Assembly (NCBI RefSeq): GCF_900087015.1
Contig: NZ_FLKP01000002.1
Location: 434,001 to 498,000, forward strand
From: Christensenella timonensis
Lineage (GTDB): Bacteria; Bacillota; Clostridia; Christensenellales; Christensenellaceae
Reading direction: 5' to 3'
Length of the DNA stretch: 64,000 bases
A program made the translations under genes and the position numbers. Positions 1 to 64,000 of this stretch are shown here, piece after piece. A model generated the notes under the pieces. That model was given only the letters and a program-made list of their open reading frames with translations, was not told the origin of the DNA and made no database searches. How positions within the stretch are numbered: the first letter of the stretch is position 1; each line of letters begins with the position of its first letter.

Positions 1-70
1 GCCGCAGGCTTTACGGTCATATATCGGACGCGAGTTCATTCGTGGAGTAAAATAAAAAGGAATAAAAAAG

Positions 71-97
71 AGGCTGTGGATTTTCCACAGCCTTTTT
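71..97. terminator. Bidirectional intrinsic terminator
   Basis: A perfect 10-bp stem (71-80 with 84-93) has a 3-base loop, a T run on the plus strand and an A run before it. It can end the lipoprotein gene on the minus strand and any plus-strand gene entering from the left edge. Confidence 0.8.
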
Positions 98-106
98 AGG
101 TTAATT

Positions 107-814
107 TTATTCCACCGCGTAGGGCTGGAAACCGGTCAAGGCAAGCTCAGCCTTATCAACAGAATCGTCCGTATATGTCAAAATGAACGCTATGATCCGA
201 TCATGCACTTTCGTAAAATAATAATCCTGACCGACGAACACGCCGTCGCCTTGATCGATTGCCATAGGAGCTTTGATAAAATCAAGTCCTGCAATCGTCA
301 CATGTTCTGTCGTGCCATCGTAGGAATATGTTTCATCTGTCACAATATTTTTTGTCACAGTATCTACGTACTGTTCGGTTGTCATATTTGAAAGCGGAAG
401 CTTTTCAGTCATCATAATCAAATTGGTATCCACAGCAGCAGTGGAAGCCATCAGTTCATATGTGTTTTTGTAGCCTTCGAGCTCCGCAGCATCTACCGAA
501 GACTCCGCAAATTCAGTCAGTTCCGCTTGTGTAGCCATAATAAGGTCGCTGCCCTCAGGAATCGTCCATTGCAGCCCGAGATATTCGCTGGAATATCCAG
601 TATCCGTAAGCGTACCCGGCGCATACTCCGGTATCGGCTCGGGTGTTGGTTCCGGCGTTGGTGTCGGCTCAGGTGTAGCGGAAACCGATAAATCCGGCGT
701 GGCCTCTGAAACCGCCGGGACTTCGGCGGAAGGCTGCGGCGCAGGCGCGCAGCCCGCAATCATACCTGCCATAAGCAGGACTACTGCAACAATAGCGCAT
801 GTTTTCTTATTCAT
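107..814 (-). CDS. Lipoprotein with Pro-Thr-Glu linker, unknown function
   Basis: The product has 235 residues. The N-terminus is a type II signal peptide: lysines, a hydrophobic stretch, then the lipobox M-I-A-G-C with the lipidated Cys at residue 22. A low-complexity linker of Thr-Pro-Glu repeats (about residues 45-65) follows, as in surface lipoproteins that need a spacer through the cell wall. The C-terminal 160 residues are probably globular and secreted; I do not recognise a family. I chose the ATG at 814 rather than the TTG at 829 because a GGGGGGAAG ribosome binding site lies just before it and the signal peptide then begins M-N-K-K. It is separated from leuS upstream by only about 28 bases and could be co-transcribed with it. 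Confidence 0.8.
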   Translation of the reverse strand: MNKKTCAIVAVVLLMAGMIAGCAPAPQPSAEVPAVSEATPDLSVSATPEPTPTPEPTPEPIPEYAPGTLTDTGYSSEYLGLQWTIPEGSDLIMATQAELTEFAESSVDAAELEGYKNTYELMASTAAVDTNLIMMTEKLPLSNMTTEQYVDTVTKNIVTDETYSYDGTTEHVTIAGLDFIKAPMAIDQGDGVFVGQDYYFTKVHDRIIAFILTYTDDSVDKAELALTGFQPYAVE

Positions 815-842
815 TTTTCTTCCCCCCAATTTCCCTTTTATA

Positions 843-3257
843 TTATTTCACAACGATATTTACAATACGCCCGGGCACGACGATGAATTTCACGATTTCC
901 TTGCCTTCCCAGAGATTTGCAAATCTGCTGCGCACAAACGCTTCGGTTTCTTCCTTGGAAGCGTCCGAAGAAATATCAAATTTTGCGCGAACCTTGCCGT
1001 TCACCTGGATCGCCATGTTGACGGTCGAGCGCACGAGAGCGCTTTCGTCGCACACAGGGTAATCCTGGTTGAAAATGGAATATCCGCCGCCCAAACGTTC
1101 CCACATCTCTTCTGAGAAATGCGGCGCGACCGGGGCAAGCAGCAGGCACAGCTTTTGTGCAGCGTCCTTTGCAAAAACGCTGTCCGGCTGTGCGTCTATA
1201 TATTTGTAAAATGCGTTCACCAGCTCCATGATACGCGCGACCGCCGTATTGAACGAGAAGATCGGGTAGTCGTGCGTCACGTTCTTGATGGCGTAATGCA
1301 GCTGGTAGTTTAAATCTGCATCCACCTTGCCGCTTCCTCCCTCAAGCTTTGCGACCGCGCCGACAAGACGCTCCACACGTTCCAAAAAGCGGTTGATGGC
1401 CTTGATGCCGTCGTCGTTCCACGGGCCGCCTTCTACATAATTAAAACCGAACGCAAGGTACATGCGCAACGTATCCGACCCGTATTTTTTGATCAGGTCG
1501 TCGGGGGAAATCACGTTTCCACGGCTCTTGCTCATCTTTTCGCCGTCCGGCCCCAAAATCGTCCCTTGGTGCACAAGCGACATAAACGGCTCGTCAAAGC
1601 CGATATAACCCATGTCGTGGAAAGCTTTGGTAAAAAACCGCGCGTACAGCAGGTGCATGACCGCATGCTCCGCGCCGCCGATGTATTTATCCACAGGCAG
1701 CATCTCGTCGACGATCTTTTTGTTCCACGCCTCCTCGCTGTTTTTGTTGTCGGGATAGCGCAGGTAATACCACGACGAACATACGAACGTATCCATCGTA
1801 TCCACGTCGCGCTTGGCTTTCCCGCCGCAAATAGGGCAGGTCGTGTTGACAAAATCTTCTTTCTTCGCCAGCGGGGACGTACCGTCGGGCGTGAAGTTTA
1901 CGTCGTACGGAAGCTCGACCGGAAGCTGATCTTCAGGAACGGGCACTTCGCCGCATTTGTCGCAATACACCATGGGGATGGGCGCGCCCCAATAACGCTG
2001 GCGCGAAACCAGCCAGTCGCGCAGGCGGTAATTGATCTTAAAGCCGCCGCGTCCTTCCTTGCCCAAATCCTCTAAGATCGCTTTCTTGCCTTCTTCGGTA
2101 GTAAGACCGTCATATTTTCCACTGTTTACAAGGATACCGTGCTCCGTAAAGGGCAGTTTATCATCCGTATCCTTGTCCTTTGCGTCAATTACGCGCTCGA
2201 TGGGTAAATTGTATTTTTCCGCAAAGGCAAAATCTCGCTCGTCATGCGCGGGGACTGCCATCACGCAGCCCGTGCCGTAGCTTGCGAGCACGTAGTCTGC
2301 CGTCCAGATGGGAACTTGACGCCCATTGATGGGATTCACCGCATAAGCGCCTGTGAATACGCCCGTTTTTTCGCGCGTGGTGGACAGGCGGTCGATCTCT
2401 GTCGCCTTGGCCGCGTATTCCTGGTATTCTTTGACTGCCGGCGCCTGTACGGAGGTCGTGATCTTATCGACCAGCGGGTGCTCGGGCGAAATGACCACAT
2501 AGGTACAACCGCACAGCGTATCCGCGCGCGTGGTGAACACAGTGAAATCACCGCCGCCCACGATGTCAAATTTTACCTCGCCGCCGCGTGATTTCCCGAT
2601 CCAGTTTTTTTGCATCAGCTTGGTCTTTTCCGGCCAGTCGATGCGGTCTAAGCCCTCCAAAAGCTGTTCCGCATAATCTGTGATCTTAAAGAACCACTGC
2701 GTCAGGTGCTTGCGCGTGACAGCTGTCCCGCAGCGCTCGCATTCGCCGCCCTCCACCTGTTCATTTGCAAGAACGGTCTGGCATGACGGGCACCAGTTGA
2801 CAGGAGCCGCCTTGCGGTAGGCAAGCCCGTGCTTATAAAGCTGCAAAAAGCACCACTGCGTCCATTTATAATATTCGGGCAGGCAGGTCACGAGCTCATA
2901 ATCCCAGTCGAAGGTCGCGCCGATCGCCTGCAATTGTTTTTCCATGGTTTCAATGTTTTTGAGCGTGGAATCGCTGGGATGGATGCCGGTCTTGATGGCA
3001 TAGTTTTCCGCCGGGAGCCCGAACGCGTCAAACCCCATCGGATGGAACACGTTGTGCCCTGTCATACGCATAAAGCGCGCATAGGTATCCGAAAGGCTGT
3101 AGTTGTACCAATGCCCGACGTGCAGATTCGCGCCCGACGGGTAAGAAAACATTTCCAATACATAGTGCTTGGGCTTTAAGCTGTTTTTATCAAATTTATA
3201 AAGTCCCGTTTCCGCCCATTTCTTTTGCCATTTCTTCTCGATATCTGTAAAGTTCAA
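843..3257 (-). CDS. leuS: Leucyl-tRNA synthetase
   Basis: Class I synthetase that charges tRNA-Leu in the cytoplasm. The product has 804 residues, normal for bacterial LeuS. The HIGH-type motif is HVGH near residues 46-49. A four-cysteine zinc module (CPSC...CERC) follows, then the CP1 editing domain with the Thr-rich segment TTRADT, and KMSKS near residue 570. The C-terminal anticodon-binding domain ends normally. The open frame extends to a TTG at 3296, but I place the start at the TTG at 3257: a GGAGG site lies 8 bases upstream (3266-3270), and the promoter puts the transcript start near 3292, leaving the farther TTG at or before +1. No T-box fits in the short leader. Confidence 0.95.
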
Positions 3258-3298
3258 TTCCTTCGCCTCCGCGGTCACAAATTTCAATATACCCAATT

Positions 3299-3327
3299 AT
3301 TATCGGTTATTTTGGGTATAAAGTCAA
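3299..3327 (-). promoter_or_regulatory. leuS promoter
   Basis: On the minus strand TTGACT (3322-3327), a 17-base spacer and GATAAT (3299-3304) match a sigma-A promoter. It gives a leader of about 35 bases to the TTG start at 3257. Confidence 0.7.
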
Positions 3328-3363
3328 TTATCTGTGAACAAAAGAAGCGGCGGAAACCATGCT

Positions 3364-3897
3364 TTATTCATATGAAAAAGGAATAAGGCTGTTTGGGTCG
3401 ACCACGCATATCGAAAGGTCTTTCCGGCGGGCATATCCGAGGGTATACCTCGTACCGCCTGCAGATATCCCGTCATAAACGGCGATCATGTGCATGGAAT
3501 GATCTGCCAAAAAACGGTTGCGGGCAAGCAGGCAGCCGTCGGTATATTCATTGCCCAAAAGAATTTTGCGGTCTGCCTGCGCAAGGATGCTTTTGTAACG
3601 TCCTTGCTCCGCCGCATCCCAACGCTGTGCCTGTGCGAGGTAGGGAATCACGCATACGAGCCGCAGGTGTTCGCCGATCAGTACGCGCAGCTTCAAAATT
3701 AGTTCGGCACACAGCATATCAGTACCCTGCGCCATCCCACACAAAAAGGTATCACAGCCGTGCAGCAGCACTTTTTCCAGTATTTCCTTGGTGAGCCGCT
3801 GCTCTAACAGCCTGTACTGTGGATGGTCTTCATCGCGCAGGAAGGGCAGCTTGTGGGGGCGGTGCCCGGTGAAGCAGCAAACATGGGTTTTGTTCAT
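3364..3897 (-). CDS. SLOG-fold protein, DUF1273/YpsA family
   Basis: The product has 177 residues and starts M-N-K-T-H. The early motif CCFTGHRP followed by a GMAQGTD motif near the middle is typical of the DUF1273 (YpsA) branch of the SLOG/Rossmann superfamily. Members are thought to bind nucleotide-derived ligands, and Bacillus YpsA affects cell division. The true ligand here is unknown. I prefer the ATG at 3897 over the in-frame start 15 bases upstream because the family begins just before the FTGHRP motif. The gene is divergent from a small XRE regulator. Two copies of a shared palindrome flank or overlap its minus-strand -10 box (TATAAT, 3933-3938), so repression by that regulator is likely. 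Confidence 0.8.
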   Translation of the reverse strand: MNKTHVCCFTGHRPHKLPFLRDEDHPQYRLLEQRLTKEILEKVLLHGCDTFLCGMAQGTDMLCAELILKLRVLIGEHLRLVCVIPYLAQAQRWDAAEQGRYKSILAQADRKILLGNEYTDGCLLARNRFLADHSMHMIAVYDGISAGGTRYTLGYARRKDLSICVVDPNSLIPFSYE

Positions 3898-3913
3898 AAA
3901 TATAATCTCCAAA

Positions 3914-3933
3914 TATAGTGATTTATCACTATA
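3914..3933. promoter_or_regulatory. Operator 1 of the SLOG/XRE divergent pair
   Basis: Palindrome TAT-AGTGAT-tt-ATCACT-ATA. It lies between the SLOG-gene -10 box (3933-3938, minus strand) and its ribosome binding site. The core AGTGAT-N2-ATCACT recurs twice more in the same gap. Confidence 0.7.
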
Positions 3934-3953
3934 TTATAACATAAAAAACGAGA

Positions 3954-3973
3954 ATTAGTGATTTATCACTAAT
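3954..3973. promoter_or_regulatory. Operator 2 of the SLOG/XRE divergent pair
   Basis: Palindrome ATT-AGTGAT-tt-ATCACT-AAT, centred 40 bp from operator 1. It covers the expected -35 position of the minus-strand promoter, whose own -35 sequence is poor. Confidence 0.7.
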
Positions 3974-4001
3974 ATTGAGGTTTTGTGCAGCATATGCTAA
4001 A

Positions 4002-4015
4002 AGTGATAAATCACT
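4002..4015. promoter_or_regulatory. Operator 3, overlapping the XRE-gene promoter
   Basis: Core AGTGAT-aa-ATCACT, centred 45 bp from operator 2. It overlaps the best plus-strand -10 box (TAAAAG at 3998-4003 with TG at 3995-3996, and TTGAGG 17 bases upstream at 3975-3980). It lies just before the ribosome binding site of the XRE gene, which suggests autorepression. Confidence 0.65.
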
Positions 4016-4029
4016 AATGGAGATAAATC

Positions 4030-4272
4030 ATGAATACGCAGAAAGCTGTTGCTAATAGAATCAGGCAGTTATGCAAGGAAAAGGGATTTACCCCGAATGG
4101 AATTGCCAATTTTGCAGCAGTACCGCAAGGAACAGTGAAAAGTATATTAAATGGCGAAAGCCAAAATCCGGGGATCGTTAACATCAAAAAATTATGTGAC
4201 GGTTTTGGAATCACCCTTGGCGAGTTTTTCAGCACGCCGGAATTTGACGGGCTGGAGCAGGAGATCAAATAA
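4030..4272 (+). CDS. Small XRE-family HTH repressor
   Basis: The product has 80 residues and is essentially one helix-turn-helix domain of the Cro/CI (XRE) type. Residues about 8-65 hold the five-helix pattern, with the recognition region around V-P-Q-G-T-V-K-S-I-L-N-G. There is no sensor domain, so it probably acts as a simple dimeric repressor or responds through a partner. It is divergent from the SLOG-fold gene, and three copies of AGTGAT-N2-ATCACT sit between them, the most likely binding sites. The start has GGAG 7 bases upstream. The DUF1361 gene follows after 70 bases and may share its transcript. Confidence 0.85.
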   Translation: MNTQKAVANRIRQLCKEKGFTPNGIANFAAVPQGTVKSILNGESQNPGIVNIKKLCDGFGITLGEFFSTPEFDGLEQEIK

Positions 4273-4342
4273 GGGAATCTTGTTAAAAAAACTGAATAAG
4301 CGTTTATGTTTATGGTAAGATTATCATTAAAGGGGACTTGAT

Positions 4343-5041
4343 ATGCTTATTCTGATTTGCGGGATAGCCGCCATTAACGTATTCGCAATTTGTTTGATCC
4401 TATTGCGTCCTAAGTTTTTTCATACAAAGCTGTATAAACCCATGCTGAAAAATATGGGCTTATCCCTACTGCCGCTTTTGGTACTCATCATTACGATATT
4501 CGTGATGGGCGCGGTGATGATTTACCTAAACCCGATCGCGGGGCTGGCCGTCGGTATTGTGGGCATCGTGATTTGGTTCCTGCTCCTTCCCAATGCGGGG
4601 TACCTGGTCACAGAGCTGAACTTAAGCCATAGAACCGTTGATAAAACAGAAGTCCCGATATGGTATGATATCATCGCGGTTTTGGCATTATCCATGTCCG
4701 GGGTGATGAACACATTGCTCAACGTCATGATGCTGCAGCTTATCTATGCGGTTTTTGTGCACCCGATCAATGCCTTCAATATGGGTTTTGTAAACAACAG
4801 AAATTTCTGGATCATTATCTCTGTGATCTTCCTGCTGATCAGCTTTGGCATTTACATCGGAAGGTATCTGCGCTTTTACAGCTGGGATATTTTAAAGCCC
4901 AAACGTTTCTTTAAAATTTTAAAGGAGCATTTTGCAGGCCCGGGCAAGGTGAGGGATCTCTTTATCTTTTTGATCTGCTATACGGCGTTCTTCCTCATTA
5001 TGTACTGGATTGTTATCTGGCCGGTACTCACCAACGCTTGA
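4343..5041 (+). CDS. DUF1361 family membrane protein
   Basis: The product has 232 residues and about six to seven hydrophobic membrane segments. The central sequence LLLPNAGYLVTEL followed by a short loop and W-Y-D-I matches the conserved core of DUF1361 proteins, whose function is not known. An AAAGGGG site precedes the ATG. It follows the XRE regulator on the same strand, so the operators upstream may control it too; this is inference. The stop is followed by about 90 bases without a clear terminator before the next promoter. Confidence 0.75.
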   Translation: MLILICGIAAINVFAICLILLRPKFFHTKLYKPMLKNMGLSLLPLLVLIITIFVMGAVMIYLNPIAGLAVGIVGIVIWFLLLPNAGYLVTELNLSHRTVDKTEVPIWYDIIAVLALSMSGVMNTLLNVMMLQLIYAVFVHPINAFNMGFVNNRNFWIIISVIFLLISFGIYIGRYLRFYSWDILKPKRFFKILKEHFAGPGKVRDLFIFLICYTAFFLIMYWIVIWPVLTNA

Positions 5042-5131
5042 TGTCAAGGGCTTTTGCACCTTGTTTATGAACAGAAAGAGCATAATAGCTTAAGACTTTA
5101 TGAAGAAACGCGCAATACGCCCCAAATGCCG

Positions 5132-5160
5132 TTGACATGCGGTTTTGCGCCCCGTATACT
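5132..5160 (+). promoter_or_regulatory. Promoter of the TM2 gene
   Basis: TTGACA (5132-5137), a 17-base spacer and TATACT (5155-5160): almost a perfect sigma-A promoter, 87 bases before the TM2-gene start. Confidence 0.75.
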
Positions 5161-5246
5161 GAAAGCAGGAAAGGAAAGTTGCGCAGTGCAAAACAGCAGT
5201 AAGGCTGTTGGGAAACAGGAAGCGCAACCAAACAGGAGGTATTATA

Positions 5247-5735
5247 ATGGCAGAGTTCAAATATTGCAGAAATTGCGGCAAGCAATTAAACCCGGGAGAG
5301 ACAGTTTGTATGGGCTGTGGCGTACCGGTGGGTACGGGATATGACTATTGCTGGAACTGCGGTTCTAAGTCTGACCCGGAAGCAGTGGTATGCGTGAAAT
5401 GCGGCGCGGGGCTCGTTCCCAAAAGCGGAACGCAGCAACAACAGCAACAACCCCAGTATCAGGCACAGCCGGGAGCCAATCCCTATCCAGCGTCGCAGTC
5501 CAAGTCAAAGATCGCGGCGGGCATCCTCGGCATTTTCTTAGGGTGGCTGGGGATCCACAACTTCTACCTCGGCTTTACAAGCAAGGCGGTAGGCCAGCTG
5601 ATCTTGGGGTTGCTTGGGTTCGTCACCTTTGGCATCACATCGGCGATTTCAGGCATCTGGGGCCTTGTGGAAGGCATCATGATCCTTACGGGCAGCATCA
5701 ATACCGATTCGGACGGCAGGCCGCTCATCAATTAA
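5247..5735 (+). CDS. Zinc-ribbon and TM2-domain membrane protein
   Basis: The product has 162 residues. The first 60 hold two zinc ribbons with CxxC pairs (YCRNCGK, CMGCGV, YCWNCGS, CVKCGA). A Gln/Pro-rich linker with six consecutive Gln follows. The C-terminal part is a TM2 domain: two hydrophobic helices with the motif LGWLGIHNFYLG, and a conserved Gly-rich turn. Many Clostridia carry such proteins; their role is unknown. The start at 5247 has a perfect AGGAGGT 6 bases upstream, so the longer in-frame start at 5208 is rejected. The gene stands alone, with its own strong promoter and a terminator. Confidence 0.85.
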   Translation: MAEFKYCRNCGKQLNPGETVCMGCGVPVGTGYDYCWNCGSKSDPEAVVCVKCGAGLVPKSGTQQQQQQPQYQAQPGANPYPASQSKSKIAAGILGIFLGWLGIHNFYLGFTSKAVGQLILGLLGFVTFGITSAISGIWGLVEGIMILTGSINTDSDGRPLIN

Positions 5736-5750
5736 CGGCACAAGAAAAAA

Positions 5751-5775
5751 ACGGCGTGGCCTTTGGCCATGCCGT
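5751..5775. terminator. Bidirectional terminator between convergent genes
   Basis: An 11-bp stem with one G-T pair and a TTT loop, an A run on the left and a T-rich right side. It sits between the convergent TM2 and ECF S-component genes. Confidence 0.7.
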
Positions 5776-5800
5776 TTGTGTTATACGGATATCATGCAAG

Positions 5801-6331
5801 TCAGCACGAAAGCTTGGGGCGCAGGGCAAACCGGCTGCGCAGCGAACGCATCGGGTGGTAAAGCGCCGCGGCGATGGCAACGCCGCATCCTGCCTGTATC
5901 ATGTTGGGGATAAAGGTAGCGGCTGCCGCAGCCCATCCGCCGATGACAAAAAATTCGTAGGTACAATAGCCAAAAGCCATCACCAGCCCGGCGATGACGC
6001 AAGCAAGCAGGTAGCGTCCAAATGACATGCTTTTCAAGGTGACCACGCCCACGATGAGCGCCATACACCCCTTGATCAGGAGCGTAGCGGGGATATAAAT
6101 CACAGACCCGAGCGTCAGGTCGGCAAGCGCGCTGCCTACTGCCGCCGCAAAGACAGCGTAAGGGCCGCCCAAAATAAACGACAGGCAATAGATGATCACA
6201 TCGCCAATATTAAAGTACGCGCCTTTCACGGCGGGTACCGGGATGTAGATGAGCAATGTCACTACGAAAACGAGGGCGGTCATCACGGCCGTGGTCGTCA
6301 ATTTTTTTGTCTTATCCTGCATCATGTTCAT
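5801..6331 (-). CDS. ECF transporter S component, vitamin-type
   Basis: The product has 176 residues, the usual size of an S component, with about six membrane helices. The motif FNIGDVIIYCLSFILGGPYA and a following A-A-A-V-G-S-A-L-A-D segment are typical of ECF substrate-binding subunits. The energizing EcfA/EcfT proteins are not in the window and are probably shared. Substrate cannot be read directly. The divergent MocR-type regulator, a PLP-binding class that controls vitamin B6 genes in many bacteria, makes a B6 vitamer a reasonable guess. Three Met codons lie at the start; the one at 6325 has the better spacing to the GTGAGG site. The promoter is TTGAAA (6466-6471)-17-TATAAT (6443-6448) on the minus strand. 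Confidence 0.8.
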   Translation of the reverse strand: MNMMQDKTKKLTTTAVMTALVFVVTLLIYIPVPAVKGAYFNIGDVIIYCLSFILGGPYAVFAAAVGSALADLTLGSVIYIPATLLIKGCMALIVGVVTLKSMSFGRYLLACVIAGLVMAFGYCTYEFFVIGGWAAAAATFIPNMIQAGCGVAIAAALYHPMRSLRSRFALRPKLSC

Positions 6332-6391
6332 AACCTCACTTTGTCGCTGTATTCTTAAACGCGGTTTTTATTGCGCAAACATCTGTCGGCC

Positions 6392-6495
6392 ATTGTATTG
6401 TTTCAAACAAATATTGTATGCTTTTGATTGCGGTACAATATCATTATAAAGTTGTTGTTATCATGTTTCAATGATATAATTGTATGCAATACAAA
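6392..6495. promoter_or_regulatory. MocR/ECF divergent promoters with ATTGTA repeats
   Basis: The two promoters overlap: minus TTGAAA-17-TATAAT (6443-6471) and plus TTGTTG-17-TATAAT (6452-6480). The hexamer ATTGTA occurs at 6392, 6413 and 6479, and inverted at 6434. At 6480-6494 it forms the palindrome TTGTAT-gca-ATACAA right after the plus -10 box. Repeated half-sites of this kind are expected for MocR regulators. Which sites are bound is inference. Confidence 0.65.
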
Positions 6496-6510
6496 TTAAA
6501 AGGAGCAGGC

Positions 6511-7920
6511 ATGGCAGGATTTTTTTATGATGACCTAAGCTGGCAGCCCGAGCTTAGCAGGGAAAGCAAGCCGGTTTACCAGGAGATCGTGAATGCGCTC
6601 AGGCGCGATATCAAAAGAGGGGTGCTGCGTCCGGGGGACAGGCTTCCCCCGCAGCGTGAGTTGGCGGATTTTTTGGGGTTAAACCTAAGCACGGTGACGC
6701 GCGCGTTCAAGATATGCGAACAGCGCGGGCTGATCTTCGCGACAGTGGGAAAGGGGACGTTTATATCTTCGGACGTCCTTGCGGCCGAAGAGGCGACCAC
6801 CGCCGACGGAACGAGTGCGCCAAACCTGATCGACCTGGGGATGATCTTTCCGCTGCACGACCAGGATCAAGATATTGTCGAGGCGATGCGGCATGTGGTC
6901 AAAGGGCCGGAGATCGAGGACTGCCTTTCTTACGGCGCGCCCCAAAAAAAGGCGGCGGATTGCGAGCTCGGGGCGCAGTGGCTGGAAAAGATGAACTTTG
7001 CGGTGACGCCCGAGCATATTTTTGTGGTTTCCGGCGTACAAAATGCACTGGCGATCATATTGACTTCGCTTTTTGCGGCGGGCGATAAGATCGCGACCGA
7101 CCGTTTTACCTACACGGGATTCAAAAATCTTGCCAACATGCTTGGTATCCGGCTCGTGCCTGTGGATATGGACAGGGAGGGTATGGATGCAGGCGAACTG
7201 CGGCGCGTATGCCGCAGCGACAAAATCAAAGGTATTTACCTGATGGCGGAATGCCAGAACCCGACCGCCTACTGCATGCCGCGCGCGCGCAGGGAGCAGG
7301 TCGCGCAGGTGATCCGTGAAAACGGACTGATTTTGCTGGAGGACGATACATACGCGTTTTTGAAAAATACCGGGCTCAAGCCTGTTTCCGCACATGTACC
7401 GGAGCGCAGCGTATACATCAGCGGCACCTCAAAAGCTCTGTCAGCGGGGTTGCGCGTGGCCTTTTTGGCCGTGGCACAGGCGTTCCGCCCACGCATCGAC
7501 CTCGGCATACGCAACATCAACCTGATGACTTCGCATTTCAATACGGAGGTGGTCGCGCATTTGGTGCGCACGGGAGCGGCGGACGAGATCATCCGCAAAA
7601 AACGCGTGGAGGCACAGGCGCGCTCCGCCCTCGCGCAGCAGATATTTGAGGGCTTTGACCTGCGCGGCACAAACAGGGATTATTTCCGCTGGCTTATCCT
7701 GCCGGACGGCATACACGGGCGGGAATTTGAGGCGCAGGCAAAAGAGATGGGAGTCAGCGTCTTTTGTGCGGAAAAGTTTGTCGTGGGAAGTGACTTCCCC
7801 TTTGACGCGGTACGTGTATCGCTTTCGGCCGCGCCGACACGTGAGCAGCTCCGGCAGGGCCTTATGATTCTGAAGGGGCTGCTGACACAAAAACCACAGG
7901 CGGAGCCATTTATCATCTGA
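6511..7920 (+). CDS. MocR-type GntR regulator with aminotransferase domain
   Basis: The product has 469 residues. Residues about 12-80 form a GntR winged helix (VYQEIVNALRRDIKRG ... LPPQRELADFLGLNLSTVTRAF). From about residue 110 a fold-type I aminotransferase domain follows; the PLP lysine lies in the motif ISGTSKALSAGLR, and the NPT triplet in ECQNPTAY. Such proteins sense PLP or aminated ligands and often control B6 or amino-acid genes next to them, here probably the divergent ECF S component. The ATG at 6511 has AGGAG 5 bases upstream. The upstream ATG at 6484 lies inside the palindrome at the transcription start and is rejected. Confidence 0.9.
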   Translation: MAGFFYDDLSWQPELSRESKPVYQEIVNALRRDIKRGVLRPGDRLPPQRELADFLGLNLSTVTRAFKICEQRGLIFATVGKGTFISSDVLAAEEATTADGTSAPNLIDLGMIFPLHDQDQDIVEAMRHVVKGPEIEDCLSYGAPQKKAADCELGAQWLEKMNFAVTPEHIFVVSGVQNALAIILTSLFAAGDKIATDRFTYTGFKNLANMLGIRLVPVDMDREGMDAGELRRVCRSDKIKGIYLMAECQNPTAYCMPRARREQVAQVIRENGLILLEDDTYAFLKNTGLKPVSAHVPERSVYISGTSKALSAGLRVAFLAVAQAFRPRIDLGIRNINLMTSHFNTEVVAHLVRTGAADEIIRKKRVEAQARSALAQQIFEGFDLRGTNRDYFRWLILPDGIHGREFEAQAKEMGVSVFCAEKFVVGSDFPFDAVRVSLSAAPTREQLRQGLMILKGLLTQKPQAEPFII

Positions 7921-7953
7921 ACGCTTAAAAAGCGCGGGCGTTTGCGTTTTTAC

Positions 7954-7982
7954 TTGAAAAAACGCCCCTTTACTGATATATT
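7954..7982 (+). promoter_or_regulatory. Promoter of the DUF1015-lysC unit
   Basis: TTGAAA (7954-7959), 17-base spacer, TATATT (7977-7982), about 45 bases before the GGAGGAG ribosome binding site of the next gene. Confidence 0.65.
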
Positions 7983-8033
7983 ATAGTGTGTATCTTTGGG
8001 TGGAAGGAAATTAGCTTTACAGTGGAGGAGACA

Positions 8034-9356
8034 ATGAGAGACACAAAAGAACTGGGCTTTGTGATTCCGCAGATTTTACTGCCGCGTGAAGACGTTAATA
8101 TGGAGAAGTGGTCTTGTGTGGCGTGCGACCAATTTACGTCGCAGCCGGAATATTGGGATAGAGTTGAAAAATTTGTGGGAAACGCACCCTCAACACTGCA
8201 TATGGTGCTGCCGGAAGTATATTTGGAAAGCGACAATGTTGCGCAGTGCATCGACGACCTGAAGGCAGAGATGCATGAATATTTAAATAAGGGCGTGATG
8301 GGCCTGCTGCCCGAGGGGATCGTCTTAACGGAGCGCCACCTTGGGAAAAAAGTACGGAAAGGGATACTGCTCGCAATGGACCTGGAGCAGTATGATTTTA
8401 AGATAGAGAACAAGCCGCTGATCCGTGCGACGGAGCAGACCGTGCTTTCGCGCATCCCCCCCCGCATGAAGATCAGGAGCGGCGCGCCATTAGAGCTGCC
8501 GCACATCATGCTTTTGATGGACGATCCGGAGGACAGCGTGATCGGGCCGCTGCATATCCAGCGCAGCAGCCTCAAAAAAATGTATGATTTTGACCTGATG
8601 ATGGACGGCGGAAAAATAGAAGGCTGGCTCGTCGACGAGCCTAAGCTGTTAAGCGGCGTGACAGAGGCGATCGCGGGACTTGAAAAGCACGATAACATGC
8701 TTTTCTGCGTGGGCGACGGGAACCATTCGCTTGCGACGGCAAAAGCGGTATGGGACGAAGCGAAAGAAGACCTCACACCGGAAGAACGTGAAAACCATCC
8801 GCTGCGCTTTGCGCTTTGCGAGATCATCAACCTGCGCGACCGCGCTGTGGAATTCATGCCCATACACCGGGTGCTGTTTGGCGTGAACGCGTCCGGCTGC
8901 GTGCAGTTTGTCGCGGAGCGCCTGCGCGAAAAAGGCAGGAAGGCCAAGCTTGTGTTCGGGCGCTGGCGCAAGGAGATCGAGGCGGACGGGACGTACCAGA
9001 TCCCGTTTTTATACCACGACGGTGCAGGCAGGATCGTGATCGAAGATCCGCAGCATCCGCTCGCGATCGGCGAGGTGCAGGAGATATTTGAGGAATATAT
9101 TGCGGCAAACCCGCAGGGCAGTATCGATTATATCCACGGGGACGAGGCGTTTTTGTCGCTGGCAAAGGAATATGATAATATCGGTTTTTATTTCGAGCCC
9201 ATGGAAAAAAGTGCGTTTTTCGATATGGTCGTTAGGTGCGGGGTGCTCCCCAAGAAGACCTTCTCACTGGGGGAAGCGGAAGAGAAGCGCTATTACCTGG
9301 AAGGCCGTTTGCTGACGGATCATTTTGAAGAAGAAGCGGAAAATATTGAGGAATAG
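8034..9356 (+). CDS. DUF1015 family protein
   Basis: The product has 440 residues and matches DUF1015 along its length. The family signature GDGNHSLATAKAVW lies near residue 225, preceded by the MDDP-E-D-S-V-I-G-P-L segment and followed by the E-F-M-P-I-H-R motif. The biochemical role is not known; in Clostridia it is often found near serine biosynthesis genes. Here it is 17 bases upstream of aspartokinase and probably in the same transcript, so a link to amino acid metabolism is possible but unproven. The ATG at 8034 follows GGAGGAG by 4 bases; the longer frame start at 7986 lacks a ribosome binding site and overlaps the promoter. Confidence 0.85.
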   Translation: MRDTKELGFVIPQILLPREDVNMEKWSCVACDQFTSQPEYWDRVEKFVGNAPSTLHMVLPEVYLESDNVAQCIDDLKAEMHEYLNKGVMGLLPEGIVLTERHLGKKVRKGILLAMDLEQYDFKIENKPLIRATEQTVLSRIPPRMKIRSGAPLELPHIMLLMDDPEDSVIGPLHIQRSSLKKMYDFDLMMDGGKIEGWLVDEPKLLSGVTEAIAGLEKHDNMLFCVGDGNHSLATAKAVWDEAKEDLTPEERENHPLRFALCEIINLRDRAVEFMPIHRVLFGVNASGCVQFVAERLREKGRKAKLVFGRWRKEIEADGTYQIPFLYHDGAGRIVIEDPQHPLAIGEVQEIFEEYIAANPQGSIDYIHGDEAFLSLAKEYDNIGFYFEPMEKSAFFDMVVRCGVLPKKTFSLGEAEEKRYYLEGRLLTDHFEEEAENIEE

Positions 9357-9373
9357 GTTGGAGAGGGTTGAAC

Positions 9374-10690
9374 ATGGCTGTTAAGGTTGCGAAATTCGGC
9401 GGAAGCTCGCTTGCGTCCGCGGAGCAGATTTTGAAGATGAAGCAAATTATCGATGCGGATGAGGCGAGGAAGTTTGTCGTACCGTCCGCGCCCGGCAAGC
9501 GGTTTCCTGACGATATCAAGGTGACAGACCTGCTGTATGCGCTGCACGACGCCGCGCTGCGTTTAGACGATACGAAGGAAATTTACCAGAAGATCGTCAA
9601 GCGTTATACGGATATCCGTGACGAGCTCGGGCTTAGTATACGGATCGAAGAATATTTGGAAAAGATGTACGAGGATATCCGCACAGGGGCGAGCGAAGAT
9701 TACGCAGCTTCCCGCGGGGAGTATATGAACGGCCTGCTCATAGCAGACCTGCTCGGCTACGATTTTATCGATGCGGCAGATGTGATCTTCTTTAACGAAA
9801 ACGGCACATACGACGCCAAAAAGACGCTTGCAATCCTGCCGGGCGCACTGAAACTGCACGAACGCGCGGTCATTCCCGGATTTTACGGCAGCCTGCCAAA
9901 CGGCAAGATCAAAACGTTCTCGCGCGGCGGGAGCGATATCACAGGCTCCATCGTATCGCGTGCAGCCAACGCCGACCTGTACGAAAACTGGACGGATGTT
10001 TCGGGCTTTTTGATGGCTGACCCGCGCATTGTGGACGGGCCCAAAAAGATCGACGTGATCACCTATCGCGAGCTGCGGGAGCTTGCCTATATGGGTGCGA
10101 CGGTGCTGCACGAAGACAGTATTTTCCCTGTGCTTGAAGCGGCGATCCCCATCAATGTCAAAAACACCAATGATCCGAAGAACAGCGGGACGATGATCAT
10201 TCCGGCGATCGAAGGGCGCGACGGCGCCAAAGAGGGCATCACAGGGATCGCGGGCAAAAAGAATTTTACGGTCATCACCATTGAAAAAGACGGGATGAAC
10301 GCGGAAATTGGTTTTGGACGCAAGCTGCTTGGCTGTCTGGAAAAATTCGGGCTTTCCTACGAGCATATGCCGTCTTCCATCGATACGATATCCATTGTCA
10401 TTGCGGACGTGCGCGTACGCGGCGTGATCGAACAGCTGATCGACGAGATCCACGCGCAGTGCCAGCCGGACAGCGTGGAGGTCTCTTCCAATATGGCCAT
10501 CATCGCGACGGTCGGCCGCGGCATGATCCGCCAGATCGGCGTATCGGCAAAGCTGTTTTCGGCGCTTGCGAAAAATCATGTGAATGTGCGCATGATCGAC
10601 CAGGGAAGCAGCGAGATCAACATCATCGTGGGCGTGGAAAACGACGATTTTGAAAAGGCGGTACAGGCGATCTACACCGCGTTGGTATAG
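9374..10690 (+). CDS. lysC: Aspartate kinase
   Basis: Phosphorylates aspartate, the first step to lysine, methionine and threonine. The product has 438 residues. The N-terminus VAKFGGSSLA is the kinase signature, FSRGGSDITGS lies near residue 183, and the catalytic domain ends near residue 290. Two ACT domains follow (I-T-G-I-A-G-K-K-N-F-T-V and MAIIATVG-R-G-M), so feedback control by lysine or threonine is expected. The length fits a single-function aspartokinase. The pathway end product dapL lies elsewhere in this window (21.7 kb). The start at 9374 has GGAGAGGG upstream. A structured repeat begins 14 bases after the stop. Confidence 0.92.
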   Translation: MAVKVAKFGGSSLASAEQILKMKQIIDADEARKFVVPSAPGKRFPDDIKVTDLLYALHDAALRLDDTKEIYQKIVKRYTDIRDELGLSIRIEEYLEKMYEDIRTGASEDYAASRGEYMNGLLIADLLGYDFIDAADVIFFNENGTYDAKKTLAILPGALKLHERAVIPGFYGSLPNGKIKTFSRGGSDITGSIVSRAANADLYENWTDVSGFLMADPRIVDGPKKIDVITYRELRELAYMGATVLHEDSIFPVLEAAIPINVKNTNDPKNSGTMIIPAIEGRDGAKEGITGIAGKKNFTVITIEKDGMNAEIGFGRKLLGCLEKFGLSYEHMPSSIDTISIVIADVRVRGVIEQLIDEIHAQCQPDSVEVSSNMAIIATVGRGMIRQIGVSAKLFSALAKNHVNVRMIDQGSSEINIIVGVENDDFEKAVQAIYTALV

Positions 10691-10704
10691 GAGGCAAATG
10701 ATCC

Positions 10705-10800
10705 GGCAGAGCTGTGCCGACGTTTGTAAGAGTGAGTTTTTGCGGAGCAAAACCCGAACGGTTTGCAAACGGCCGCAGCGATTGGCGGTAAACCCGGCGG
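10705..10800 (+). repeat. Structured intergenic repeat, copy A
   Basis: About 95 bases shared with 46012-46108. The most conserved part is 10731-10765, with only one base difference. An outer stem pairs 10721-10730 with 10762-10771, and an inner hairpin pairs 10736-10743 with 10747-10753 around a 3-base loop. Between the copies the outer stem shows a T-A to C-G double change and a G-T pair becoming C-G. The wobble pairs are only allowed in RNA read from the plus strand, the direction of the flanking genes. The family is not known to me. Confidence 0.75.
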
Positions 10801-10827
10801 ATTAGGGCCGGGCAACGGGAAGAAAAG

Positions 10828-11805
10828 ATGATTTTTGACGCATTGCAGGCTGTATTGATGGTTGTGGTCATCATTGCGGTCGGGTATTTCGTTTCGTATA
10901 AGGGATGGGCAAATAAAAGCGTTACCGGCTTCACCAGCAAGCTGATCGTCAATATCACGCTGCCGGCTACGGCGGTTATGGCTTTTTTCAATAGTTTTAC
11001 CGTGGATACGCTCGCGGCATCATGGGTATATATCGCCGCATCCTTTGCAGCGATCGGCGCGCTCTATGCCCTAAGTAAGCTGGTTGCCAAAATTGCAAAA
11101 ATCAAAAAAACACAGCGCGGCGTTTTTACCGCGTTGTTTTCTTTTTCCAATTCCGTTTACATCGGCCTGCCCGTCGCGACTGCGATCTTCGGCCAAAATG
11201 CGCTGGTGTTCGCGCTGTTTTACTACATGGCCAATACCACGTTTATGAACAGTGTGGGCTTTGTGGAAATCGCACGGGACGGGATGCAAATTGCCTGCAT
11301 AGAGGATGGGACAGGCTCTTTGCCAAAGAAATGTTTCACCGGAAAGCAGATCGTAAAAAAAGTATTCCAACCGCCCATGATCGCGGTGATTGTCGGTTTT
11401 TTGCTGGTGCTGCTGCGGATAGAGCTGCCCGATTTCCTGTCGTCGGCGCTTACCTATATCGGCGATATCACCTCGCCGCTCGCACTGCTTTTTGTGGGAA
11501 TGATCCTGCACCGCGCCGGTATTTCCTGCCTGAAAAAGATAGACAGGGGTATCTCGCTTTCCCTTCTGGGGCGCTTTGTGGCGGCGCCGCTCATCATGCT
11601 GGCTGTGGCAGCGCTGTTCGGCCTGCCCAAGCTGCCGACTGAGGTACTGGTCGTCCAGATGAGCTTGCCGGCCATGGTCGCGACGGCGATCTTTGCGGAG
11701 ATTTCGCATGCGGATACGGAGTTTGCAACAAAAGGGGTGGCGGTTACCACGCTGCTTTCCTTTGCGGCGATCCCGGCCTATATATTATTGTTTGCATATT
11801 TATAA
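10828..11805 (+). CDS. AEC family transporter (auxin efflux carrier type)
   Basis: The product has 325 residues and about ten membrane helices arranged as two five-helix halves. The N-terminal half contains the pattern S-N-S-V-Y-I-G-L-P-V and the C-terminal half a matching L-P-A-M-V-A-T-A segment, both typical of AEC permeases. Bacterial members export or import organic acids and some amino acids; the substrate here is not evident. It follows aspartokinase with only the structured repeat between, so transcription from upstream through the repeat is plausible. Confidence 0.88.
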   Translation: MIFDALQAVLMVVVIIAVGYFVSYKGWANKSVTGFTSKLIVNITLPATAVMAFFNSFTVDTLAASWVYIAASFAAIGALYALSKLVAKIAKIKKTQRGVFTALFSFSNSVYIGLPVATAIFGQNALVFALFYYMANTTFMNSVGFVEIARDGMQIACIEDGTGSLPKKCFTGKQIVKKVFQPPMIAVIVGFLLVLLRIELPDFLSSALTYIGDITSPLALLFVGMILHRAGISCLKKIDRGISLSLLGRFVAAPLIMLAVAALFGLPKLPTEVLVVQMSLPAMVATAIFAEISHADTEFATKGVAVTTLLSFAAIPAYILLFAYL

Positions 11806-11880
11806 AGGCAAGGCAGTTATGGTATAATAAATACATTATGGAAGGTCGTTACAAACCGATCGGGACGAGGGAGCGGAAGT

Positions 11881-14800
11881 ATGAGCGTAAAAAGATTGTT
11901 CGTGGAAAAGAAAAAGGGCTTTGACGTGCAGGCGCAGTCGCGCGCCGCGGATTTTAAGCAAAATTTGGGCGTGCCGGTCACGCAGGTGCGGATACTAAAC
12001 CGCTATGACGTGGAAGGCATAGACGATGAAGATTTCGAGGCCGCGGTTACAAACGTGTTCAGCGAACCTGCCGTGGATACTGTCAAATATGAGGATATGC
12101 CCGACAAAAAGGGTTATTCGGTATTTGCGGTGGAATACCTGCCCGGGCAATATGACCAGCGCGCGGACAGCGCAGCGCAGTGTGTGCAGCTTTTGACGCG
12201 TAAGGAGCGGCCGAACGTTCGTTTCGCGAAAATTTATTTTATCAAAGGTGCGGATAAAGACCAGCTTAAGGCGATCAAGGATTACGTTATCAACCCGGTG
12301 GATTCGTGCGAGGCCACGCTCGACAAATACGATACGCTCGAAATGAACCTGGAGATACCCACGGAAGTGGCGGTGATGGACGGGTTCATCAAAATGAACA
12401 AAAAACAGATCGAAGACTTTACTGTGCAAAACGGATTTGCCATGACGACGGAGGACATGCTGTGCGCACAGGATTATTTCAAGAGTGAAAAACGCGATCC
12501 CACGATCACGGAGCTCAAGGTGCTCGACACCTATTGGTCGGATCATTGCCGCCATACGACGTTTTCCACCGCCCTTGACAAGGTGGAATTTGCAAACGAC
12601 CCCATTTCCAAGGAAGCGGAGCACGTCTACGAAGATTACCTTGACGCGCGCAGGAAGATGTGCAGGGACAAGGACGTTTGCCTGATGGATCTTGCGACAG
12701 CGTATGTACGCGAGGCAAAGCGGGCCGGCATGCTGAAAAATTTTGACGATTCGGAGGAGATCAACGCCTGTTCCATCAAGCAGAAGATCGAAACGGACAA
12801 GGGAGACAAAGATTACCTGATCATGTTCAAAAACGAAACGCACAACCACCCGACGGAGATCGAGCCGTTCGGCGGTGCGGCGACGTGTTTGGGCGGCGCG
12901 ATCCGCGACCCGCTTTCGGGGCGGTCGTACGTATACCAGGCGATGCGCGTTACAGGCAGCGCAGATCCGCGCGAGAGCCTGAAGGACACGATGGAATTCA
13001 AGCTGCCGCAGCGCAAGATCACCAGGGAAGCGGCGCATGGGTATTCCTCCTACGGCAACCAGATCGGCCTTGCGACCGGCCTTGTGGAGGAGGTCTACCA
13101 CGAGGGTTATAAGGCAAAGCGTTTGGAGATCGGCGGCGTGATCGCCGCCGCCCCGGCAGAGCAGGTGATCCGCGAATGTCCGGTGGAAGGAGACCTGATC
13201 GTACTAATCGGCGGGCGTACGGGGCGCGACGGCTGTGGAGGCGCAACGGGTTCTTCCAAGGCGCACGATGAAAAATCCATTGAGAAATGCGGCGCAGAGG
13301 TGCAAAAGGGCAACCCGCTCACCGAGCGTAAGCTGCAAAGATTGTTCCGCAACCAGAAATTCTCAAAAATGGTCAAGCGCTGCAACGATTTCGGTGCGGG
13401 CGGCGTGTGTGTGGCGATCGGCGAGCTGGCTGAAGGATTGGACATCGACCTTGACGCGGTGCCCAAAAAATACGAAGGCCTCGACGGGACGGAGCTTGCG
13501 ATCTCCGAGTCGCAGGAGCGTATGGCCATCGTGATCCGTCCGCAGGATCTTGACTGCGTCCTTGCGCTGGCAGCACAGGAGAACCTGGAAGCCACGCTGG
13601 TTGCACGCGTGACGGATACGGGCCGCATGCGCCTTTTCTGGAACGATAAAAACATTGTGGATATTTCCCGCGAATTTTTGGATACGAACGGCGCGACGCA
13701 GCATGCACACGCCAAGGTCAGGCAGTTCGACACGAAGGACATGTTTGGGGAGAAAACGGAAAAAACGGTGAAGGAGACCCTGCTTTCCCTGCTTTCCGAT
13801 TTGAATATCTGCTCGCAGAAGGGCCTCAGCGAGATGTTCGACTCCACGATCGGCGCGGGCAGCGTGACCATGCCGCTGGGCGGCGTGAGGCAGCTGTCGC
13901 CCGTGCAGGCGATGTGCGCCAAAATTCCGTGCGACGGCGCGGACAGCAAAACGGCGACGCTCATGAGTTATGGGCTGGATCCGTACCTGATGGAAAAAAG
14001 CCCCTTTGCGGGCTCGGTCTACGCGATCCTTTTGAGTGTGGCCAAGCTGGTTGCGGCCGGCGGCGACAGGAAGGAAGCATGGCTCACGCTGCAGGAATAC
14101 TTTGAGCGGTTGGGAGACGATCCGCAGCGCTGGGGCAAGCCCCTGGGCGCGCTGCTGGGCGCGTACCTCGCGCAGCGCGAGCTTAATATCGCGGCCATCG
14201 GCGGCAAGGATTCCATGAGCGGGAGCTTCAAGGACATCGACGTACCGCCCACGCTGTGCTCGTTCTGCGTGGCCCCGGTCGCGGCAAAGGATGTGATTAC
14301 GCCTGAATTCAAACAGGCGGGCAACAAGCTTTACCTGATGGACATCAAACGCGATAAAAACGGCTTGCCGGACTTTGAGGACGTCAAGCGCAAATATGAG
14401 AAGCTCCACAAGATGATCCAGGACAAGGTGGTCGTTTCGGCGTACGCGGTGACGCGCGGCGGCGTGCTCGCGGGGGCGGCGAAATGCGCGTTCGGCAACA
14501 ACCTCGGCGTCAAGCTGTTCTCGCAGCATCTGGACAAGGTAACGGCCAAGCGTTACGGAGCGATCCTCGTGGAATCCCCGTGCATCCACGACGCGGATTT
14601 TGAAATCAAGGGTGAGATCCGGGAAGAGCCGTTCATCGAGCTGATGGACGAAAGCATCCCGCTGAGCGAGGCGCTGCAAGCTTATACGCAGCCCCTTGAA
14701 TCGGTATTTGCAACAAAAACGCAGGACGGCGGCAAAATAGAAACGCCGCTTTATACGAAAAAGGATATTATCGTCAGCCGCTATAAAACCGCGATCCCGC

Positions 14801-15591
14801 GTGTGGTCATCCCGGTGTTCCCGGGAACGAACTGCGAATATGACACGGAAAAAGCCTTTGAGGCGGCAGGCGCAATCCCGCGCGTGGTCATTATGCGGAA
14901 CCTAAGCGTACAGGATGTAGACGAGAGCATCCGCGAGCTGGAAGCGGAGATCGCCCATGCGCAGATGATCATGCTTCCCGGCGGATTTTCAGGCGGCGAC
15001 GAGCCGGATGGGAGCGGGAAGTTCATCGCGACGATGTTCAGGAACCCGCGCATCAAGGATGCGACGCACGAGCTGCTGAAAAACCGCGACGGCCTGATCC
15101 TCGGTATCTGCAACGGCTTCCAGGCGCTCATCAAGCTTGGCCTCGCGCCCTATGGGGAGATCAGGGATATGGAGGAAGATTCGCCCACGCTTACCTATAA
15201 CAATATCGGCAGGCATGTTTCTTGTATGGTACGCACGCGCATCACCAGCGCCAATTCCCCCTGGCTTTCGCTTTGCGAGCCGGGCGAAGTGCATACGGTG
15301 GCCGTGTCCCACGGCGAAGGGCGTTTTGTGGCAACGGAAAAAGAGATCAAATCGCTTTTGAAGAACGGACAGGTCGCGACGCAGTATGTGGATTTTGAGG
15401 GCGTACCTTCAATGGACATCGAATATAATCCCAATGGTTCGATGTACGCGATCGAGGGCATTATGAGCCCGGACGGCCGCGTGCTGGGAAAAATGGGACA
15501 CACGGAACGTGCCGGAAAATACATCGCGAAAAATGTGCCCGGCGAATATGACCAGAAAATATTTGAAAGCGGCGTAAAATATTTCAGATAG
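11881..15591 (+). CDS. purL: Phosphoribosylformylglycinamidine synthase, single chain
   Basis: Fourth step of purine synthesis: FGAR plus glutamine plus ATP gives FGAM. The product has 1236 residues with synthetase and glutaminase fused. The order is an N-terminal PurS-like part, a linker, two AIRS-like halves (N-E-T-H-N-H-P-T-E-I-E-P-F near residue 318; IGGKDSMSG near 776) and a class I glutaminase. The glutaminase has its nucleophile in GICNGFQ near residue 1076 and the His/Glu pair in GHTERAG near the end; SHGEGRF is also conserved. An extended -10 box (TGG-TATAAT, 11820-11828) lies upstream. No other pur gene is adjacent and no purine riboswitch is visible. Confidence 0.93.
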   Translation: MSVKRLFVEKKKGFDVQAQSRAADFKQNLGVPVTQVRILNRYDVEGIDDEDFEAAVTNVFSEPAVDTVKYEDMPDKKGYSVFAVEYLPGQYDQRADSAAQCVQLLTRKERPNVRFAKIYFIKGADKDQLKAIKDYVINPVDSCEATLDKYDTLEMNLEIPTEVAVMDGFIKMNKKQIEDFTVQNGFAMTTEDMLCAQDYFKSEKRDPTITELKVLDTYWSDHCRHTTFSTALDKVEFANDPISKEAEHVYEDYLDARRKMCRDKDVCLMDLATAYVREAKRAGMLKNFDDSEEINACSIKQKIETDKGDKDYLIMFKNETHNHPTEIEPFGGAATCLGGAIRDPLSGRSYVYQAMRVTGSADPRESLKDTMEFKLPQRKITREAAHGYSSYGNQIGLATGLVEEVYHEGYKAKRLEIGGVIAAAPAEQVIRECPVEGDLIVLIGGRTGRDGCGGATGSSKAHDEKSIEKCGAEVQKGNPLTERKLQRLFRNQKFSKMVKRCNDFGAGGVCVAIGELAEGLDIDLDAVPKKYEGLDGTELAISESQERMAIVIRPQDLDCVLALAAQENLEATLVARVTDTGRMRLFWNDKNIVDISREFLDTNGATQHAHAKVRQFDTKDMFGEKTEKTVKETLLSLLSDLNICSQKGLSEMFDSTIGAGSVTMPLGGVRQLSPVQAMCAKIPCDGADSKTATLMSYGLDPYLMEKSPFAGSVYAILLSVAKLVAAGGDRKEAWLTLQEYFERLGDDPQRWGKPLGALLGAYLAQRELNIAAIGGKDSMSGSFKDIDVPPTLCSFCVAPVAAKDVITPEFKQAGNKLYLMDIKRDKNGLPDFEDVKRKYEKLHKMIQDKVVVSAYAVTRGGVLAGAAKCAFGNNLGVKLFSQHLDKVTAKRYGAILVESPCIHDADFEIKGEIREEPFIELMDESIPLSEALQAYTQPLESVFATKTQDGGKIETPLYTKKDIIVSRYKTAIPRVVIPVFPGTNCEYDTEKAFEAAGAIPRVVIMRNLSVQDVDESIRELEAEIAHAQMIMLPGGFSGGDEPDGSGKFIATMFRNPRIKDATHELLKNRDGLILGICNGFQALIKLGLAPYGEIRDMEEDSPTLTYNNIGRHVSCMVRTRITSANSPWLSLCEPGEVHTVAVSHGEGRFVATEKEIKSLLKNGQVATQYVDFEGVPSMDIEYNPNGSMYAIEGIMSPDGRVLGKMGHTERAGKYIAKNVPGEYDQKIFESGVKYFR

Positions 15592-15614
15592 CAGCGGAAT
15601 AAAAACAAAACTTA

Positions 15615-15650
15615 AAAAGCCGGACTCTTTGGGAAGGGTATCCGGCTTCT
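15615..15650. terminator. Terminator between purL and the methyltransferase gene
   Basis: A long hairpin: AAGCCGG (15617-15623) pairs with CCGGCTT (15642-15648), and inside it ACTCTT pairs with AAGGGT. An A run on the left gives a T run on the minus strand, so it ends the minus-strand gene and probably purL as well. Confidence 0.75.
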
Positions 15651-16477
15651 TAAGTCTTAGCAGTATATTTTTGTGCAATCAGCGTATCCATACAATGCTG
15701 GTGTGGTACGCCGCTGCTTTCGCAGTCGTAAATCGTTTCTTTGCATTGGCAAAACCGCCAGTCTGCATATCCGGAAAACAGTTCTCCTGATTTCCAGAGG
15801 TATTCCGTTTCTTCCATGTCCGGCGCTAGTGCGATAAACGGTTTTTTTATAAAGACGTTGATCGCGTGGACGCCGCCCTGCGCGGTGTGCTCCTGATAGT
15901 TGCGGAGCAGCTCCCTGCGGATATCCGGCGCGATATAATTGAACACGCCGTTTGTGGAATAAATAACGTCGTAATCCTGTTCCAACCGAAAATCCTTGAG
16001 ATCGGCCACGAAAAAGTCGACATAAATCTGGTGCATATCGGCCAACCGGTTGGCCTTTTCGATCCCCGCCGCAGCGATATCGAAGCCCGACACATGGTAA
16101 CCGTTTTTGGCAAAAAATACTGCGTCGCGCCCTTCGCCGCAGCCCACATCCAAAAGGCGCAGCGGCTTTATGGGAGGGCACAGCTTCAGGATGTCATAGC
16201 ACATCGGATCCGGCTCAATCCCCCAGTAATACTCGTCCGACTGGTAGTATTCCTCATACATCGTGAACTGCTTCTTGTGGTAACCGAGCAGAAAATCGAT
16301 GTTGGTATCAAGCGCGTCTGCAAGGGCGGGCAGCAAAGTAAGATCCGGCCGGGCCTGTGCATTTTCCCATTTGGAAATGGATTGGAACGAAATATTCAAC
16401 TTTCTGGCGAGCGCTTCCTGCGTGAGCCCCTTTCGTTTTCGGAGCCGCGCAATATTGGCCGCTATGCTGGATTCCAT
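15650..16477 (-). CDS. XRE HTH domain fused to SAM-dependent methyltransferase
   Basis: The product has 275 residues. Residues 1-65 are a clear XRE helix-turn-helix (LRKRKGLTQEALARKL, then S-I-S-K-W-E-N). Residues about 85-275 form a class I methyltransferase of the TehB-like type, with the SAM motif LLDVGCGEGRDAVFF and a following acidic residue in SGFDIAA. The usual role of this pairing is unknown; it could be a regulator that senses SAM or methylates a small molecule. The promoter is TTGTAT-17-TATAAC on the minus strand (16503-16531, extended -10), and a palindrome lies 30 bases upstream of it. No partner gene is evident. Confidence 0.85.
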   Translation of the reverse strand: MESSIAANIARLRKRKGLTQEALARKLNISFQSISKWENAQARPDLTLLPALADALDTNIDFLLGYHKKQFTMYEEYYQSDEYYWGIEPDPMCYDILKLCPPIKPLRLLDVGCGEGRDAVFFAKNGYHVSGFDIAAAGIEKANRLADMHQIYVDFFVADLKDFRLEQDYDVIYSTNGVFNYIAPDIRRELLRNYQEHTAQGGVHAINVFIKKPFIALAPDMEETEYLWKSGELFSGYADWRFCQCKETIYDCESSGVPHQHCMDTLIAQKYTAKT

Positions 16478-16561
16478 TGTTACTCCTTTACCTTACACTC
16501 TTGTTATACCATGGCTCACCGCCGGATACAATAACCGGATCAGTGAATAAAGATAAAAAAC

Positions 16562-16576
16562 TCAACCGTTGGTTGA
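16562..16576. promoter_or_regulatory. Palindrome upstream of the XRE-methyltransferase gene
   Basis: TCAACC-gtt-GGTTGA, a perfect 6+6 palindrome about 30 bases upstream of the -35 box. It may be an operator; the binding protein is unknown. Confidence 0.4.
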
Positions 16577-16589
16577 ATACAACATGATA

Positions 16590-16629
16590 AAAAAACCGGA
16601 AAGGCTGTCAAAAGCCCTGCCGGTTTTTT
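16590..16629 (-). terminator. Terminator of the first DUF308 gene
   Basis: AAAAAACCGG (16590-16599) pairs with CCGGTTTTTT (16620-16629) around an inner GGCT/AGCC stem. It lies directly after the stop of the minus-strand DUF308 gene. Confidence 0.8.
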
Positions 16630-16638
16630 GTGGCAGGC

Positions 16639-17178
16639 TTAAATATTTTTGCGTGCCGTTGCTACGACGATCCATTCCACGATGCTGATAATCCCGTAGA
16701 TGAGCAGGCATACGCCGAGCAGGATGCCCACGACGTTTGTCGTCGCAATCCCGATCAGGATGATGATGCCGAGCACGAGCGCCGCGATCCCCGTGATGGT
16801 CGGAACGCGCCAGGAAGGCGAGCCCGCATGCTTTAAGGCCGAAGCGTCCGAAAGGCTCATAATCCCGGTTACGATCGCCCAGATGCCGATGATGACCGGC
16901 AGGAGCACGTTTGCAACGCCGTCGCGGAAGACGAGGAGCAAAATGCCGACGACCAGGACGACAATCGGTACGACAAAACTTGAGTCATCCCCTTTGCTAC
17001 GCTTACTGATATTCATAAAAATTGCGATTACACTGTATGCAAGCATAACAACCCCGATCAGGATGACGATACCCACCATCGCCGCCTGCGGGGCAGCCAG
17101 CAGGATAATACCGATGACAAGGAGCACGATACTCAGGACGAGCCGTATGGTCTCTTTGGATTTCCATGTATCTGACAT
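16639..17178 (-). CDS. DUF308 (HdeD-like) membrane protein
   Basis: The product has 179 residues with about six short hydrophobic helices and a soluble polar loop (S-K-R-S-K-G-D-D) between the second and third. The repeated pattern VLVVGILLLVFRDGVANVLLPV matches DUF308/HdeD-like proteins, some of which help acid resistance in enterobacteria; no such role is shown here. A paralogue of 190 residues is encoded at 34130-34702, with the same FMNI-S/V-K loop and FR-G-VANV-LPL motif. It has its own terminator and is separated from the MFS gene upstream by about 90 AT-rich bases. Confidence 0.82.
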   Translation of the reverse strand: MSDTWKSKETIRLVLSIVLLVIGIILLAAPQAAMVGIVILIGVVMLAYSVIAIFMNISKRSKGDDSSFVVPIVVLVVGILLLVFRDGVANVLLPVIIGIWAIVTGIMSLSDASALKHAGSPSWRVPTITGIAALVLGIIILIGIATTNVVGILLGVCLLIYGIISIVEWIVVATARKNI

Positions 17179-17271
17179 AACCGTTCCCTCCGTTTAAATC
17201 CTCATTTTAGAGATTTATTAAAATAATAATACCCCTATTAACAGGAATAAAACAAGGGAAAATTAAAATTT

Positions 17272-18429
17272 TTACATTTTACCGTATTTTTTGGGCAGCA
17301 GCAGGCCGCACAATACGGCAGCAGCGACTGTAATGATGCCGATGACCCAGTAAGCGGCGTCAAAAGATACCGCTTCGATCACGCCGCCGGCGATGACCGG
17401 GCCGACGAAAATGCCGATCGCATACAGGGACTGGAATATCCCTGTGGCGGTGGAACGCTGGTGCGGCTCAACGGCTTTGATGACAAAGCCGGCCAGCGCG
17501 GAGGTAAGGATACCGTAGCCGATGCCGGATATGACCTGCATCAGGTAAATAACCATGAGGTTCATGTGGTAAAACATGGGGATACAGGAAAACGCACAGA
17601 GGATGAATGAGGCGACGACGATCTTGATCCCGCCGATTTTCTGGTATAGGCGTCCGCCGACAAAGAGCGAGATCAGCGCGACAGTCAGGAAGTATACGAG
17701 CATCAGGCCGCCCAGTTGTCCGGGATCGGCGCCGATGTTCTCCGCGGCAACCGACGTAAAGTAGGACGGAATCGCAAAGCAGTTGAGCTGCGCGAAAAGG
17801 CAGAGGACTGAAATAATAACGAGTTCCCGGTTTTTCAAAAGGGAAAGCAGCTCCTTTACCGTAGGCGGCGTGCGTGTTTCAGGTTTCGCGGGCGCCTTTA
17901 AGAAGAACATGGCGACAAGGCCTGTAAGCGCTGCAATGAGCGCGACATAAAACGGTGCGCGCAAGCCGAGGAATTGCGCGCTCAGGCCGCCGAGGAGCGC
18001 GGCTAGGACTTTTCCCATACTGGAGGATGCACTTAGCACACCTTGTGCCTTTACCTGCTTTGACTCTTCATTGTATTTCGCATAAGAGGCGGAAATAATG
18101 ACCCACCATGCCGCGGCAGCTCCCGCTACGCCGCGGGCAAAGACAACTGCTTCGACCGTATCGGAAAACAGGAACAATACCGCGGAAAGCGTTAGGATGA
18201 TAAAACCGATGATGAGCAGCAGTTTATCCTTGCCGGTCTTGTCTGCGAAGATCCCCAGCGGGATGCGCAGCAGGATCTGCATCAGGCCATATGCGCCACC
18301 GATCACGCCGAGCATGACGGCTGTGGCGCCCAGCGAGGCCGCAAAGGCGGGCAGCGTCGGGACATAAGAATACATTGCCAGCCAAAGAAAAAAAGCGGCA
18401 AAATTAATCAGGATAAGATTCCGTTTCAT
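17272..18429 (-). CDS. MFS transporter
   Basis: The product has 385 residues with twelve predicted membrane helices. The loop between helices 2 and 3 holds the MFS motif A variant R-I-P-L-G-I-F-A-D-K-T-G-K, and a central cytoplasmic loop with A-K-P-E-T-R-T-P-P separates the halves. The family includes drug and sugar-phosphate exporters; nothing in the sequence fixes the substrate. It lies downstream of the ligase-ACP pair on the same strand, but a terminator at 18501-18517 separates them, so it is probably expressed alone. Confidence 0.85.
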   Translation of the reverse strand: MKRNLILINFAAFFLWLAMYSYVPTLPAFAASLGATAVMLGVIGGAYGLMQILLRIPLGIFADKTGKDKLLLIIGFIILTLSAVLFLFSDTVEAVVFARGVAGAAAAWWVIISASYAKYNEESKQVKAQGVLSASSSMGKVLAALLGGLSAQFLGLRAPFYVALIAALTGLVAMFFLKAPAKPETRTPPTVKELLSLLKNRELVIISVLCLFAQLNCFAIPSYFTSVAAENIGADPGQLGGLMLVYFLTVALISLFVGGRLYQKIGGIKIVVASFILCAFSCIPMFYHMNLMVIYLMQVISGIGYGILTSALAGFVIKAVEPHQRSTATGIFQSLYAIGIFVGPVIAGGVIEAVSFDAAYWVIGIITVAAAVLCGLLLPKKYGKM

Positions 18430-18500
18430 TCAAAACTCCCAAAAACATAATATTAGCCTCATTTATCATACACCTACAGGGATACGGCTGCAATAAAAAA

Positions 18501-18524
18501 GCAGGGATTTTCCCTGCTTTTTTG
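18501..18524 (-). terminator. Terminator of the ligase-ACP operon
   Basis: GCAGGGA (18501-18507), loop TTT, TCCCTGC (18511-18517), with an A run on one side and a T run on the other. It follows the ACP stop on the minus strand. Confidence 0.82.
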
Positions 18525-18542
18525 CCAGTATAAAAATAATTG

Positions 18543-18812
18543 CTAGACGGTGCTTGCATGCGGCGCAACCGCAGAGCCGGTTCGTTCCGCCAGGTAGACG
18601 AGTACGTCCTGTACGGTATCGAACAGGCGAAGGTCCCGGTCCGGGATATCGATGCCGAATTCCCGTTCAAAAGACAGGACGGCATCCATCATGCCAAAAG
18701 AATCCATCTCCAAATCCCTGACCAGGTGTTTTTCAGGAGTGATCTCTTCCGGATCCACAGGGGACGCCATCGCCAGAAGCTGCTGTACGGCAGCTAAGGT
18801 CACTGTAGCCAT
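18543..18812 (-). CDS. Acyl carrier protein
   Basis: The product has 89 residues. The motif D-L-E-M-D-S-F-G-M-M-D near residues 33-43 carries the Ser that receives the phosphopantetheine arm, and the rest fits the four-helix acidic ACP fold, with a short extra tail at the C-terminus. It starts 16 bases after the adenylate-forming ligase stop and ends at a terminator, so the two form an operon. This suggests that the ligase loads a fatty or other acyl group onto this carrier rather than onto coenzyme A. It is not the main fatty-acid ACP, whose genes lie elsewhere. Confidence 0.88.
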   Translation of the reverse strand: MATVTLAAVQQLLAMASPVDPEEITPEKHLVRDLEMDSFGMMDAVLSFEREFGIDIPDRDLRLFDTVQDVLVYLAERTGSAVAPHASTV

Positions 18813-18828
18813 TTTTTACACCTCCTCC

Positions 18829-20484
18829 TCATTGTACGGTAAACCGTTTGATCGACTTCTTTGTCGTTTTTTCAAATTCCTTGTCGCGCACATGGAAGTC
18901 CTTTACGTGCTTATAGGTCGGCAGCGTCTTATTGATATCCGCAATGTCTTTTTCCAGGTTCCGGACGATCTGCTCTGCCGTATGCCCTGCCGTATAGTCC
19001 TCGTTTACGAAAATTTCGGCATGCAGCGCCACTTCGCTGTGACCGCCGACAAGCGGGGCAAAGACAACGACCTCTTTGATATAGGGGATGCGCATCAAAT
19101 ATCCTTCGATCTCCTCGGGATAAACGTTTTTGCCGTTGGAAAGCACGATCAGGTTTTTCTTCCTGCCTGTAATGAATAAAAACCCGCCTTTGTCGATATG
19201 GCCGATATCGCCGGTGTTAAACCAGCCATCCCGCATGACTTCGCGCGTACCCGCTTCATTCTTATAATAGCCGAGCATGACGTTTTCGCCTTTGACCCAG
19301 ATCTCGCCGTCGCCATCCCCGTCTTTGCCGCGCACTTCCACCTCGCAGCAGGAGATGGGCAGGCCAACGGAGCCATCCTCATAATAGCGGTTCCGGTTGA
19401 CAGAAACCAAAGGCGAGCACTCCGTGATCCCGTATCCCTGCAAAAGCAGGATACCCATTTCCCGGAAAGCCCGGGCATAGTGCTTTGCAAGCGGTGCGCC
19501 GCCGCAAATGATCAGCTTTAAATTCCCGCCGAACGCGGCGTGGATGTTTTTAAAATATACGTCGCGGTTATCGACGCCCTGCGCAAGCTCCAAATTGCTT
19601 TTTTCAATCAGCGCGGCAAGCGCTTCTGCCTGCCCTGACGCACGGGCATTCGCCCAGATTTTACCGTACATCATTTCCACGAAAAGAGGAACCAGGAAAA
19701 TGGTATCCGGTTTAAAAAGCCGCAGGTTCTCAAGGAAATGGCGCAAGCTGTCATTTAAGCAGATCGTCGTGCCGTGTTCGATCATCATCGTGATACCGTG
19801 CGTGCTTTCAAACGAATGGTGCACGGGCAGCACCGACATACATACCTGTCCCAGGTCAAGAAGGCTCAAGCCGCCTTCGGAAGCGCACAAAATGTTGTTC
19901 TGTGTGAGCATGACGCCCTTGCTTTTCCCTGTCGTCCCCGAAGTATATAAAAGGGCGGACATCACATGCGGATCGATGGGCAGGGAACCGTAGCCATGAT
20001 CCTGCGTATTTTTCAAAAGCGCCTGCAGGTCGTGCGTACCGGTCGTGCCGTTCATGTCGATATAATACTGGACGGCGCCGAGCCCGCCGCGGATGTTCTG
20101 TACCGTATCCGCATATTCGTGGGAATAGATCAGGCAGGAAGCGCCGCTGTCGGAAAGGATATTGGCGATCTCATCGTCGGGCAGTTCTTTATCGATAGGA
20201 ACTACCACCCCAAGCCCGCACAGGATCGTGTAGTAAGAAAGCAGCCATTCGTAGCTGGTCGGGCCGATCACGGCAATATGCTTGCGCACGAGGCCAAGGG
20301 AAACAAGCGCGTTCCCAAGCGCGCTTAAGTCGTGCATCAAACGGCCATGCCCGATCCCTTCCACGCCGCCTTCCGGCGTACGCAGGCGGAAAATATCCCG
20401 GCCGCCATACACATCCTTCGCGTGATGCAGCAGTTCCCGAAAATCACGTTGATGGCTGATTTGGTTTAAAGGGTAGTTTTCCAT
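18829..20484 (-). CDS. AMP-forming acyl ligase (long-chain acyl-CoA/acyl-ACP synthetase type)
   Basis: Activates a carboxylic acid with ATP to an acyl-adenylate, then transfers it to a thiol. The product has 551 residues. It has the AMP-binding P-loop LLYTSGTTGKSKG near residue 180, GYGITECSP near 350, D-G-W-F-N-T-G-D near 420, the hinge GRKKNL, and the C-terminal catalytic Lys region K-T-T-K-K-S-I-K-R-F. The sequence resembles long-chain fatty acid ligases. Pairing with a dedicated ACP 16 bases downstream makes acyl-ACP the likely product. No other lipid gene is next to it, so the final use is unknown. Confidence 0.85.
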   Translation of the reverse strand: MENYPLNQISHQRDFRELLHHAKDVYGGRDIFRLRTPEGGVEGIGHGRLMHDLSALGNALVSLGLVRKHIAVIGPTSYEWLLSYYTILCGLGVVVPIDKELPDDEIANILSDSGASCLIYSHEYADTVQNIRGGLGAVQYYIDMNGTTGTHDLQALLKNTQDHGYGSLPIDPHVMSALLYTSGTTGKSKGVMLTQNNILCASEGGLSLLDLGQVCMSVLPVHHSFESTHGITMMIEHGTTICLNDSLRHFLENLRLFKPDTIFLVPLFVEMMYGKIWANARASGQAEALAALIEKSNLELAQGVDNRDVYFKNIHAAFGGNLKLIICGGAPLAKHYARAFREMGILLLQGYGITECSPLVSVNRNRYYEDGSVGLPISCCEVEVRGKDGDGDGEIWVKGENVMLGYYKNEAGTREVMRDGWFNTGDIGHIDKGGFLFITGRKKNLIVLSNGKNVYPEEIEGYLMRIPYIKEVVVFAPLVGGHSEVALHAEIFVNEDYTAGHTAEQIVRNLEKDIADINKTLPTYKHVKDFHVRDKEFEKTTKKSIKRFTVQ

Positions 20485-20546
20485 GCGGCCGCTCCTATTT
20501 TTCCAAATATTTCATTATATTATAGCACCATTCATGAAAAAAACAA

Positions 20547-20570
20547 AGCCGCGGGTATGTTCCCGCGGCT
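20547..20570 (-). terminator. Terminator of the dapL-GT4 unit
   Basis: A GC-rich 9-bp perfect stem AGCCGCGGG / CCCGCGGCT with a 6-base loop. On the minus strand a run of T follows. It lies right after the glycosyltransferase stop. Confidence 0.82.
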
Positions 20571-20587
20571 TCTTCATGTTTGGAGCG

Positions 20588-21658
20588 TTACATCACGCGC
20601 GGAGAAACGGATTTGAGCGCGTCCTCATATTTCTGCCTGCACTTTGCAAGATCGAAGGATTCTTCCATATCGTTACGCGCAAGCTGTCCCATATGCTCGC
20701 GCGCCGCTTTGTCGCGCAGCTCGAGCATACATTCGCAGCAGCGGTCGGTATTGCCCGCCTTCACGAGATAACCTGTTACGCCGTTTAAGATATATTCGCT
20801 CGCGCCTACCGTATCCGAAGCGACGACCGGTACGCAGCACGCCATAGATTCGATCCCTGTTACGCCGAAAGCCTCGGCAGCGCTCATCTGGATCGTCGCG
20901 TCCATACTGTTTATCATATCCGGCATTTGTGAATTGGGGACATATCCCACAAATTCGATTTTATCAGCGATCCCGGCGCTTTGCGCCTGCTGTTTTAAGC
21001 TGCTTTCCATCGTGCCCGTACCCACGATTTTCAGCGTGGCTTCCCCTGCGGATTTTTGCAAGAACTTGGCAAATGCCTCGATGACCATATCCACGCCGTT
21101 GCCGTATTCCAATGCCTTTAAGGAGCCGAAGCAAATCGCGCCTTCCTTTTTCTCCACAGCTTTTTTCTGGAATACGTCGAGGTCTACGCCGAACGGTACG
21201 ACGAAATAATCCTTTTCCTTTTTAAACAGCTGTTTTAACCTGGTCACCATGTTGGGTGCAGCGGCGATGATGGCTTCCGCATGCTTGAAACTTTTGGCAA
21301 CGAGGCCCTTTTTTCCGAGATCCACGCTCGCGTAAATGTCCGGCCCTAAAACGGTCAGCACCGTGTGGGGCGCTTTTGCTTTCGCCGCCAAAACGCCGTA
21401 GGTCGTTGCGCCGATGGCGTTTACCACGCCAAAATTGCCAGAGGCCAAAAGGGATTTCACCTGCGACGCGTTTTTCTTGAACCCACCCTGCGAAGCGGGT
21501 GTGTCAAGGTAAGTAACGCTCACTTTTTCGCTTAGTTCGCCTTGCGCGTCTTTATCTTCCGGAAGGGAGAGGATGCTTACTTCGTTGGCATCCGCAAAAG
21601 CGTTCGCCCATTTGATCGTATGCGGGGAATTTGCCGCCGCCAGGAATGCAATTTTCAT
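20588..21658 (-). CDS. Glycosyltransferase family 4
   Basis: The product has 356 residues in a GT-B arrangement. The N-terminal half starts K-I-A-F-L-A-A-A-N-S-P-H, and the C-terminal half has the GT4 signature E-A-F-G-V-T-G-I-E (the E-x7-E motif) and a GTG sugar-nucleotide loop. It transfers a sugar from a nucleotide donor; the acceptor is unknown. It follows dapL by 21 bases on the same strand and shares its terminator, although no functional link to lysine synthesis is evident. No signal peptide or membrane helix is seen, so it acts at the cytoplasmic face. Confidence 0.87.
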   Translation of the reverse strand: MKIAFLAAANSPHTIKWANAFADANEVSILSLPEDKDAQGELSEKVSVTYLDTPASQGGFKKNASQVKSLLASGNFGVVNAIGATTYGVLAAKAKAPHTVLTVLGPDIYASVDLGKKGLVAKSFKHAEAIIAAAPNMVTRLKQLFKKEKDYFVVPFGVDLDVFQKKAVEKKEGAICFGSLKALEYGNGVDMVIEAFAKFLQKSAGEATLKIVGTGTMESSLKQQAQSAGIADKIEFVGYVPNSQMPDMINSMDATIQMSAAEAFGVTGIESMACCVPVVASDTVGASEYILNGVTGYLVKAGNTDRCCECMLELRDKAAREHMGQLARNDMEESFDLAKCRQKYEDALKSVSPRVM

Positions 21659-21679
21659 GATTTCTACCTCATTTAAAAA

Positions 21680-22912
21680 TTATTTTAAGTTCGCAAGCCG
21701 CTGTATGGCTTTTTCCGTATTTTCCTTTGTGTTGAAGGCGGTCAGGCGGAAATATCCTTCGCCCGCGCTGCCAAACCCGCTGCCCGGCGTGCCCACAACG
21801 TTCGCTTCTCTGAGCAGCTTGTCAAAGAAATCCCAGCTGGTCATGCCGTCCGGCGTTTTGAGCCATACGTAAGGCGAGTTTACGCCGCCGTAGGAGGTGA
21901 TGCCGATCTCTGCCAAACCGCTTTTGATGATGGCTGCATTTTCAAGGTAGCCCTTGATCGTATCTTCCACCTGCTTTTTGCCATCCGCCGTATAGATGGC
22001 CGCCGCGCCGCGCTGTACGATGTACGAAACACCGTTGAACTTCGTCGTGTGCCGGCGCAGCCACATGGCGTTGAGGCTTACTTTGCTGCCGCTTTCGTCT
22101 TCTCCGAACAGCTCCTTTGGCACGATGGTGTAGGCGCAGCGCGTTCCGGTGAAGCCCGCCGTCTTGGAAAAGCTGCGGAATTCGACCGCGCAGCTCTTGG
22201 CGCCCTCGATCTCGTAAATACTGTGCGGCACGTCCCTGTCCGTAATAAAGCGTTCATACGCGCCGTCAAAAAGGATGAGCGCGCCCGTTTCGTTGGCCCA
22301 GTCGACCCATACCTTAAGCTGCTGCTTGTTAAGCGCCGTTCCCGTCGGGTTATTGGGGGAACAGAGGTACATCACATCCACCTTGCCCTGCGGCAGGGCG
22401 GGTACAAAATTGTTGTCCGCCGTTGTGGGGATGTAGGTGATGTTGCTGAATTTGGACGCTGCCGTATCGAATTCGCCTGAGCGCCCCGCCATCACGTTGG
22501 TATCCACATAGACAGGGTAGACCGGGTCGGTCACGCCCACGCGCACGTCGGGGGAAAGAAGCTCTTGGAAATTGCCCGTGTCGCACTTGCTGCCGTCCGA
22601 AACAAAAATCTCGTCCAGATCGATGTCGATGCCGCGCTCAGCATAGTCGCCTTGCCGGATCGCCGCGCGCAGGAACTCATAGCCCTGCTCCGGGCCGTAA
22701 CCCATGAATGTTTTTGCGTCCGCCATCTCGCGGGTCGCCGCGTCGATCGCCTGCAGCACCGCCGGGGCTAAGGGGCGCGTCACGTCGCCGATCCCCAGGC
22801 GGATCAATTCCTTATCGGGATTTGCCTTGGTATATTCCGCTACGCGGTGCGCAATCTCGGAAAACAGGTAACTGCCCTGAAGCCGCGCAAAATTCTGGTT
22901 GACCTTAAACAT
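21680..22912 (-). CDS. dapL: LL-diaminopimelate aminotransferase
   Basis: Makes LL-diaminopimelate from tetrahydrodipicolinate in one step, bypassing the succinylase or acetylase branches, for lysine and peptidoglycan. The product has 410 residues, the normal size. The N-terminal RLGIGDVT-R-P-L and Y-G-P-E-Q-G-Y segments are typical of DapL. The PLP-binding lysine lies in SFSKTAGFTGTRCAY near residue 250. The family is frequent in Clostridia, Cyanobacteria and plants. No other dap gene is in the window. The upstream region is AT-rich with several TATA-like boxes but no clear single promoter. Confidence 0.93.
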   Translation of the reverse strand: MFKVNQNFARLQGSYLFSEIAHRVAEYTKANPDKELIRLGIGDVTRPLAPAVLQAIDAATREMADAKTFMGYGPEQGYEFLRAAIRQGDYAERGIDIDLDEIFVSDGSKCDTGNFQELLSPDVRVGVTDPVYPVYVDTNVMAGRSGEFDTAASKFSNITYIPTTADNNFVPALPQGKVDVMYLCSPNNPTGTALNKQQLKVWVDWANETGALILFDGAYERFITDRDVPHSIYEIEGAKSCAVEFRSFSKTAGFTGTRCAYTIVPKELFGEDESGSKVSLNAMWLRRHTTKFNGVSYIVQRGAAAIYTADGKKQVEDTIKGYLENAAIIKSGLAEIGITSYGGVNSPYVWLKTPDGMTSWDFFDKLLREANVVGTPGSGFGSAGEGYFRLTAFNTKENTEKAIQRLANLK

Positions 22913-22975
22913 ATGATATCTCCTAAAAATAAATTTCTATACATCTTTAATAATATACTATATATACAAAAAAAT

Positions 22976-24391
22976 CTACAGCGGAATCCCGTCAAAGTTT
23001 TCGCCGCTTAAAACGAGCACATCGCCGGTTAACAGTAAGGTGGAGCCGTTGGGAACAATACTTTGGCCGTCCCGCTTTATCATTACAACCAAAATGCCTT
23101 CAGGGATGTTGGCTTCGTTAAGCGTACGCCCGTTCCACGGATTGCGGGTATCTATCGTTACCTCAATCAGATGCATTTCCGCTTCGTCCTGGTAGTCGGT
23201 AAAGGTCTTGAATACCGAGTTGTCTTTTTCCACCAGTTTAAGCTTCTTGGCGAGAAGGGGCGTCAGCGTGCCTTGTACGGCAACGGAGAAGAGCGCGACG
23301 AAAAAAACGATATGGAAAACGTCGTTTTTGATGCCCACGCCGAAGGTGAGGGCAAAGATCGCAAACACGATGGAAGCCGCGCCGCGCATGCCCACCCATG
23401 AAACGAATAGTTTCTCCTTGGTTGGGAACTTAAACCAGCTCAAAATGCCGAACACAGCCGCGGGCCGGGCCACAAAGATCAGGAACAGGGAAATCAGCAC
23501 GGCGGGCACAATGATTGCCGGGATCTGCGACGGGAAAGACAGCAGGCCGAGCATGAAGAACAGGATCATCTGCATGATCCATGAAAGGCCGTCAAAGAAA
23601 TGCACCAGCGTCCGTTTGTATTTGATCTTGGTATTGCCGAGCATGATGCCCATGATATATACGCACAGGTAACCGTTGCCGCCGATTTGCTGGCACAGCG
23701 CATAGCCCAGTACAACGATGGCGACGACATAAATCGTATAAAGGCCCTCGATCTCAAAATTGATGCGTTTTAAAATAAAGATGGACAAAAAGGCAAGCGC
23801 AAAGCCCACGCCCGCGCCGAAAATAAGCTGCATGGCGACCATGGAAACAATCGAGGTTTCGCCGTTTGTGGACATCATCGTCAGCACGGCGATGGTGAGC
23901 ATGTAGGCGATGGGGTCGTTAGAGCCGCTTTCCACTTCGAGCATGGAGGCAAGGCCCCCCTTTAAGTTCAGCTTGCGCGAACGCAGGATGGAAAAGACGG
24001 AGGCAGCATCCGTCGAAGCAACGACAGCGCCGACGAGCATACCCTCCAAAAGGGTCGTCTTGAGCACGATCCAGCTGAACCACCCTACCAGCAGGGCGGT
24101 GATGACAACGCCCGCCGTGGCAAGCCAGATGGACGGCGCGATGACAGGTTTGGCGGTTTTCCAGTTGGTACCGAAGCCGCCGTAAAACATGATGAAGATC
24201 AGGCAGAACGAGCTGACCGTCTCCACGAGCGAATAATTGTCGAACTGGATACCGGCGATGCCGTCCGAGCCGAAAAGCATGCCCAGCACCAAAAAAATAA
24301 GCAAGGCGGGGATACCGAAGCGGTATAGCAGCTTGCTCGAAAAAACGCACAAAAGGAGAACGGTTGCGGCAAGTATCAACATTGGGATCAT
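22976..24391 (-). CDS. CPA1 cation/proton antiporter with RCK-C domain
   Basis: The product has 471 residues. About twelve membrane helices make up the first 380 residues; the segment VVASTDAASVFSILRS and the following E-S-G-S-N-D-P-I-A mark the antiporter core (NhaP2/CvrA type). The C-terminal 80 residues form a TrkA-C/RCK-C domain, which in relatives binds a ligand and gates the carrier. Exchange of K+ or Na+ for protons is likely; the exact ion cannot be read. The start at 24391 has AAGGAG 7 bases upstream. It precedes dapL on the same strand with a 63-base AT-rich gap. Confidence 0.87.
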   Translation of the reverse strand: MIPMLILAATVLLLCVFSSKLLYRFGIPALLIFLVLGMLFGSDGIAGIQFDNYSLVETVSSFCLIFIMFYGGFGTNWKTAKPVIAPSIWLATAGVVITALLVGWFSWIVLKTTLLEGMLVGAVVASTDAASVFSILRSRKLNLKGGLASMLEVESGSNDPIAYMLTIAVLTMMSTNGETSIVSMVAMQLIFGAGVGFALAFLSIFILKRINFEIEGLYTIYVVAIVVLGYALCQQIGGNGYLCVYIMGIMLGNTKIKYKRTLVHFFDGLSWIMQMILFFMLGLLSFPSQIPAIIVPAVLISLFLIFVARPAAVFGILSWFKFPTKEKLFVSWVGMRGAASIVFAIFALTFGVGIKNDVFHIVFFVALFSVAVQGTLTPLLAKKLKLVEKDNSVFKTFTDYQDEAEMHLIEVTIDTRNPWNGRTLNEANIPEGILVVMIKRDGQSIVPNGSTLLLTGDVLVLSGENFDGIPL

Positions 24392-24451
24392 AGGCTTCTC
24401 CTTCCACAAAAAATATTATACTATATTAATATAACAGTAAAAACGCAAACA

Positions 24452-24493
24452 TGAAACATCCTTTTTTTGGAAATCAGTTTCTAAAATGTTTCA
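24452..24493. promoter_or_regulatory. Inverted repeat before the alpha/beta hydrolase gene
   Basis: TGAAACAT (24452-24459) and ATGTTTCA (24486-24493) form perfect 8-base arms 26 bases apart, in the gap between the divergent antiporter and hydrolase genes. It may be two operator halves or a hairpin; no binding protein is known. Confidence 0.4.
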
Positions 24494-24575
24494 GGAAAGC
24501 TGAAAAATGGTATTGTCATATTTACGGAACCCAGCCTGTGCATTACAATAATGGTATGAAAAACGGGAGAAAACA

Positions 24576-25319
24576 ATGAAGAAAAAACGGACAAAGATTA
24601 TTATCCTGATCGTGGTTGCGGCCATCTTATGCACGATACTTATTTATTTGTGCGCCGGAAACTATGCCGCGGCAGGCGAAGCCCTGCAGGCCATGCAGCC
24701 GGGAAACGGCGTTAGCGTGGCGCAGGATGCAAAAACGATCGCCTTTATACCGGATACGAAAACGCAGGACGGTTTTATTTTTTATCCGGGCGGCAAAGTG
24801 GATGCGGAGGCGTACGCCATGTTTGCCCGCGACCTGGCTGAGCAGGGCGTGCTTTGCGTGATTGTTAAAATGCCGTTTGACCTTGCCGTGTTTAACGTAA
24901 GCGGCGCGAAAGACGTGCTGGACGCTTATCCGGATATTGAGAACTGGGCGATCGGCGGCCATTCGCTGGGCGGGGTGATGGCGGCGGAATATGCGAAAAA
25001 TGACGATCGGGTCACGGATATCGTATTTTTGGCATCTTACCCCAATTCCGACCTTTCGCGCAGCGCGAAGCGGGCGCTGAGCATTACGGCGGAAAACGAC
25101 GAGGTGCTCGATTGGGATAAATACGCAGCGGCAGAAGCTAAGCTTCCGGCTGACGCCATATCTTACCGGATCGAGGGCGGCAACCATTCGGGCTTTGGCA
25201 GCTATGGGCACCAGAGCGGCGACGGGCAGGCAACGGTCAGTCCTGCACAGCAGCAAAAAGAGGCTGCGGACAAGGTCGCAGTGTGGATGAAGGACAGCGC
25301 GGAGCGGACAGGAGATTGA
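24576..25319 (+). CDS. Membrane-anchored alpha/beta hydrolase
   Basis: The product has 247 residues. A basic start and one membrane helix (about residues 7-28) anchor it, with the rest outside. The nucleophile Ser is in GGHSLGG near residue 130, and a C-terminal GGNHSGFG supplies the catalytic His; a matching Asp lies in E-N-D-E-V-L-D. The pattern fits the alpha/beta hydrolase 5 group (dienelactone hydrolase-like). The substrate is unknown. The PatB-type lyase gene begins 1 base after the stop, so the two are translationally linked. A GGGAGA site precedes the ATG. Confidence 0.82.
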   Translation: MKKKRTKIIILIVVAAILCTILIYLCAGNYAAAGEALQAMQPGNGVSVAQDAKTIAFIPDTKTQDGFIFYPGGKVDAEAYAMFARDLAEQGVLCVIVKMPFDLAVFNVSGAKDVLDAYPDIENWAIGGHSLGGVMAAEYAKNDDRVTDIVFLASYPNSDLSRSAKRALSITAENDEVLDWDKYAAAEAKLPADAISYRIEGGNHSGFGSYGHQSGDGQATVSPAQQQKEAADKVAVWMKDSAERTGD

Positions 25320-25320
25320 A

Positions 25321-26496
25321 ATGAAGTACGATTTTACGACATGCGTTTTGCGGAATGGCGGACATTCCGTGAAATGGGAAGAGATGAAACAGAAAAATCC
25401 GGAGGTGCAAAAAGGGATCGTGCCCTTATCGGTCGCGGACATGGAGTTTGTGACCGCGCCGGAGATCGTCGGCGGGCTTCAGGAATATGTCGGCAGGGAA
25501 GCGCTCGGCTATACGCAGGCTACGGACGCTTATTTTAGCGCAGTCGTGTCCTGGATGAAAAAGAGGCATGGCTGGGATATCCAAAAGGAATGGATCGTTC
25601 CCGCACCGGGCGTAGTCGCTTCGCTGGGGATCGCGGTGAGCGCGCTTACGCAGCCGGGCGACGGGGTGGTCATCATGACGCCCGTCTATTATCCGTTTTA
25701 CATGGTGGTAAAATATACCGGGCGCAGCCTGCAGGAGAACGCGCTCAAGGAAACAGGCAAGGGATACGAGATCGATTTTGACGATCTGGAAAAAAAGCTT
25801 AGCGATCCAAATAATAAGATGCTCATCCTATGCAGCCCGCACAACCCGGTCGGGCGCGTATGGACGAGGGCAGAGCTTTTGCGCGTGGGAGAGCTGTGTG
25901 AGAAGTACGGCGCAGTGGTGGTGGCGGACGAGATCCATCACGACCTGGTCATGCCGGGATATGAGCACACCGTGTTTACGCAGGCAAAGGAAACGTTTGC
26001 CGACTTCTCGGTGATCTGTACCGCGCCCAGCAAGACGTTCAACCTGGCAGGGATGCAGACGTCCAATATTATCATCAAAAATAAAGAGATGCGTGAAAAG
26101 TTTGAGAAGGCAAAGCTGGCGACAGGGATATTCGAGCTTAACGCCCTCGGCTATGAAGCGTGCCGCATCGCGTATACGCAATGCGGGGCGTGGCTTGATG
26201 AACTGGTTCATGTGATCGACGAAAACCGCGGCTTTGTGGAGGCTTTTTTGCAGGAGAACCTGCCGAAGATCAAGGCGGCGCGGCTGGAGGGTACGTATTT
26301 GCAGTGGCTCGACCTGCGCGGCTACGGTATCCCGCACCTTGAGCTGGAGCGGATGATGACACAAGCGCAGTTGTTTTTTGACGAGGGATATATTTTTGGC
26401 AAGGCAGGCGAAGGGTTTGAGCGTTTAAACCTCGCGTGCCCCAAAAGCGTGCTGAAAAGCGCGCTTGAAAGGCTGGAAAGGGTTTTAAGAAAATAA
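25321..26496 (+). CDS. MalY/PatB-type PLP-dependent C-S lyase
   Basis: The product has 391 residues. It is a fold-type I PLP enzyme of the MalY/PatB group: V-A-D-M-E-F near residue 40, N-P-V-G-R-V-W near 180, V-V-A-D-E-I-H-H-D-L near 205, and the PLP lysine in TAPSKTFNLAGMQTS near 240. Members cleave cystathionine or cysteine conjugates to a thiol, pyruvate and ammonia. It is probably co-translated with the hydrolase upstream. The gene ends 5 bases from the convergent pentapeptide gene with no terminator between, so read-through antisense RNA is possible. Confidence 0.9.
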   Translation: MKYDFTTCVLRNGGHSVKWEEMKQKNPEVQKGIVPLSVADMEFVTAPEIVGGLQEYVGREALGYTQATDAYFSAVVSWMKKRHGWDIQKEWIVPAPGVVASLGIAVSALTQPGDGVVIMTPVYYPFYMVVKYTGRSLQENALKETGKGYEIDFDDLEKKLSDPNNKMLILCSPHNPVGRVWTRAELLRVGELCEKYGAVVVADEIHHDLVMPGYEHTVFTQAKETFADFSVICTAPSKTFNLAGMQTSNIIIKNKEMREKFEKAKLATGIFELNALGYEACRIAYTQCGAWLDELVHVIDENRGFVEAFLQENLPKIKAARLEGTYLQWLDLRGYGIPHLELERMMTQAQLFFDEGYIFGKAGEGFERLNLACPKSVLKSALERLERVLRK

Positions 26497-26501
26497 TCCG
26501 C

Positions 26502-27146
26502 TCATACGACGACAAGCCCCATGAGCTTTGCAAGCTCGGCCGCCTGCGCGACCGTCACGACCATGCCAAACAGGTCGTCGGCCGTTACGGTGATACCTGA
26601 AATATCGCACGTCGTCATGTCGATTTTTTTCAGGGGCGTCTTGAAAAAGGTTGCCCGCAGGAAAACGCAGGCGTCAAAGCCAAGGCCTTTGAAAACGCAT
26701 TCGCCGAACTCGGCGTTGGAGAAATCGCTTTTGGAAAAGCAGCAGCTTTGCAGCTTTGCGGATGAAAAATTGGTATAAGCGAAATTACAGTCCGCGGCGG
26801 AGAAGTTTTTGAAAAAAGCACGGAAACAGTTCATGCCAACACCTTTGGAAGAAAGCATTTCGCATCGGTTGAAATAAACGTTCTCCAAATTGCTGTTGGA
26901 AAAATCGCACAGCGAAAAGCGTACGTCGATCAATTCTGTTTTGCCGAAATCGCAGTCGATGAATTTGCAATTTTCAAATACCATATTGCGGAAACAGAGC
27001 CGGGACAGGTCGACCTCCTGGAAGGTAACGCCGCTGATCTGCTTGTTTTCAATATCCCGCTCTTCCAGGCGGGCTTCCTCCAAACAGCTTTCGGACAATT
27101 CGCCCCCGCGCAAGGGTTCTGAAAATTCTGGTTTCAATATCTTCAT
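26502..27146 (-). CDS. Pentapeptide-repeat protein
   Basis: The product has 214 residues. From about residue 30 to 190 it carries repeats of the A(D/N)LXX type with Phe or Cys in the centre (C-K-F-I-D, C-D-F-G-K, C-D-F-S-N, S-N-L-E-N, S-D-F-S-N, A-E-F-G-E), which build a right-handed quadrilateral beta helix. Some relatives protect DNA gyrase from quinolones by mimicking DNA; many others have unknown roles, and nothing in this locus points to gyrase. The helix is rich in Cys. It is convergent with the lyase gene. Confidence 0.85.
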   Translation of the reverse strand: MKILKPEFSEPLRGGELSESCLEEARLEERDIENKQISGVTFQEVDLSRLCFRNMVFENCKFIDCDFGKTELIDVRFSLCDFSNSNLENVYFNRCEMLSSKGVGMNCFRAFFKNFSAADCNFAYTNFSSAKLQSCCFSKSDFSNAEFGECVFKGLGFDACVFLRATFFKTPLKKIDMTTCDISGITVTADDLFGMVVTVAQAAELAKLMGLVVV

Positions 27147-27284
27147 TGTATCGTTTCTCCATTCTTCGTCTTTTTTCCATTATATCATGCGCAATGTTCA
27201 TGTAATGTTAACAGCGCGTTCCCTTTTCAATAAATTTTTGCTGTGATACAATGAAAAAAAAGAAGCATCCTGAAAAAGGAAAAA

Positions 27285-28229
27285 ATGGGGTTCTTTATGA
27301 AAAAGTTATCGATCATCGTACCTGTGTACTATAATGAACAGAACCTGCGGCCGCTGTATGACGACCTAAAGGAAAAAGTACTTGCGACGTTGCCGTGCGA
27401 CTATGAGATCGTCTTTGTGGACGATGGTTCCAAGGACGGCTCTTTTGGGGTCATGCAGGAGCTAAAGCAAATGGACAGCAAAATCAGGACGGTGAGGCTT
27501 ACGCGGAATTTTGGGGAACATGCGGCGCTTCTGGCCGGTCTTTCCGTTTGCAGCGGAGACTGTGCGGTGCGCAAGGCGGCGGATTTACAGGAACCGTCGG
27601 AAATGATCCTGGAAATGTTTGAAAAATATGAGGAAGGCAACAAGGTCGTGCTGGCGGTTCGTGCCGACCGCGAAGACCCGGCCGGACAGAAAGCGCTTTC
27701 TTCCCTTTATACGAATACCGTGCGCAGGTTTGCGCTCAAAAATATGCCGGAAGGCGGGCTGGATTCGTTTTTGATCGACCGCCAGATCATCGACCTGATT
27801 GTGAATATGAACGAGAACAATGCGCCCATCACGGAGCTCATCCTTTGGAGCGGATTTGCATCCGCGCATGTGTATTATGTGCGTAAAAAACGAGAGGTAG
27901 GGAAATCGGGCTGGACACTTTCCAAAAAGGTCAAGATGACAATGGATTCCCTGCTGGGCTTCTCTTATTTTCCCGTCCGCTGTATCCTTGGCGTAGGCGG
28001 CGTGAGCTTTATCGCTGCGGTGTTGTGGGGCATTGTGCTTTTGGTACTCTCCCTTATGGGGTACACGGTGGAGCCGTACATCGTGCTTGCATTCCTGCTC
28101 GTTTTGGTGATGGGCATCGTAATGGTCGCCATGGGCGTACTGGGGGAATATTTATGGCGCACGTTCGACGCGGCGCGTAGACGTCCGGTGTTTATCATCG
28201 ACGAAACCGACGATACAAGCAAGGAATAA
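27285..28229 (+). CDS. GT2 glycosyltransferase, DPM1/ArnC-like, with two membrane helices
   Basis: The product has 314 residues. The N-terminal GT-A domain begins LSIIVPVYYNEQNL and holds VFVDDGSKDGS and the acceptor-region A-D-L-Q-E-P-S-E motif. Near residue 230 a pair of long membrane helices follows, as in enzymes that load a sugar onto undecaprenyl or dolichyl phosphate. A second in-frame ATG at 27297 is also possible. The gene 16 bases downstream resembles a sugar aminotransferase, an arrangement similar to the ArnB/ArnC pair that modifies envelope lipids. That link is inference. Confidence 0.87.
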   Translation: MGFFMKKLSIIVPVYYNEQNLRPLYDDLKEKVLATLPCDYEIVFVDDGSKDGSFGVMQELKQMDSKIRTVRLTRNFGEHAALLAGLSVCSGDCAVRKAADLQEPSEMILEMFEKYEEGNKVVLAVRADREDPAGQKALSSLYTNTVRRFALKNMPEGGLDSFLIDRQIIDLIVNMNENNAPITELILWSGFASAHVYYVRKKREVGKSGWTLSKKVKMTMDSLLGFSYFPVRCILGVGGVSFIAAVLWGIVLLVLSLMGYTVEPYIVLAFLLVLVMGIVMVAMGVLGEYLWRTFDAARRRPVFIIDETDDTSKE

Positions 28230-28245
28230 TGCGGGAGAGCATATT

Positions 28246-29307
28246 TTGCATATAGAATTTGGAAGCGATATCGATACGCAGGCAAATAAAAACGTACGCA
28301 AAAAAACAGGCGAGAACCATCTTTGGGAGGAAGCCTGTTTGTTTCGTTCGGGACGCGATGCGCTGCGCATGCTGGCAAAAAAGCTTTATCCTGCACATAC
28401 AAGGGCTTTTATTCCCGCGCTTAGCTGTGTATCCATGGTAAGCCCGTTCCGGCAGAACGGTATCGGGGTTGTTTATTATCCATTAAAACGGGATTTCACA
28501 GCGGACTATGGCTTTCTGGACGGACGGCTCCGGGACGGGGATATCGTTGTGTATATGGACTATTTTGGCATCCCGACAGCGCGCGCGCACGAAGAGCGGC
28601 GGCATTATTTTTCCCGCAAGAAAAAACAATTGGACGGCCTGGTCACGATCGACGACCGGACGCACAGCTTAAGGCGGGCGGCAAAGGCAAACTTTTCAGC
28701 AGACTATATGCTATTCAGCGTGCGGAAGTGGGCGTCGTTTCCGGATGGCGGATTGCTTCTTTCAAGGGAGCCGTTTGCAGCGGCCTGCGACCCGTACGAC
28801 AGTACCTACCGGGACTTGAAAAAACGGGCGATGGACTTGAAAAGCGAGTACCTGCAAACCGGAAACGCGCAGGCCAAGCGGGAATTCATCCGCTTGTTCC
28901 AGCAGGCGGAACAGGGACTGAGCGCGGAAAACCGCGTGATAGGAATGAGCGAACCATCCGCGCAGCTGCTGAAAACCATTGATTTTGCCAAAGTGGAAAC
29001 GCAAAGAAGGCAAAATGCAGGGGTTTTATTCCGCATGCTGTATGAATATTCGCTGCTGCCGGAGGTGTTGGAAGGGCCGCTGTTTTTCCCGGTAATGGCC
29101 GAACACCAAAAGGCCGCGCAGCAATACCTTGCGAAAAACGGCATTTATTGCCCGGTCATCTGGCCTTTGCAGGGTGATGCGCGGGGCGTGTGCGGAGTAT
29201 GCGAGGATATTGCGGGGCGTATGCTCGCCGTGCCTTGCGACCAAAGATATTCGATACAGGAAATGGAGTATATCGGCGAAAAGATCCTTACCGCCGTGCG
29301 CCTTTAG
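28246..29307 (+). CDS. Divergent DegT/DnrJ-like aminotransferase-fold protein
   Basis: The product has 353 residues and starts at a TTG 8 bases after GGGAG. The overall pattern is that of the DegT/DnrJ/EryC1/StrS family: an N-terminal F-R-S-G-R-D-A-L segment, a middle F-I-P-A-L-S-C stretch, V-Y-M-D-Y-F-G-I-P, and a candidate PLP lysine in FSVRKWASFPDGG. The surrounding residues are unusual (D-D-R-T-H in place of the usual D-A-A-H), so activity on a nucleotide sugar is uncertain. It probably works with the GT2 upstream in making a modified lipid-linked sugar. Confidence 0.6.
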   Translation: MHIEFGSDIDTQANKNVRKKTGENHLWEEACLFRSGRDALRMLAKKLYPAHTRAFIPALSCVSMVSPFRQNGIGVVYYPLKRDFTADYGFLDGRLRDGDIVVYMDYFGIPTARAHEERRHYFSRKKKQLDGLVTIDDRTHSLRRAAKANFSADYMLFSVRKWASFPDGGLLLSREPFAAACDPYDSTYRDLKKRAMDLKSEYLQTGNAQAKREFIRLFQQAEQGLSAENRVIGMSEPSAQLLKTIDFAKVETQRRQNAGVLFRMLYEYSLLPEVLEGPLFFPVMAEHQKAAQQYLAKNGIYCPVIWPLQGDARGVCGVCEDIAGRMLAVPCDQRYSIQEMEYIGEKILTAVRL

Positions 29308-29397
29308 CGGACGGGCCGGCAGGGCCAGCGCAAATCAGGTTGTTTAAGCTGGTAAAAAATGGTTTATTTTAAAGTAGGTAAAAAGTAAAGGAGTGTG

Positions 29398-29532
29398 ATG
29401 AACATGAAAGAGAAAAAAGTCTCGAAGGTCATCACAGATAAGGAGTTTAATCGGCTGATAGCCAGCAAAAATGTCCAAAAAGCTGTGATGGTAAAAGACA
29501 ACAAAGTTTTCAAATACGGATATGACCGCTGA
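29398..29532 (+). CDS. Small basic protein, 44 residues, unknown
   Basis: A short gene with AAAGGAG (29387-29393) before ATG 29398; the second ATG at 29404 would give 42 residues. The product is Lys-rich and ends ...F-K-Y-G-Y-D-R. It has no membrane helix and no recognised domain. A perfect 7-bp terminator with a T run follows 15 bases after the stop, which supports a real transcription unit. The strong ribosome binding site and tight gene end argue against chance. Confidence 0.6.
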   Translation: MNMKEKKVSKVITDKEFNRLIASKNVQKAVMVKDNKVFKYGYDR

Positions 29533-29547
29533 TGAAACGATAAAACT

Positions 29548-29575
29548 TCCCCGCAAATAAGGCGGGGATTTTTTA
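29548..29575 (+). terminator. Terminator after the small basic protein
   Basis: TCCCCGC (29548-29554), a 7-base loop, GCGGGGA (29562-29568), then seven T in the next eight bases. Confidence 0.85.
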
Positions 29576-29588
29576 TTGCCCAAACAAA

Positions 29589-29867
29589 TTACTGGAAGGC
29601 GCCGGCGATCCATCCCGCCACATTGCCCGCGAGCGAGACGAAGGAAATAATACGGATAGCGCAGATCGCAAGTACGATGATGCTGATGATAAGCGCGGCA
29701 TTTTCTACGTTGGATTTCCGCTTCCTGCGCGAAAGAAGGGCAAACACAAGCCCGACAACGCCGATGCCGATCCCTACATACGGCCCGATGACCAGGCTCA
29801 GTGGGAATCCGAGGACAAAACTTGCAATCAGTGCAAATATACTTACAATAATCGATACAACAGCCAT
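29589..29867 (-). CDS. Small membrane protein, 92 residues
   Basis: Three hydrophobic helices with a basic loop (R-R-K-R-K) between the second and third, similar in plan to the DUF4190 kind of small membrane protein, which I offer only as a likeness. The ATG at 29867 has AAAGGGGC upstream; the longer frame to 29903 adds a Cys/Arg-rich stretch without a ribosome binding site. It stands alone, opposite the small basic protein, with that gene's terminator next to its end. Confidence 0.65.
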   Translation of the reverse strand: MAVVSIIVSIFALIASFVLGFPLSLVIGPYVGIGIGVVGLVFALLSRRKRKSNVENAALIISIIVLAICAIRIISFVSLAGNVAGWIAGAFQ

Positions 29868-30169
29868 AAAAGCCCCTTTCCTGCAGCGCCCGGCCCAGCT
29901 CAAAGATCGACGGCATTCTCTTCGTCTCCGGCGAAAAGAATGCCCTTTTTATTATAACAGGAAAGAATCGTTTTGCAAACGGACAGGAAGGAAAGTCCGG
30001 AAAAATGCCTATCTGGGGGCAAAGAAGCGGCTGGATCGGGGACTCTTAGGCTACGGCCATCCGGGTTCGGAATTGGCCTATCTATCCAGGACAGATAAAA
30101 ACCGGAACTCTTAACACAATTTGGCCTGCGCAGGTGATATAATAAAAGAAAACCTATCCGGAGATCGAT

Positions 30170-31636
30170 TTGGCAGGGATATTTGAACAGCTGAACAACA
30201 AACAGAGGGAAGCCGTACAGGCGACCGAGGGCTATGTGCGCGTTATCGCGGGAGCCGGCAGCGGCAAAACGCGGACGCTTACTTCGCGTTATGTATATTT
30301 GGTGGAAGAGCTGGGCGTGTCGCCCGGAAAGATCATGTCCGTTACCTTTACCAACAAGGCGGCGGGAGAGATGAAAAGCCGCATCCGTAGGATGCTCGGG
30401 GATGTGGATACGGGATTTATCAGTACCTTCCACGGCTTTTGCCTGCAGGTGTTAAAAGAGGATATCCACCGGCTGAATTATCCGCAGTCCTTTTCGATCA
30501 TGGACGAAGCGGATCAAAAAAGCCTGCTGGAAGAAATTTACCACGAGCTCGGGCTGAGCCTGCGCGATTATACCTTCCGCGACATGCTCAAGGTGATCGA
30601 CGTGTTCAAAGCGCCGTATGGATACGTCGGACAGGTCACAGAGCCGGACGAACAAAAGGCGGTCAAATATTTTTCCAGTTTCACGAGGGACATGAAAGAC
30701 CGTATCCTGGGGAAATACGTCCAAAAACAGCGGCGCAATTTTATGCTCGATTTTGACGATATCATCAACTATACGCTGTATTTATTCACCCGCTATGGGG
30801 ATGTCCTGCAAAAATGGCAGCAGAGGCTGCAATATATCCAGGTGGACGAATTTCAGGATGTGGACGCAAAGCAGGCACAGCTTGTGTATATGCTTTCGGG
30901 CGGATACGGAAACCTGTTTGTAGTGGGCGATCCCGACCAGACGATCTATTCCTGGCGGGGCGCGGATGTGCATATTATCCTCGATTTCGACAAGGAATTT
31001 CCGCAGGCCAAAACAATCTATCTCAATACGAACTACCGTTCCACGCCACAGATTTTGGATGTGAGCAACGACCTGATCTCAAAAAATACAGCGCGCCTGA
31101 AAAATGTTCTGTGCGCTGTGCGCGAGGACGGAGCCAAGGTATATTATAAACATACGAAATCTACGATCGGGGAGGCAGCCTATGTCGCGCGCACCATACG
31201 CTTCCTGATGGAAAGCGGCGTTAAGCCCTATCAAATCGCGGTGCTTTACCGTGCGCACTACGTCTCCCGCAGCCTGGAGGAAGCGTTCGTCAAAGAGGAT
31301 ATTCCTTATTCCCTTTTCAACGGCGTGGAATTTTACAACCGCAAAGAGATCAAGGACGTTCTTTGTTATTTGCGTATGCCGCTTGCCTTCGACGATATCT
31401 CTTTCCTGCGTACGATTAATACGCCGCGCCGCGAAATCGGCCGCACGCGCCTCAATTTCCTGAACGAATATGCGGAAAATAACAATGTAAAGCTTTATGA
31501 CGCGCTCAAGGATAACCTGTCACATGAAAAAATCAAAAGCACGAAGGCGCGGCGCTATGTGGAAGTGATCGAGCGTTACGCGGCGTGGATCTATACTAAA
31601 AAAGTAGACATAAAAGTAAACAGTCTATTACAATAA
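30170..31636 (+). pseudogene. UvrD/PcrA-type helicase, 3' end lost to an IS
   Basis: The open frame has 488 codons; UvrD-family helicases have about 700. Present are the Walker A motif AGAGSGKT (residues 27-34), T-F-T-N-K-A-A-G-E-M, the Walker B VDEFQD near residue 227, GDPDQTIYSWRGA near 255, and the N-Y-R-S motif. The later motifs V (the V-H-x-A-K-G-L-E-F type) and VI are missing. About the last 14 codons come from the left end of the IS. The start is a TTG with GGAG upstream and an extended -10 box (TGA-TATAAT, 30135-30143). Helicase activity is unlikely without motifs V and VI. The missing 3' part is not found on the far side of the IS. Confidence 0.85.
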
Positions 31637-31662
31637 AAGAGACACAAAAAGGAGGTTCTTTC

Positions 31663-31950
31663 ATGGCTGCAAATAACTTCAAAAAATACGATGATGATTT
31701 TAAAAAGTCTCTCGTATCTCTTTTCCAAAATGGCAAAACACAGACCCAACTCTGTAAAGAGTACGGCGTTTCTCAATCCGCCCTTGGCAAGTGGATCAAG
31801 CAGTATTCTACCGTTCAGGTCGACGACGGTGAAGTCCTTACTGCCAAACAGGTTAAGGAACTCCAAAAACGGAATGCACAGCTCGAAGAAGAAAACCTTA
31901 TCCTAAAAAAAGCGATTGCCATATTCACGCCTCACTCAAACAACGATTAG
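31663..31950 (+). CDS. IS3-family transposase OrfA
   Basis: The product has 95 residues. Residues about 5-50 are a helix-turn-helix (K-K-Y-D-D-D-F-K-K-S then T-Q-L-C-K-E-Y-G-V-S-Q-S-A-L-G-K-W-I), followed by a leucine-zipper-like coil (L-Q-K-R-N-A-Q-L-E-E-E-N-L-I-L-K-K-A). It recognises the IS ends. An AGGAGG site precedes the ATG. Seven A in a row (31905-31911) near the end are a -1 frameshift site that would fuse it to OrfB, as is usual for the family. Confidence 0.92.
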   Translation: MAANNFKKYDDDFKKSLVSLFQNGKTQTQLCKEYGVSQSALGKWIKQYSTVQVDDGEVLTAKQVKELQKRNAQLEEENLILKKAIAIFTPHSNND

Positions 31951-32798
31951 ACGCTGTCCACAGGCTCCGTTTTCAGCACCGTATTCAAACGCTTTGCCGT
32001 GTCCTGAATGTCAATAGAAGCACTTACTACAAGCATTTTTATTCTCCTCCCGCTCCCCGTGTTTCTCTTAATCAGGATCTTCGACGCCTTATCCTTACTA
32101 TTTATGCTGATTATGACAAACGCCTTGGCGCCTATAAAATCCACCATGTCCTCCAGCGTGACTATGGCGTCCGCATCAGCGTTGGACGAGTGTACCGCCT
32201 GATGCGCTCTATGCATTTACCAAAAATGTCTACTGCTCACCCCAGACATTATTTCTGTCGTTCCGATGACAGCCTTTGTCCCGACCGTCTCCGCCAAAGC
32301 TTTACTCAAAATGCCCCTAATCTTGTTTGGGTGAGTGATATTACTTATCTGCGGGCTGGCGGAAAATGGTATTATCTTTGCGTTGTCATTGACCTTTTTT
32401 CCCGCAAGGTCATTGCTTGGCACCTGTCTTCCAAACAGGATGTGGACCTTACGATCACTGCTTTCCGTAAAGCTTATGCCGCCCGCAGCGCTCCCAAGGG
32501 TCTGATGTTTCACTCTGACCGTGGAACTCAATATACCGCTTTTGCTTTCCGTAGTCTTTTGGACTCCCTTAATATTGTTCAGTCTTTTTCCAAGAAAGGA
32601 TATCCGTTTGACAATGCTGTATGTGAATCTTTTTTCAAATATCTGAAAAAGGAAGAAGCTAACCGTAGAAGCTACTCTTCTTTTCACGATTTAAAGTTGG
32701 CTATTTTTTCCTATATTGAAGCCTTCTACAATGCCAAACGTCCCCATTCTTCTCTTGGTTATTTGACTCCCGATGAAGCTGATGCTCGTTTCCCCTAA
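31905..32798 (+). CDS. IS3-family transposase OrfB (made by -1 frameshift)
   Basis: The reading frame -1 to OrfA is open from the A7 run and reads K-K-S-D-C-H-I-H-A-S-L-K-Q-R-L-D before the integrase-like part. I therefore give the frameshift point rather than the internal ATG at 32190 as the start. The HTH_21-like part contains Y-D-K-R-L-G-A-Y-K-I, and the rve core carries the DDE triad: D in W-V-S-D-I-T-Y, D in H-S-D-R-G-T-Q-Y, E in N-A-V-C-E-S-F-F-K. The end L-G-Y-L-T-P-D-E-A is typical. Nothing is visibly broken, so the element may be active. Confidence 0.88.
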   Translation, partial: KKSDCHIHASLKQRLDAVHRLRFQHRIQTLCRVLNVNRSTYYKHFYSPPAPRVSLNQDLRRLILTIYADYDKRLGAYKIHHVLQRDYGVRISVGRVYRLMRSMHLPKMSTAHPRHYFCRSDDSLCPDRLRQSFTQNAPNLVWVSDITYLRAGGKWYYLCVVIDLFSRKVIAWHLSSKQDVDLTITAFRKAYAARSAPKGLMFHSDRGTQYTAFAFRSLLDSLNIVQSFSKKGYPFDNAVCESFFKYLKKEEANRRSYSSFHDLKLAIFSYIEAFYNAKRPHSSLGYLTPDEADARFP

Positions 32799-32830
32799 TT
32801 ATCTTCACTTTTTTCTGTCCACTCTATTGA

Positions 32831-32917
32831 CTATACTTCACTGCCGTTTGCGGATTTGCTTTCTACCTTTTTCACTGTTTTGTTCGGGGTCGTTTTTGTT
32901 TTAACTTTCGTATCCAT
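32831..32917 (-). pseudogene. Small Lys-rich gene cut by the IS right end
   Basis: On the minus strand an AAGGAG site precedes an ATG at 32917. The first 25 codons encode a Lys/Thr-rich peptide (M-D-T-K-V-K-T-K-T-T-P). The frame then enters the IS end and stops at a TAG formed by IS sequence (32831-32833). It lies 27 bases after the coiled-coil gene on the same strand, so it was probably the third gene of that operon. The original product is unknown. Confidence 0.6.
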
Positions 32918-32944
32918 TTTATTTCTCCTTTTTTTCAATGCGTT

Positions 32945-33550
32945 TTAATAGCTTGTTGTTTTTGTACCGGATGCCTGGCGGTCAAATTGGCCCTGCTCCG
33001 TATTTTTGGATTGGAAATCCGTATCGTCGGAATTTTTTACCTTGATTTCCTCTGTCTGTGTTCCTGTGACCGGATTTTCCTTATACTTATACTCCTCCTT
33101 GGAAGAATCCTTCATTTCAGGCTCGCTGGAAGAAGAATCGGCGGAGTCCTGCCGGTTTTCGATTGTTTGACTGCTGGTCTCGGAATCCGGCTCTTGATCG
33201 GAGCCCTGTGCTTGCTGGCCTTTGGCCTCATCTTTCTGATCTTCCTTGACCTCTTCGCCGTTGATCTGGGCATCGAGCTTCTGAAGTTCGGATTCGTTCT
33301 CGTCGATTTTCTTACCGATATCCTTCATCTCATCCGTATATTCTTCGCTGTCCTTTACCATTTTGCCAAGCTGCTTATAGTATTCTTCATTTTCGCTTTC
33401 CAGCTGAGCTTTTTGGGTATTCAACTTTGCAGAGTCATAAGCTTCCTTTGATTTGTTTGCAATCGTTTCACCAAACGACATCAAACCGTCCTTTGCCTGC
33501 GAAAATACATCACTTAATACATCGCCTGCGCTTTTGTGTTCCTGTGCCAT
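32945..33550 (-). CDS. Acidic coiled-coil protein, unknown function
   Basis: The product has 201 residues with no membrane helix. Residues about 15-100 are strongly helical and charged, likely a coiled coil (A-K-L-N-T-Q-K-A-Q-L-E-S-E-N-E-E-Y, D-I-G-K-K-I-D-E-N-E-S-E-L-Q-K-L). The remainder is a disordered, Ser/Asp/Glu/Gln-rich tail. A zinc-ribbon or DUF name would be a guess. The start has GGAGG upstream. It is the middle gene of a minus-strand unit with a 93-residue coiled-coil protein and the cut gene beside the IS. A structural or stress role is possible but not shown. Confidence 0.7.
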   Translation of the reverse strand: MAQEHKSAGDVLSDVFSQAKDGLMSFGETIANKSKEAYDSAKLNTQKAQLESENEEYYKQLGKMVKDSEEYTDEMKDIGKKIDENESELQKLDAQINGEEVKEDQKDEAKGQQAQGSDQEPDSETSSQTIENRQDSADSSSSEPEMKDSSKEEYKYKENPVTGTQTEEIKVKNSDDTDFQSKNTEQGQFDRQASGTKTTSY

Positions 33551-33620
33551 AATTTAAACCTCCGTTTATTGTTTTACGCCTAGTCCCGATTATAATGAGT
33601 TGCGAGACAAAGCGGGCAGA

Positions 33621-33902
33621 TCAAACGCGTGGTGTTTCCTTGATATTCTGATGGATATCCTGCGCTGTTTGAATTTCATCTTGTTTTTGCTCGACGATCA
33701 TATCATTGTTGCGTTTTGTTGCGTCGAGTTTGGATTTCTTTAGCTCAACATCGCGTTCACGCTCGAGCTTTGTAACTTTTTTTTCTGCTTTCAATTGTTC
33801 GACCTGAATTTTTGAATCCAGTTTTTCGAGCTTTTCGTTCGCTTTCTGCTGTTCTTTTTGGATATCTTCCTGTAGTTTGCTTATTTTATTATCCTGATAC
33901 AC
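33621..33902 (-). CDS. Small coiled-coil protein, 93 residues
   Basis: Nearly the whole protein is a charged amphipathic helix with heptad-like spacing (I-S-K-L-Q-E-D-I-Q-K-E-Q-Q-K-A-N-E-K-L-E-K-L). There is no membrane segment, no Cys, and no known domain. GAGAGGTG lies before the ATG. It is first in the minus-strand coiled-coil unit, 70 bases before the 201-residue protein. The facing gap to the DUF308 paralogue holds two palindromes, so the two units may share control. Confidence 0.65.
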   Translation of the reverse strand: MYQDNKISKLQEDIQKEQQKANEKLEKLDSKIQVEQLKAEKKVTKLERERDVELKKSKLDATKRNNDMIVEQKQDEIQTAQDIHQNIKETPRV

Positions 33903-34032
33903 GGTATATCACCTCTCTTTCTTTATCGTTCATGCTGTGTCCAAGCATCTGCAGATTCTTGATAGGAAAATTTTTACACACCTTCTCGGGAAGATAAACA
34001 AAATAAAACATTAAAATTAATTGTTTCGGGAC

Positions 34033-34096
34033 ATTGGTTTAACCAATCACTTTGCTGTTTATTTTTTTTGAACGTGACAGTCACTGATATTTATAT
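34033..34096. promoter_or_regulatory. Palindromes and promoter before the second DUF308 gene
   Basis: ATTGGTT-t-AACCAAT (34033-34047) is a perfect 7+7 palindrome. Further on, TTGAAC (34068-34073), 17 bases and TTATAT (34091-34096) form a plus-strand promoter, and its spacer contains the palindrome GTGAC-a-GTCAC (34074-34084). Either may be an operator; the regulator is not evident. Confidence 0.5.
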
Positions 34097-34129
34097 AACC
34101 GAAACAAAAAAACAAGGAGGATATTAAAA

Positions 34130-34702
34130 ATGACTGAAATGGTACAAAAAAAACAGGAACAAGGAAAGGCCCACGCGTCTTCCGGGAAAATTATGACTCT
34201 GGTGCTTGGGATTGTTGCGCTCATCATTGGCATTGCATTGATTGCCAATCCGGTAGCTGGGTTGGAAGTGGTGATGCTGATCGCCGGAATTATAATGATT
34301 GCCTATGGAGCGATTACAATCTTTATGAACATCGTAAAAAGCGTAAAGGATGCGCGTTCGTTTGTCATTCCAATTATCGTGTTGATCATTGGAATTTTGC
34401 TGGTCGTATTCCGCGGCCCGGTCGCAAACGTCGTATTGCCGCTCGTTTTGGGCGTGGGAGGAGTTGTCTATGGCATCGTGAACCTCGTAAAGTCGAACCG
34501 TGTGAAGGAGAACGGTGGATACTGGCAGGCCTCTTTTATCCTGACATTGATTATTTTGGCTCTCGGAGTGATTATGCTGGTCGCTATGTTCGCGGGCGGT
34601 AATGCCGTTGGCGTCATCGTAGGCATTGTGCTCGCTATTTTTGCCGTTGTGAGCATTGTACAGTGGTTCATCGAACGTTCCGCGGTCAGAAACGCAAGGT
34701 AA
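34130..34702 (+). CDS. DUF308 (HdeD-like) membrane protein, second copy
   Basis: The product has 190 residues: a polar 20-residue start (K-K-Q-E-Q-G-K-A-H-A-S-S) then about six membrane helices. It is clearly related to the protein at 16639-17178, sharing the I-F-M-N-I-V-K loop and the F-R-G-P-V-A-N-V-V-L-P-L motif. It has an AAGGAGG site and its own promoter and terminator. The two copies sit next to different neighbours, so a recent tandem duplication is unlikely. A role in stress or envelope state is possible. Confidence 0.82.
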   Translation: MTEMVQKKQEQGKAHASSGKIMTLVLGIVALIIGIALIANPVAGLEVVMLIAGIIMIAYGAITIFMNIVKSVKDARSFVIPIIVLIIGILLVVFRGPVANVVLPLVLGVGGVVYGIVNLVKSNRVKENGGYWQASFILTLIILALGVIMLVAMFAGGNAVGVIVGIVLAIFAVVSIVQWFIERSAVRNAR

Positions 34703-34715
34703 ACAAAAAGCATAT

Positions 34716-34753
34716 AAAAGGGCATGAAATTATCTTGTTCCATGCCCTTTTAC
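34716..34753 (+). terminator. Terminator of the second DUF308 gene
   Basis: AAAAGGGCATG (34716-34726) pairs with CATGCCCTTTT (34741-34751) around a 14-base loop. Confidence 0.8.
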
Positions 34754-34784
34754 TACGCATAAACGAAAGGGGCGAATCAAAAAA

Positions 34785-36308
34785 ATGAAAGGGAAATATT
34801 TTTTTACCAGCCGGCTATTCGTTTTTTTGGTCATCCTAGGAATACAGATTTGCTTTGCCTTGGTATTTCTGTATTGGTTCAGCGACCTGTTTCCGGTCAT
34901 CGAAGGGATTCTATTTGCTTGCAGCTTGCTGCTGGTACTTTATATCATCAATAAAAGACAGGATCCGGCGTATAAAGTTGTATGGATCATCCCCATTTTG
35001 ATATTACCCATTGCCGGATTTTTACTATACTTTTTCTTTAGCCAGGGACGCATACGCAGGCGCGACAGGCAATATGCCATGGAATCGTACAGGGCGGCCG
35101 CATCCTGCCTGAACGATGAAGACGGGATATGCCGATTGATTGAAAAAAAACAGGAAGACCCGCTCAGACTGATATCATATATTCGGAAAACGCGGCAATA
35201 TCCTGCATTTACCAATACAAGGGCACAATATTTTCCAATGGGGGAATTGTTTTTTGACCGTTTTTTGAAGGAACTGGAACAGGCGGAGCGCTACATTTAT
35301 ATGGAATTTTTTATGATCAAGCAAGGCCGTATGTGGGACTCGATACTTGATGTGCTAAGAAGAAAAGCAAAAGCGGGCGTTGAGGTTCGTTTGATTTACG
35401 ATGACCTGGGATGTGCAGGGCATTTGGAAAAACAATATGCGGCAGAATTAGGAAAACAGGGGATTAAGTGCGTCGTATTCAATAAGCTCAATCCGGTCTT
35501 AGCGTCGATGTTCAATAACCGCGATCATAGAAAAATAGCGATACTTGACGGAAAAACGGCGTTTGTGTGCGGAACCAATCTGGCTGATGAATATATCAAC
35601 GCAGAACGTAAATATGGCACATGGAAGGATGCGTGCCTGATGATGAAAGGAGATGCTGCATGGGGCTTTTTGATCATATTCCTTCAAACGTGGGATCTCA
35701 TCACTAAGAAAAAAACAGATGTTTCTTATTTGCAACCGGAAAAGGACGAACAAAAGGCCGATGGACTGGTACAGCCATATGCGGACAGTCCCCTCGATGA
35801 AGTTCGCCTGGCGGAAAATATATTTTTAAGCCTGATACATGGTGCGAGACGCTACCTGTATATAACGACGCCGTATTTAGTGCTGAATTCCGCCCTGAAA
35901 ACGGCGTTTGCCACAGCTGCGGGGAAAGGCGTTGACGTCAGGATCATCACGCCGCATATTCCAGATAAAAAAGCGGTCTTTCTGGTTACCCGTGCAAATT
36001 ACCGGGAGCTATTGGAAAATGGCGTAAAAATTTACGAATATACCCCGGGTTTTATACATGCCAAAACATATACCTGCGACGACGAATATGCGGTCGTGGG
36101 AACGATCAACACAGATTACAGGAGCCTGTTCCTGAATTTTGAATGTGCGGCGTTACTATACAAAAGTTCCGCGATAAAGGAGATGCGGGAAGATTTCCTG
36201 CAAACGGCCAAGCAATGCGAACAGGTTACGCTTGAAAAAATCAATGCAGTTCCATGGCCTGTGAGATTGGCGCAATCGGTAATGAACGCGTTTGCGCCGA
36301 TGCTTTGA
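34785..36308 (+). CDS. cls: Cardiolipin synthase
   Basis: Joins two phosphatidylglycerol molecules to cardiolipin at the membrane. The product has 507 residues, the normal size. Two N-terminal membrane helices (about residues 8-75) are followed by two phospholipase D domains. Their HKD motifs are seen as H-R-K-I-A-I-L-D-G (about residue 248) and H-A-K-T-Y-T-C-D-D (about residue 427). The ATG follows AAAGGGGCG. It is preceded by a terminator, so it is probably a single gene with its own promoter, and a strong terminator follows about 120 bases later. Confidence 0.92.
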   Translation: MKGKYFFTSRLFVFLVILGIQICFALVFLYWFSDLFPVIEGILFACSLLLVLYIINKRQDPAYKVVWIIPILILPIAGFLLYFFFSQGRIRRRDRQYAMESYRAAASCLNDEDGICRLIEKKQEDPLRLISYIRKTRQYPAFTNTRAQYFPMGELFFDRFLKELEQAERYIYMEFFMIKQGRMWDSILDVLRRKAKAGVEVRLIYDDLGCAGHLEKQYAAELGKQGIKCVVFNKLNPVLASMFNNRDHRKIAILDGKTAFVCGTNLADEYINAERKYGTWKDACLMMKGDAAWGFLIIFLQTWDLITKKKTDVSYLQPEKDEQKADGLVQPYADSPLDEVRLAENIFLSLIHGARRYLYITTPYLVLNSALKTAFATAAGKGVDVRIITPHIPDKKAVFLVTRANYRELLENGVKIYEYTPGFIHAKTYTCDDEYAVVGTINTDYRSLFLNFECAALLYKSSAIKEMREDFLQTAKQCEQVTLEKINAVPWPVRLAQSVMNAFAPML

Positions 36309-36420
36309 AGAAGTAGGCAGGAACGACGGCTAAAGCAGGCGGAAAGCCGTGATCGGGCGCTGCCGGAAGGAAATAGGGAAGATTACCGATATAAAGACGG
36401 GCAAAACCAAAGAAAAAAAT

Positions 36421-36489
36421 CGCACCGGCATAGGATAACTACCGAATGAATATCAGTGCTTATCCTATGGGACCGGCGCTTTTTTTATT
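36421..36489. terminator. Long terminator hairpin between cls and the GT2 gene
   Basis: CATAGGATA (36429-36437) pairs with TATCCTATG (36461-36469), and CCGG pairs with CCGG outside a 3-base bulge, followed by eight T. It ends cls transcription. The 110 bases before it hold no gene I can see. The convergent GT2 gene ends within its T run. Confidence 0.75.
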
Positions 36490-37744
36490 TCCTTGACATT
36501 ACACCGCCCTCAACGTCTTGGATCGTGAAATTGCTTTTGTGCGCGATCGGCGCCCAATTGGTACGAGGCCACACGAGAGCTGCGAATGCGGCAAGCCCCA
36601 TCGTCAGGATAAAGGCAGGGTAGCTGACAACAGCGCGCAGCATGGGTCTTATTTTCCTGTTTTCGAGATAGAGGACGCCTGCGGCCATTGCCATCGGAAG
36701 AAGCCATGTAAGGGCGATTCCTATGAACGCGACCGGAAGGATCATAGGGACCGCGCTCGAATAATATACAGCCAGTATCACGCTTAGGATGTTGATTGGT
36801 ACGGTGAGGCCGTTGGCGGGAATAAAAAAGACGTACCATGCCATATCCAGCACCTTGTAATTCCTGTTTTTAACGGCGGTTAAAATGGTCTTTAAATAAA
36901 GCGGTATGCATTGAATCCCGCCTACCATCCACCGGAAACGCTGCTTCATCGAAGCCCCGAAGGTCGTTGGCTGCTCGTCATAAAAAATGGCGCTCCGTGC
37001 GGGGATGATCCGGTGCCCTTTGCATATCTGCTGGATTGAGAATTCAACGTCCTCGGTCATTGAGAAGGTATTCCAGCCCTCCCCGCACAAAGCCGCGGTC
37101 TTGAACGCAAAGCCCGTCCCTCCCACCATTCCGGACAGGCCCATATTATGCCGCGCCGTATAATAGAAACGCATCAGCATCAGCCAATAAACGGAATAGA
37201 CCTCGCTGACCCATGAATCGTGGATATTTTTACTGTCACGATATCCCTGCGCCACATCCGCACCCGAACAGAGACAAGCGTTCATTTCGGTCAGGAAATT
37301 TGCCGACGCAAGGTTATCCGCGTCGAAAACACAAATGGCGTCATATTTCCCCGGGTTTTTGTCCATAATGCGGGAAAGGCCCCATTGCAGGGCAAAGCCT
37401 TTTCCTTTCCGCACATTATTGAACCGTTCAAAGACGGTTGCCCCATGCTTTTTTGCTTCGTGGGCTGTTTGGTCTGTGCAATTATCCGCGATTACGAATA
37501 TATCGTATGAATCCCCCGAATAATCCTGCGAGTTAAGGCTGTCGAGCAGATTGCCAATTACCTGTTCCTCGTTACGGGCGCAGATAACGACCGCGAACCT
37601 GTAATTTTTAGTTTCGATGCGTTTAAGCTTGCGGGGGTTGCGTAACCCAAATACGCCCGTGACAGCCATCCAGGCCATCAGCGGCGCAATCAGTATGCTG
37701 AGTAATAGGACGATCATTTTGATCGCTTCAAAATTTATATTCAA
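36485..37744 (-). CDS. Membrane GT2 glycosyltransferase (IcaA/BcsA-like)
   Basis: The product has 419 residues. One N-terminal helix, a cytoplasmic GT-A domain and three to four C-terminal helices give the layout of processive polysaccharide synthases. Catalytic motifs: V-F-D-A-D-N (DxD) near residue 145, T-E-D-V-E near 235, and Q-R-F-R-W-M (QxxRW) near 270. It lacks a PilZ domain. It would polymerise or transfer a sugar across the membrane; no partner genes for export or modification are adjacent. The ATG follows GGAGGA. Confidence 0.85.
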   Translation of the reverse strand: MNINFEAIKMIVLLLSILIAPLMAWMAVTGVFGLRNPRKLKRIETKNYRFAVVICARNEEQVIGNLLDSLNSQDYSGDSYDIFVIADNCTDQTAHEAKKHGATVFERFNNVRKGKGFALQWGLSRIMDKNPGKYDAICVFDADNLASANFLTEMNACLCSGADVAQGYRDSKNIHDSWVSEVYSVYWLMLMRFYYTARHNMGLSGMVGGTGFAFKTAALCGEGWNTFSMTEDVEFSIQQICKGHRIIPARSAIFYDEQPTTFGASMKQRFRWMVGGIQCIPLYLKTILTAVKNRNYKVLDMAWYVFFIPANGLTVPINILSVILAVYYSSAVPMILPVAFIGIALTWLLPMAMAAGVLYLENRKIRPMLRAVVSYPAFILTMGLAAFAALVWPRTNWAPIAHKSNFTIQDVEGGVMSRK

Positions 37745-37795
37745 CCGCAGTCCTCCTTTTTGAAATAATCGTGACTATTAATTACCCTTGATCTG

Positions 37796-37812
37796 CGTAT
37801 GCCAAACATACG
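37796..37812. promoter_or_regulatory. Inverted repeat between the GT2 and TspO genes
   Basis: CGTATG-ccaaa-CATACG, 6-base arms, in the 160-base gap between divergent genes. It may be an operator. Confidence 0.35.
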
Positions 37813-37908
37813 AATTCGCGCCTTTTTAATGATATTAAATCCGGATCCTGTTTAAAATACAGGAGAAAAATATGAATCAATCATAAAAATAATAAGGAGG
37901 ACACTACA

Positions 37909-38418
37909 ATGTCTGTAATGAATGGAACATTAGAACATGAATCAAAAGGAAAGAGGGCGCTCGCACTGATCGCCTGTATCGCGGCGCCCATATTGCTCGG
38001 TTTCCTTTCCTCGGCGCTGTCCGGCGATATGGAAGCAATGTACGATAGCCTTAACTTGCCGCCGCTGTCGCCGCCCAACCAGTTGTTTGGAATTGTCTGG
38101 CCCATTATGTACGCGCTGATGGGTATCGCGTTTTATCTCGTGATCCGAGAACATACGGATGCGCATTTGAAGCGCATGGCGGTCGTATTTTACATTATAC
38201 AGTTGGTCTTGAATATTTTCTGGTCACCCGTATTTTTTGGCGGGGACGCTTTTGTACCGGCCTCGGTGATCATTATCGCGATGGACATCCTCACGGCGAT
38301 TACAATACGGTATTTCCTAGCGGTGCGGCGTGCAGCCGGATATCTGCTGGTTCCTTATCTGGTTTGGTTGCTTTTTGCGACATATCTGAGTATAGGCGTA
38401 GCCGTTCTGAACCCATAA
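37909..38418 (+). CDS. TspO/MBR family membrane protein
   Basis: The product has 169 residues with five membrane helices. After a short polar start, the loop L-N-L-P-P-L-S-P-P-N-Q-L-F-G-I-V-W-P and the later L-N-I-F-W-S-P-V-F-F-G motif are the family signature. TspO proteins bind tetrapyrroles and related ligands and are tied to porphyrin handling and stress. No heme or tetrapyrrole gene is near. AAGGAGG precedes the ATG by 7 bases. Confidence 0.9.
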   Translation: MSVMNGTLEHESKGKRALALIACIAAPILLGFLSSALSGDMEAMYDSLNLPPLSPPNQLFGIVWPIMYALMGIAFYLVIREHTDAHLKRMAVVFYIIQLVLNIFWSPVFFGGDAFVPASVIIIAMDILTAITIRYFLAVRRAAGYLLVPYLVWLLFATYLSIGVAVLNP

Positions 38419-38479
38419 CTCTCGCCGCCATGGCAAAAATCCCGTCCAACATCAAACGAAATAGCGAAATTTGTCTATA

Positions 38480-38514
38480 GCGGCAATCCAAGCCGAAAGC
38501 AATCGGATTGCCGC
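38480..38514 (+). other. Perfect 10-bp stem without T tract
   Basis: GCGGCAATCC (38480-38489) pairs with GGATTGCCGC (38505-38514) around a 15-base loop. No T run follows, so it is a doubtful terminator for tspO. It may be an RNA structure in the leader of the small gene downstream. Confidence 0.45.
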
Positions 38515-38610
38515 AGGATTTAAGCTTTTGGACGTAGTTTAATTACCGGGATGTCCCGATAATAAATATATCCATGCGTATGTTGGCGATAGGAGGAGGT
38601 ATTTCTAACA

Positions 38611-38829
38611 ATGAAGTGGTTCTTTATGGTGGTTCGCAGATATTACCACAATGGAAGAATTGAATCGAAAATGATTGACCGGAAAAACTTTGTACGCACC
38701 CTGTACCCTGACAATCAGAATCTCTACAGACAGGAATTTTATCCATGCGCAACTTTGGAACGAGCGGTAAAGGTACTTTGCAACAGCGTTTTCCCTGATA
38801 AAAAAGAAACGAAAGTCCCCTACAAGTGA
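38611..38829 (+). CDS. Small protein of 72 residues, unknown
   Basis: A strong AGGAGGAGGT site lies 11 bases before the ATG. The product is basic, starts M-K-W-F-F-M-V-V-R-R-Y-Y, and ends K-K-E-T-K-V-P-Y-K. Its 12 Lys/Arg, two Cys and lack of a long hydrophobic stretch suggest a soluble small domain; I do not recognise it. Structured sequence lies on both sides (38480-38514 and 38849-38890). The next feature is tRNA-Arg on the other strand. Confidence 0.65.
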   Translation: MKWFFMVVRRYYHNGRIESKMIDRKNFVRTLYPDNQNLYRQEFYPCATLERAVKVLCNSVFPDKKETKVPYK

Positions 38830-38848
38830 TGCGATGAAAAATAGGCTA

Positions 38849-38890
38849 TGCGCTGGCGGCGGCAAGATAATCCGCTTGCCGCTGGCGCAA
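38849..38890 (-). terminator. Hairpin at the 3' side of tRNA-Arg
   Basis: GCGGCAAG (38859-38866) pairs with CTTGCCGC (38875-38882), extended by TGCGC with GCGCA. On the minus strand a short T run follows about 10 bases later. It is probably the tRNA terminator and may also stop the small gene. Confidence 0.5.
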
Positions 38891-38926
38891 TCTGACGCCG
38901 CAACCCGCATGGCTGCGACGCTTAGG

Positions 38927-39003
38927 TGGCGTTCCCGGCGCGATTCGAACGCGCGGCCTTTCGCTTAGGAGGCGAACGCTCTATCCTGCTGAGCTACGGG
39001 AAC
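38927..39003 (-). tRNA. tRNA-Arg (anticodon CCT)
   Basis: 77 bases with encoded CCA. The acceptor stem is GTTCCCG with CGGGAAC, the D arm GCTC...GAGC, the anticodon stem TTCGC/GCGAA around the loop CT-CCT-AA, and the T arm GCGCG-TTCGAAT-CGCGC. The anticodon CCT reads AGG. Confidence 0.95.
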
Positions 39004-39123
39004 ATGCGCAGTATTATGAAATCATGATGCACCCCATGTAATACAGGATGAAACATTACGCAGTTTATTCTAATATAAATGCACGCGTTTTGCAATTATT
39101 TTGTTTGATTTGGTAAAAAAATA

Positions 39124-39152
39124 TTGACATTGAGGGCGGATGCATTTATCAT
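39124..39152 (+). promoter_or_regulatory. Promoter of the ilv-leu operon
   Basis: TTGACA (39124-39129), a 17-base spacer and TATCAT (39147-39152). The transcript would start near 39159, 25 bases before the leader peptide. The 120 bases between tRNA-Arg and this promoter hold nothing else I can name. Confidence 0.75.
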
Positions 39153-39183
39153 AAGTAGCATAAATACGAAAGAAGTAAGAGAA

Positions 39184-39297
39184 ATGAATCATAAGCAATC
39201 TTACAATTTCATCGTCGTCCTTATTAACCTTATTAGCCTCGTCATTATTAACGGAGCGAATAAGGCTTATTGCGGTTGTGCCGGAGGGCATGAGTAA
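39184..39297 (+). CDS. ilv operon leader peptide
   Basis: A 37-codon frame whose residues 9-22 read F-I-V-V-L-I-N-L-I-S-L-V-I-I: eleven of those fourteen are Ile, Val or Leu. The C-terminus carries C-G-C-A-G-G-H-E. It lies between a sigma-A promoter and a perfect terminator upstream of ilvB. Ribosome stalling at these codons when branched-chain amino acids are short would change RNA folding, as in the ilv and leu attenuators of proteobacteria and the ilvBNC leader of Corynebacterium. A weak AAGAG-type site precedes the ATG. Confidence 0.8.
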   Translation: MNHKQSYNFIVVLINLISLVIINGANKAYCGCAGGHE

Positions 39298-39320
39298 GGA
39301 CTGGGTTAGAAAATAATTCA

Positions 39321-39352
39321 AGGCCTGCGCAAATAAGCGCAGGCCTTTTTTA
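39321..39352 (+). terminator. Attenuator terminator of the ilv-leu operon
   Basis: AGGCCTGCGC (39321-39330), loop AAATAA, GCGCAGGCCT (39337-39346), then a T run: a perfect 10-bp intrinsic terminator 24 bases after the leader stop and 62 before ilvB. Competing pairs exist in the leader: CCTTATT at 39219 and 39228 can both pair with AATAAGG (39259-39265), and TTGCG (39270-39274) can pair with CGCAA (39328-39332) in the terminator. Confidence 0.85.
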
Positions 39353-39413
39353 TTAGGTAAACGCGGCGAGAAGAAAGCCGTCAGATAATCAAGAACGTTT
39401 GGAGGACAATAAA

Positions 39414-41078
39414 GTGAAGCTGAGTGGCGCACAGATCATAATGGAATGTTTAAAGGAACAGCAGGTGGATACGGTTTTCGGATTTCCCGGCGGAACCGTC
39501 ATACCGATTTATGATGCGCTTTACCATTATCCTGAAATCAACCACGTCCTGACCTGCCATGAGCAGCACGCGGCGCATGCCGCAGACGGATATGCACGTG
39601 CAACGGGAAAACCCGGCGTGGTAATCGCGACAAGCGGCCCGGGAGCGACAAACCTGGTTACAGGTATCGCGACAGCGTATATGGATTCTGTTCCCATGGT
39701 TGCGATCACAGGAAACGTGGAGCAGAAGAATCTCGGAAAAGACAGCTTTCAGGAAATCGACATCACAGGCGTGACCATCCCGATCACCAAGCACAATGTG
39801 ATCGTGCAGAAGATCGAGGATCTGGCAAAAACGATCCGCGAAGCGTTCTTTATCGCACAGAGCGGTCGTCCGGGCCCGGTGCTGGTGGATATTACCAAAG
39901 ACGTGACCGTGGAGGAATATGAATATACGCCTGAAAAGCCCAAAGCGATCGTGCGCCCCAACCATTTTAATGCGGCGGATATTGCGGCAGCGGCGCAGGC
40001 ACTAAACGACAGCAAAAAACCGTTCATCATGGCGGGGGGAGGCGTGATCGCGTCGGAAGCGGAGCAGGGCCTGCGAAAGCTTGCAAAAAAGCTGAATGCC
40101 CCTGTTACGATGACGCTGATGGGCTTAGGGGTATATCCGGCAGGCTGTGAACAGTACACGGGAATGATCGGTATGCATGGCACGAAAGCTTCGGCCCTGT
40201 GCACCACGCACTGCGATTTGCTGATCACCATCGGCGCACGCTTTTCGGAGCGCGTGACCTCTGACCGCATGAAGTTTGCAAAGCAGGCAAAGGTGCTGCA
40301 TATCGATATCGACCCGGCGGAGATCAACAAGAACATCACGGCGGATTACGAAGTGACGGGCGATGCGAAAGCGATTTTGGACGCATTGCTGCCCAAGGTG
40401 AAACAGAAAACCGACAAGACGTGGCTTGAGCAGGCGCAGGCATGGAAAACCAAATATCCGCTGGATCGGGCGACAAAAAATGCAAGGTTCCCCAAGAAAG
40501 TGATCCAGGCGATGCAGGAAGCGGCGCCGAAGGATACTATCTTCACGACAGAGGTAGGCCAGCACCAGATGTGGTCGGCACAGTTTTTGAAGATCGAGCA
40601 GCCACGGCAATTTATCACATCCGGCGGTTTAGGGACAATGGGCTTTGGCATGGGCGCGGCGATGGGCGCGGCGATCGGAAGCGGCAAACAGGTCGTGAAC
40701 ATCGCCGGTGACGGCAGCTTCCATATGAACCTGCAGGAGATCGTGACTGCGGTGAAGCACCAATTGCCGGTCATGGTATTAGTGATGAACAACAACGTAC
40801 TGGGTATGGTGCGCCAATGGCAGAAGATCATGTTCGACGGGCGGTATTCGCAGACCACGCTGAACCGCCCGACCGATTATGTGAAGCTGGCGGAAGCGTT
40901 CGGCGCCTATGGCGTGAACATCACGAATGAAAAGGATATGGTAGGCGCCTTTCAAAAAGCGTTCGCGCACAAGGGGCCGGTGATTGTGCAGTGCGATATC
41001 AGCGAGGACGAGAACGTACTGCCCATGGTTCCGGGCGGCAAAACGTTCGACAACATCATCTTAGACTGGGAAAAATAA
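39414..41078 (+). CDS. ilvB: Acetolactate synthase, large catalytic subunit
   Basis: Joins two pyruvates to acetolactate, or pyruvate and 2-ketobutyrate to acetohydroxybutyrate. The product has 554 residues. The N-terminus VDTVFGFPGGTVIPIYDAL carries the region of the FAD/TPP sites, the catalytic Glu lies in C-H-E-Q-H-A-A-H, and the TPP motif GDGSFHMNLQE...VMNNN near residue 430 is complete. I take the GTG at 39414 as start, with GGAGG 8 bases before it; the TTG at 39399 overlaps that GGAGG and is rejected. It is the first gene of the operon and leads to the small subunit 61 bases later. Confidence 0.95.
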   Translation: MKLSGAQIIMECLKEQQVDTVFGFPGGTVIPIYDALYHYPEINHVLTCHEQHAAHAADGYARATGKPGVVIATSGPGATNLVTGIATAYMDSVPMVAITGNVEQKNLGKDSFQEIDITGVTIPITKHNVIVQKIEDLAKTIREAFFIAQSGRPGPVLVDITKDVTVEEYEYTPEKPKAIVRPNHFNAADIAAAAQALNDSKKPFIMAGGGVIASEAEQGLRKLAKKLNAPVTMTLMGLGVYPAGCEQYTGMIGMHGTKASALCTTHCDLLITIGARFSERVTSDRMKFAKQAKVLHIDIDPAEINKNITADYEVTGDAKAILDALLPKVKQKTDKTWLEQAQAWKTKYPLDRATKNARFPKKVIQAMQEAAPKDTIFTTEVGQHQMWSAQFLKIEQPRQFITSGGLGTMGFGMGAAMGAAIGSGKQVVNIAGDGSFHMNLQEIVTAVKHQLPVMVLVMNNNVLGMVRQWQKIMFDGRYSQTTLNRPTDYVKLAEAFGAYGVNITNEKDMVGAFQKAFAHKGPVIVQCDISEDENVLPMVPGGKTFDNIILDWEK

Positions 41079-41139
41079 TGGTGCGCATGGATAGGGGACG
41101 TTATATAATGAAGGTAAACAGAAGTAAAGGAGAACTCTC

Positions 41140-41640
41140 ATGATAAGAAGATATGTACTTTCCGTCCTGGTACAAAATACGTCGGGCGTCCTGTCAAAGG
41201 TTACAGGGCTTTTCTCCCGCAGGGGATACAACATCCGTTCCCTTTCGGTGGGGGAAACGCATGACCCGCAGGTATCGCGTATCACGATCGAGATGGTCGG
41301 GGACGAAGCGGTACTTGAGCAGATCCAAAAGCAGCTCAATAAGCTGGTAGACGTGATCACGATCAAGGGGCTGAGATCCAGCACCTCGGTTTACAAGGAA
41401 TTGATCCTGGTTAAGGTGAAGGCGCCGGATAAAAAGCGTGCGAACATCATCGAATTGTGCGATATCTTCCGCACCAAGATCGTGGATATCTCCAAAGAAA
41501 CCATGATCATCGAGCTGACGGGATCGCCGGAAAAAAACAAGGCGCTGCTGGATCTTTTGGCGGAGTACGGCATCATCGAAATGTCGCGTACGGGAATCAC
41601 GGCGCTGGAGCGCGGGGAAAGCTCGCTGCATGACGCATGA
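41140..41640 (+). CDS. ilvN: Acetolactate synthase, small regulatory subunit
   Basis: The product has 166 residues, normal for the long IlvN/IlvH form. Residues 1-75 are an ACT domain (L-V-Q-N-T-S-G-V-L-S-K-V-T-G-L-F-S-R-R-G-Y-N), where valine binds for feedback inhibition. The C-terminal half (about 80-160) is the ALS_ss_C domain that activates the large subunit. AAAGGAG lies before the ATG. It is followed by ilvC after 60 bases. Confidence 0.94.
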   Translation: MIRRYVLSVLVQNTSGVLSKVTGLFSRRGYNIRSLSVGETHDPQVSRITIEMVGDEAVLEQIQKQLNKLVDVITIKGLRSSTSVYKELILVKVKAPDKKRANIIELCDIFRTKIVDISKETMIIELTGSPEKNKALLDLLAEYGIIEMSRTGITALERGESSLHDA

Positions 41641-41667
41641 AATAGAGCACTCGCAGGTGCGCTATAA

Positions 41668-42696
<1,029 letters not shown>

Positions 42697-42716
42697 GGAA
42701 ACCGTGTGATTTCGGC

Positions 42717-42780
42717 CGGGCGATAAGCCGGAAATTGCGGGGACGCATGGAAAGGCGAACCGCAACAGGCTTATCCCCGG
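42717..42780 (+). ncRNA. Nested RNA stem between ilvC and ilvD
   Basis: Three stacked stems: CCGGG with CCCGG (42717-42721/42776-42780), ATAAGCC with GGCTTAT (42723-42729/42768-42774), and TTGCGG with CCGCAA (42735-42740/42760-42765), enclosing a 19-base loop. No T run follows, so it is not a terminator. It may be a processing or stability element inside the operon RNA. Confidence 0.5.
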
Positions 42781-42809
42781 ATAAAAGCTTATGAACGATG
42801 GAGAACAAT

Positions 42810-44459
42810 ATGAACAGTGACAACATTAAAACAGGCGCGCAACGTGCGCCGCACCGCTCCCTGCTGTATGCGTTGGGGCTGACAAAAGAAGAATTGGAAC
42901 GCCCAATCATTGCGGTGGTAAGCGCGCAGAGCGAGATCATTCCCGGGCATGTGCACCTTGATACGGTCGCGCAGGCGGTTAAAGACGGCATACGCATGGC
43001 GGGCGGTACGCCCATCGAGGTTCCGGCCATCGGCGTATGCGACGGGATCGCGATGAACCACATGGGCATGCATTATTCGCTGCCCTCACGCGAGCTGATC
43101 GCCGACAGCGTGGAGACGCTGCTCATCGCGCATGCCTTTGACGGCGCAGTATTGGTTCCCAACTGTGACAAGGTCGTCCCCGGCATGCTGATGGCGGCGG
43201 CGAGGGTCAATATCCCGGCGGTCTTTTGTTCGGGCGGCCCCATGATGGCCGGACGGTTCCGCGAAGAAAAGACGAGCCTTTCCAGCATGTTTGAAGCGGT
43301 CGGCCAGCATGCAAGAGGATCGATCAGTGACGAGGAGCTGGAGGATTTTGAACAAAAAGCATGCCCGGGATGCGGGAGCTGCTCGGGCATGTATACCGCA
43401 AACTCCATGAATTGCCTAACAGAGGTATTGGGCATGGCGCTGCCCGGAAACGGGACGATCCCGGCGGTGATGGCGGCGAGGACTGCGCTTGCAAAGCACG
43501 CGGGCATGCAGGTCATGGAGCTGGTAAAGCGGAACGTGTGTCCGCGCGATATCATGACGGGCGATGCGTTTGCAAATGCGGTCACAGTAGATATGGCGCT
43601 TGGCTGCAGCACGAACAGCATGCTGCACCTGCCGGCGATCGCGCACGAATGCGGTATTAAAATCGACCTTCACCAGGTCAATGGGATCAGCGAGAAAACG
43701 CCAAACCTGTGCCATCTGGCTCCGGCGGGGCATCATTATATCGAAGAGCTGAACGAATGCGGCGGCGTTACGGCAGTGATGGCGGAACTTGCTAAAAAAG
43801 ACCTGATCCGCGACAACAAAACGGTAGACGGCAGCGTGAAGCAGCGCATTAAAAATGCAAAGATCAAGGGCGATGTGATCCGGCCGATCGACGACCCGTA
43901 TTCCAAAACAGGCGGGATTGCCATACTGTACGGAAATATAGCGCCAAACGGCTGTGTGGTCAAGCGGTCGGCAGTCGCGCCGGAGATGCTGAAATCGACG
44001 TGCAGGGCTCGGGTGTTCGACTGCGAAGAGGACGCGAATGCGGCGATCCTCGGCGGACGTATCGAAAAGGGCGACGTAGTGGTGATCCGCTACGAGGGCC
44101 CCAAAGGAGGACCGGGTATGCGCGAGATGCTCGCCCCCACCTCCAACCTGGCTGGGATGGGCCTTGACAAAGATGTCGCGCTTTTAACGGACGGCCGGTT
44201 TTCCGGTGCCTCGCGCGGCGCGGCGATCGGGCACGTTTCTCCCGAAGCGGCGGCAGGCGGCCCTATTGCCTATGTGCAGGAAGGGGATATCATAGAGATC
44301 GATATAAGCGCATATTCCATCCGCCTGAAAGTCAGCGATGACGAATGGCAAAAACGACTTACGAACTCGCAGCCAAAGCCCCCGAAAGTTCAGGCGGGCT
44401 GGCTCGCGAGATATGCAAGGATGGTAACTAGCGCCGATACCGGCGCGATTCTGGAATAG
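42810..44459 (+). CDS. ilvD: Dihydroxy-acid dehydratase
   Basis: Dehydrates 2,3-dihydroxy-isovalerate or -methylvalerate to the keto acids for Val, Leu and Ile; needs an Fe-S cluster. The product has 549 residues. Cluster cysteines are seen in [10 protein letters not shown] and [11 protein letters not shown], and P-G-N-G-T-I-P-A follows. The C-terminal part holds the conserved [10 protein letters not shown] and T-D-G-R-F-S-G segments. The ATG at 42810 is preceded by TGGAGA; the ATG at 42798 overlaps that site and would add four residues. Confidence 0.95.
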
Positions 44460-44492
44460 TATGAAAACGTAAGTCGAAAGGAATTTATAGTT

Positions 44493-45998
<1,506 letters not shown>

Positions 45999-46011
45999 AT
46001 ATTCTAATTCC

Positions 46012-46108
46012 GGCGGAGTGATGTTGGCGCTTGCAAGAGTGAGTTTTTGCGTAGCAAAACCCGAACGGTTTGCAAGCGACCGGAACGACGACGGTAAGAC
46101 GGACAGAT
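46012..46108 (+). repeat. Structured intergenic repeat, copy B
   Basis: Same element as 10705-10800. The outer stem pairs CGCTTGCAAG (46028-46037) with TTTGCAAGCG (46069-46078), and the inner hairpin pairs 46043-46050 with 46054-46060. A second pair, GTTGG with CC-gg-AAC, extends the stem outward. It lies between leuA and cimA, in the direction of transcription. No T run follows. Confidence 0.75.
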
Positions 46109-46123
46109 TAAAGGAAAAAAGAT

Positions 46124-47713
46124 ATGGATAAAAAAATCTACACGTTCGATTCCACCCTGCGCGATGGGATGCAGGGGGAAGGCATCGCTTTCTCGGTGGA
46201 AGACAAACTGAATATCGTACATGCACTCGATAAGCTCGGCATCGATTTTATCGAAGCGGGAAATCCCGGTTCCAATCCGAAAGACCTGGAGTTTTTCCGC
46301 AGGATCGCTACTGAGAAGCCAAGGCACGCCAAGCTGTGCGCCTTCGGCAGTACGCGGCGCAAAAATATTTGCCCGGAAGAGGATGCCAACGTATGCAGCC
46401 TGCTGGAAGCGGAAACTCCGGCAGTTTCGATCTTCGGAAAAGCGTGGGACTTGCATGTATTAAAAGTATTAAATACCACGCTGGAAGAAAACCTTAACAT
46501 GATCGAGAGTACGGTCGCCTATATGAAGCGGCACGACAAGTACGTTGTTTTTGACGCGGAGCACTTTTTCGACGGCTATATGGCCAATCCGGAATATGCA
46601 ATGCTCGCCCTTGACGCGGCAGCCCGCGGCGGCGCGGACGTGCTTTGCCTGTGCGACACGAACGGAGGCACGTTCCCCACAGATATCGCGGATATCACGG
46701 GGCGCATGGTGAGGACGTTCCCCGAAGCGGAGATCGGCATCCATTGCCACAACGATACGGGCATGGCGGTCAGCCAGACCATGATGGCAGTGGAGGCGGG
46801 CGCTACGCAGGTGCAGGGCACGTTTATCGGTTATGGGGAGCGCTGTGGAAACGCAAACCTTTCCACGATTATCCCCAACCTTGAGCTCAAGCGCGGTTAT
46901 ACCGTGCTGGGGAAAGGGAACTTAAAACGCCTCACGGAAACGGCGCGGCAGGTCGCGGACATTTCCAATATCTGGCTGCCGTCGGGGAGCCCATATGTGG
47001 GGAGCAGCGCCTTTGCGCACAAGGGCGGCATGCACATCGACGGGGTGAAGAAGATCCGCGAAAGCTTTGAGCATGTGGATCCGCAGAGTGTCGGCAACAA
47101 CCGCCGGTACCTGATGAGCGAGGTATCCGGCAAGGCGACGATCCTAAAGAAGATACAACGGATCGAGCCATCCGTTGGCTCCAAGGATCCGGTCGTGGGC
47201 GAGCTGGTCGACAAGTTAAAGCAGCTTGAGTTCGAGGGCTATCAATTCGAGGCGGCGGAGCAAAGCTTTGAACTGGTGATCCGCAGGCTGTTGGGCAAAT
47301 ACAAAAAGTATTTTGAATTGGAATACTTCAAGATCATCGGCGAACAGCCGCTAAAGGATGCGGAATATCCTTCGTCCGCGATCATCAAGGTCAAGGTAGG
47401 CGATGAATCGCGTATCACGGGCGCGGAAGGCGACGGCCCGGTGCATGCGCTCGACCTCGCGCTTCGTAACGCGCTCAAGGGATTTTATCCGTCGCTTGTG
47501 GACATGCGGCTTGTGGACTACAAGGTGCGCGTGCTGGAAAGCTCGGCAACGACGGCCGCAAAGGTACGCGTCCTCATTGAATCCACGGACGGAAAGCACC
47601 GCTGGAACACGGTTGGCGTTTCCACAGACATCATTGAGGCAAGCTTTTTGGCGCTCACGGACTCCATCGAGTATAAGCTTGCGCTGGATGAGAACGAAAA
47701 CAATACGAACTGA
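46124..47713 (+). CDS. cimA: (R)-citramalate synthase
   Basis: Condenses pyruvate with acetyl-CoA to citramalate, giving 2-ketobutyrate for isoleucine without threonine dehydratase. The product has 529 residues, the long CimA form. The start FDSTLRDGMQGEGIAF, H-C-H-N-D-T-G near residue 208 and G-Y-G-E-R-C-G-N match the LeuA superfamily, and the overall sequence groups with citramalate rather than isopropylmalate synthases. The neighbour leuA confirms that two distinct synthases are needed. The C-terminal regulatory domain probably senses isoleucine. The start has AAAGGA upstream. Confidence 0.9.
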   Translation: MDKKIYTFDSTLRDGMQGEGIAFSVEDKLNIVHALDKLGIDFIEAGNPGSNPKDLEFFRRIATEKPRHAKLCAFGSTRRKNICPEEDANVCSLLEAETPAVSIFGKAWDLHVLKVLNTTLEENLNMIESTVAYMKRHDKYVVFDAEHFFDGYMANPEYAMLALDAAARGGADVLCLCDTNGGTFPTDIADITGRMVRTFPEAEIGIHCHNDTGMAVSQTMMAVEAGATQVQGTFIGYGERCGNANLSTIIPNLELKRGYTVLGKGNLKRLTETARQVADISNIWLPSGSPYVGSSAFAHKGGMHIDGVKKIRESFEHVDPQSVGNNRRYLMSEVSGKATILKKIQRIEPSVGSKDPVVGELVDKLKQLEFEGYQFEAAEQSFELVIRRLLGKYKKYFELEYFKIIGEQPLKDAEYPSSAIIKVKVGDESRITGAEGDGPVHALDLALRNALKGFYPSLVDMRLVDYKVRVLESSATTAAKVRVLIESTDGKHRWNTVGVSTDIIEASFLALTDSIEYKLALDENENNTN

Positions 47714-47721
47714 CTTCGTTC

Positions 47722-47815
47722 GCCAAGGCGGTGTTTCCGCCGAGGCAAAAATAACACTAAACAGAGAAAGGTCGGGGAAGAGGTGCAGCTTCTTCCCCGG
47801 AGCGCCGGAAGGCGC
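47722..47815 (+). ncRNA. Three hairpins in the cimA-leuC gap
   Basis: In order: GGCGG/CCGCC (47727-47731/47737-47741) with an outer GCC/GGC; CGGGGAAG/CTTCCCCG (47773-47780/47792-47799); GCGCC/GGCGC (47802-47806/47811-47815) with a 4-base loop, which ends at the GAGGA ribosome binding site of leuC. No T run follows any of them, so read-through is expected. A role in RNA cutting or in the level of leuC translation is inference. Confidence 0.5.
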
Positions 47816-47826
47816 GAGGAATAAGT

Positions 47827-49083
47827 ATGGGCATGACAATGACGCAAAAAATACTGGCTGCGCACGCGGGGCTTCCCAGTGTTACGGCGGGGCAGCTGAT
47901 CTCCATCAAGCTGGACATGGTGCTGGGCAACGATATCACTTCGCCTGTCGCGATCCGCGAGTTCAACAAGACGGGCAAGGATGTATTTGACAAAAACAAG
48001 ATATCTTTGGTGATGGATCATTTTACGCCAAACAAGGATATCAAGGCGGCAGAACAGTGCAAGCTGGTACGTGAGTTTGCGATGAAGCACGGTATCGCCA
48101 ATTTCTTTGACGTAGGTACGATGGGCATCGAGCACGCGCTCCTCCCGGAAAAGGGATTGGTCGTCGCGGGAGATGCTGTCATCGGCGCGGATTCGCATAC
48201 GTGTACATACGGCGCATTGGGCGCTTTTTCCACGGGCGTTGGTTCTACGGACATGGCGGCGGCCATGGCGACCGGAAAGGTATGGCTTAAAGTGCCGCAG
48301 GCCATCCGCTTCAATTTAAAAGGCGAGCTCAAAAAGTACGTGAGCGGCAAGGACGTGATCCTGCACATCATCGGCATGATCGGTGTTTCGGGCGCGCTTT
48401 ACCAGTCCATGGAATTCGGCGGGCCGGGGCTTGCTTCGCTTACGATGGACGACCGCTTGTGCATGGCCAATATGGCGATCGAAGCGGGCGGTAAAAACGG
48501 CATCTTTGAGGTGGATGAGCAGACGGTTGAATATCTGCGCAGCCATTCCGACCGTGAGTTTACCGTCTATGCGCCGGACGAGGAGGCGGATTATGCGCGC
48601 GTGATCGACATCGACTTATCACAGTTAAAGTCCACGGTATCCTTCCCGCATCTTCCGGAAAACACCAAGACCATCGACGAGGTAGGCGATATTAGGATCG
48701 ACCAGGTCGTGATCGGTTCGTGCACGAACGGCAGGATCAGCGATTTGCGCGCGGCGGCGGATATCCTCGTGGGAAGGAAGGTCGCAAAAAACGTGCGTAC
48801 GATCATCTTCCCGGCGACACAGGCGATCTATCTGCAGGCCATGGAGGAAGGACTGCTGAAAATATTTATCGAGGCGGGCTGCGCCGTTTCCACGCCTACC
48901 TGCGGGCCATGCCTCGGCGGACACTGCGGGATCCTGGCAGAGGGAGAGCGCGCGGTGGCGACCACCAACCGGAACTTTGTGGGCCGGATGGGGCATGTGA
49001 AATCTGAAGTATACCTGGCAAGCCCGCAGGTGGCGGCGGCCAGCGCGGTGGCGGGCAGGATCGCTTCACCGACTGAGCTATAA
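47827..49083 (+). CDS. leuC: 3-Isopropylmalate/citramalate dehydratase, large subunit
   Basis: Isomerises 2- to 3-isopropylmalate; with CimA products the same enzyme can handle citramalate. The product has 418 residues, the shorter bacterial-archaeal form rather than the 466-residue E. coli form. The Fe-S ligands lie in V-I-G-S-C-T-N-G-R (about 297) and [10 protein letters not shown] (about 357). D-S-H-T-C-T-Y-G is also conserved. It works with LeuD, which starts 15 bases after the stop. Confidence 0.94.
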
Positions 49084-49098
49084 GGGAGGTTTACAGGA

Positions 49099-49590
49099 AT
49101 GAATGCAAAAGGGACTGTTTTAAAATATGGGGACAATATCGATACGGACGTGATCATCCCCGCGCGTTATTTGAATACATCGGACTCAAAGGAACTTGCG
49201 TCGCACTGCATGGAGGATATCGATACGGAATTCGTAAAGAAGGTCAAAAAAGGCGACATCATGGTGGGCGGTAAAAACTTTGGCTGCGGCTCGTCGCGCG
49301 AGCATGCGCCCATCGCCATCAAGGAATCGGGCATCAGCTGCGTGATTGCGGCGAGCTTTGCACGCATTTTCTACCGCAACTCCATCAACATCGGGCTGCC
49401 CATCCTCGAATGTGAGGAAGCGTCCCGGGAGATCAAAAACGGCGACGAGGTGGAAGTGGACTTTGACACCGGGCAGATCCGTGACCTGACGACAGGAAAG
49501 GAATACCGCGCCCAGCCGTTCCCGCCGTTTATCCAGGATATCATTGCGGCAGGCGGGCTCATTGCGGCGGTGGGACAGGATAAGCTGTAA
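49099..49590 (+). CDS. leuD: 3-Isopropylmalate/citramalate dehydratase, small subunit
   Basis: The product has 163 residues, matching the short LeuD partner of the 418-residue LeuC type. The conserved motif [14 protein letters not shown] near residue 55 forms the substrate site with LeuC. GGGAGGT lies before the ATG. It is the last gene of the operon; a terminator follows. The leucine enzyme LeuB, expected next, is absent from the operon and from the window. Confidence 0.94.
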
Positions 49591-49600
49591 GGAAAATGAA

Positions 49601-49632
49601 AAGGGCAGGTAAGTTTTCCTGTCCTTTTTTTG
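49601..49632 (+). terminator. Terminator of the ilv-leu operon
   Basis: AAGGGCAGG (49601-49609) pairs with CCTGTCCTT (49618-49626) with one G-T pair, followed by T7. Confidence 0.85.
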
Positions 49633-49695
49633 TTGCATGAATTTTGGAAAGGGTCTAAGATAAATACGGGGAAATGTTAAAAAAGAGGCATGGCA

Positions 49696-51267
49696 ATGAA
49701 AAACAGCGCGAATGATACCCATACGGTATTGCACCGCTTTAAAAATTTCAGATACGGCCTGTTGGTGCAGGGGATCGTCGTGGGGGCGCTTGCGGGACTG
49801 GTTTCCGTACTATTCCGCCTGGCGATCGAAAATGCAAACGAGGTGCTGTCCTTCATCCTTTCGGCAGCAGGGCAAAATATTTTACTGATGGTCGCCTGGT
49901 TTGGCGTACTGATGATTTTTGCGGTGATCACTGCAAAGCTCGTGCGCTGGCAGCCGATGATCAGCGGCAGCGGCATCCCGCAGGTAGAAGGGGAGATACA
50001 CGGCGTATTCAGCCAAAGCTGGTGGAAGGTACTGGTTGGCAAATTCGCCGGCGGCGTGCTCAGCATCGGCGCAGGATTGTCGCTTGGGCGGGAAGGCCCG
50101 TCCATACAATTGGGCGCGATGATGGGAAAAGGCTTTTCGCGCATGACCAAACGGATCAAGGTGGAAGAAAAGCTCCTGATGACGTGTGGTGCGAGCGCGG
50201 GGCTGGCGGCGGCTTTTAACGCGCCGTTTGCAGGCGTGCTGTTTTCGCTTGAGGAACTGCATAAGAATTTTTCGATCGAGGTTCTCTTATCCACCATGGC
50301 GGCTTCCGTTACGGCGGATTTTATTTCGCGAAACGTATTCGGACTTAAGCCTATTTTCAGCTTCCACCTGACGCAGAACATTCCGCTCGACCTTTACTGG
50401 GTGATCCTGATCCTGGGCGCCGTGCTTGGCGTGGGCGGGGCGCTATATAATTTTTGCATCAAAAAATCCCAGCAGCTTTACGGAAAAATGAAAAAGGTCA
50501 GGTTGGAATTCCGCCTGATGATCCCATTTTTTTGTGCGGGGCTGTTGGGCTTCACATTCCCTGCGGTACTCGGCGGCGGGAACCAGCTGATCCCCATGCT
50601 GATCGACGGAAAATTCGCACTGGCAATGGTGTTTGCGATCTTCCTGGTCAAATTTATTTTTTCTATGGTAAGCTTTGGTTCGGGCGCGCCGGGGGGGATC
50701 TTTTTGCCGTTGCTCGTGCTGGGCGCGCTGCTGGGCGGCGGGCTGGGCATGGCGATGATCGACGGGTTCGGCTTGCCGCAGGACCTGCTGCAAAATTTTA
50801 TCATACTGGCCATGGCGGGTTTCTTTGCCGCCATCGTACGCGCGCCGATTACGGGCATCATCCTGATATGCGAAATGACGGGGTCGTTTACGCAGCTTCT
50901 GTCGCTGACCCTCGTATCGCTGATCGCGTATGCCGTGGCCGACCTTTTGAAAGCAAAGCCAATCTATGAACAGCTTTTAGAGCGGATTATCGAAACCAAC
51001 GGCGAAAAACAGACCGCGGAAAGTGGAGGAAATAAAATACTGCTTGAAATCCCCGTGCATCACGGGGCGCCGATTTGCATGAAAAAAATCAGTGAAATAA
51101 AGTGGCCGCAGCAAAGCCTGATTGTGGCGGTGCGGCGGGGCAGCCATGAAATCATCCCCAAGGGAACGGTGCGTATCCGCCCGGGCGATATCCTGATCGT
51201 CCTTTGCAACGAGGAAAATTCATATATGGCGAGGGAACAGATCGTAGGCTGGTGCCAGACCGCCTAG
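49696..51267 (+). CDS. ClC-family chloride channel/transporter with RCK-C domain
   Basis: The product has 523 residues. The ClC core covers about 1-420 with the selectivity motifs GSGIPQVEG, G-R-E-G-P-S-I-Q (the gating Glu lies here) and G-A-P-G-G-I-F-L-P. The C-terminal 85 residues form a TrkA-C/RCK-C domain with R-I-R-P-G-D-I-L-I-V, so ligand control is likely. It may be a Cl-/H+ exchanger or a channel; the sequence alone does not decide. The ATG at 49696 is better spaced to AAGAGG than the one at 49690. It ends 7 bases from the convergent hydrolase gene with no terminator in the gap. Confidence 0.9.
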   Translation: MKNSANDTHTVLHRFKNFRYGLLVQGIVVGALAGLVSVLFRLAIENANEVLSFILSAAGQNILLMVAWFGVLMIFAVITAKLVRWQPMISGSGIPQVEGEIHGVFSQSWWKVLVGKFAGGVLSIGAGLSLGREGPSIQLGAMMGKGFSRMTKRIKVEEKLLMTCGASAGLAAAFNAPFAGVLFSLEELHKNFSIEVLLSTMAASVTADFISRNVFGLKPIFSFHLTQNIPLDLYWVILILGAVLGVGGALYNFCIKKSQQLYGKMKKVRLEFRLMIPFFCAGLLGFTFPAVLGGGNQLIPMLIDGKFALAMVFAIFLVKFIFSMVSFGSGAPGGIFLPLLVLGALLGGGLGMAMIDGFGLPQDLLQNFIILAMAGFFAAIVRAPITGIILICEMTGSFTQLLSLTLVSLIAYAVADLLKAKPIYEQLLERIIETNGEKQTAESGGNKILLEIPVHHGAPICMKKISEIKWPQQSLIVAVRRGSHEIIPKGTVRIRPGDILIVLCNEENSYMAREQIVGWCQTA

Positions 51268-51274
51268 AGGGGGA

Positions 51275-52591
51275 TCAGTTTCCCTTGATCCATGCCGCGA
51301 TATCCGAGATGACCTGTGCATCGACGGTTTGCGGCGCGTCGTAATCCGCTATGGTATTCGCGGCGTTTTGCGGCGCGGGCGTGAACAGATGGCCGAGGCC
51401 GGGATAAAGCTTGAACTGCACGTTGGCTTTACCGGAAAAAAGATCCTCCCATGCGGCAAAGTCCTTTTGCGGCGATACCTGGAAATCCGCGTCTCCCTGC
51501 GCAAAAAACATGGGGACAGAAAGCGACGCTGCGATGGCGGGCGTATCGACCTGGTTCAAGCTGTACCAATAATTCCCTGTGCCGCCGAGGAGCGCAGCCG
51601 TATCGCCCTGTTTGGCATTTTTCGCTTTTTCGATGAGCGCTTTTGCCTGCAGCAGCTCCTGCGGGGTGATCTGTCCGGCGGCGGCCGCCGCTTCATTCTG
51701 GTCGAGCATGATATCGAGAAGGCTGCGCGGGGAACCGGCAAGGCAGACCAGTCCCGCCAGGCCGTTGTCCTGCGCGATTTTTGGGGCGAGCATCCCGCCA
51801 AGGCTATGGCCTAAGACGTAAATGCGCTGCGGGTCTATCTCGCCAGTGTTTTTTAACAAATCTGCGGCTGCGGCTGCGTCGTCCAAAACCTCATATTCGA
51901 TGGTCAGCGCAAGCGGGTCTGTTGGTTCAGTCGGATATTGGGCCGTGCGTTTGTTGTAGCGCAGGGAAGCGATGCCCTGCTGTGCGAGCCCGTGCGCGAT
52001 ATCCGCGAAGGGCTGGTTGCGGGAAGCGCCCACGGTTTCGTTCATATCCTGTGCGCCGCTGCCTGCTATCATCAGGACTACAGGCGGGTTTTTCGTGTTT
52101 TTAGGGAGCGTGAGGATACCGTCGAGAGGCTTTTGCGTGCCTACCGTAACGGCCTTTTCTTCGTAAGCATCCGTACTTTCCGGCTGCACGGCTTTGGGGA
52201 CGTATGTGAGCCACAGCCCGGCGATCTCGTTTTTTGCATTATAGGTATACCGGATGAGCAGGCCGTTGTTTGCAAAATCGCAGGATATGTCTATGAGGGC
52301 TGTGCTTCCATTGTCCGTAAATTTTGTTCCGGAGATGCCTTCAAAGCTTCCAAGCTTTGCTGTGGTGCTGTCCCAGCCCTCACGGAGGGCGGACTCGCTG
52401 AGCTGCGCCTTGGAAGAGGATGCGACGCCATCGGCAACGGTTGTAAAATCGCCGGTGGACATATCAAGCGTATAGGCCTCGCTTTTTTCCTGCAAAGCCT
52501 GTGCGTCAAAGTCTGCCTGTACCGTGCAGCCCGCAAAACAAAATAGGATGGCTGCCGGCAAAAACAAAAGGAACGTTCCGGATTTTTTCAT
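51275..52591 (-). CDS. Lipoprotein with DUF3887 and alpha/beta hydrolase domains
   Basis: The product has 438 residues. A signal peptide ends at the lipobox F-A-G-C (Cys near residue 22). Residues about 28-130 resemble DUF3887, and about 150-435 form an alpha/beta hydrolase with the nucleophile in LGHSLGG and a final G-L-G-H-L-F carrying the catalytic His. It is bound outside the membrane and probably cleaves an ester. It overlaps the tyrA stop by 4 bases (ATGA), so it is co-translated with hisC-tyrA, an odd partner for amino acid genes. Confidence 0.87.
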   Translation of the reverse strand: MKKSGTFLLFLPAAILFCFAGCTVQADFDAQALQEKSEAYTLDMSTGDFTTVADGVASSSKAQLSESALREGWDSTTAKLGSFEGISGTKFTDNGSTALIDISCDFANNGLLIRYTYNAKNEIAGLWLTYVPKAVQPESTDAYEEKAVTVGTQKPLDGILTLPKNTKNPPVVLMIAGSGAQDMNETVGASRNQPFADIAHGLAQQGIASLRYNKRTAQYPTEPTDPLALTIEYEVLDDAAAAADLLKNTGEIDPQRIYVLGHSLGGMLAPKIAQDNGLAGLVCLAGSPRSLLDIMLDQNEAAAAAGQITPQELLQAKALIEKAKNAKQGDTAALLGGTGNYWYSLNQVDTPAIAASLSVPMFFAQGDADFQVSPQKDFAAWEDLFSGKANVQFKLYPGLGHLFTPAPQNAANTIADYDAPQTVDAQVISDIAAWIKGN

Positions 52592-53415
52592 TTGCTCTCC
52601 TCGTTAAGGCGTTTTTTCCTGTCGCTGCCATCCTTCAAGAGTGCGCGTAAGGCTTGCCCATTCCCGGCACGGATCGCGTCGCGCAACGCGGAAACGTTTT
52701 CGACCAGTTCGTCGATCTCGCCTGCTAAAATGTCCCCGTTCAGCAGGAAAAGCTCCGACCACATTTCGGGATCAAGGAGGGCAACGCGCGTCAAGTCCAT
52801 AAAGCTTCCGGCGGAAAAGCCTTTGAAGTCCTGTGCGGCCCTGCTTTTTACATAAGCATTGGAAACAACATGCGCGAGCTGGGAAGTATAACCGATCACC
52901 TCGTCGTGCTTGCGCGCGGAACATTCCGTAATGCGCGTAAAACCGATCTCCCGTGCCAGGCGGGAAATCTCTGCCTTAGCCTGTTCGTCCGTATGCTCCG
53001 TAAGGGTGATAATGAAACTTGCACCCTGGTAAAGGTCGGCGTCGCTGTTTCCAAAACCGCCCGTTTCCCTGCCGGCCATGGGGTGCGTGCCCACATAGCG
53101 CAGGTTCCGCTCGAAAAGGGGCAGGGCAACCCGGTCTTCGACTGCCCGTTTGACGCCGCAGATATCGGCGACGACAGCACCCTCCCGGAATTCTGTACGC
53201 AGCATGTAATCGATGCTGTCCTGCGGGAAAAGGCACACGAATATGATATCGCAGCAGGAGACATCACCGTCGCAGTCGATCGAGCCTGCATCATAGGCGG
53301 CAGCAAGGACTGCAGGGTCTTTATCCACCCCGCAAACGGTGTGGGACGTATATTTTTTGAGGGCACGGGCAAGCGAGCCGCCCATCAGGCCCAGTCCGAC
53401 TACGCCTATCTTCAT
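52588..53415 (-). CDS. tyrA: Prephenate dehydrogenase
   Basis: Oxidises prephenate to 4-hydroxyphenylpyruvate on the way to tyrosine. The product has 275 residues without a chorismate mutase or ACT part, the short form. The NAD-binding loop VGLGLMGGSLARALKKY is at residues 5-21, and the active-site segment G-T-H-P-M-A-G-R-E-T-G-G-F lies near residue 110. It overlaps hisC and the hydrolase gene by 4 bases each. Confidence 0.92.
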   Translation of the reverse strand: MKIGVVGLGLMGGSLARALKKYTSHTVCGVDKDPAVLAAAYDAGSIDCDGDVSCCDIIFVCLFPQDSIDYMLRTEFREGAVVADICGVKRAVEDRVALPLFERNLRYVGTHPMAGRETGGFGNSDADLYQGASFIITLTEHTDEQAKAEISRLAREIGFTRITECSARKHDEVIGYTSQLAHVVSNAYVKSRAAQDFKGFSAGSFMDLTRVALLDPEMWSELFLLNGDILAGEIDELVENVSALRDAIRAGNGQALRALLKDGSDRKKRLNEESK

Positions 53416-54503
53416 AGGATCTCCTTTAACGCGGTGAGGAACATTTGCATTTCTTCAGGCGTACCGATGGTGACGCGCAAATAGTCTTTGGTGCGTTTGC
53501 CGTCGAACCAGCGCACGAGCACGCCTTTTTCCCGCAGCCTTTGGAACACTTCTTTTGCCGGCACGGTGTCACATTTTATGAAGAGAAAATTGGCGCGGGA
53601 GGGAAGGCACTTGACGCCCATGGCGTAGAGCGCGCCGATGGTATCCGTGCGGGTATCCATGATTTTATTGACTGTTTTTTCATAATATTCCGTATCGCTG
53701 ACCGCCGCGGCCGCACCCGCCTGCGCGAGCCGGTCTAAGGGATAGGAATTGAAACTGTCTTTTATGGTACAAAGCGCACGGATCAGGTCTTCGTCCGCGA
53801 TGACGTAGCCGACCCGCAGGCCCGCTAAGGCGTGCGACTTGGACAGCGTACGTACGACCGCTATGTTCCGGTATTTGGAAACGAGGGGGATCGCGCTTTT
53901 GGCGCCAAACGCTGCGTAAGCTTCATCCACCACAAAGACGCCCTCCGTTTTTTGCGCGATAAGCTCGATATCGCTTAAGGGAAGCGCCACGCCTGTCGGC
54001 GCATTGGGGTTTGCAAGGATCACGCCGCGCGCGCCGCACATCCTTTTTACGTCTACCGAAAAATCGTCCTTGAGGGGCACGATATCGAGCGGGATATCAA
54101 AAAGGTCGGCCCATACGGGATAAAAGCTGTAGGTCACATCCAGCGTGCGCAGTTTAAAAGGCGCGGCCACATTGGGAAACCAGCTGGAATCCCCCGTACA
54201 GATATTCTGGAAAAAAGCCGCGAAACAAAGCGCCAGCGCTTCGTCCGAGCCGTTGGAGCAGAAAACCTGGCTGGGCGAAACGCCGTGATGCCGGGCGATC
54301 TCCTCGCGCAACGCATCCGAATCGGGGGAGGGGTAAAGCCGCAGGTCTGCCGCTGCCTGCATAATTGCCTGCGCGACCTTTGGACTGGGCGGGTAGGCGT
54401 TTTCATTGGTATTCAGCTTGACCAGCTTTTCTTTGGGCTGTTCCCCCGCCGTATATGGCTTTAAACTCTTTGCTTTATCGCTCCAAAGCGTTTTCATATC
54501 CAT
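53412..54503 (-). CDS. hisC: Histidinol-phosphate/aromatic aminotransferase
   Basis: The product has 363 residues, the normal HisC length. The PLP lysine lies in R-T-L-S-K-S-H-A-L-A-G-L-R near residue 220, N-P-N-A-P-T-G near 165, and Y-P-S-P-D-S near 56. HisC-like enzymes also aminate 4-hydroxyphenylpyruvate and phenylpyruvate. The 4-base overlap with tyrA and the absence of his genes point to a role in tyrosine and phenylalanine synthesis, as in Bacillus; it may serve both pathways. Confidence 0.88.
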   Translation of the reverse strand: MDMKTLWSDKAKSLKPYTAGEQPKEKLVKLNTNENAYPPSPKVAQAIMQAAADLRLYPSPDSDALREEIARHHGVSPSQVFCSNGSDEALALCFAAFFQNICTGDSSWFPNVAAPFKLRTLDVTYSFYPVWADLFDIPLDIVPLKDDFSVDVKRMCGARGVILANPNAPTGVALPLSDIELIAQKTEGVFVVDEAYAAFGAKSAIPLVSKYRNIAVVRTLSKSHALAGLRVGYVIADEDLIRALCTIKDSFNSYPLDRLAQAGAAAAVSDTEYYEKTVNKIMDTRTDTIGALYAMGVKCLPSRANFLFIKCDTVPAKEVFQRLREKGVLVRWFDGKRTKDYLRVTIGTPEEMQMFLTALKEIL

Positions 54504-54597
54504 GCTCCTTTTGGTTGATTGGTTAAAATTATGAAATCTCTATAAATTCTATCACAAAACCGAGATAAATTGTGCAAAATGTGTTAAGATAGGGTCT

Positions 54598-55122
54598 ATG
54601 GATATGAAAACAGACAAGAAACGCTGCAGTTGGGCGACGGACGATATATTGATCGATTACCACGACAACGAGTACGGCAAAATCAAATCCGACAGCAAGG
54701 CACTCTTTGAAAAGCTGTGCCTGGAGAGCTTCCAGGCGGGCCTTTCCTGGAGGACGGTACTGGTAAAAAGGGACGCATTCCGAAGGGCTTTTTTTGGTTT
54801 TGATATTGGAAAATGCGCGAACCTGACGGATGAGTACCTGGAATCGCTGATGCAGGACAAGGAGATCATCCGCAACCGGCGCAAGATTTTTGCCGTGCGT
54901 GAAAATGCGCGCGCAGTAGAGCGCCTGGGCAAGGAATACGGTAATTTTTTCCGCTTCGTATATGGCTTTAAGAAGCCGGAGCAGCTCTTAAAGGCGCTGA
55001 AACAATATGGTTTTGTGTTTGTGGGAGATACGATCTGCGAATCTTTTATGCAGAGCATCGGTATCATCGAAGCGCACGAGCCGGATTGTTACCTTTATAC
55101 GCCGACCGGCCAATTGATATGA
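54598..55122 (+). CDS. tag: DNA-3-methyladenine glycosylase I
   Basis: Removes 3-methyladenine from alkylated DNA. The product has 174 residues, close to the usual 187. The start region R-C-S-W-A...Y-H-D-N-E-Y-G and the end H-E-P-D-C-Y supply the zinc ligands (Cys, His, His, Cys), and Q-A-G-L-S-W is the family motif. It stands between divergent hisC and the phospholipase gene. No SOS or Ada site is evident upstream. Confidence 0.93.
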   Translation: MDMKTDKKRCSWATDDILIDYHDNEYGKIKSDSKALFEKLCLESFQAGLSWRTVLVKRDAFRRAFFGFDIGKCANLTDEYLESLMQDKEIIRNRRKIFAVRENARAVERLGKEYGNFFRFVYGFKKPEQLLKALKQYGFVFVGDTICESFMQSIGIIEAHEPDCYLYTPTGQLI

Positions 55123-55150
55123 CATTAAGAAACGACAGGTGAAATAAGGT

Positions 55151-56086
55151 ATGCCGACAACGCTGACGCATAAGATCGCGGCAGACAACATTTTGAAGGA
55201 ACTGGAGCATACGGATGCGGGAAAACTGATTTCCCGGGAGATGCCCGCATACTATTCCGGCTCGCAGGGCGGGGATATCTTTTTGTTGTATAAGTTTTAC
55301 TTTTTCCTGTTTGGCGCGAAACAGAAGATGCTCGGATGGGCTTTACATTACACCCGGCCGCAGCGTTTTTTTTGCGAAAGCGCGCAGTATATCAAAGAGC
55401 ATGGCAGCGATACGCTGAAAAGTTATTTTTACGGCTACATCACGCACTATTGCCTCGATATGCTGCTGCATCCGTGGATCAACAAGGAAACGAAGCCCAT
55501 GTCATCGCACAACACCTTAGAGTGTGCGCTGGATATTTTGTATGCGCGCAAAAACGGCGTGGACGCCTATGCGTTTGACAAACAGAAGTTCGCGCGCGAT
55601 ATTTTTGTGGATACCGGCGAGATCGATGCGTTTTACAAGCGCATGTCTTACCTGTTCCCCGGGCTTAAGGTGGACGAGGCGCCGTATACAAAGGCCAGCA
55701 AGTATTATGCATACTATAACGGGCTTGTGTCCCAGCCGACCAAAAAAGACCGGTTTAAACTTAAACTTTTGAATATCATTTCCCAACTTAAGCTAAAGAC
55801 CATGCTCTACCATCCGGTCGAAGAATACGAGGGGTTGTATGACTACGATTTCTATTTTCAACTGCTTGACCAGGCGGTGGAGTGGAGCGTACGGCGCATA
55901 AGGCTCGTACAGGCGTATTATGAGGACAAGGTGGATATGACACGGCTGCAAAGTGAATTTTACAACGTTTCTTTCCACGGCAAATCGATCATCCCGCAGG
56001 AGGAGCGTAAGCCGTTCAAACGCTTGTACAAGAAAGCGCCCTTGAAAAGGGTGAGAAAAGCCGCGCTACCACGCTTTGTTCCTTGA
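55151..56086 (+). CDS. Zinc-dependent phospholipase C-like protein
   Basis: The product has 311 residues. The N-terminal 150 residues match the zinc-dependent phospholipase C family: T-H-K-I-A-A-D near the start, S-G-S-Q-G-G-D-I-F near residue 36, and the metal-binding G-Y-I-T-H-Y-C-L-D-M-L-L-H-P near 97. There is no signal peptide, unlike secreted toxins, so it is probably cytoplasmic. The C-terminal half is basic and less conserved. It starts 28 bases after tag and is likely co-transcribed. Confidence 0.85.
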   Translation: MPTTLTHKIAADNILKELEHTDAGKLISREMPAYYSGSQGGDIFLLYKFYFFLFGAKQKMLGWALHYTRPQRFFCESAQYIKEHGSDTLKSYFYGYITHYCLDMLLHPWINKETKPMSSHNTLECALDILYARKNGVDAYAFDKQKFARDIFVDTGEIDAFYKRMSYLFPGLKVDEAPYTKASKYYAYYNGLVSQPTKKDRFKLKLLNIISQLKLKTMLYHPVEEYEGLYDYDFYFQLLDQAVEWSVRRIRLVQAYYEDKVDMTRLQSEFYNVSFHGKSIIPQEERKPFKRLYKKAPLKRVRKAALPRFVP

Positions 56087-56112
56087 CTTTCACCCGTGAA
56101 AAATACTATAAT
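56083..56112 (+). promoter_or_regulatory. Promoter of the pyruvate:ferredoxin oxidoreductase gene
   Basis: TTGACT (56083-56088), 18-base spacer, TATAAT (56107-56112). The -35 overlaps the stop region of the previous gene. Confidence 0.7.
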
Positions 56113-56133
56113 TATAATGTTATGAACATTTGA

Positions 56134-59667
<3,534 letters not shown>

Positions 59668-59686
59668 GGCTTTTACACGCAATGAA

Positions 59687-59724
59687 AAAATCCACCATGC
59701 CGAAGGCAATGGTGGATTTTTATT
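59687..59724 (+). terminator. Terminator of the pyruvate:ferredoxin oxidoreductase gene
   Basis: AAAATCCACCAT (59687-59698) pairs with ATGGTGGATTTT (59709-59720), with an inner GCC/GGC pair, and a T run follows. Confidence 0.85.
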
Positions 59725-59752
59725 GTACACATGGAAAGAAGTATGATATACT
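59723..59752 (+). promoter_or_regulatory. Promoter of the DEAD-box helicase gene
   Basis: TTGTAC (59723-59728), 18-base spacer, TATACT (59747-59752) with TG one base upstream (extended -10). The RNA would start near 59759, upstream of the leader terminator. Confidence 0.6.
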
Positions 59753-59781
59753 TGCAACGTATTACAAAGTAGATTAAGGAA

Positions 59782-59818
59782 AAGACTTTGCTTTGAGATA
59801 GCAAAGTCTTCTTTTTTT
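59782..59818 (+). terminator. Leader terminator (attenuator) before the DEAD-box helicase
   Basis: AAGACTTTGC (59782-59791), a 9-base loop, GCAAAGTCTT (59801-59810), then C and seven T. It is a perfect intrinsic terminator between the promoter and the ribosome binding site, so most transcripts may stop here unless the hairpin is opened. Confidence 0.7.
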
Positions 59819-59841
59819 GCAAAAGAGAAAGAGGTAACTAT

Positions 59842-60963
59842 TTGAGTTTTTCACAGCAATTATCAAAGGAAATGAACAGAACCCTGCAAAAGGCAGGATA
59901 CCTAAAGCCCACGCCCATACAGGAAGAAACGCTGCCCGCGCTCCTGGAAAAGAAAGACCTGATCGGCCTGGCACAGACCGGAACGGGAAAAACGGCGGCC
60001 TTTATGATCCCTATTCTGGAAAATATCTTTCCGCCGAACAAAAAGGTGCAGGCGCTGATCCTATGCCCTACGCGCGAGCTTGCCATGCAGACGGCAAAGG
60101 TCGCGGGGGAGCTATCCCGCCACATCCATGGATTGCGCACGGTAAGCGTCTATGGGGGCCAGCCGGCCAATATCCAGATCCGTGCCCTGCGCACGGGCGC
60201 GCAGATCGTGGTGGGCACGCCCGGCAGGATCAAGGACCTGATCGGCAAAAGAGTACTGAAGTTAAAGAATGTACGGACGGTAGTCCTCGATGAAGCGGAC
60301 GAAATGCTGGACTTTGGCTTCCGCGAGGATATGAAGGAGATTTTGTCCTGCGTACCGGACAATCGCCAAACAATGCTTTTTTCCGCAACGATGAACAAAG
60401 AGGTTACGGCGATCGCAAGGCAATTCCAAAGCGACCCCGTACGTGTGGAGATCGGGATGCAGAACCGCCCGGTCGAAACAGTGGCGCAGGCATACATGCA
60501 GACCAAGCGCAAATCGAACGCGGTCTGCGGCCTGATCCGGCAATGCGAACCCAGGCTGTCTCTTGTGTTTTGCAATACCAAACGCAAGGTGAAGGAACTG
60601 CAAAAAGAGCTGCATGGCCGCGGGCTGGCTTCTGCGTGCCTGCACGGCGATATGCGGCAAAAAGAGCGCGATACGATCATGAATACGTTCCGCAAGGGAA
60701 AAACGAAGGTGTTGATCGCTACGGACGTCGCTGCGCGGGGCATCGATATCAACAACATAGACCTTGTGATCAACTACGACGTGCCGGACAAGCCGGATTA
60801 TTATGTGCACCGTATCGGCAGGACGGGCCGCGCAGGCAAAGACGGACGGGCATATACGCTCATTACACCGCGCGAACATGGGAAGATCAGGGATTTAGAG
60901 CGTAAGCTGCACATTAAGCTCAGGCAGGAGAGTAGGGAACCGGACGCACAGGTGGTGTCATAA
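59842..60963 (+). CDS. DEAD-box RNA helicase
   Basis: The product has 373 residues and starts at a TTG 6 bases after GAGGT. All helicase motifs are present: Q motif (K-P-T-P-I-Q), AQTGTGKT near 45-52, P-T-R-E-L, V-L-D-E-A-D-E-M near 150, S-A-T near 180, and H-R-I-G-R-T-G-R near 320. The protein ends soon after the core, with no RNA-binding tail. Members melt RNA structures for ribosome assembly and cold growth. The terminator in its own leader suggests feedback or cold control. Confidence 0.92.
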   Translation: MSFSQQLSKEMNRTLQKAGYLKPTPIQEETLPALLEKKDLIGLAQTGTGKTAAFMIPILENIFPPNKKVQALILCPTRELAMQTAKVAGELSRHIHGLRTVSVYGGQPANIQIRALRTGAQIVVGTPGRIKDLIGKRVLKLKNVRTVVLDEADEMLDFGFREDMKEILSCVPDNRQTMLFSATMNKEVTAIARQFQSDPVRVEIGMQNRPVETVAQAYMQTKRKSNAVCGLIRQCEPRLSLVFCNTKRKVKELQKELHGRGLASACLHGDMRQKERDTIMNTFRKGKTKVLIATDVAARGIDINNIDLVINYDVPDKPDYYVHRIGRTGRAGKDGRAYTLITPREHGKIRDLERKLHIKLRQESREPDAQVVS

Positions 60964-60981
60964 ATAAAGCAGGAGAAAAAA

Positions 60982-61005
60982 GGCGGCAAGCATTGCCGTC
61001 TTTTT
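60982..61005 (+). terminator. Terminator of the DEAD-box helicase gene
   Basis: GGCGGCAA (60982-60989), loop GCA, TTGCCGTC (60993-61000), then T5. Confidence 0.82.
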
Positions 61006-61054
61006 ATATGCCCGTTGATCATTGAACCAATCCCCGACAACAAAAGCAAGATAA

Positions 61055-61146
61055 TTTACGTAAAAATACGATATATACGGTTTTTTACGAAAAAAGCGCT
61101 CTTTTTCATTGACTGCCAAAAATGATATTGATACAATTTACGCAAC
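61055..61146 (+). promoter_or_regulatory. Promoter and operators of the LacI-type gene
   Basis: The promoter is TTGACT (61109-61114)-17-TACAAT (61132-61137). An operator TTTACGTAAA lies upstream at 61055-61064, and TTTACGCAAC (61137-61146) overlaps the transcription start. A weaker half-site TTTACGAAAA lies between. This layout suggests autorepression. Confidence 0.65.
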
Positions 61147-61171
61147 TTAAAGATGCCGGGGGAACATAAAG

Positions 61172-63157
61172 GTGACAATCAAACAAATTGCGGAGCTGGC
61201 GGGCGTTTCTATTGCGACGGTTTCACATGTAATTAACAAGACACGCTATGTAAGTCCTGATTTGGCGCGCAGGGTTGAGCAAGTTATCCTTGAGACCGGT
61301 TATGTGGAAAAAATAAAAACAAAGGGAAAAAACAGCAATTTCAGGATTGGCAAAAAGTCTGAGGTGGCTTTTGTCGTACCCAACATCAGCAGCATTGTTT
61401 ATTCACAGCTCAGCATGGCGCTTACCGAGTATTTGCGCGAGGAAGGGTATATGCTGGCGACTTATATTACAAAGGACGACCCCGCATGGGAAAAACACAT
61501 TCTTACGTGCCTGATGTCCAGTAAAGGGACGGCGGGGGTCTTTTTGACGCCTGCCAGCGATAAGGCGAAAATTTACGAAAAACTTTTACGTTCGGAAATT
61601 CCTGTTTTATGTTTGGAACGAATGGCGCTTGGTGTGGCGATGGACAGTATTCTTGCGGAAAATGCGGAAGCGACCTATCGAGGAACGCGGCACCTGATTC
61701 GCAGCGGCCATGAGCGCATTGGTATTCTGCTTGAAGAACACGGGCTTTCTACGAGCAGAGAAAGACTTGCCGGTTACAAAAGGGCGCTGTGCGAATATGA
61801 TATTCCTTACGATAAGACGCTCACTCAAAATATTGATCTTTACAGCGCGAACAGGAAAAATATCTTTCAAGGCCAGAAGTGGAAAGATATCCCCTCTGCG
61901 TTTATCGCGGGTGGAAATATGCTGACGTTAAAGCTGCTGCAGGATATTGATGAAATTGGGCTGGAATGCCCAAAGGATATTTCGGTGGTGGGATTTGGCG
62001 ACGATGAATGGAGCAGCGTCACCAATCCCGCGCTTACGACGCTTACACAGGATGTACGCGAGATGGCGAGGTGCGCCGTAAAAACAATGATGGACAAAAT
62101 TGACAAAAAACCGGTGGAAGAACCTGTGAAGCGCGTACATGTCGATATTACCGTGCGTAAATCAACGCGCGTGATCAACCGTGGCCCGTTCGGAGAGATC
62201 GCGGTGCCGCCGGAAGATATCATGCTTAGCCGGTGGGAAGCGGAGCAGATCGAGGTGGGAAATTATAAAGTTGCGATTTCGTTTCACTATACCGGCACGG
62301 AATGGACACGGCTGCATGAGCTTGCCATTCGCGATACGCTCGGCAAATACGGCGTACAGGTGATTTCCGTGATGGACGCAAACTTCGACCCGACGCTGCA
62401 GGTCACGCAGTTAGAAGCGATCCGTATGCAAAGGCCGGACGCCATTATCGGCGTACCTGCGGATGAAAATATTACCGCTGGAAAATTTAAGGATCTTTCA
62501 AAAACAACCAAGCTCGTACTGATCGGAAATGTGCCGCAGGGGCTCAACGCGGACGATTACTATAGCTGTGTTTCCGTAAACGAGCGCGAAAACGGACAAA
62601 ACGCCGGAAAAATATTGGGCGAATACCTAAAGGGAAAAGGGAACGTTAAGGTGGGAATGCTCAATCACGGACTTCCCTTTCACATGACCAAGCAGCGCGA
62701 CGCGGCGGCGGAGCAGGTACTGGTGGAAAACTATCCAGATATCGATATTGTCGATCAATTGAGCTTTTATAAGATCCCAAATGCGTATAGCGCATGCAGG
62801 GAAATGATGGAGGCGCATCCTGAAATACGCGGACTTTACGTATCTTGGGAGCGTCCCGCTTTAGAAGCGATTCGCGCGCTCAAGGATATCGGCAGGACGG
62901 ATGTTTCGGTTGTTACGGTTGACCTTGACCAGCAAATTGCCGAATATATGCAAAAGGGAGAGATTGTGCGCGGCGTTTCCGCGCAAAGGCCGTACGAACA
63001 GGGAGAGGCGGCGGCGCTGGCCGTTATTCACGCCCTGCTCGGAAAGAAACGGTACAAGTTTGTCGGCGTGCAGCCGGTGGTAGTACTTCCCAATGAACTG
63101 GCGCGCTCGTGGCATGATATTTTGCACATGCCCGCTCCGGATTTCCTAAAGCGGTAA
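61172..63157 (+). CDS. LacI-type regulator with a second sugar-binding domain
   Basis: The product has 661 residues, twice the usual LacI length. Residues 1-50 are the LacI helix-turn-helix (I-K-Q-I-A-E-L-A-G-V-S-I-A-T-V-S-H-V-I-N). A first periplasmic-binding-protein-like domain covers about 65-335, with the dimer-type end P-A-L-T-T-L-T-Q-D. A second, separate binding-protein domain of the sugar-ABC-transporter kind covers about 365-650. The start is a GTG after GGGGGA. It may sense two ligands, or use the second domain to oligomerise. Its targets are probably itself and the sugar isomerase downstream. Confidence 0.85.
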   Translation: MTIKQIAELAGVSIATVSHVINKTRYVSPDLARRVEQVILETGYVEKIKTKGKNSNFRIGKKSEVAFVVPNISSIVYSQLSMALTEYLREEGYMLATYITKDDPAWEKHILTCLMSSKGTAGVFLTPASDKAKIYEKLLRSEIPVLCLERMALGVAMDSILAENAEATYRGTRHLIRSGHERIGILLEEHGLSTSRERLAGYKRALCEYDIPYDKTLTQNIDLYSANRKNIFQGQKWKDIPSAFIAGGNMLTLKLLQDIDEIGLECPKDISVVGFGDDEWSSVTNPALTTLTQDVREMARCAVKTMMDKIDKKPVEEPVKRVHVDITVRKSTRVINRGPFGEIAVPPEDIMLSRWEAEQIEVGNYKVAISFHYTGTEWTRLHELAIRDTLGKYGVQVISVMDANFDPTLQVTQLEAIRMQRPDAIIGVPADENITAGKFKDLSKTTKLVLIGNVPQGLNADDYYSCVSVNERENGQNAGKILGEYLKGKGNVKVGMLNHGLPFHMTKQRDAAAEQVLVENYPDIDIVDQLSFYKIPNAYSACREMMEAHPEIRGLYVSWERPALEAIRALKDIGRTDVSVVTVDLDQQIAEYMQKGEIVRGVSAQRPYEQGEAAALAVIHALLGKKRYKFVGVQPVVVLPNELARSWHDILHMPAPDFLKR

Positions 63158-63164
63158 GAGAAAA

Positions 63165-63265
63165 TTTACGTAAAATCATACGAAAAATTAGCAAAAAAAG
63201 AAAAAAAAATATTAAACTTCGTTTTGCTTGACCCTCTTTGGAATCGGTGTTAAGGTTTGCGTAAA
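63165..63265 (+). promoter_or_regulatory. Promoter and operators of the sugar isomerase gene
   Basis: The promoter is TTGACC (63228-63233)-17-TAAGGT (63251-63256). TTTGCGTAAA (63256-63265) overlaps the end of the -10 box, the same position as at the LacI-type gene. TTTACGTAAA lies upstream at 63165-63174. A weaker TTTACCTAAC is at 63348-63357. Confidence 0.65.
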
Positions 63266-63417
63266 TTAAGGGATTGCAGCGTGTTTTGTTTCAATTGCCC
63301 TGATAATCGATGAAGTAATATCCTGTATTTTGGTTTATCCACAAAAATTTACCTAACAACTTTTTATCAAGAATTTGTGTACACACATTTATCAAAAAAC
63401 ACTTAGGAGGGTCAAAA

Positions 63418-64000
63418 ATGAAGGTTACGTACTCGACAAACGCATGGTCGCCGGTCATGGCGCACTGCGCCGCGCCAAACAATGTGAACGGGGCATATTA
63501 TATGTGTCCGGGCAGCGATGAAGAAGCGATCGCAGGGATCGCGGCGGCGGGTTATGATTCCATCGAAATGTTTGACGGAAACCTGCTTGCTTACGAAGGC
63601 AGGGAAGAAGAATTAAGGGCGCTTCTCAAAAAGTACAATGTGGAGCTTCGTGCAATTTATTCCGCATGCTGCTTTATTTATGAGGAGATACTGCCCGAAG
63701 AGATGTACCGCCTCAGAAAAGCGGCGGAATTCGCAAGCCGGTTTGGCGCGACGCAAATTGCGCTGGGCGGCGGAGCGACAAGATATGACGGCATCAAAGA
63801 AAGCGATTACGCAAAGCTCGCGGCAGGGCTTGACACGGCATGTGAGGTCGCGGAAAGCTTGAAGATGACGGCAAGTTTTCATCCGCATATGGGGTCGTTG
63901 GTCGAATCGCCCGAGCAACTCGATAAGGTGATGGAAAAAACGCGCATTAAGTTGTGCCCGGATTGCGGACATGTGAAGCTGGGCGGCGGAGACCCACTGA
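63418..64000 (+). CDS. Sugar phosphate isomerase/epimerase, cut by right edge
   Basis: The first 194 codons are visible, and the gene continues beyond the window. AGGAGG precedes the ATG by 8 bases. The sequence is of the xylose-isomerase-like TIM barrel (AP endonuclease 2) kind, with G-Y-D-S-I-E-M-F near residue 46 and the metal-site stretch S-F-H-P-H-M-G near 158, followed by C-P-D-C-G-H. Such enzymes isomerise sugars or inositol derivatives. It follows the LacI-type gene and carries the same operator, so it is likely the first gene of a sugar-use operon. Confidence 0.8.
   Translation, partial: MKVTYSTNAWSPVMAHCAAPNNVNGAYYMCPGSDEEAIAGIAAAGYDSIEMFDGNLLAYEGREEELRALLKKYNVELRAIYSACCFIYEEILPEEMYRLRKAAEFASRFGATQIALGGGATRYDGIKESDYAKLAAGLDTACEVAESLKMTASFHPHMGSLVESPEQLDKVMEKTRIKLCPDCGHVKLGGGDPL

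Follow-up and report, generated by a model that had tools for sequence, protein, structure and literature searches.

A repeat that occurs twice in the 64,000-nucleotide stretch analysed here (the window) is most probably (about 0.75) a palindromic interspersed repeat, non-autonomous and limited to one lineage, that is dispersed through the intergenic DNA of Christensenella timonensis. As part of the same best explanation, the repeat, which we call element X, would go back to the shared ancestor of C. timonensis and one congener, having either originated there or been acquired. Element X is dispersed, occupies sites that differ between species, contains shared and exchanged parts and maintains its fold. 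It is best read, by analogy, as working like BIME, BOX and REPIN elements, an assignment to general kind only.

We compared the C. timonensis source genome (G000; 2,650,850 bases in two contigs, C1 and C2) with five congeners (G001 to G005), giving six genomes for the genus. The nine copies in G000 were lettered A to I, and the window holds A and B. A preliminary description of the window had noted two intergenic copies on the plus strand, and both are there. The unit is ~93 nt long and lies on the plus strand, with limits set by a covariance model of all nine copies. Copy A spans 10699..10791 (105.2 bits, with a model built from this copy and the eight others), and copy B spans 46006..46097 (98.6 bits, same model). 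When the structure is mapped by alignment columns, the outer stem of copy A pairs a 5′ arm at 10703..10712 with a 3′ arm at 10778..10788; its inner stem has a 5′ arm at 10718..10743, which includes the TTTTGC arm of the top hairpin (10738-10743), and a 3′ arm at 10747..10775, which includes the GCAAAA arm (10747-10752). The corresponding arms of copy B lie at 46010..46019 and 46085..46094 for the outer stem and at 46025..46050 and 46054..46082 for the inner stem. In a repeat search, A and B share an 80-nt block with 83% identity; none of the other direct-repeat families listed for the window (17 in all) is longer. Their near-identical core, AAGAG...TTTGCAA, measures 41 nt and has the single difference described earlier, which falls in the hairpin loop. 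The two outer-stem changes that had been proposed, T-A to C-G and T.G to C-G, are real in the alignment, at columns 26/72 and 30/68 respectively. The GC content of element X is 0.53-0.64.

Profile matches bear out the neighbours named in the preliminary description, all on the plus strand. Copy A lies downstream of an aspartate kinase gene (9368..10690; NF006540, 551 bits, cut-off 434) and upstream of an AEC/Mem_trans transporter gene (10828..11805; PF03547). Copy B lies between the 2-isopropylmalate synthase gene leuA (44493..45998) and the citramalate synthase gene cimA (46124..47713; TIGR00977). A and B start 8 and 7 nt past a stop codon. No Rfam 15 family scored above threshold at either copy, and two and three weak sub-threshold matches occur nearby (E 0.57 to 2.6). 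A tRNA gene on the minus strand at window positions 38930-39003 is the sole Rfam match above threshold in the window.

A DNA search with copy A recovered eight other copies in the 2.65-Mb genome, at E values of 1.3e-22 to 8.2e-8, well beyond chance expectation. We discounted a further match of 18 bp (E 0.52), the tenth, as noise. Three copies are on the plus strand (A at 444.7, B at 480.0 and C at 737.8 kb) and six on the minus strand (D at 1993.4, E at 2075.3, F at 2079.8, G at 2086.2, H at 2098.4 and I at 2121.5 kb). With up to three mismatches allowed, the core pattern gave 9 + 10 matches versus 1 + 1 for the reversed pattern. The preliminary description had proposed a covariance-model search, with a lack of further copies, or loss of the stem in them, as the outcome that would count against it. 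The nine-copy model recovers the same nine copies and adds two from G002: a whole copy (97.1 bits) and a truncated one (31.2 bits), the latter being the only instance of the adverse outcome.

Outside these two genomes, the same model, run with stricter filters, found no element X in G001, G003, G004 or G005. Matches in three of the 55 non-congener genomes of the 61-genome set were at chance level (E 0.3 to 0.99) and were dropped, and four short matches (E 0.001 to 0.01) were discarded as noise. A DNA search of 396 genomes sampled from the order, at E<=1e-4, matched G000 and G002 alone. Two patterns gave no exact match in a wider contig collection, from which the source genome and near genomes may be omitted; this zero is weak evidence of absence, because G002, which fits the second pattern, was not returned either. 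We rejected a phage or plasmid origin: there was one 22-bp match to a Gordonia phage (E 0.07), none in plasmids, and no exact core match in viral contigs. Among the papers listed for Christensenella and intergenic repeats, none refers to repeats of this type in its title or the start of its abstract.

We compared the sites with those of the closest congener, G002, a comparison between species in which one genome represents C. timonensis. Eight of the nine sites could be placed: seven (A, B, C, E, F, H, and I) lack the element in G002 and one (G) carries a copy truncated at its 3′ side. Site D (1993 kb) was not located in the G002 stretches compared. At site A, the gap is 137 nt here versus 54 element-free nt in G002; the leuA-cimA gap at site B, the cleanest empty site, is 125 versus 19 nt; and site F is 217 versus 4 nt. 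In the sequence preceding the AEC gene and cimA, no element was seen in any of the five congeners (in G001, the 330 nt examined ahead of the AEC gene stop short of the kinase gene). The G002 gap at site C contains a stretch resembling the 3′ tail of element X, which could be an element remnant. At site G, the 3′ arm is gone from the G002 copy, and the loss lies, by eye, between two AGCG repeats. The whole G002 copy, between argB and argD, begins and ends with CCGGCGG; it is missing in G000, where one CCGGCGG is left. No intact copy is common to both species at the eight placed sites. No target-site duplication was seen at site B relative to its empty counterpart, and the other sites are too diverged or mosaic. 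A GATTGAT direct repeat lies near both ends of some copies; we did not accept it as a target duplication, because several copies are without it.

The stem is maintained across copies. We examined ten whole copies, nine from G000 and one from G002. Standard pairs occupy 95.3% of 299 cells, in a structure fitted to nine of these copies, which favours it. Both sides have changed in 10 of 30 pairs, compared to 4.2 (sd 1.4) in shuffles, and none of 500 shuffles reached 10. The covariation score was 0.269 versus 0.185 (sd 0.013), again reached by none of 500; the number of further pair types was not unusual (242 of 500 shuffles). As the copies are related, we also used a tree-aware null in which the changes of each column are simulated on the tree. 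It gave 4.0 double-change pairs (sd 1.5), with 0 of 400 simulations reaching 10. The excess over both nulls agrees with the earlier view of a selected fold, more than a simple DNA repeat. On copy-specific branches, we counted ~7 double changes, 19 pair-keeping single changes and 10.5 pair-breaking ones (means of 50 reconstructions). This compensation exceeds what is expected of a dead copy and therefore leaves room for a host function. Single copies fold little better than shuffles (RNA z -1.85 for A and -1.45 for B); the evidence for the fold comes from comparing copies.

The plus strand is the more likely folding strand, since the lower energies are mostly on that strand and A.C is more depleted than G.U. 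With RNA energies, the plus strand was lower in all ten copies; with DNA energies, it was lower in eight, and in B and G the minus strand folds better. For copy B, the minus strand has the better z-score with both sets of energies, which counts against a pure plus-strand reading. The fitted structure contains 28 G.U cells (tree null 38.8, sd 5.0) and 5 A.C cells (null 17.5, sd 4.4), and a structure chosen without wobble pairs contains 11 and 5. G.T is also tolerated in DNA, so the wobble data do not decide between RNA and single-stranded DNA, and the asymmetry shows which strand folds, not which nucleic acid. Of the earlier argument that wobble pairs imply plus-strand RNA, the strand is supported and RNA in particular is not, since DNA energies also favour the plus strand in 8 of 10 copies. 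In paired columns, wobble-making transitions numbered ~25.7 against ~20.8 wobble-breaking ones, and in unpaired columns ~13.8 against ~14.7; as this result was mixed, we did not use the substitution spectrum as a mutation-bias test for wobble pairs.

All copies share one orientation relative to replication. Across 26 sampled stretches, GC skew turns from minus to plus once, at 358-434 kb of C2 (the origin side), and from plus to minus once, at 1568-1680 kb of C2; C1 is minus in all three of its samples. The nine G000 copies and the two G002 copies, the latter by local skew, all have their plus strand on the leading, positive-GC-skew strand (11/11). Genes are mostly co-oriented with replication in many bacteria and the copies cluster, making the 9/9 count weaker than it looks. 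Transcription opposes replication at three insertions (F; G, which is common to G002; and argB-argD in G002), and all three follow replication.

Element X has relatives in its surroundings. An all-against-all comparison of G000 stretches uncovered further repeats around X copies, including two families. Family Y has six matches in G000, partial ones included, two in G002 and none in the other four congeners; family R2 has five, two and none, respectively. The outer arms of Y are those of X (TGATCC...GTTTGC and TGCAAA...GGTAA), and the top hairpin differs. The Y left arm is identical to copy G at 25 of 28 positions. In a shuffle test covering copies A, F and G, none of 5000 shuffles matched the arm similarity to G and F, on the left or on the right; for A, 2 of 5000 did so on the left and 0 on the right. 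Applied to the six Y loci, the X model finds three (33, 21.6, and 20.4 bits; E 1.2e-5, 0.018, and 0.04) and misses three. On the upstream side of X, R2 adjoins copy G and stands ~30 nt from copy H; it runs into the X left arm, and between 2100 kb and copy G it matches at 84% over 151 nt. Because its outer arms are common to Y and its top hairpin is different, X looks like part of a group of palindromes whose parts can be exchanged. Four Y matches in G000 are on the minus strand, all in minus-skew regions, and two partial ones are on the plus strand; in G002, there is one each way.

Other repeats lie in the same part of the genome. At ~2,133 kb of C2 (L083 about 1430-1476), a Y-type left lead is joined straight to a Y-type right arm, a junction that looks like the scar of a Y-element deletion. 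Repeat pairs near X include L051:9122-9259 with L053:12797-12932 and L053:12962-13037 with L053:13117-13193. The 2.07-2.13 Mb region contains several repeat families. At ~2,068.6-2,071.0 kb of C2 (L051:2554-4959), three 265-aa ORFs with the same first 60 residues lie head to tail, and G002 has a similar pair (L055:8218-9831). This tandem amplification adjoins an enolase-like gene, recognised by eye, and a Lys/Arg/Glu-rich repeat protein.

How might such elements spread? Searching the six genomes of the genus for Y1/RAYT transposases (PF01797), we found none in G000, G002 or G003. Y1 genes are present in G001 (one, stop-interrupted; C1:2554320-2554571), G004 (C28:127558-129742) and G005 (C17:121879-122235), and X, Y and R2 were not found in these three congeners. 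A RAYT-driven REP is rejected for the present genomes, as no Y1 gene was found in either carrier. A DNA search of G000 with copy A gave no larger or further element with the same ends. We suggest that copying or movement took place on DNA exposed as a single strand at the replication fork, with a helper that may now be lost or may go unrecognised. IS200/IS605 elements, which are moved by Y1 transposases and described as inserting into the lagging-strand template (PMC6006769), are our model for such coupling. Copies could be lost by deletion, through slippage between short direct repeats at the hairpin base. Several points speak against the mobile-repeat reading: no helper was found, no target-site duplication was seen at site B, compensation on copy-specific branches leaves room for a host function, nine copies are few for a mobile family, in B and G the minus strand is the better DNA folder, Y is not confined to one replication strand, and the X model missed three of six Y loci. 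A variant that we rate as rather unlikely would make X and its relatives a system of modular mobile hairpins, folded in single strands, with shared arms and exchangeable tops, inserted in step with the fork and independent of Y1/RAYT; either an unrecognised helper or host replication and repair would copy the hairpins between operon gaps.

The gene context bears on whether the element is kept for a role in mRNA. All nine copies were judged intergenic. Mechanical ORFs run across some of the copies, for example ahead of the start of the argB domain and behind upp; we judged these ORFs to be spurious and took the true gene starts to lie downstream. Like A and B, five other copies are in the sense orientation: C, after upp and before a terminator-like hairpin; D, flanked by a 2Fe-2S thioredoxin-like gene and by an [FeFe]-hydrogenase-like gene whose match falls below the curated cut-off; E, between an ABC ATPase gene and proS; H, between nusG and rplK; and I, between radA and a PIN-domain gene. 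Two copies are antisense to both flanking genes: F, between argC and the amino-acid-kinase gene argB, and G, between a GNAT gene and a small membrane protein gene. (We recognised rplK and the small membrane protein gene by eye from translations.) The preliminary description had the element follow the direction of transcription; this is so for seven of nine copies in G000, and it fails for F, G and both G002 copies (argB-argD and GNAT). The flanking genes have no common theme. An amino-acid-gene riboswitch or attenuator is rejected, as copies also lie at upp, radA, nusG/rplK, proS and hydrogenase-like genes and the five congeners lack both A and B, and an intrinsic terminator was rejected by eye, there being no T-run after the stem. 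A processing site or regulator tied to amino-acid genes, the former among the earlier suggestions, is contradicted by the same two observations.

It is unlikely that X is a cis-acting RNA (a processing site, stabiliser, or regulator) that spread to operon gaps and was kept for its action in mRNA. Such a role fits the seven sense copies between co-directional genes, the position of C ahead of a terminator-like hairpin downstream of upp, the plus strand that folds best as RNA, and pairs that are compensated even on terminal branches. However, F, G and both G002 copies are antisense to their neighbours, no intact copy is in the same place in both carriers at the eight sites placed, the neighbours lack a common theme, and neither A nor B has an Rfam match above cut-off. 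On the mobile-repeat reading, a copy within an operon could still fold in the mRNA and may tune it, with no intact copy found at the same place in both species.

We consider it very unlikely that X is a simple DNA repeat, not selected for folding, in which template switching or quasi-palindrome correction keeps the arms complementary. Palindromes are prone to such arm correction, which would give double changes without function. Yet arm correction predicts near-perfect arms and equal G.U and A.C, whereas bulges remain and A.C is more depleted than G.U. A family of independently transcribed small RNAs, another of the initial suggestions, matches the compact hairpin of fixed length but is highly improbable given the tight fit in the gaps, with A and B starting so soon after stop codons, and the copy number and sites that differ between sister species.

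The gut genus Christensenella thus gains a family of interspersed palindromes. It also offers a small natural test of repeat spread without RAYT, with sister species, different sites, traceable gains and losses, and a clear replication direction. Covariation between repeat copies is not, on its own, evidence of a functional RNA, as mobile DNA hairpins can give the same signal. Annotators should not read such elements in operon gaps as riboswitch-like candidates.

Among known systems, integron attC sites have RYYYAAC/GTTRRRY end boxes and occur in cassette arrays; these end boxes are not evident by eye in the ends of the X copies, whose consensus is TTGATCCGGCGG ... CGGTAA. The guess that X is a REP-like mobile unit is supported as to general kind and fails the tests for a RAYT-type tag and transposase. 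X is an extragenic palindrome that can form one long hairpin with compensatory changes, a trait by which REP and REPIN sequences are judged. As described in PMC3116915, PMC6006769, PMC3733652 and PMC2817692, REPINs and BIMEs resemble X in being extragenic hairpins with compensatory changes, in excision that leaves a few terminal bases, and in movement proposed to proceed via single-stranded DNA. X differs from REPINs in having nine copies rather than usually >100, no RAYT/Y1 transposase found in its carriers, and no GTAG/CGTC tag: among the 11 left and 10 right ends compared by eye, none of GTAG, GTGG or CGTC is shared at 0-2 nt from the hairpin. Like MITEs as described in PMC3049150, X is short, highly paired and dispersed, with empty sites in a relative; unlike them, it is not AT-rich, has no known parent insertion sequence and showed no target-site duplication at site B.

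BOX, in Streptococcus pneumoniae, is described as a modular, interspersed and strongly paired repeat that is abundant in one species, less so in the nearest relative and nearly missing from others, that has no clear tie to gene function and that can be transcribed (PMC3049150). According to the same account, BOX carries inverted repeats at its ends, is accompanied by target-site duplications and differs between copies in boxB number, whereas between X and Y it is the top hairpin that differs, a comparison of descriptions rather than of BOX sequences. BOX, RUP and SPRITE in pneumococcus are reported on the leading strand at 61-63%, with BOX at ~61% (PMC3049150), compared to 11 of 11 copies for X. 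X and BOX are alike in their modular build, their interspersed pairing repeats and their narrow spread, a likeness of build only and not of homology.
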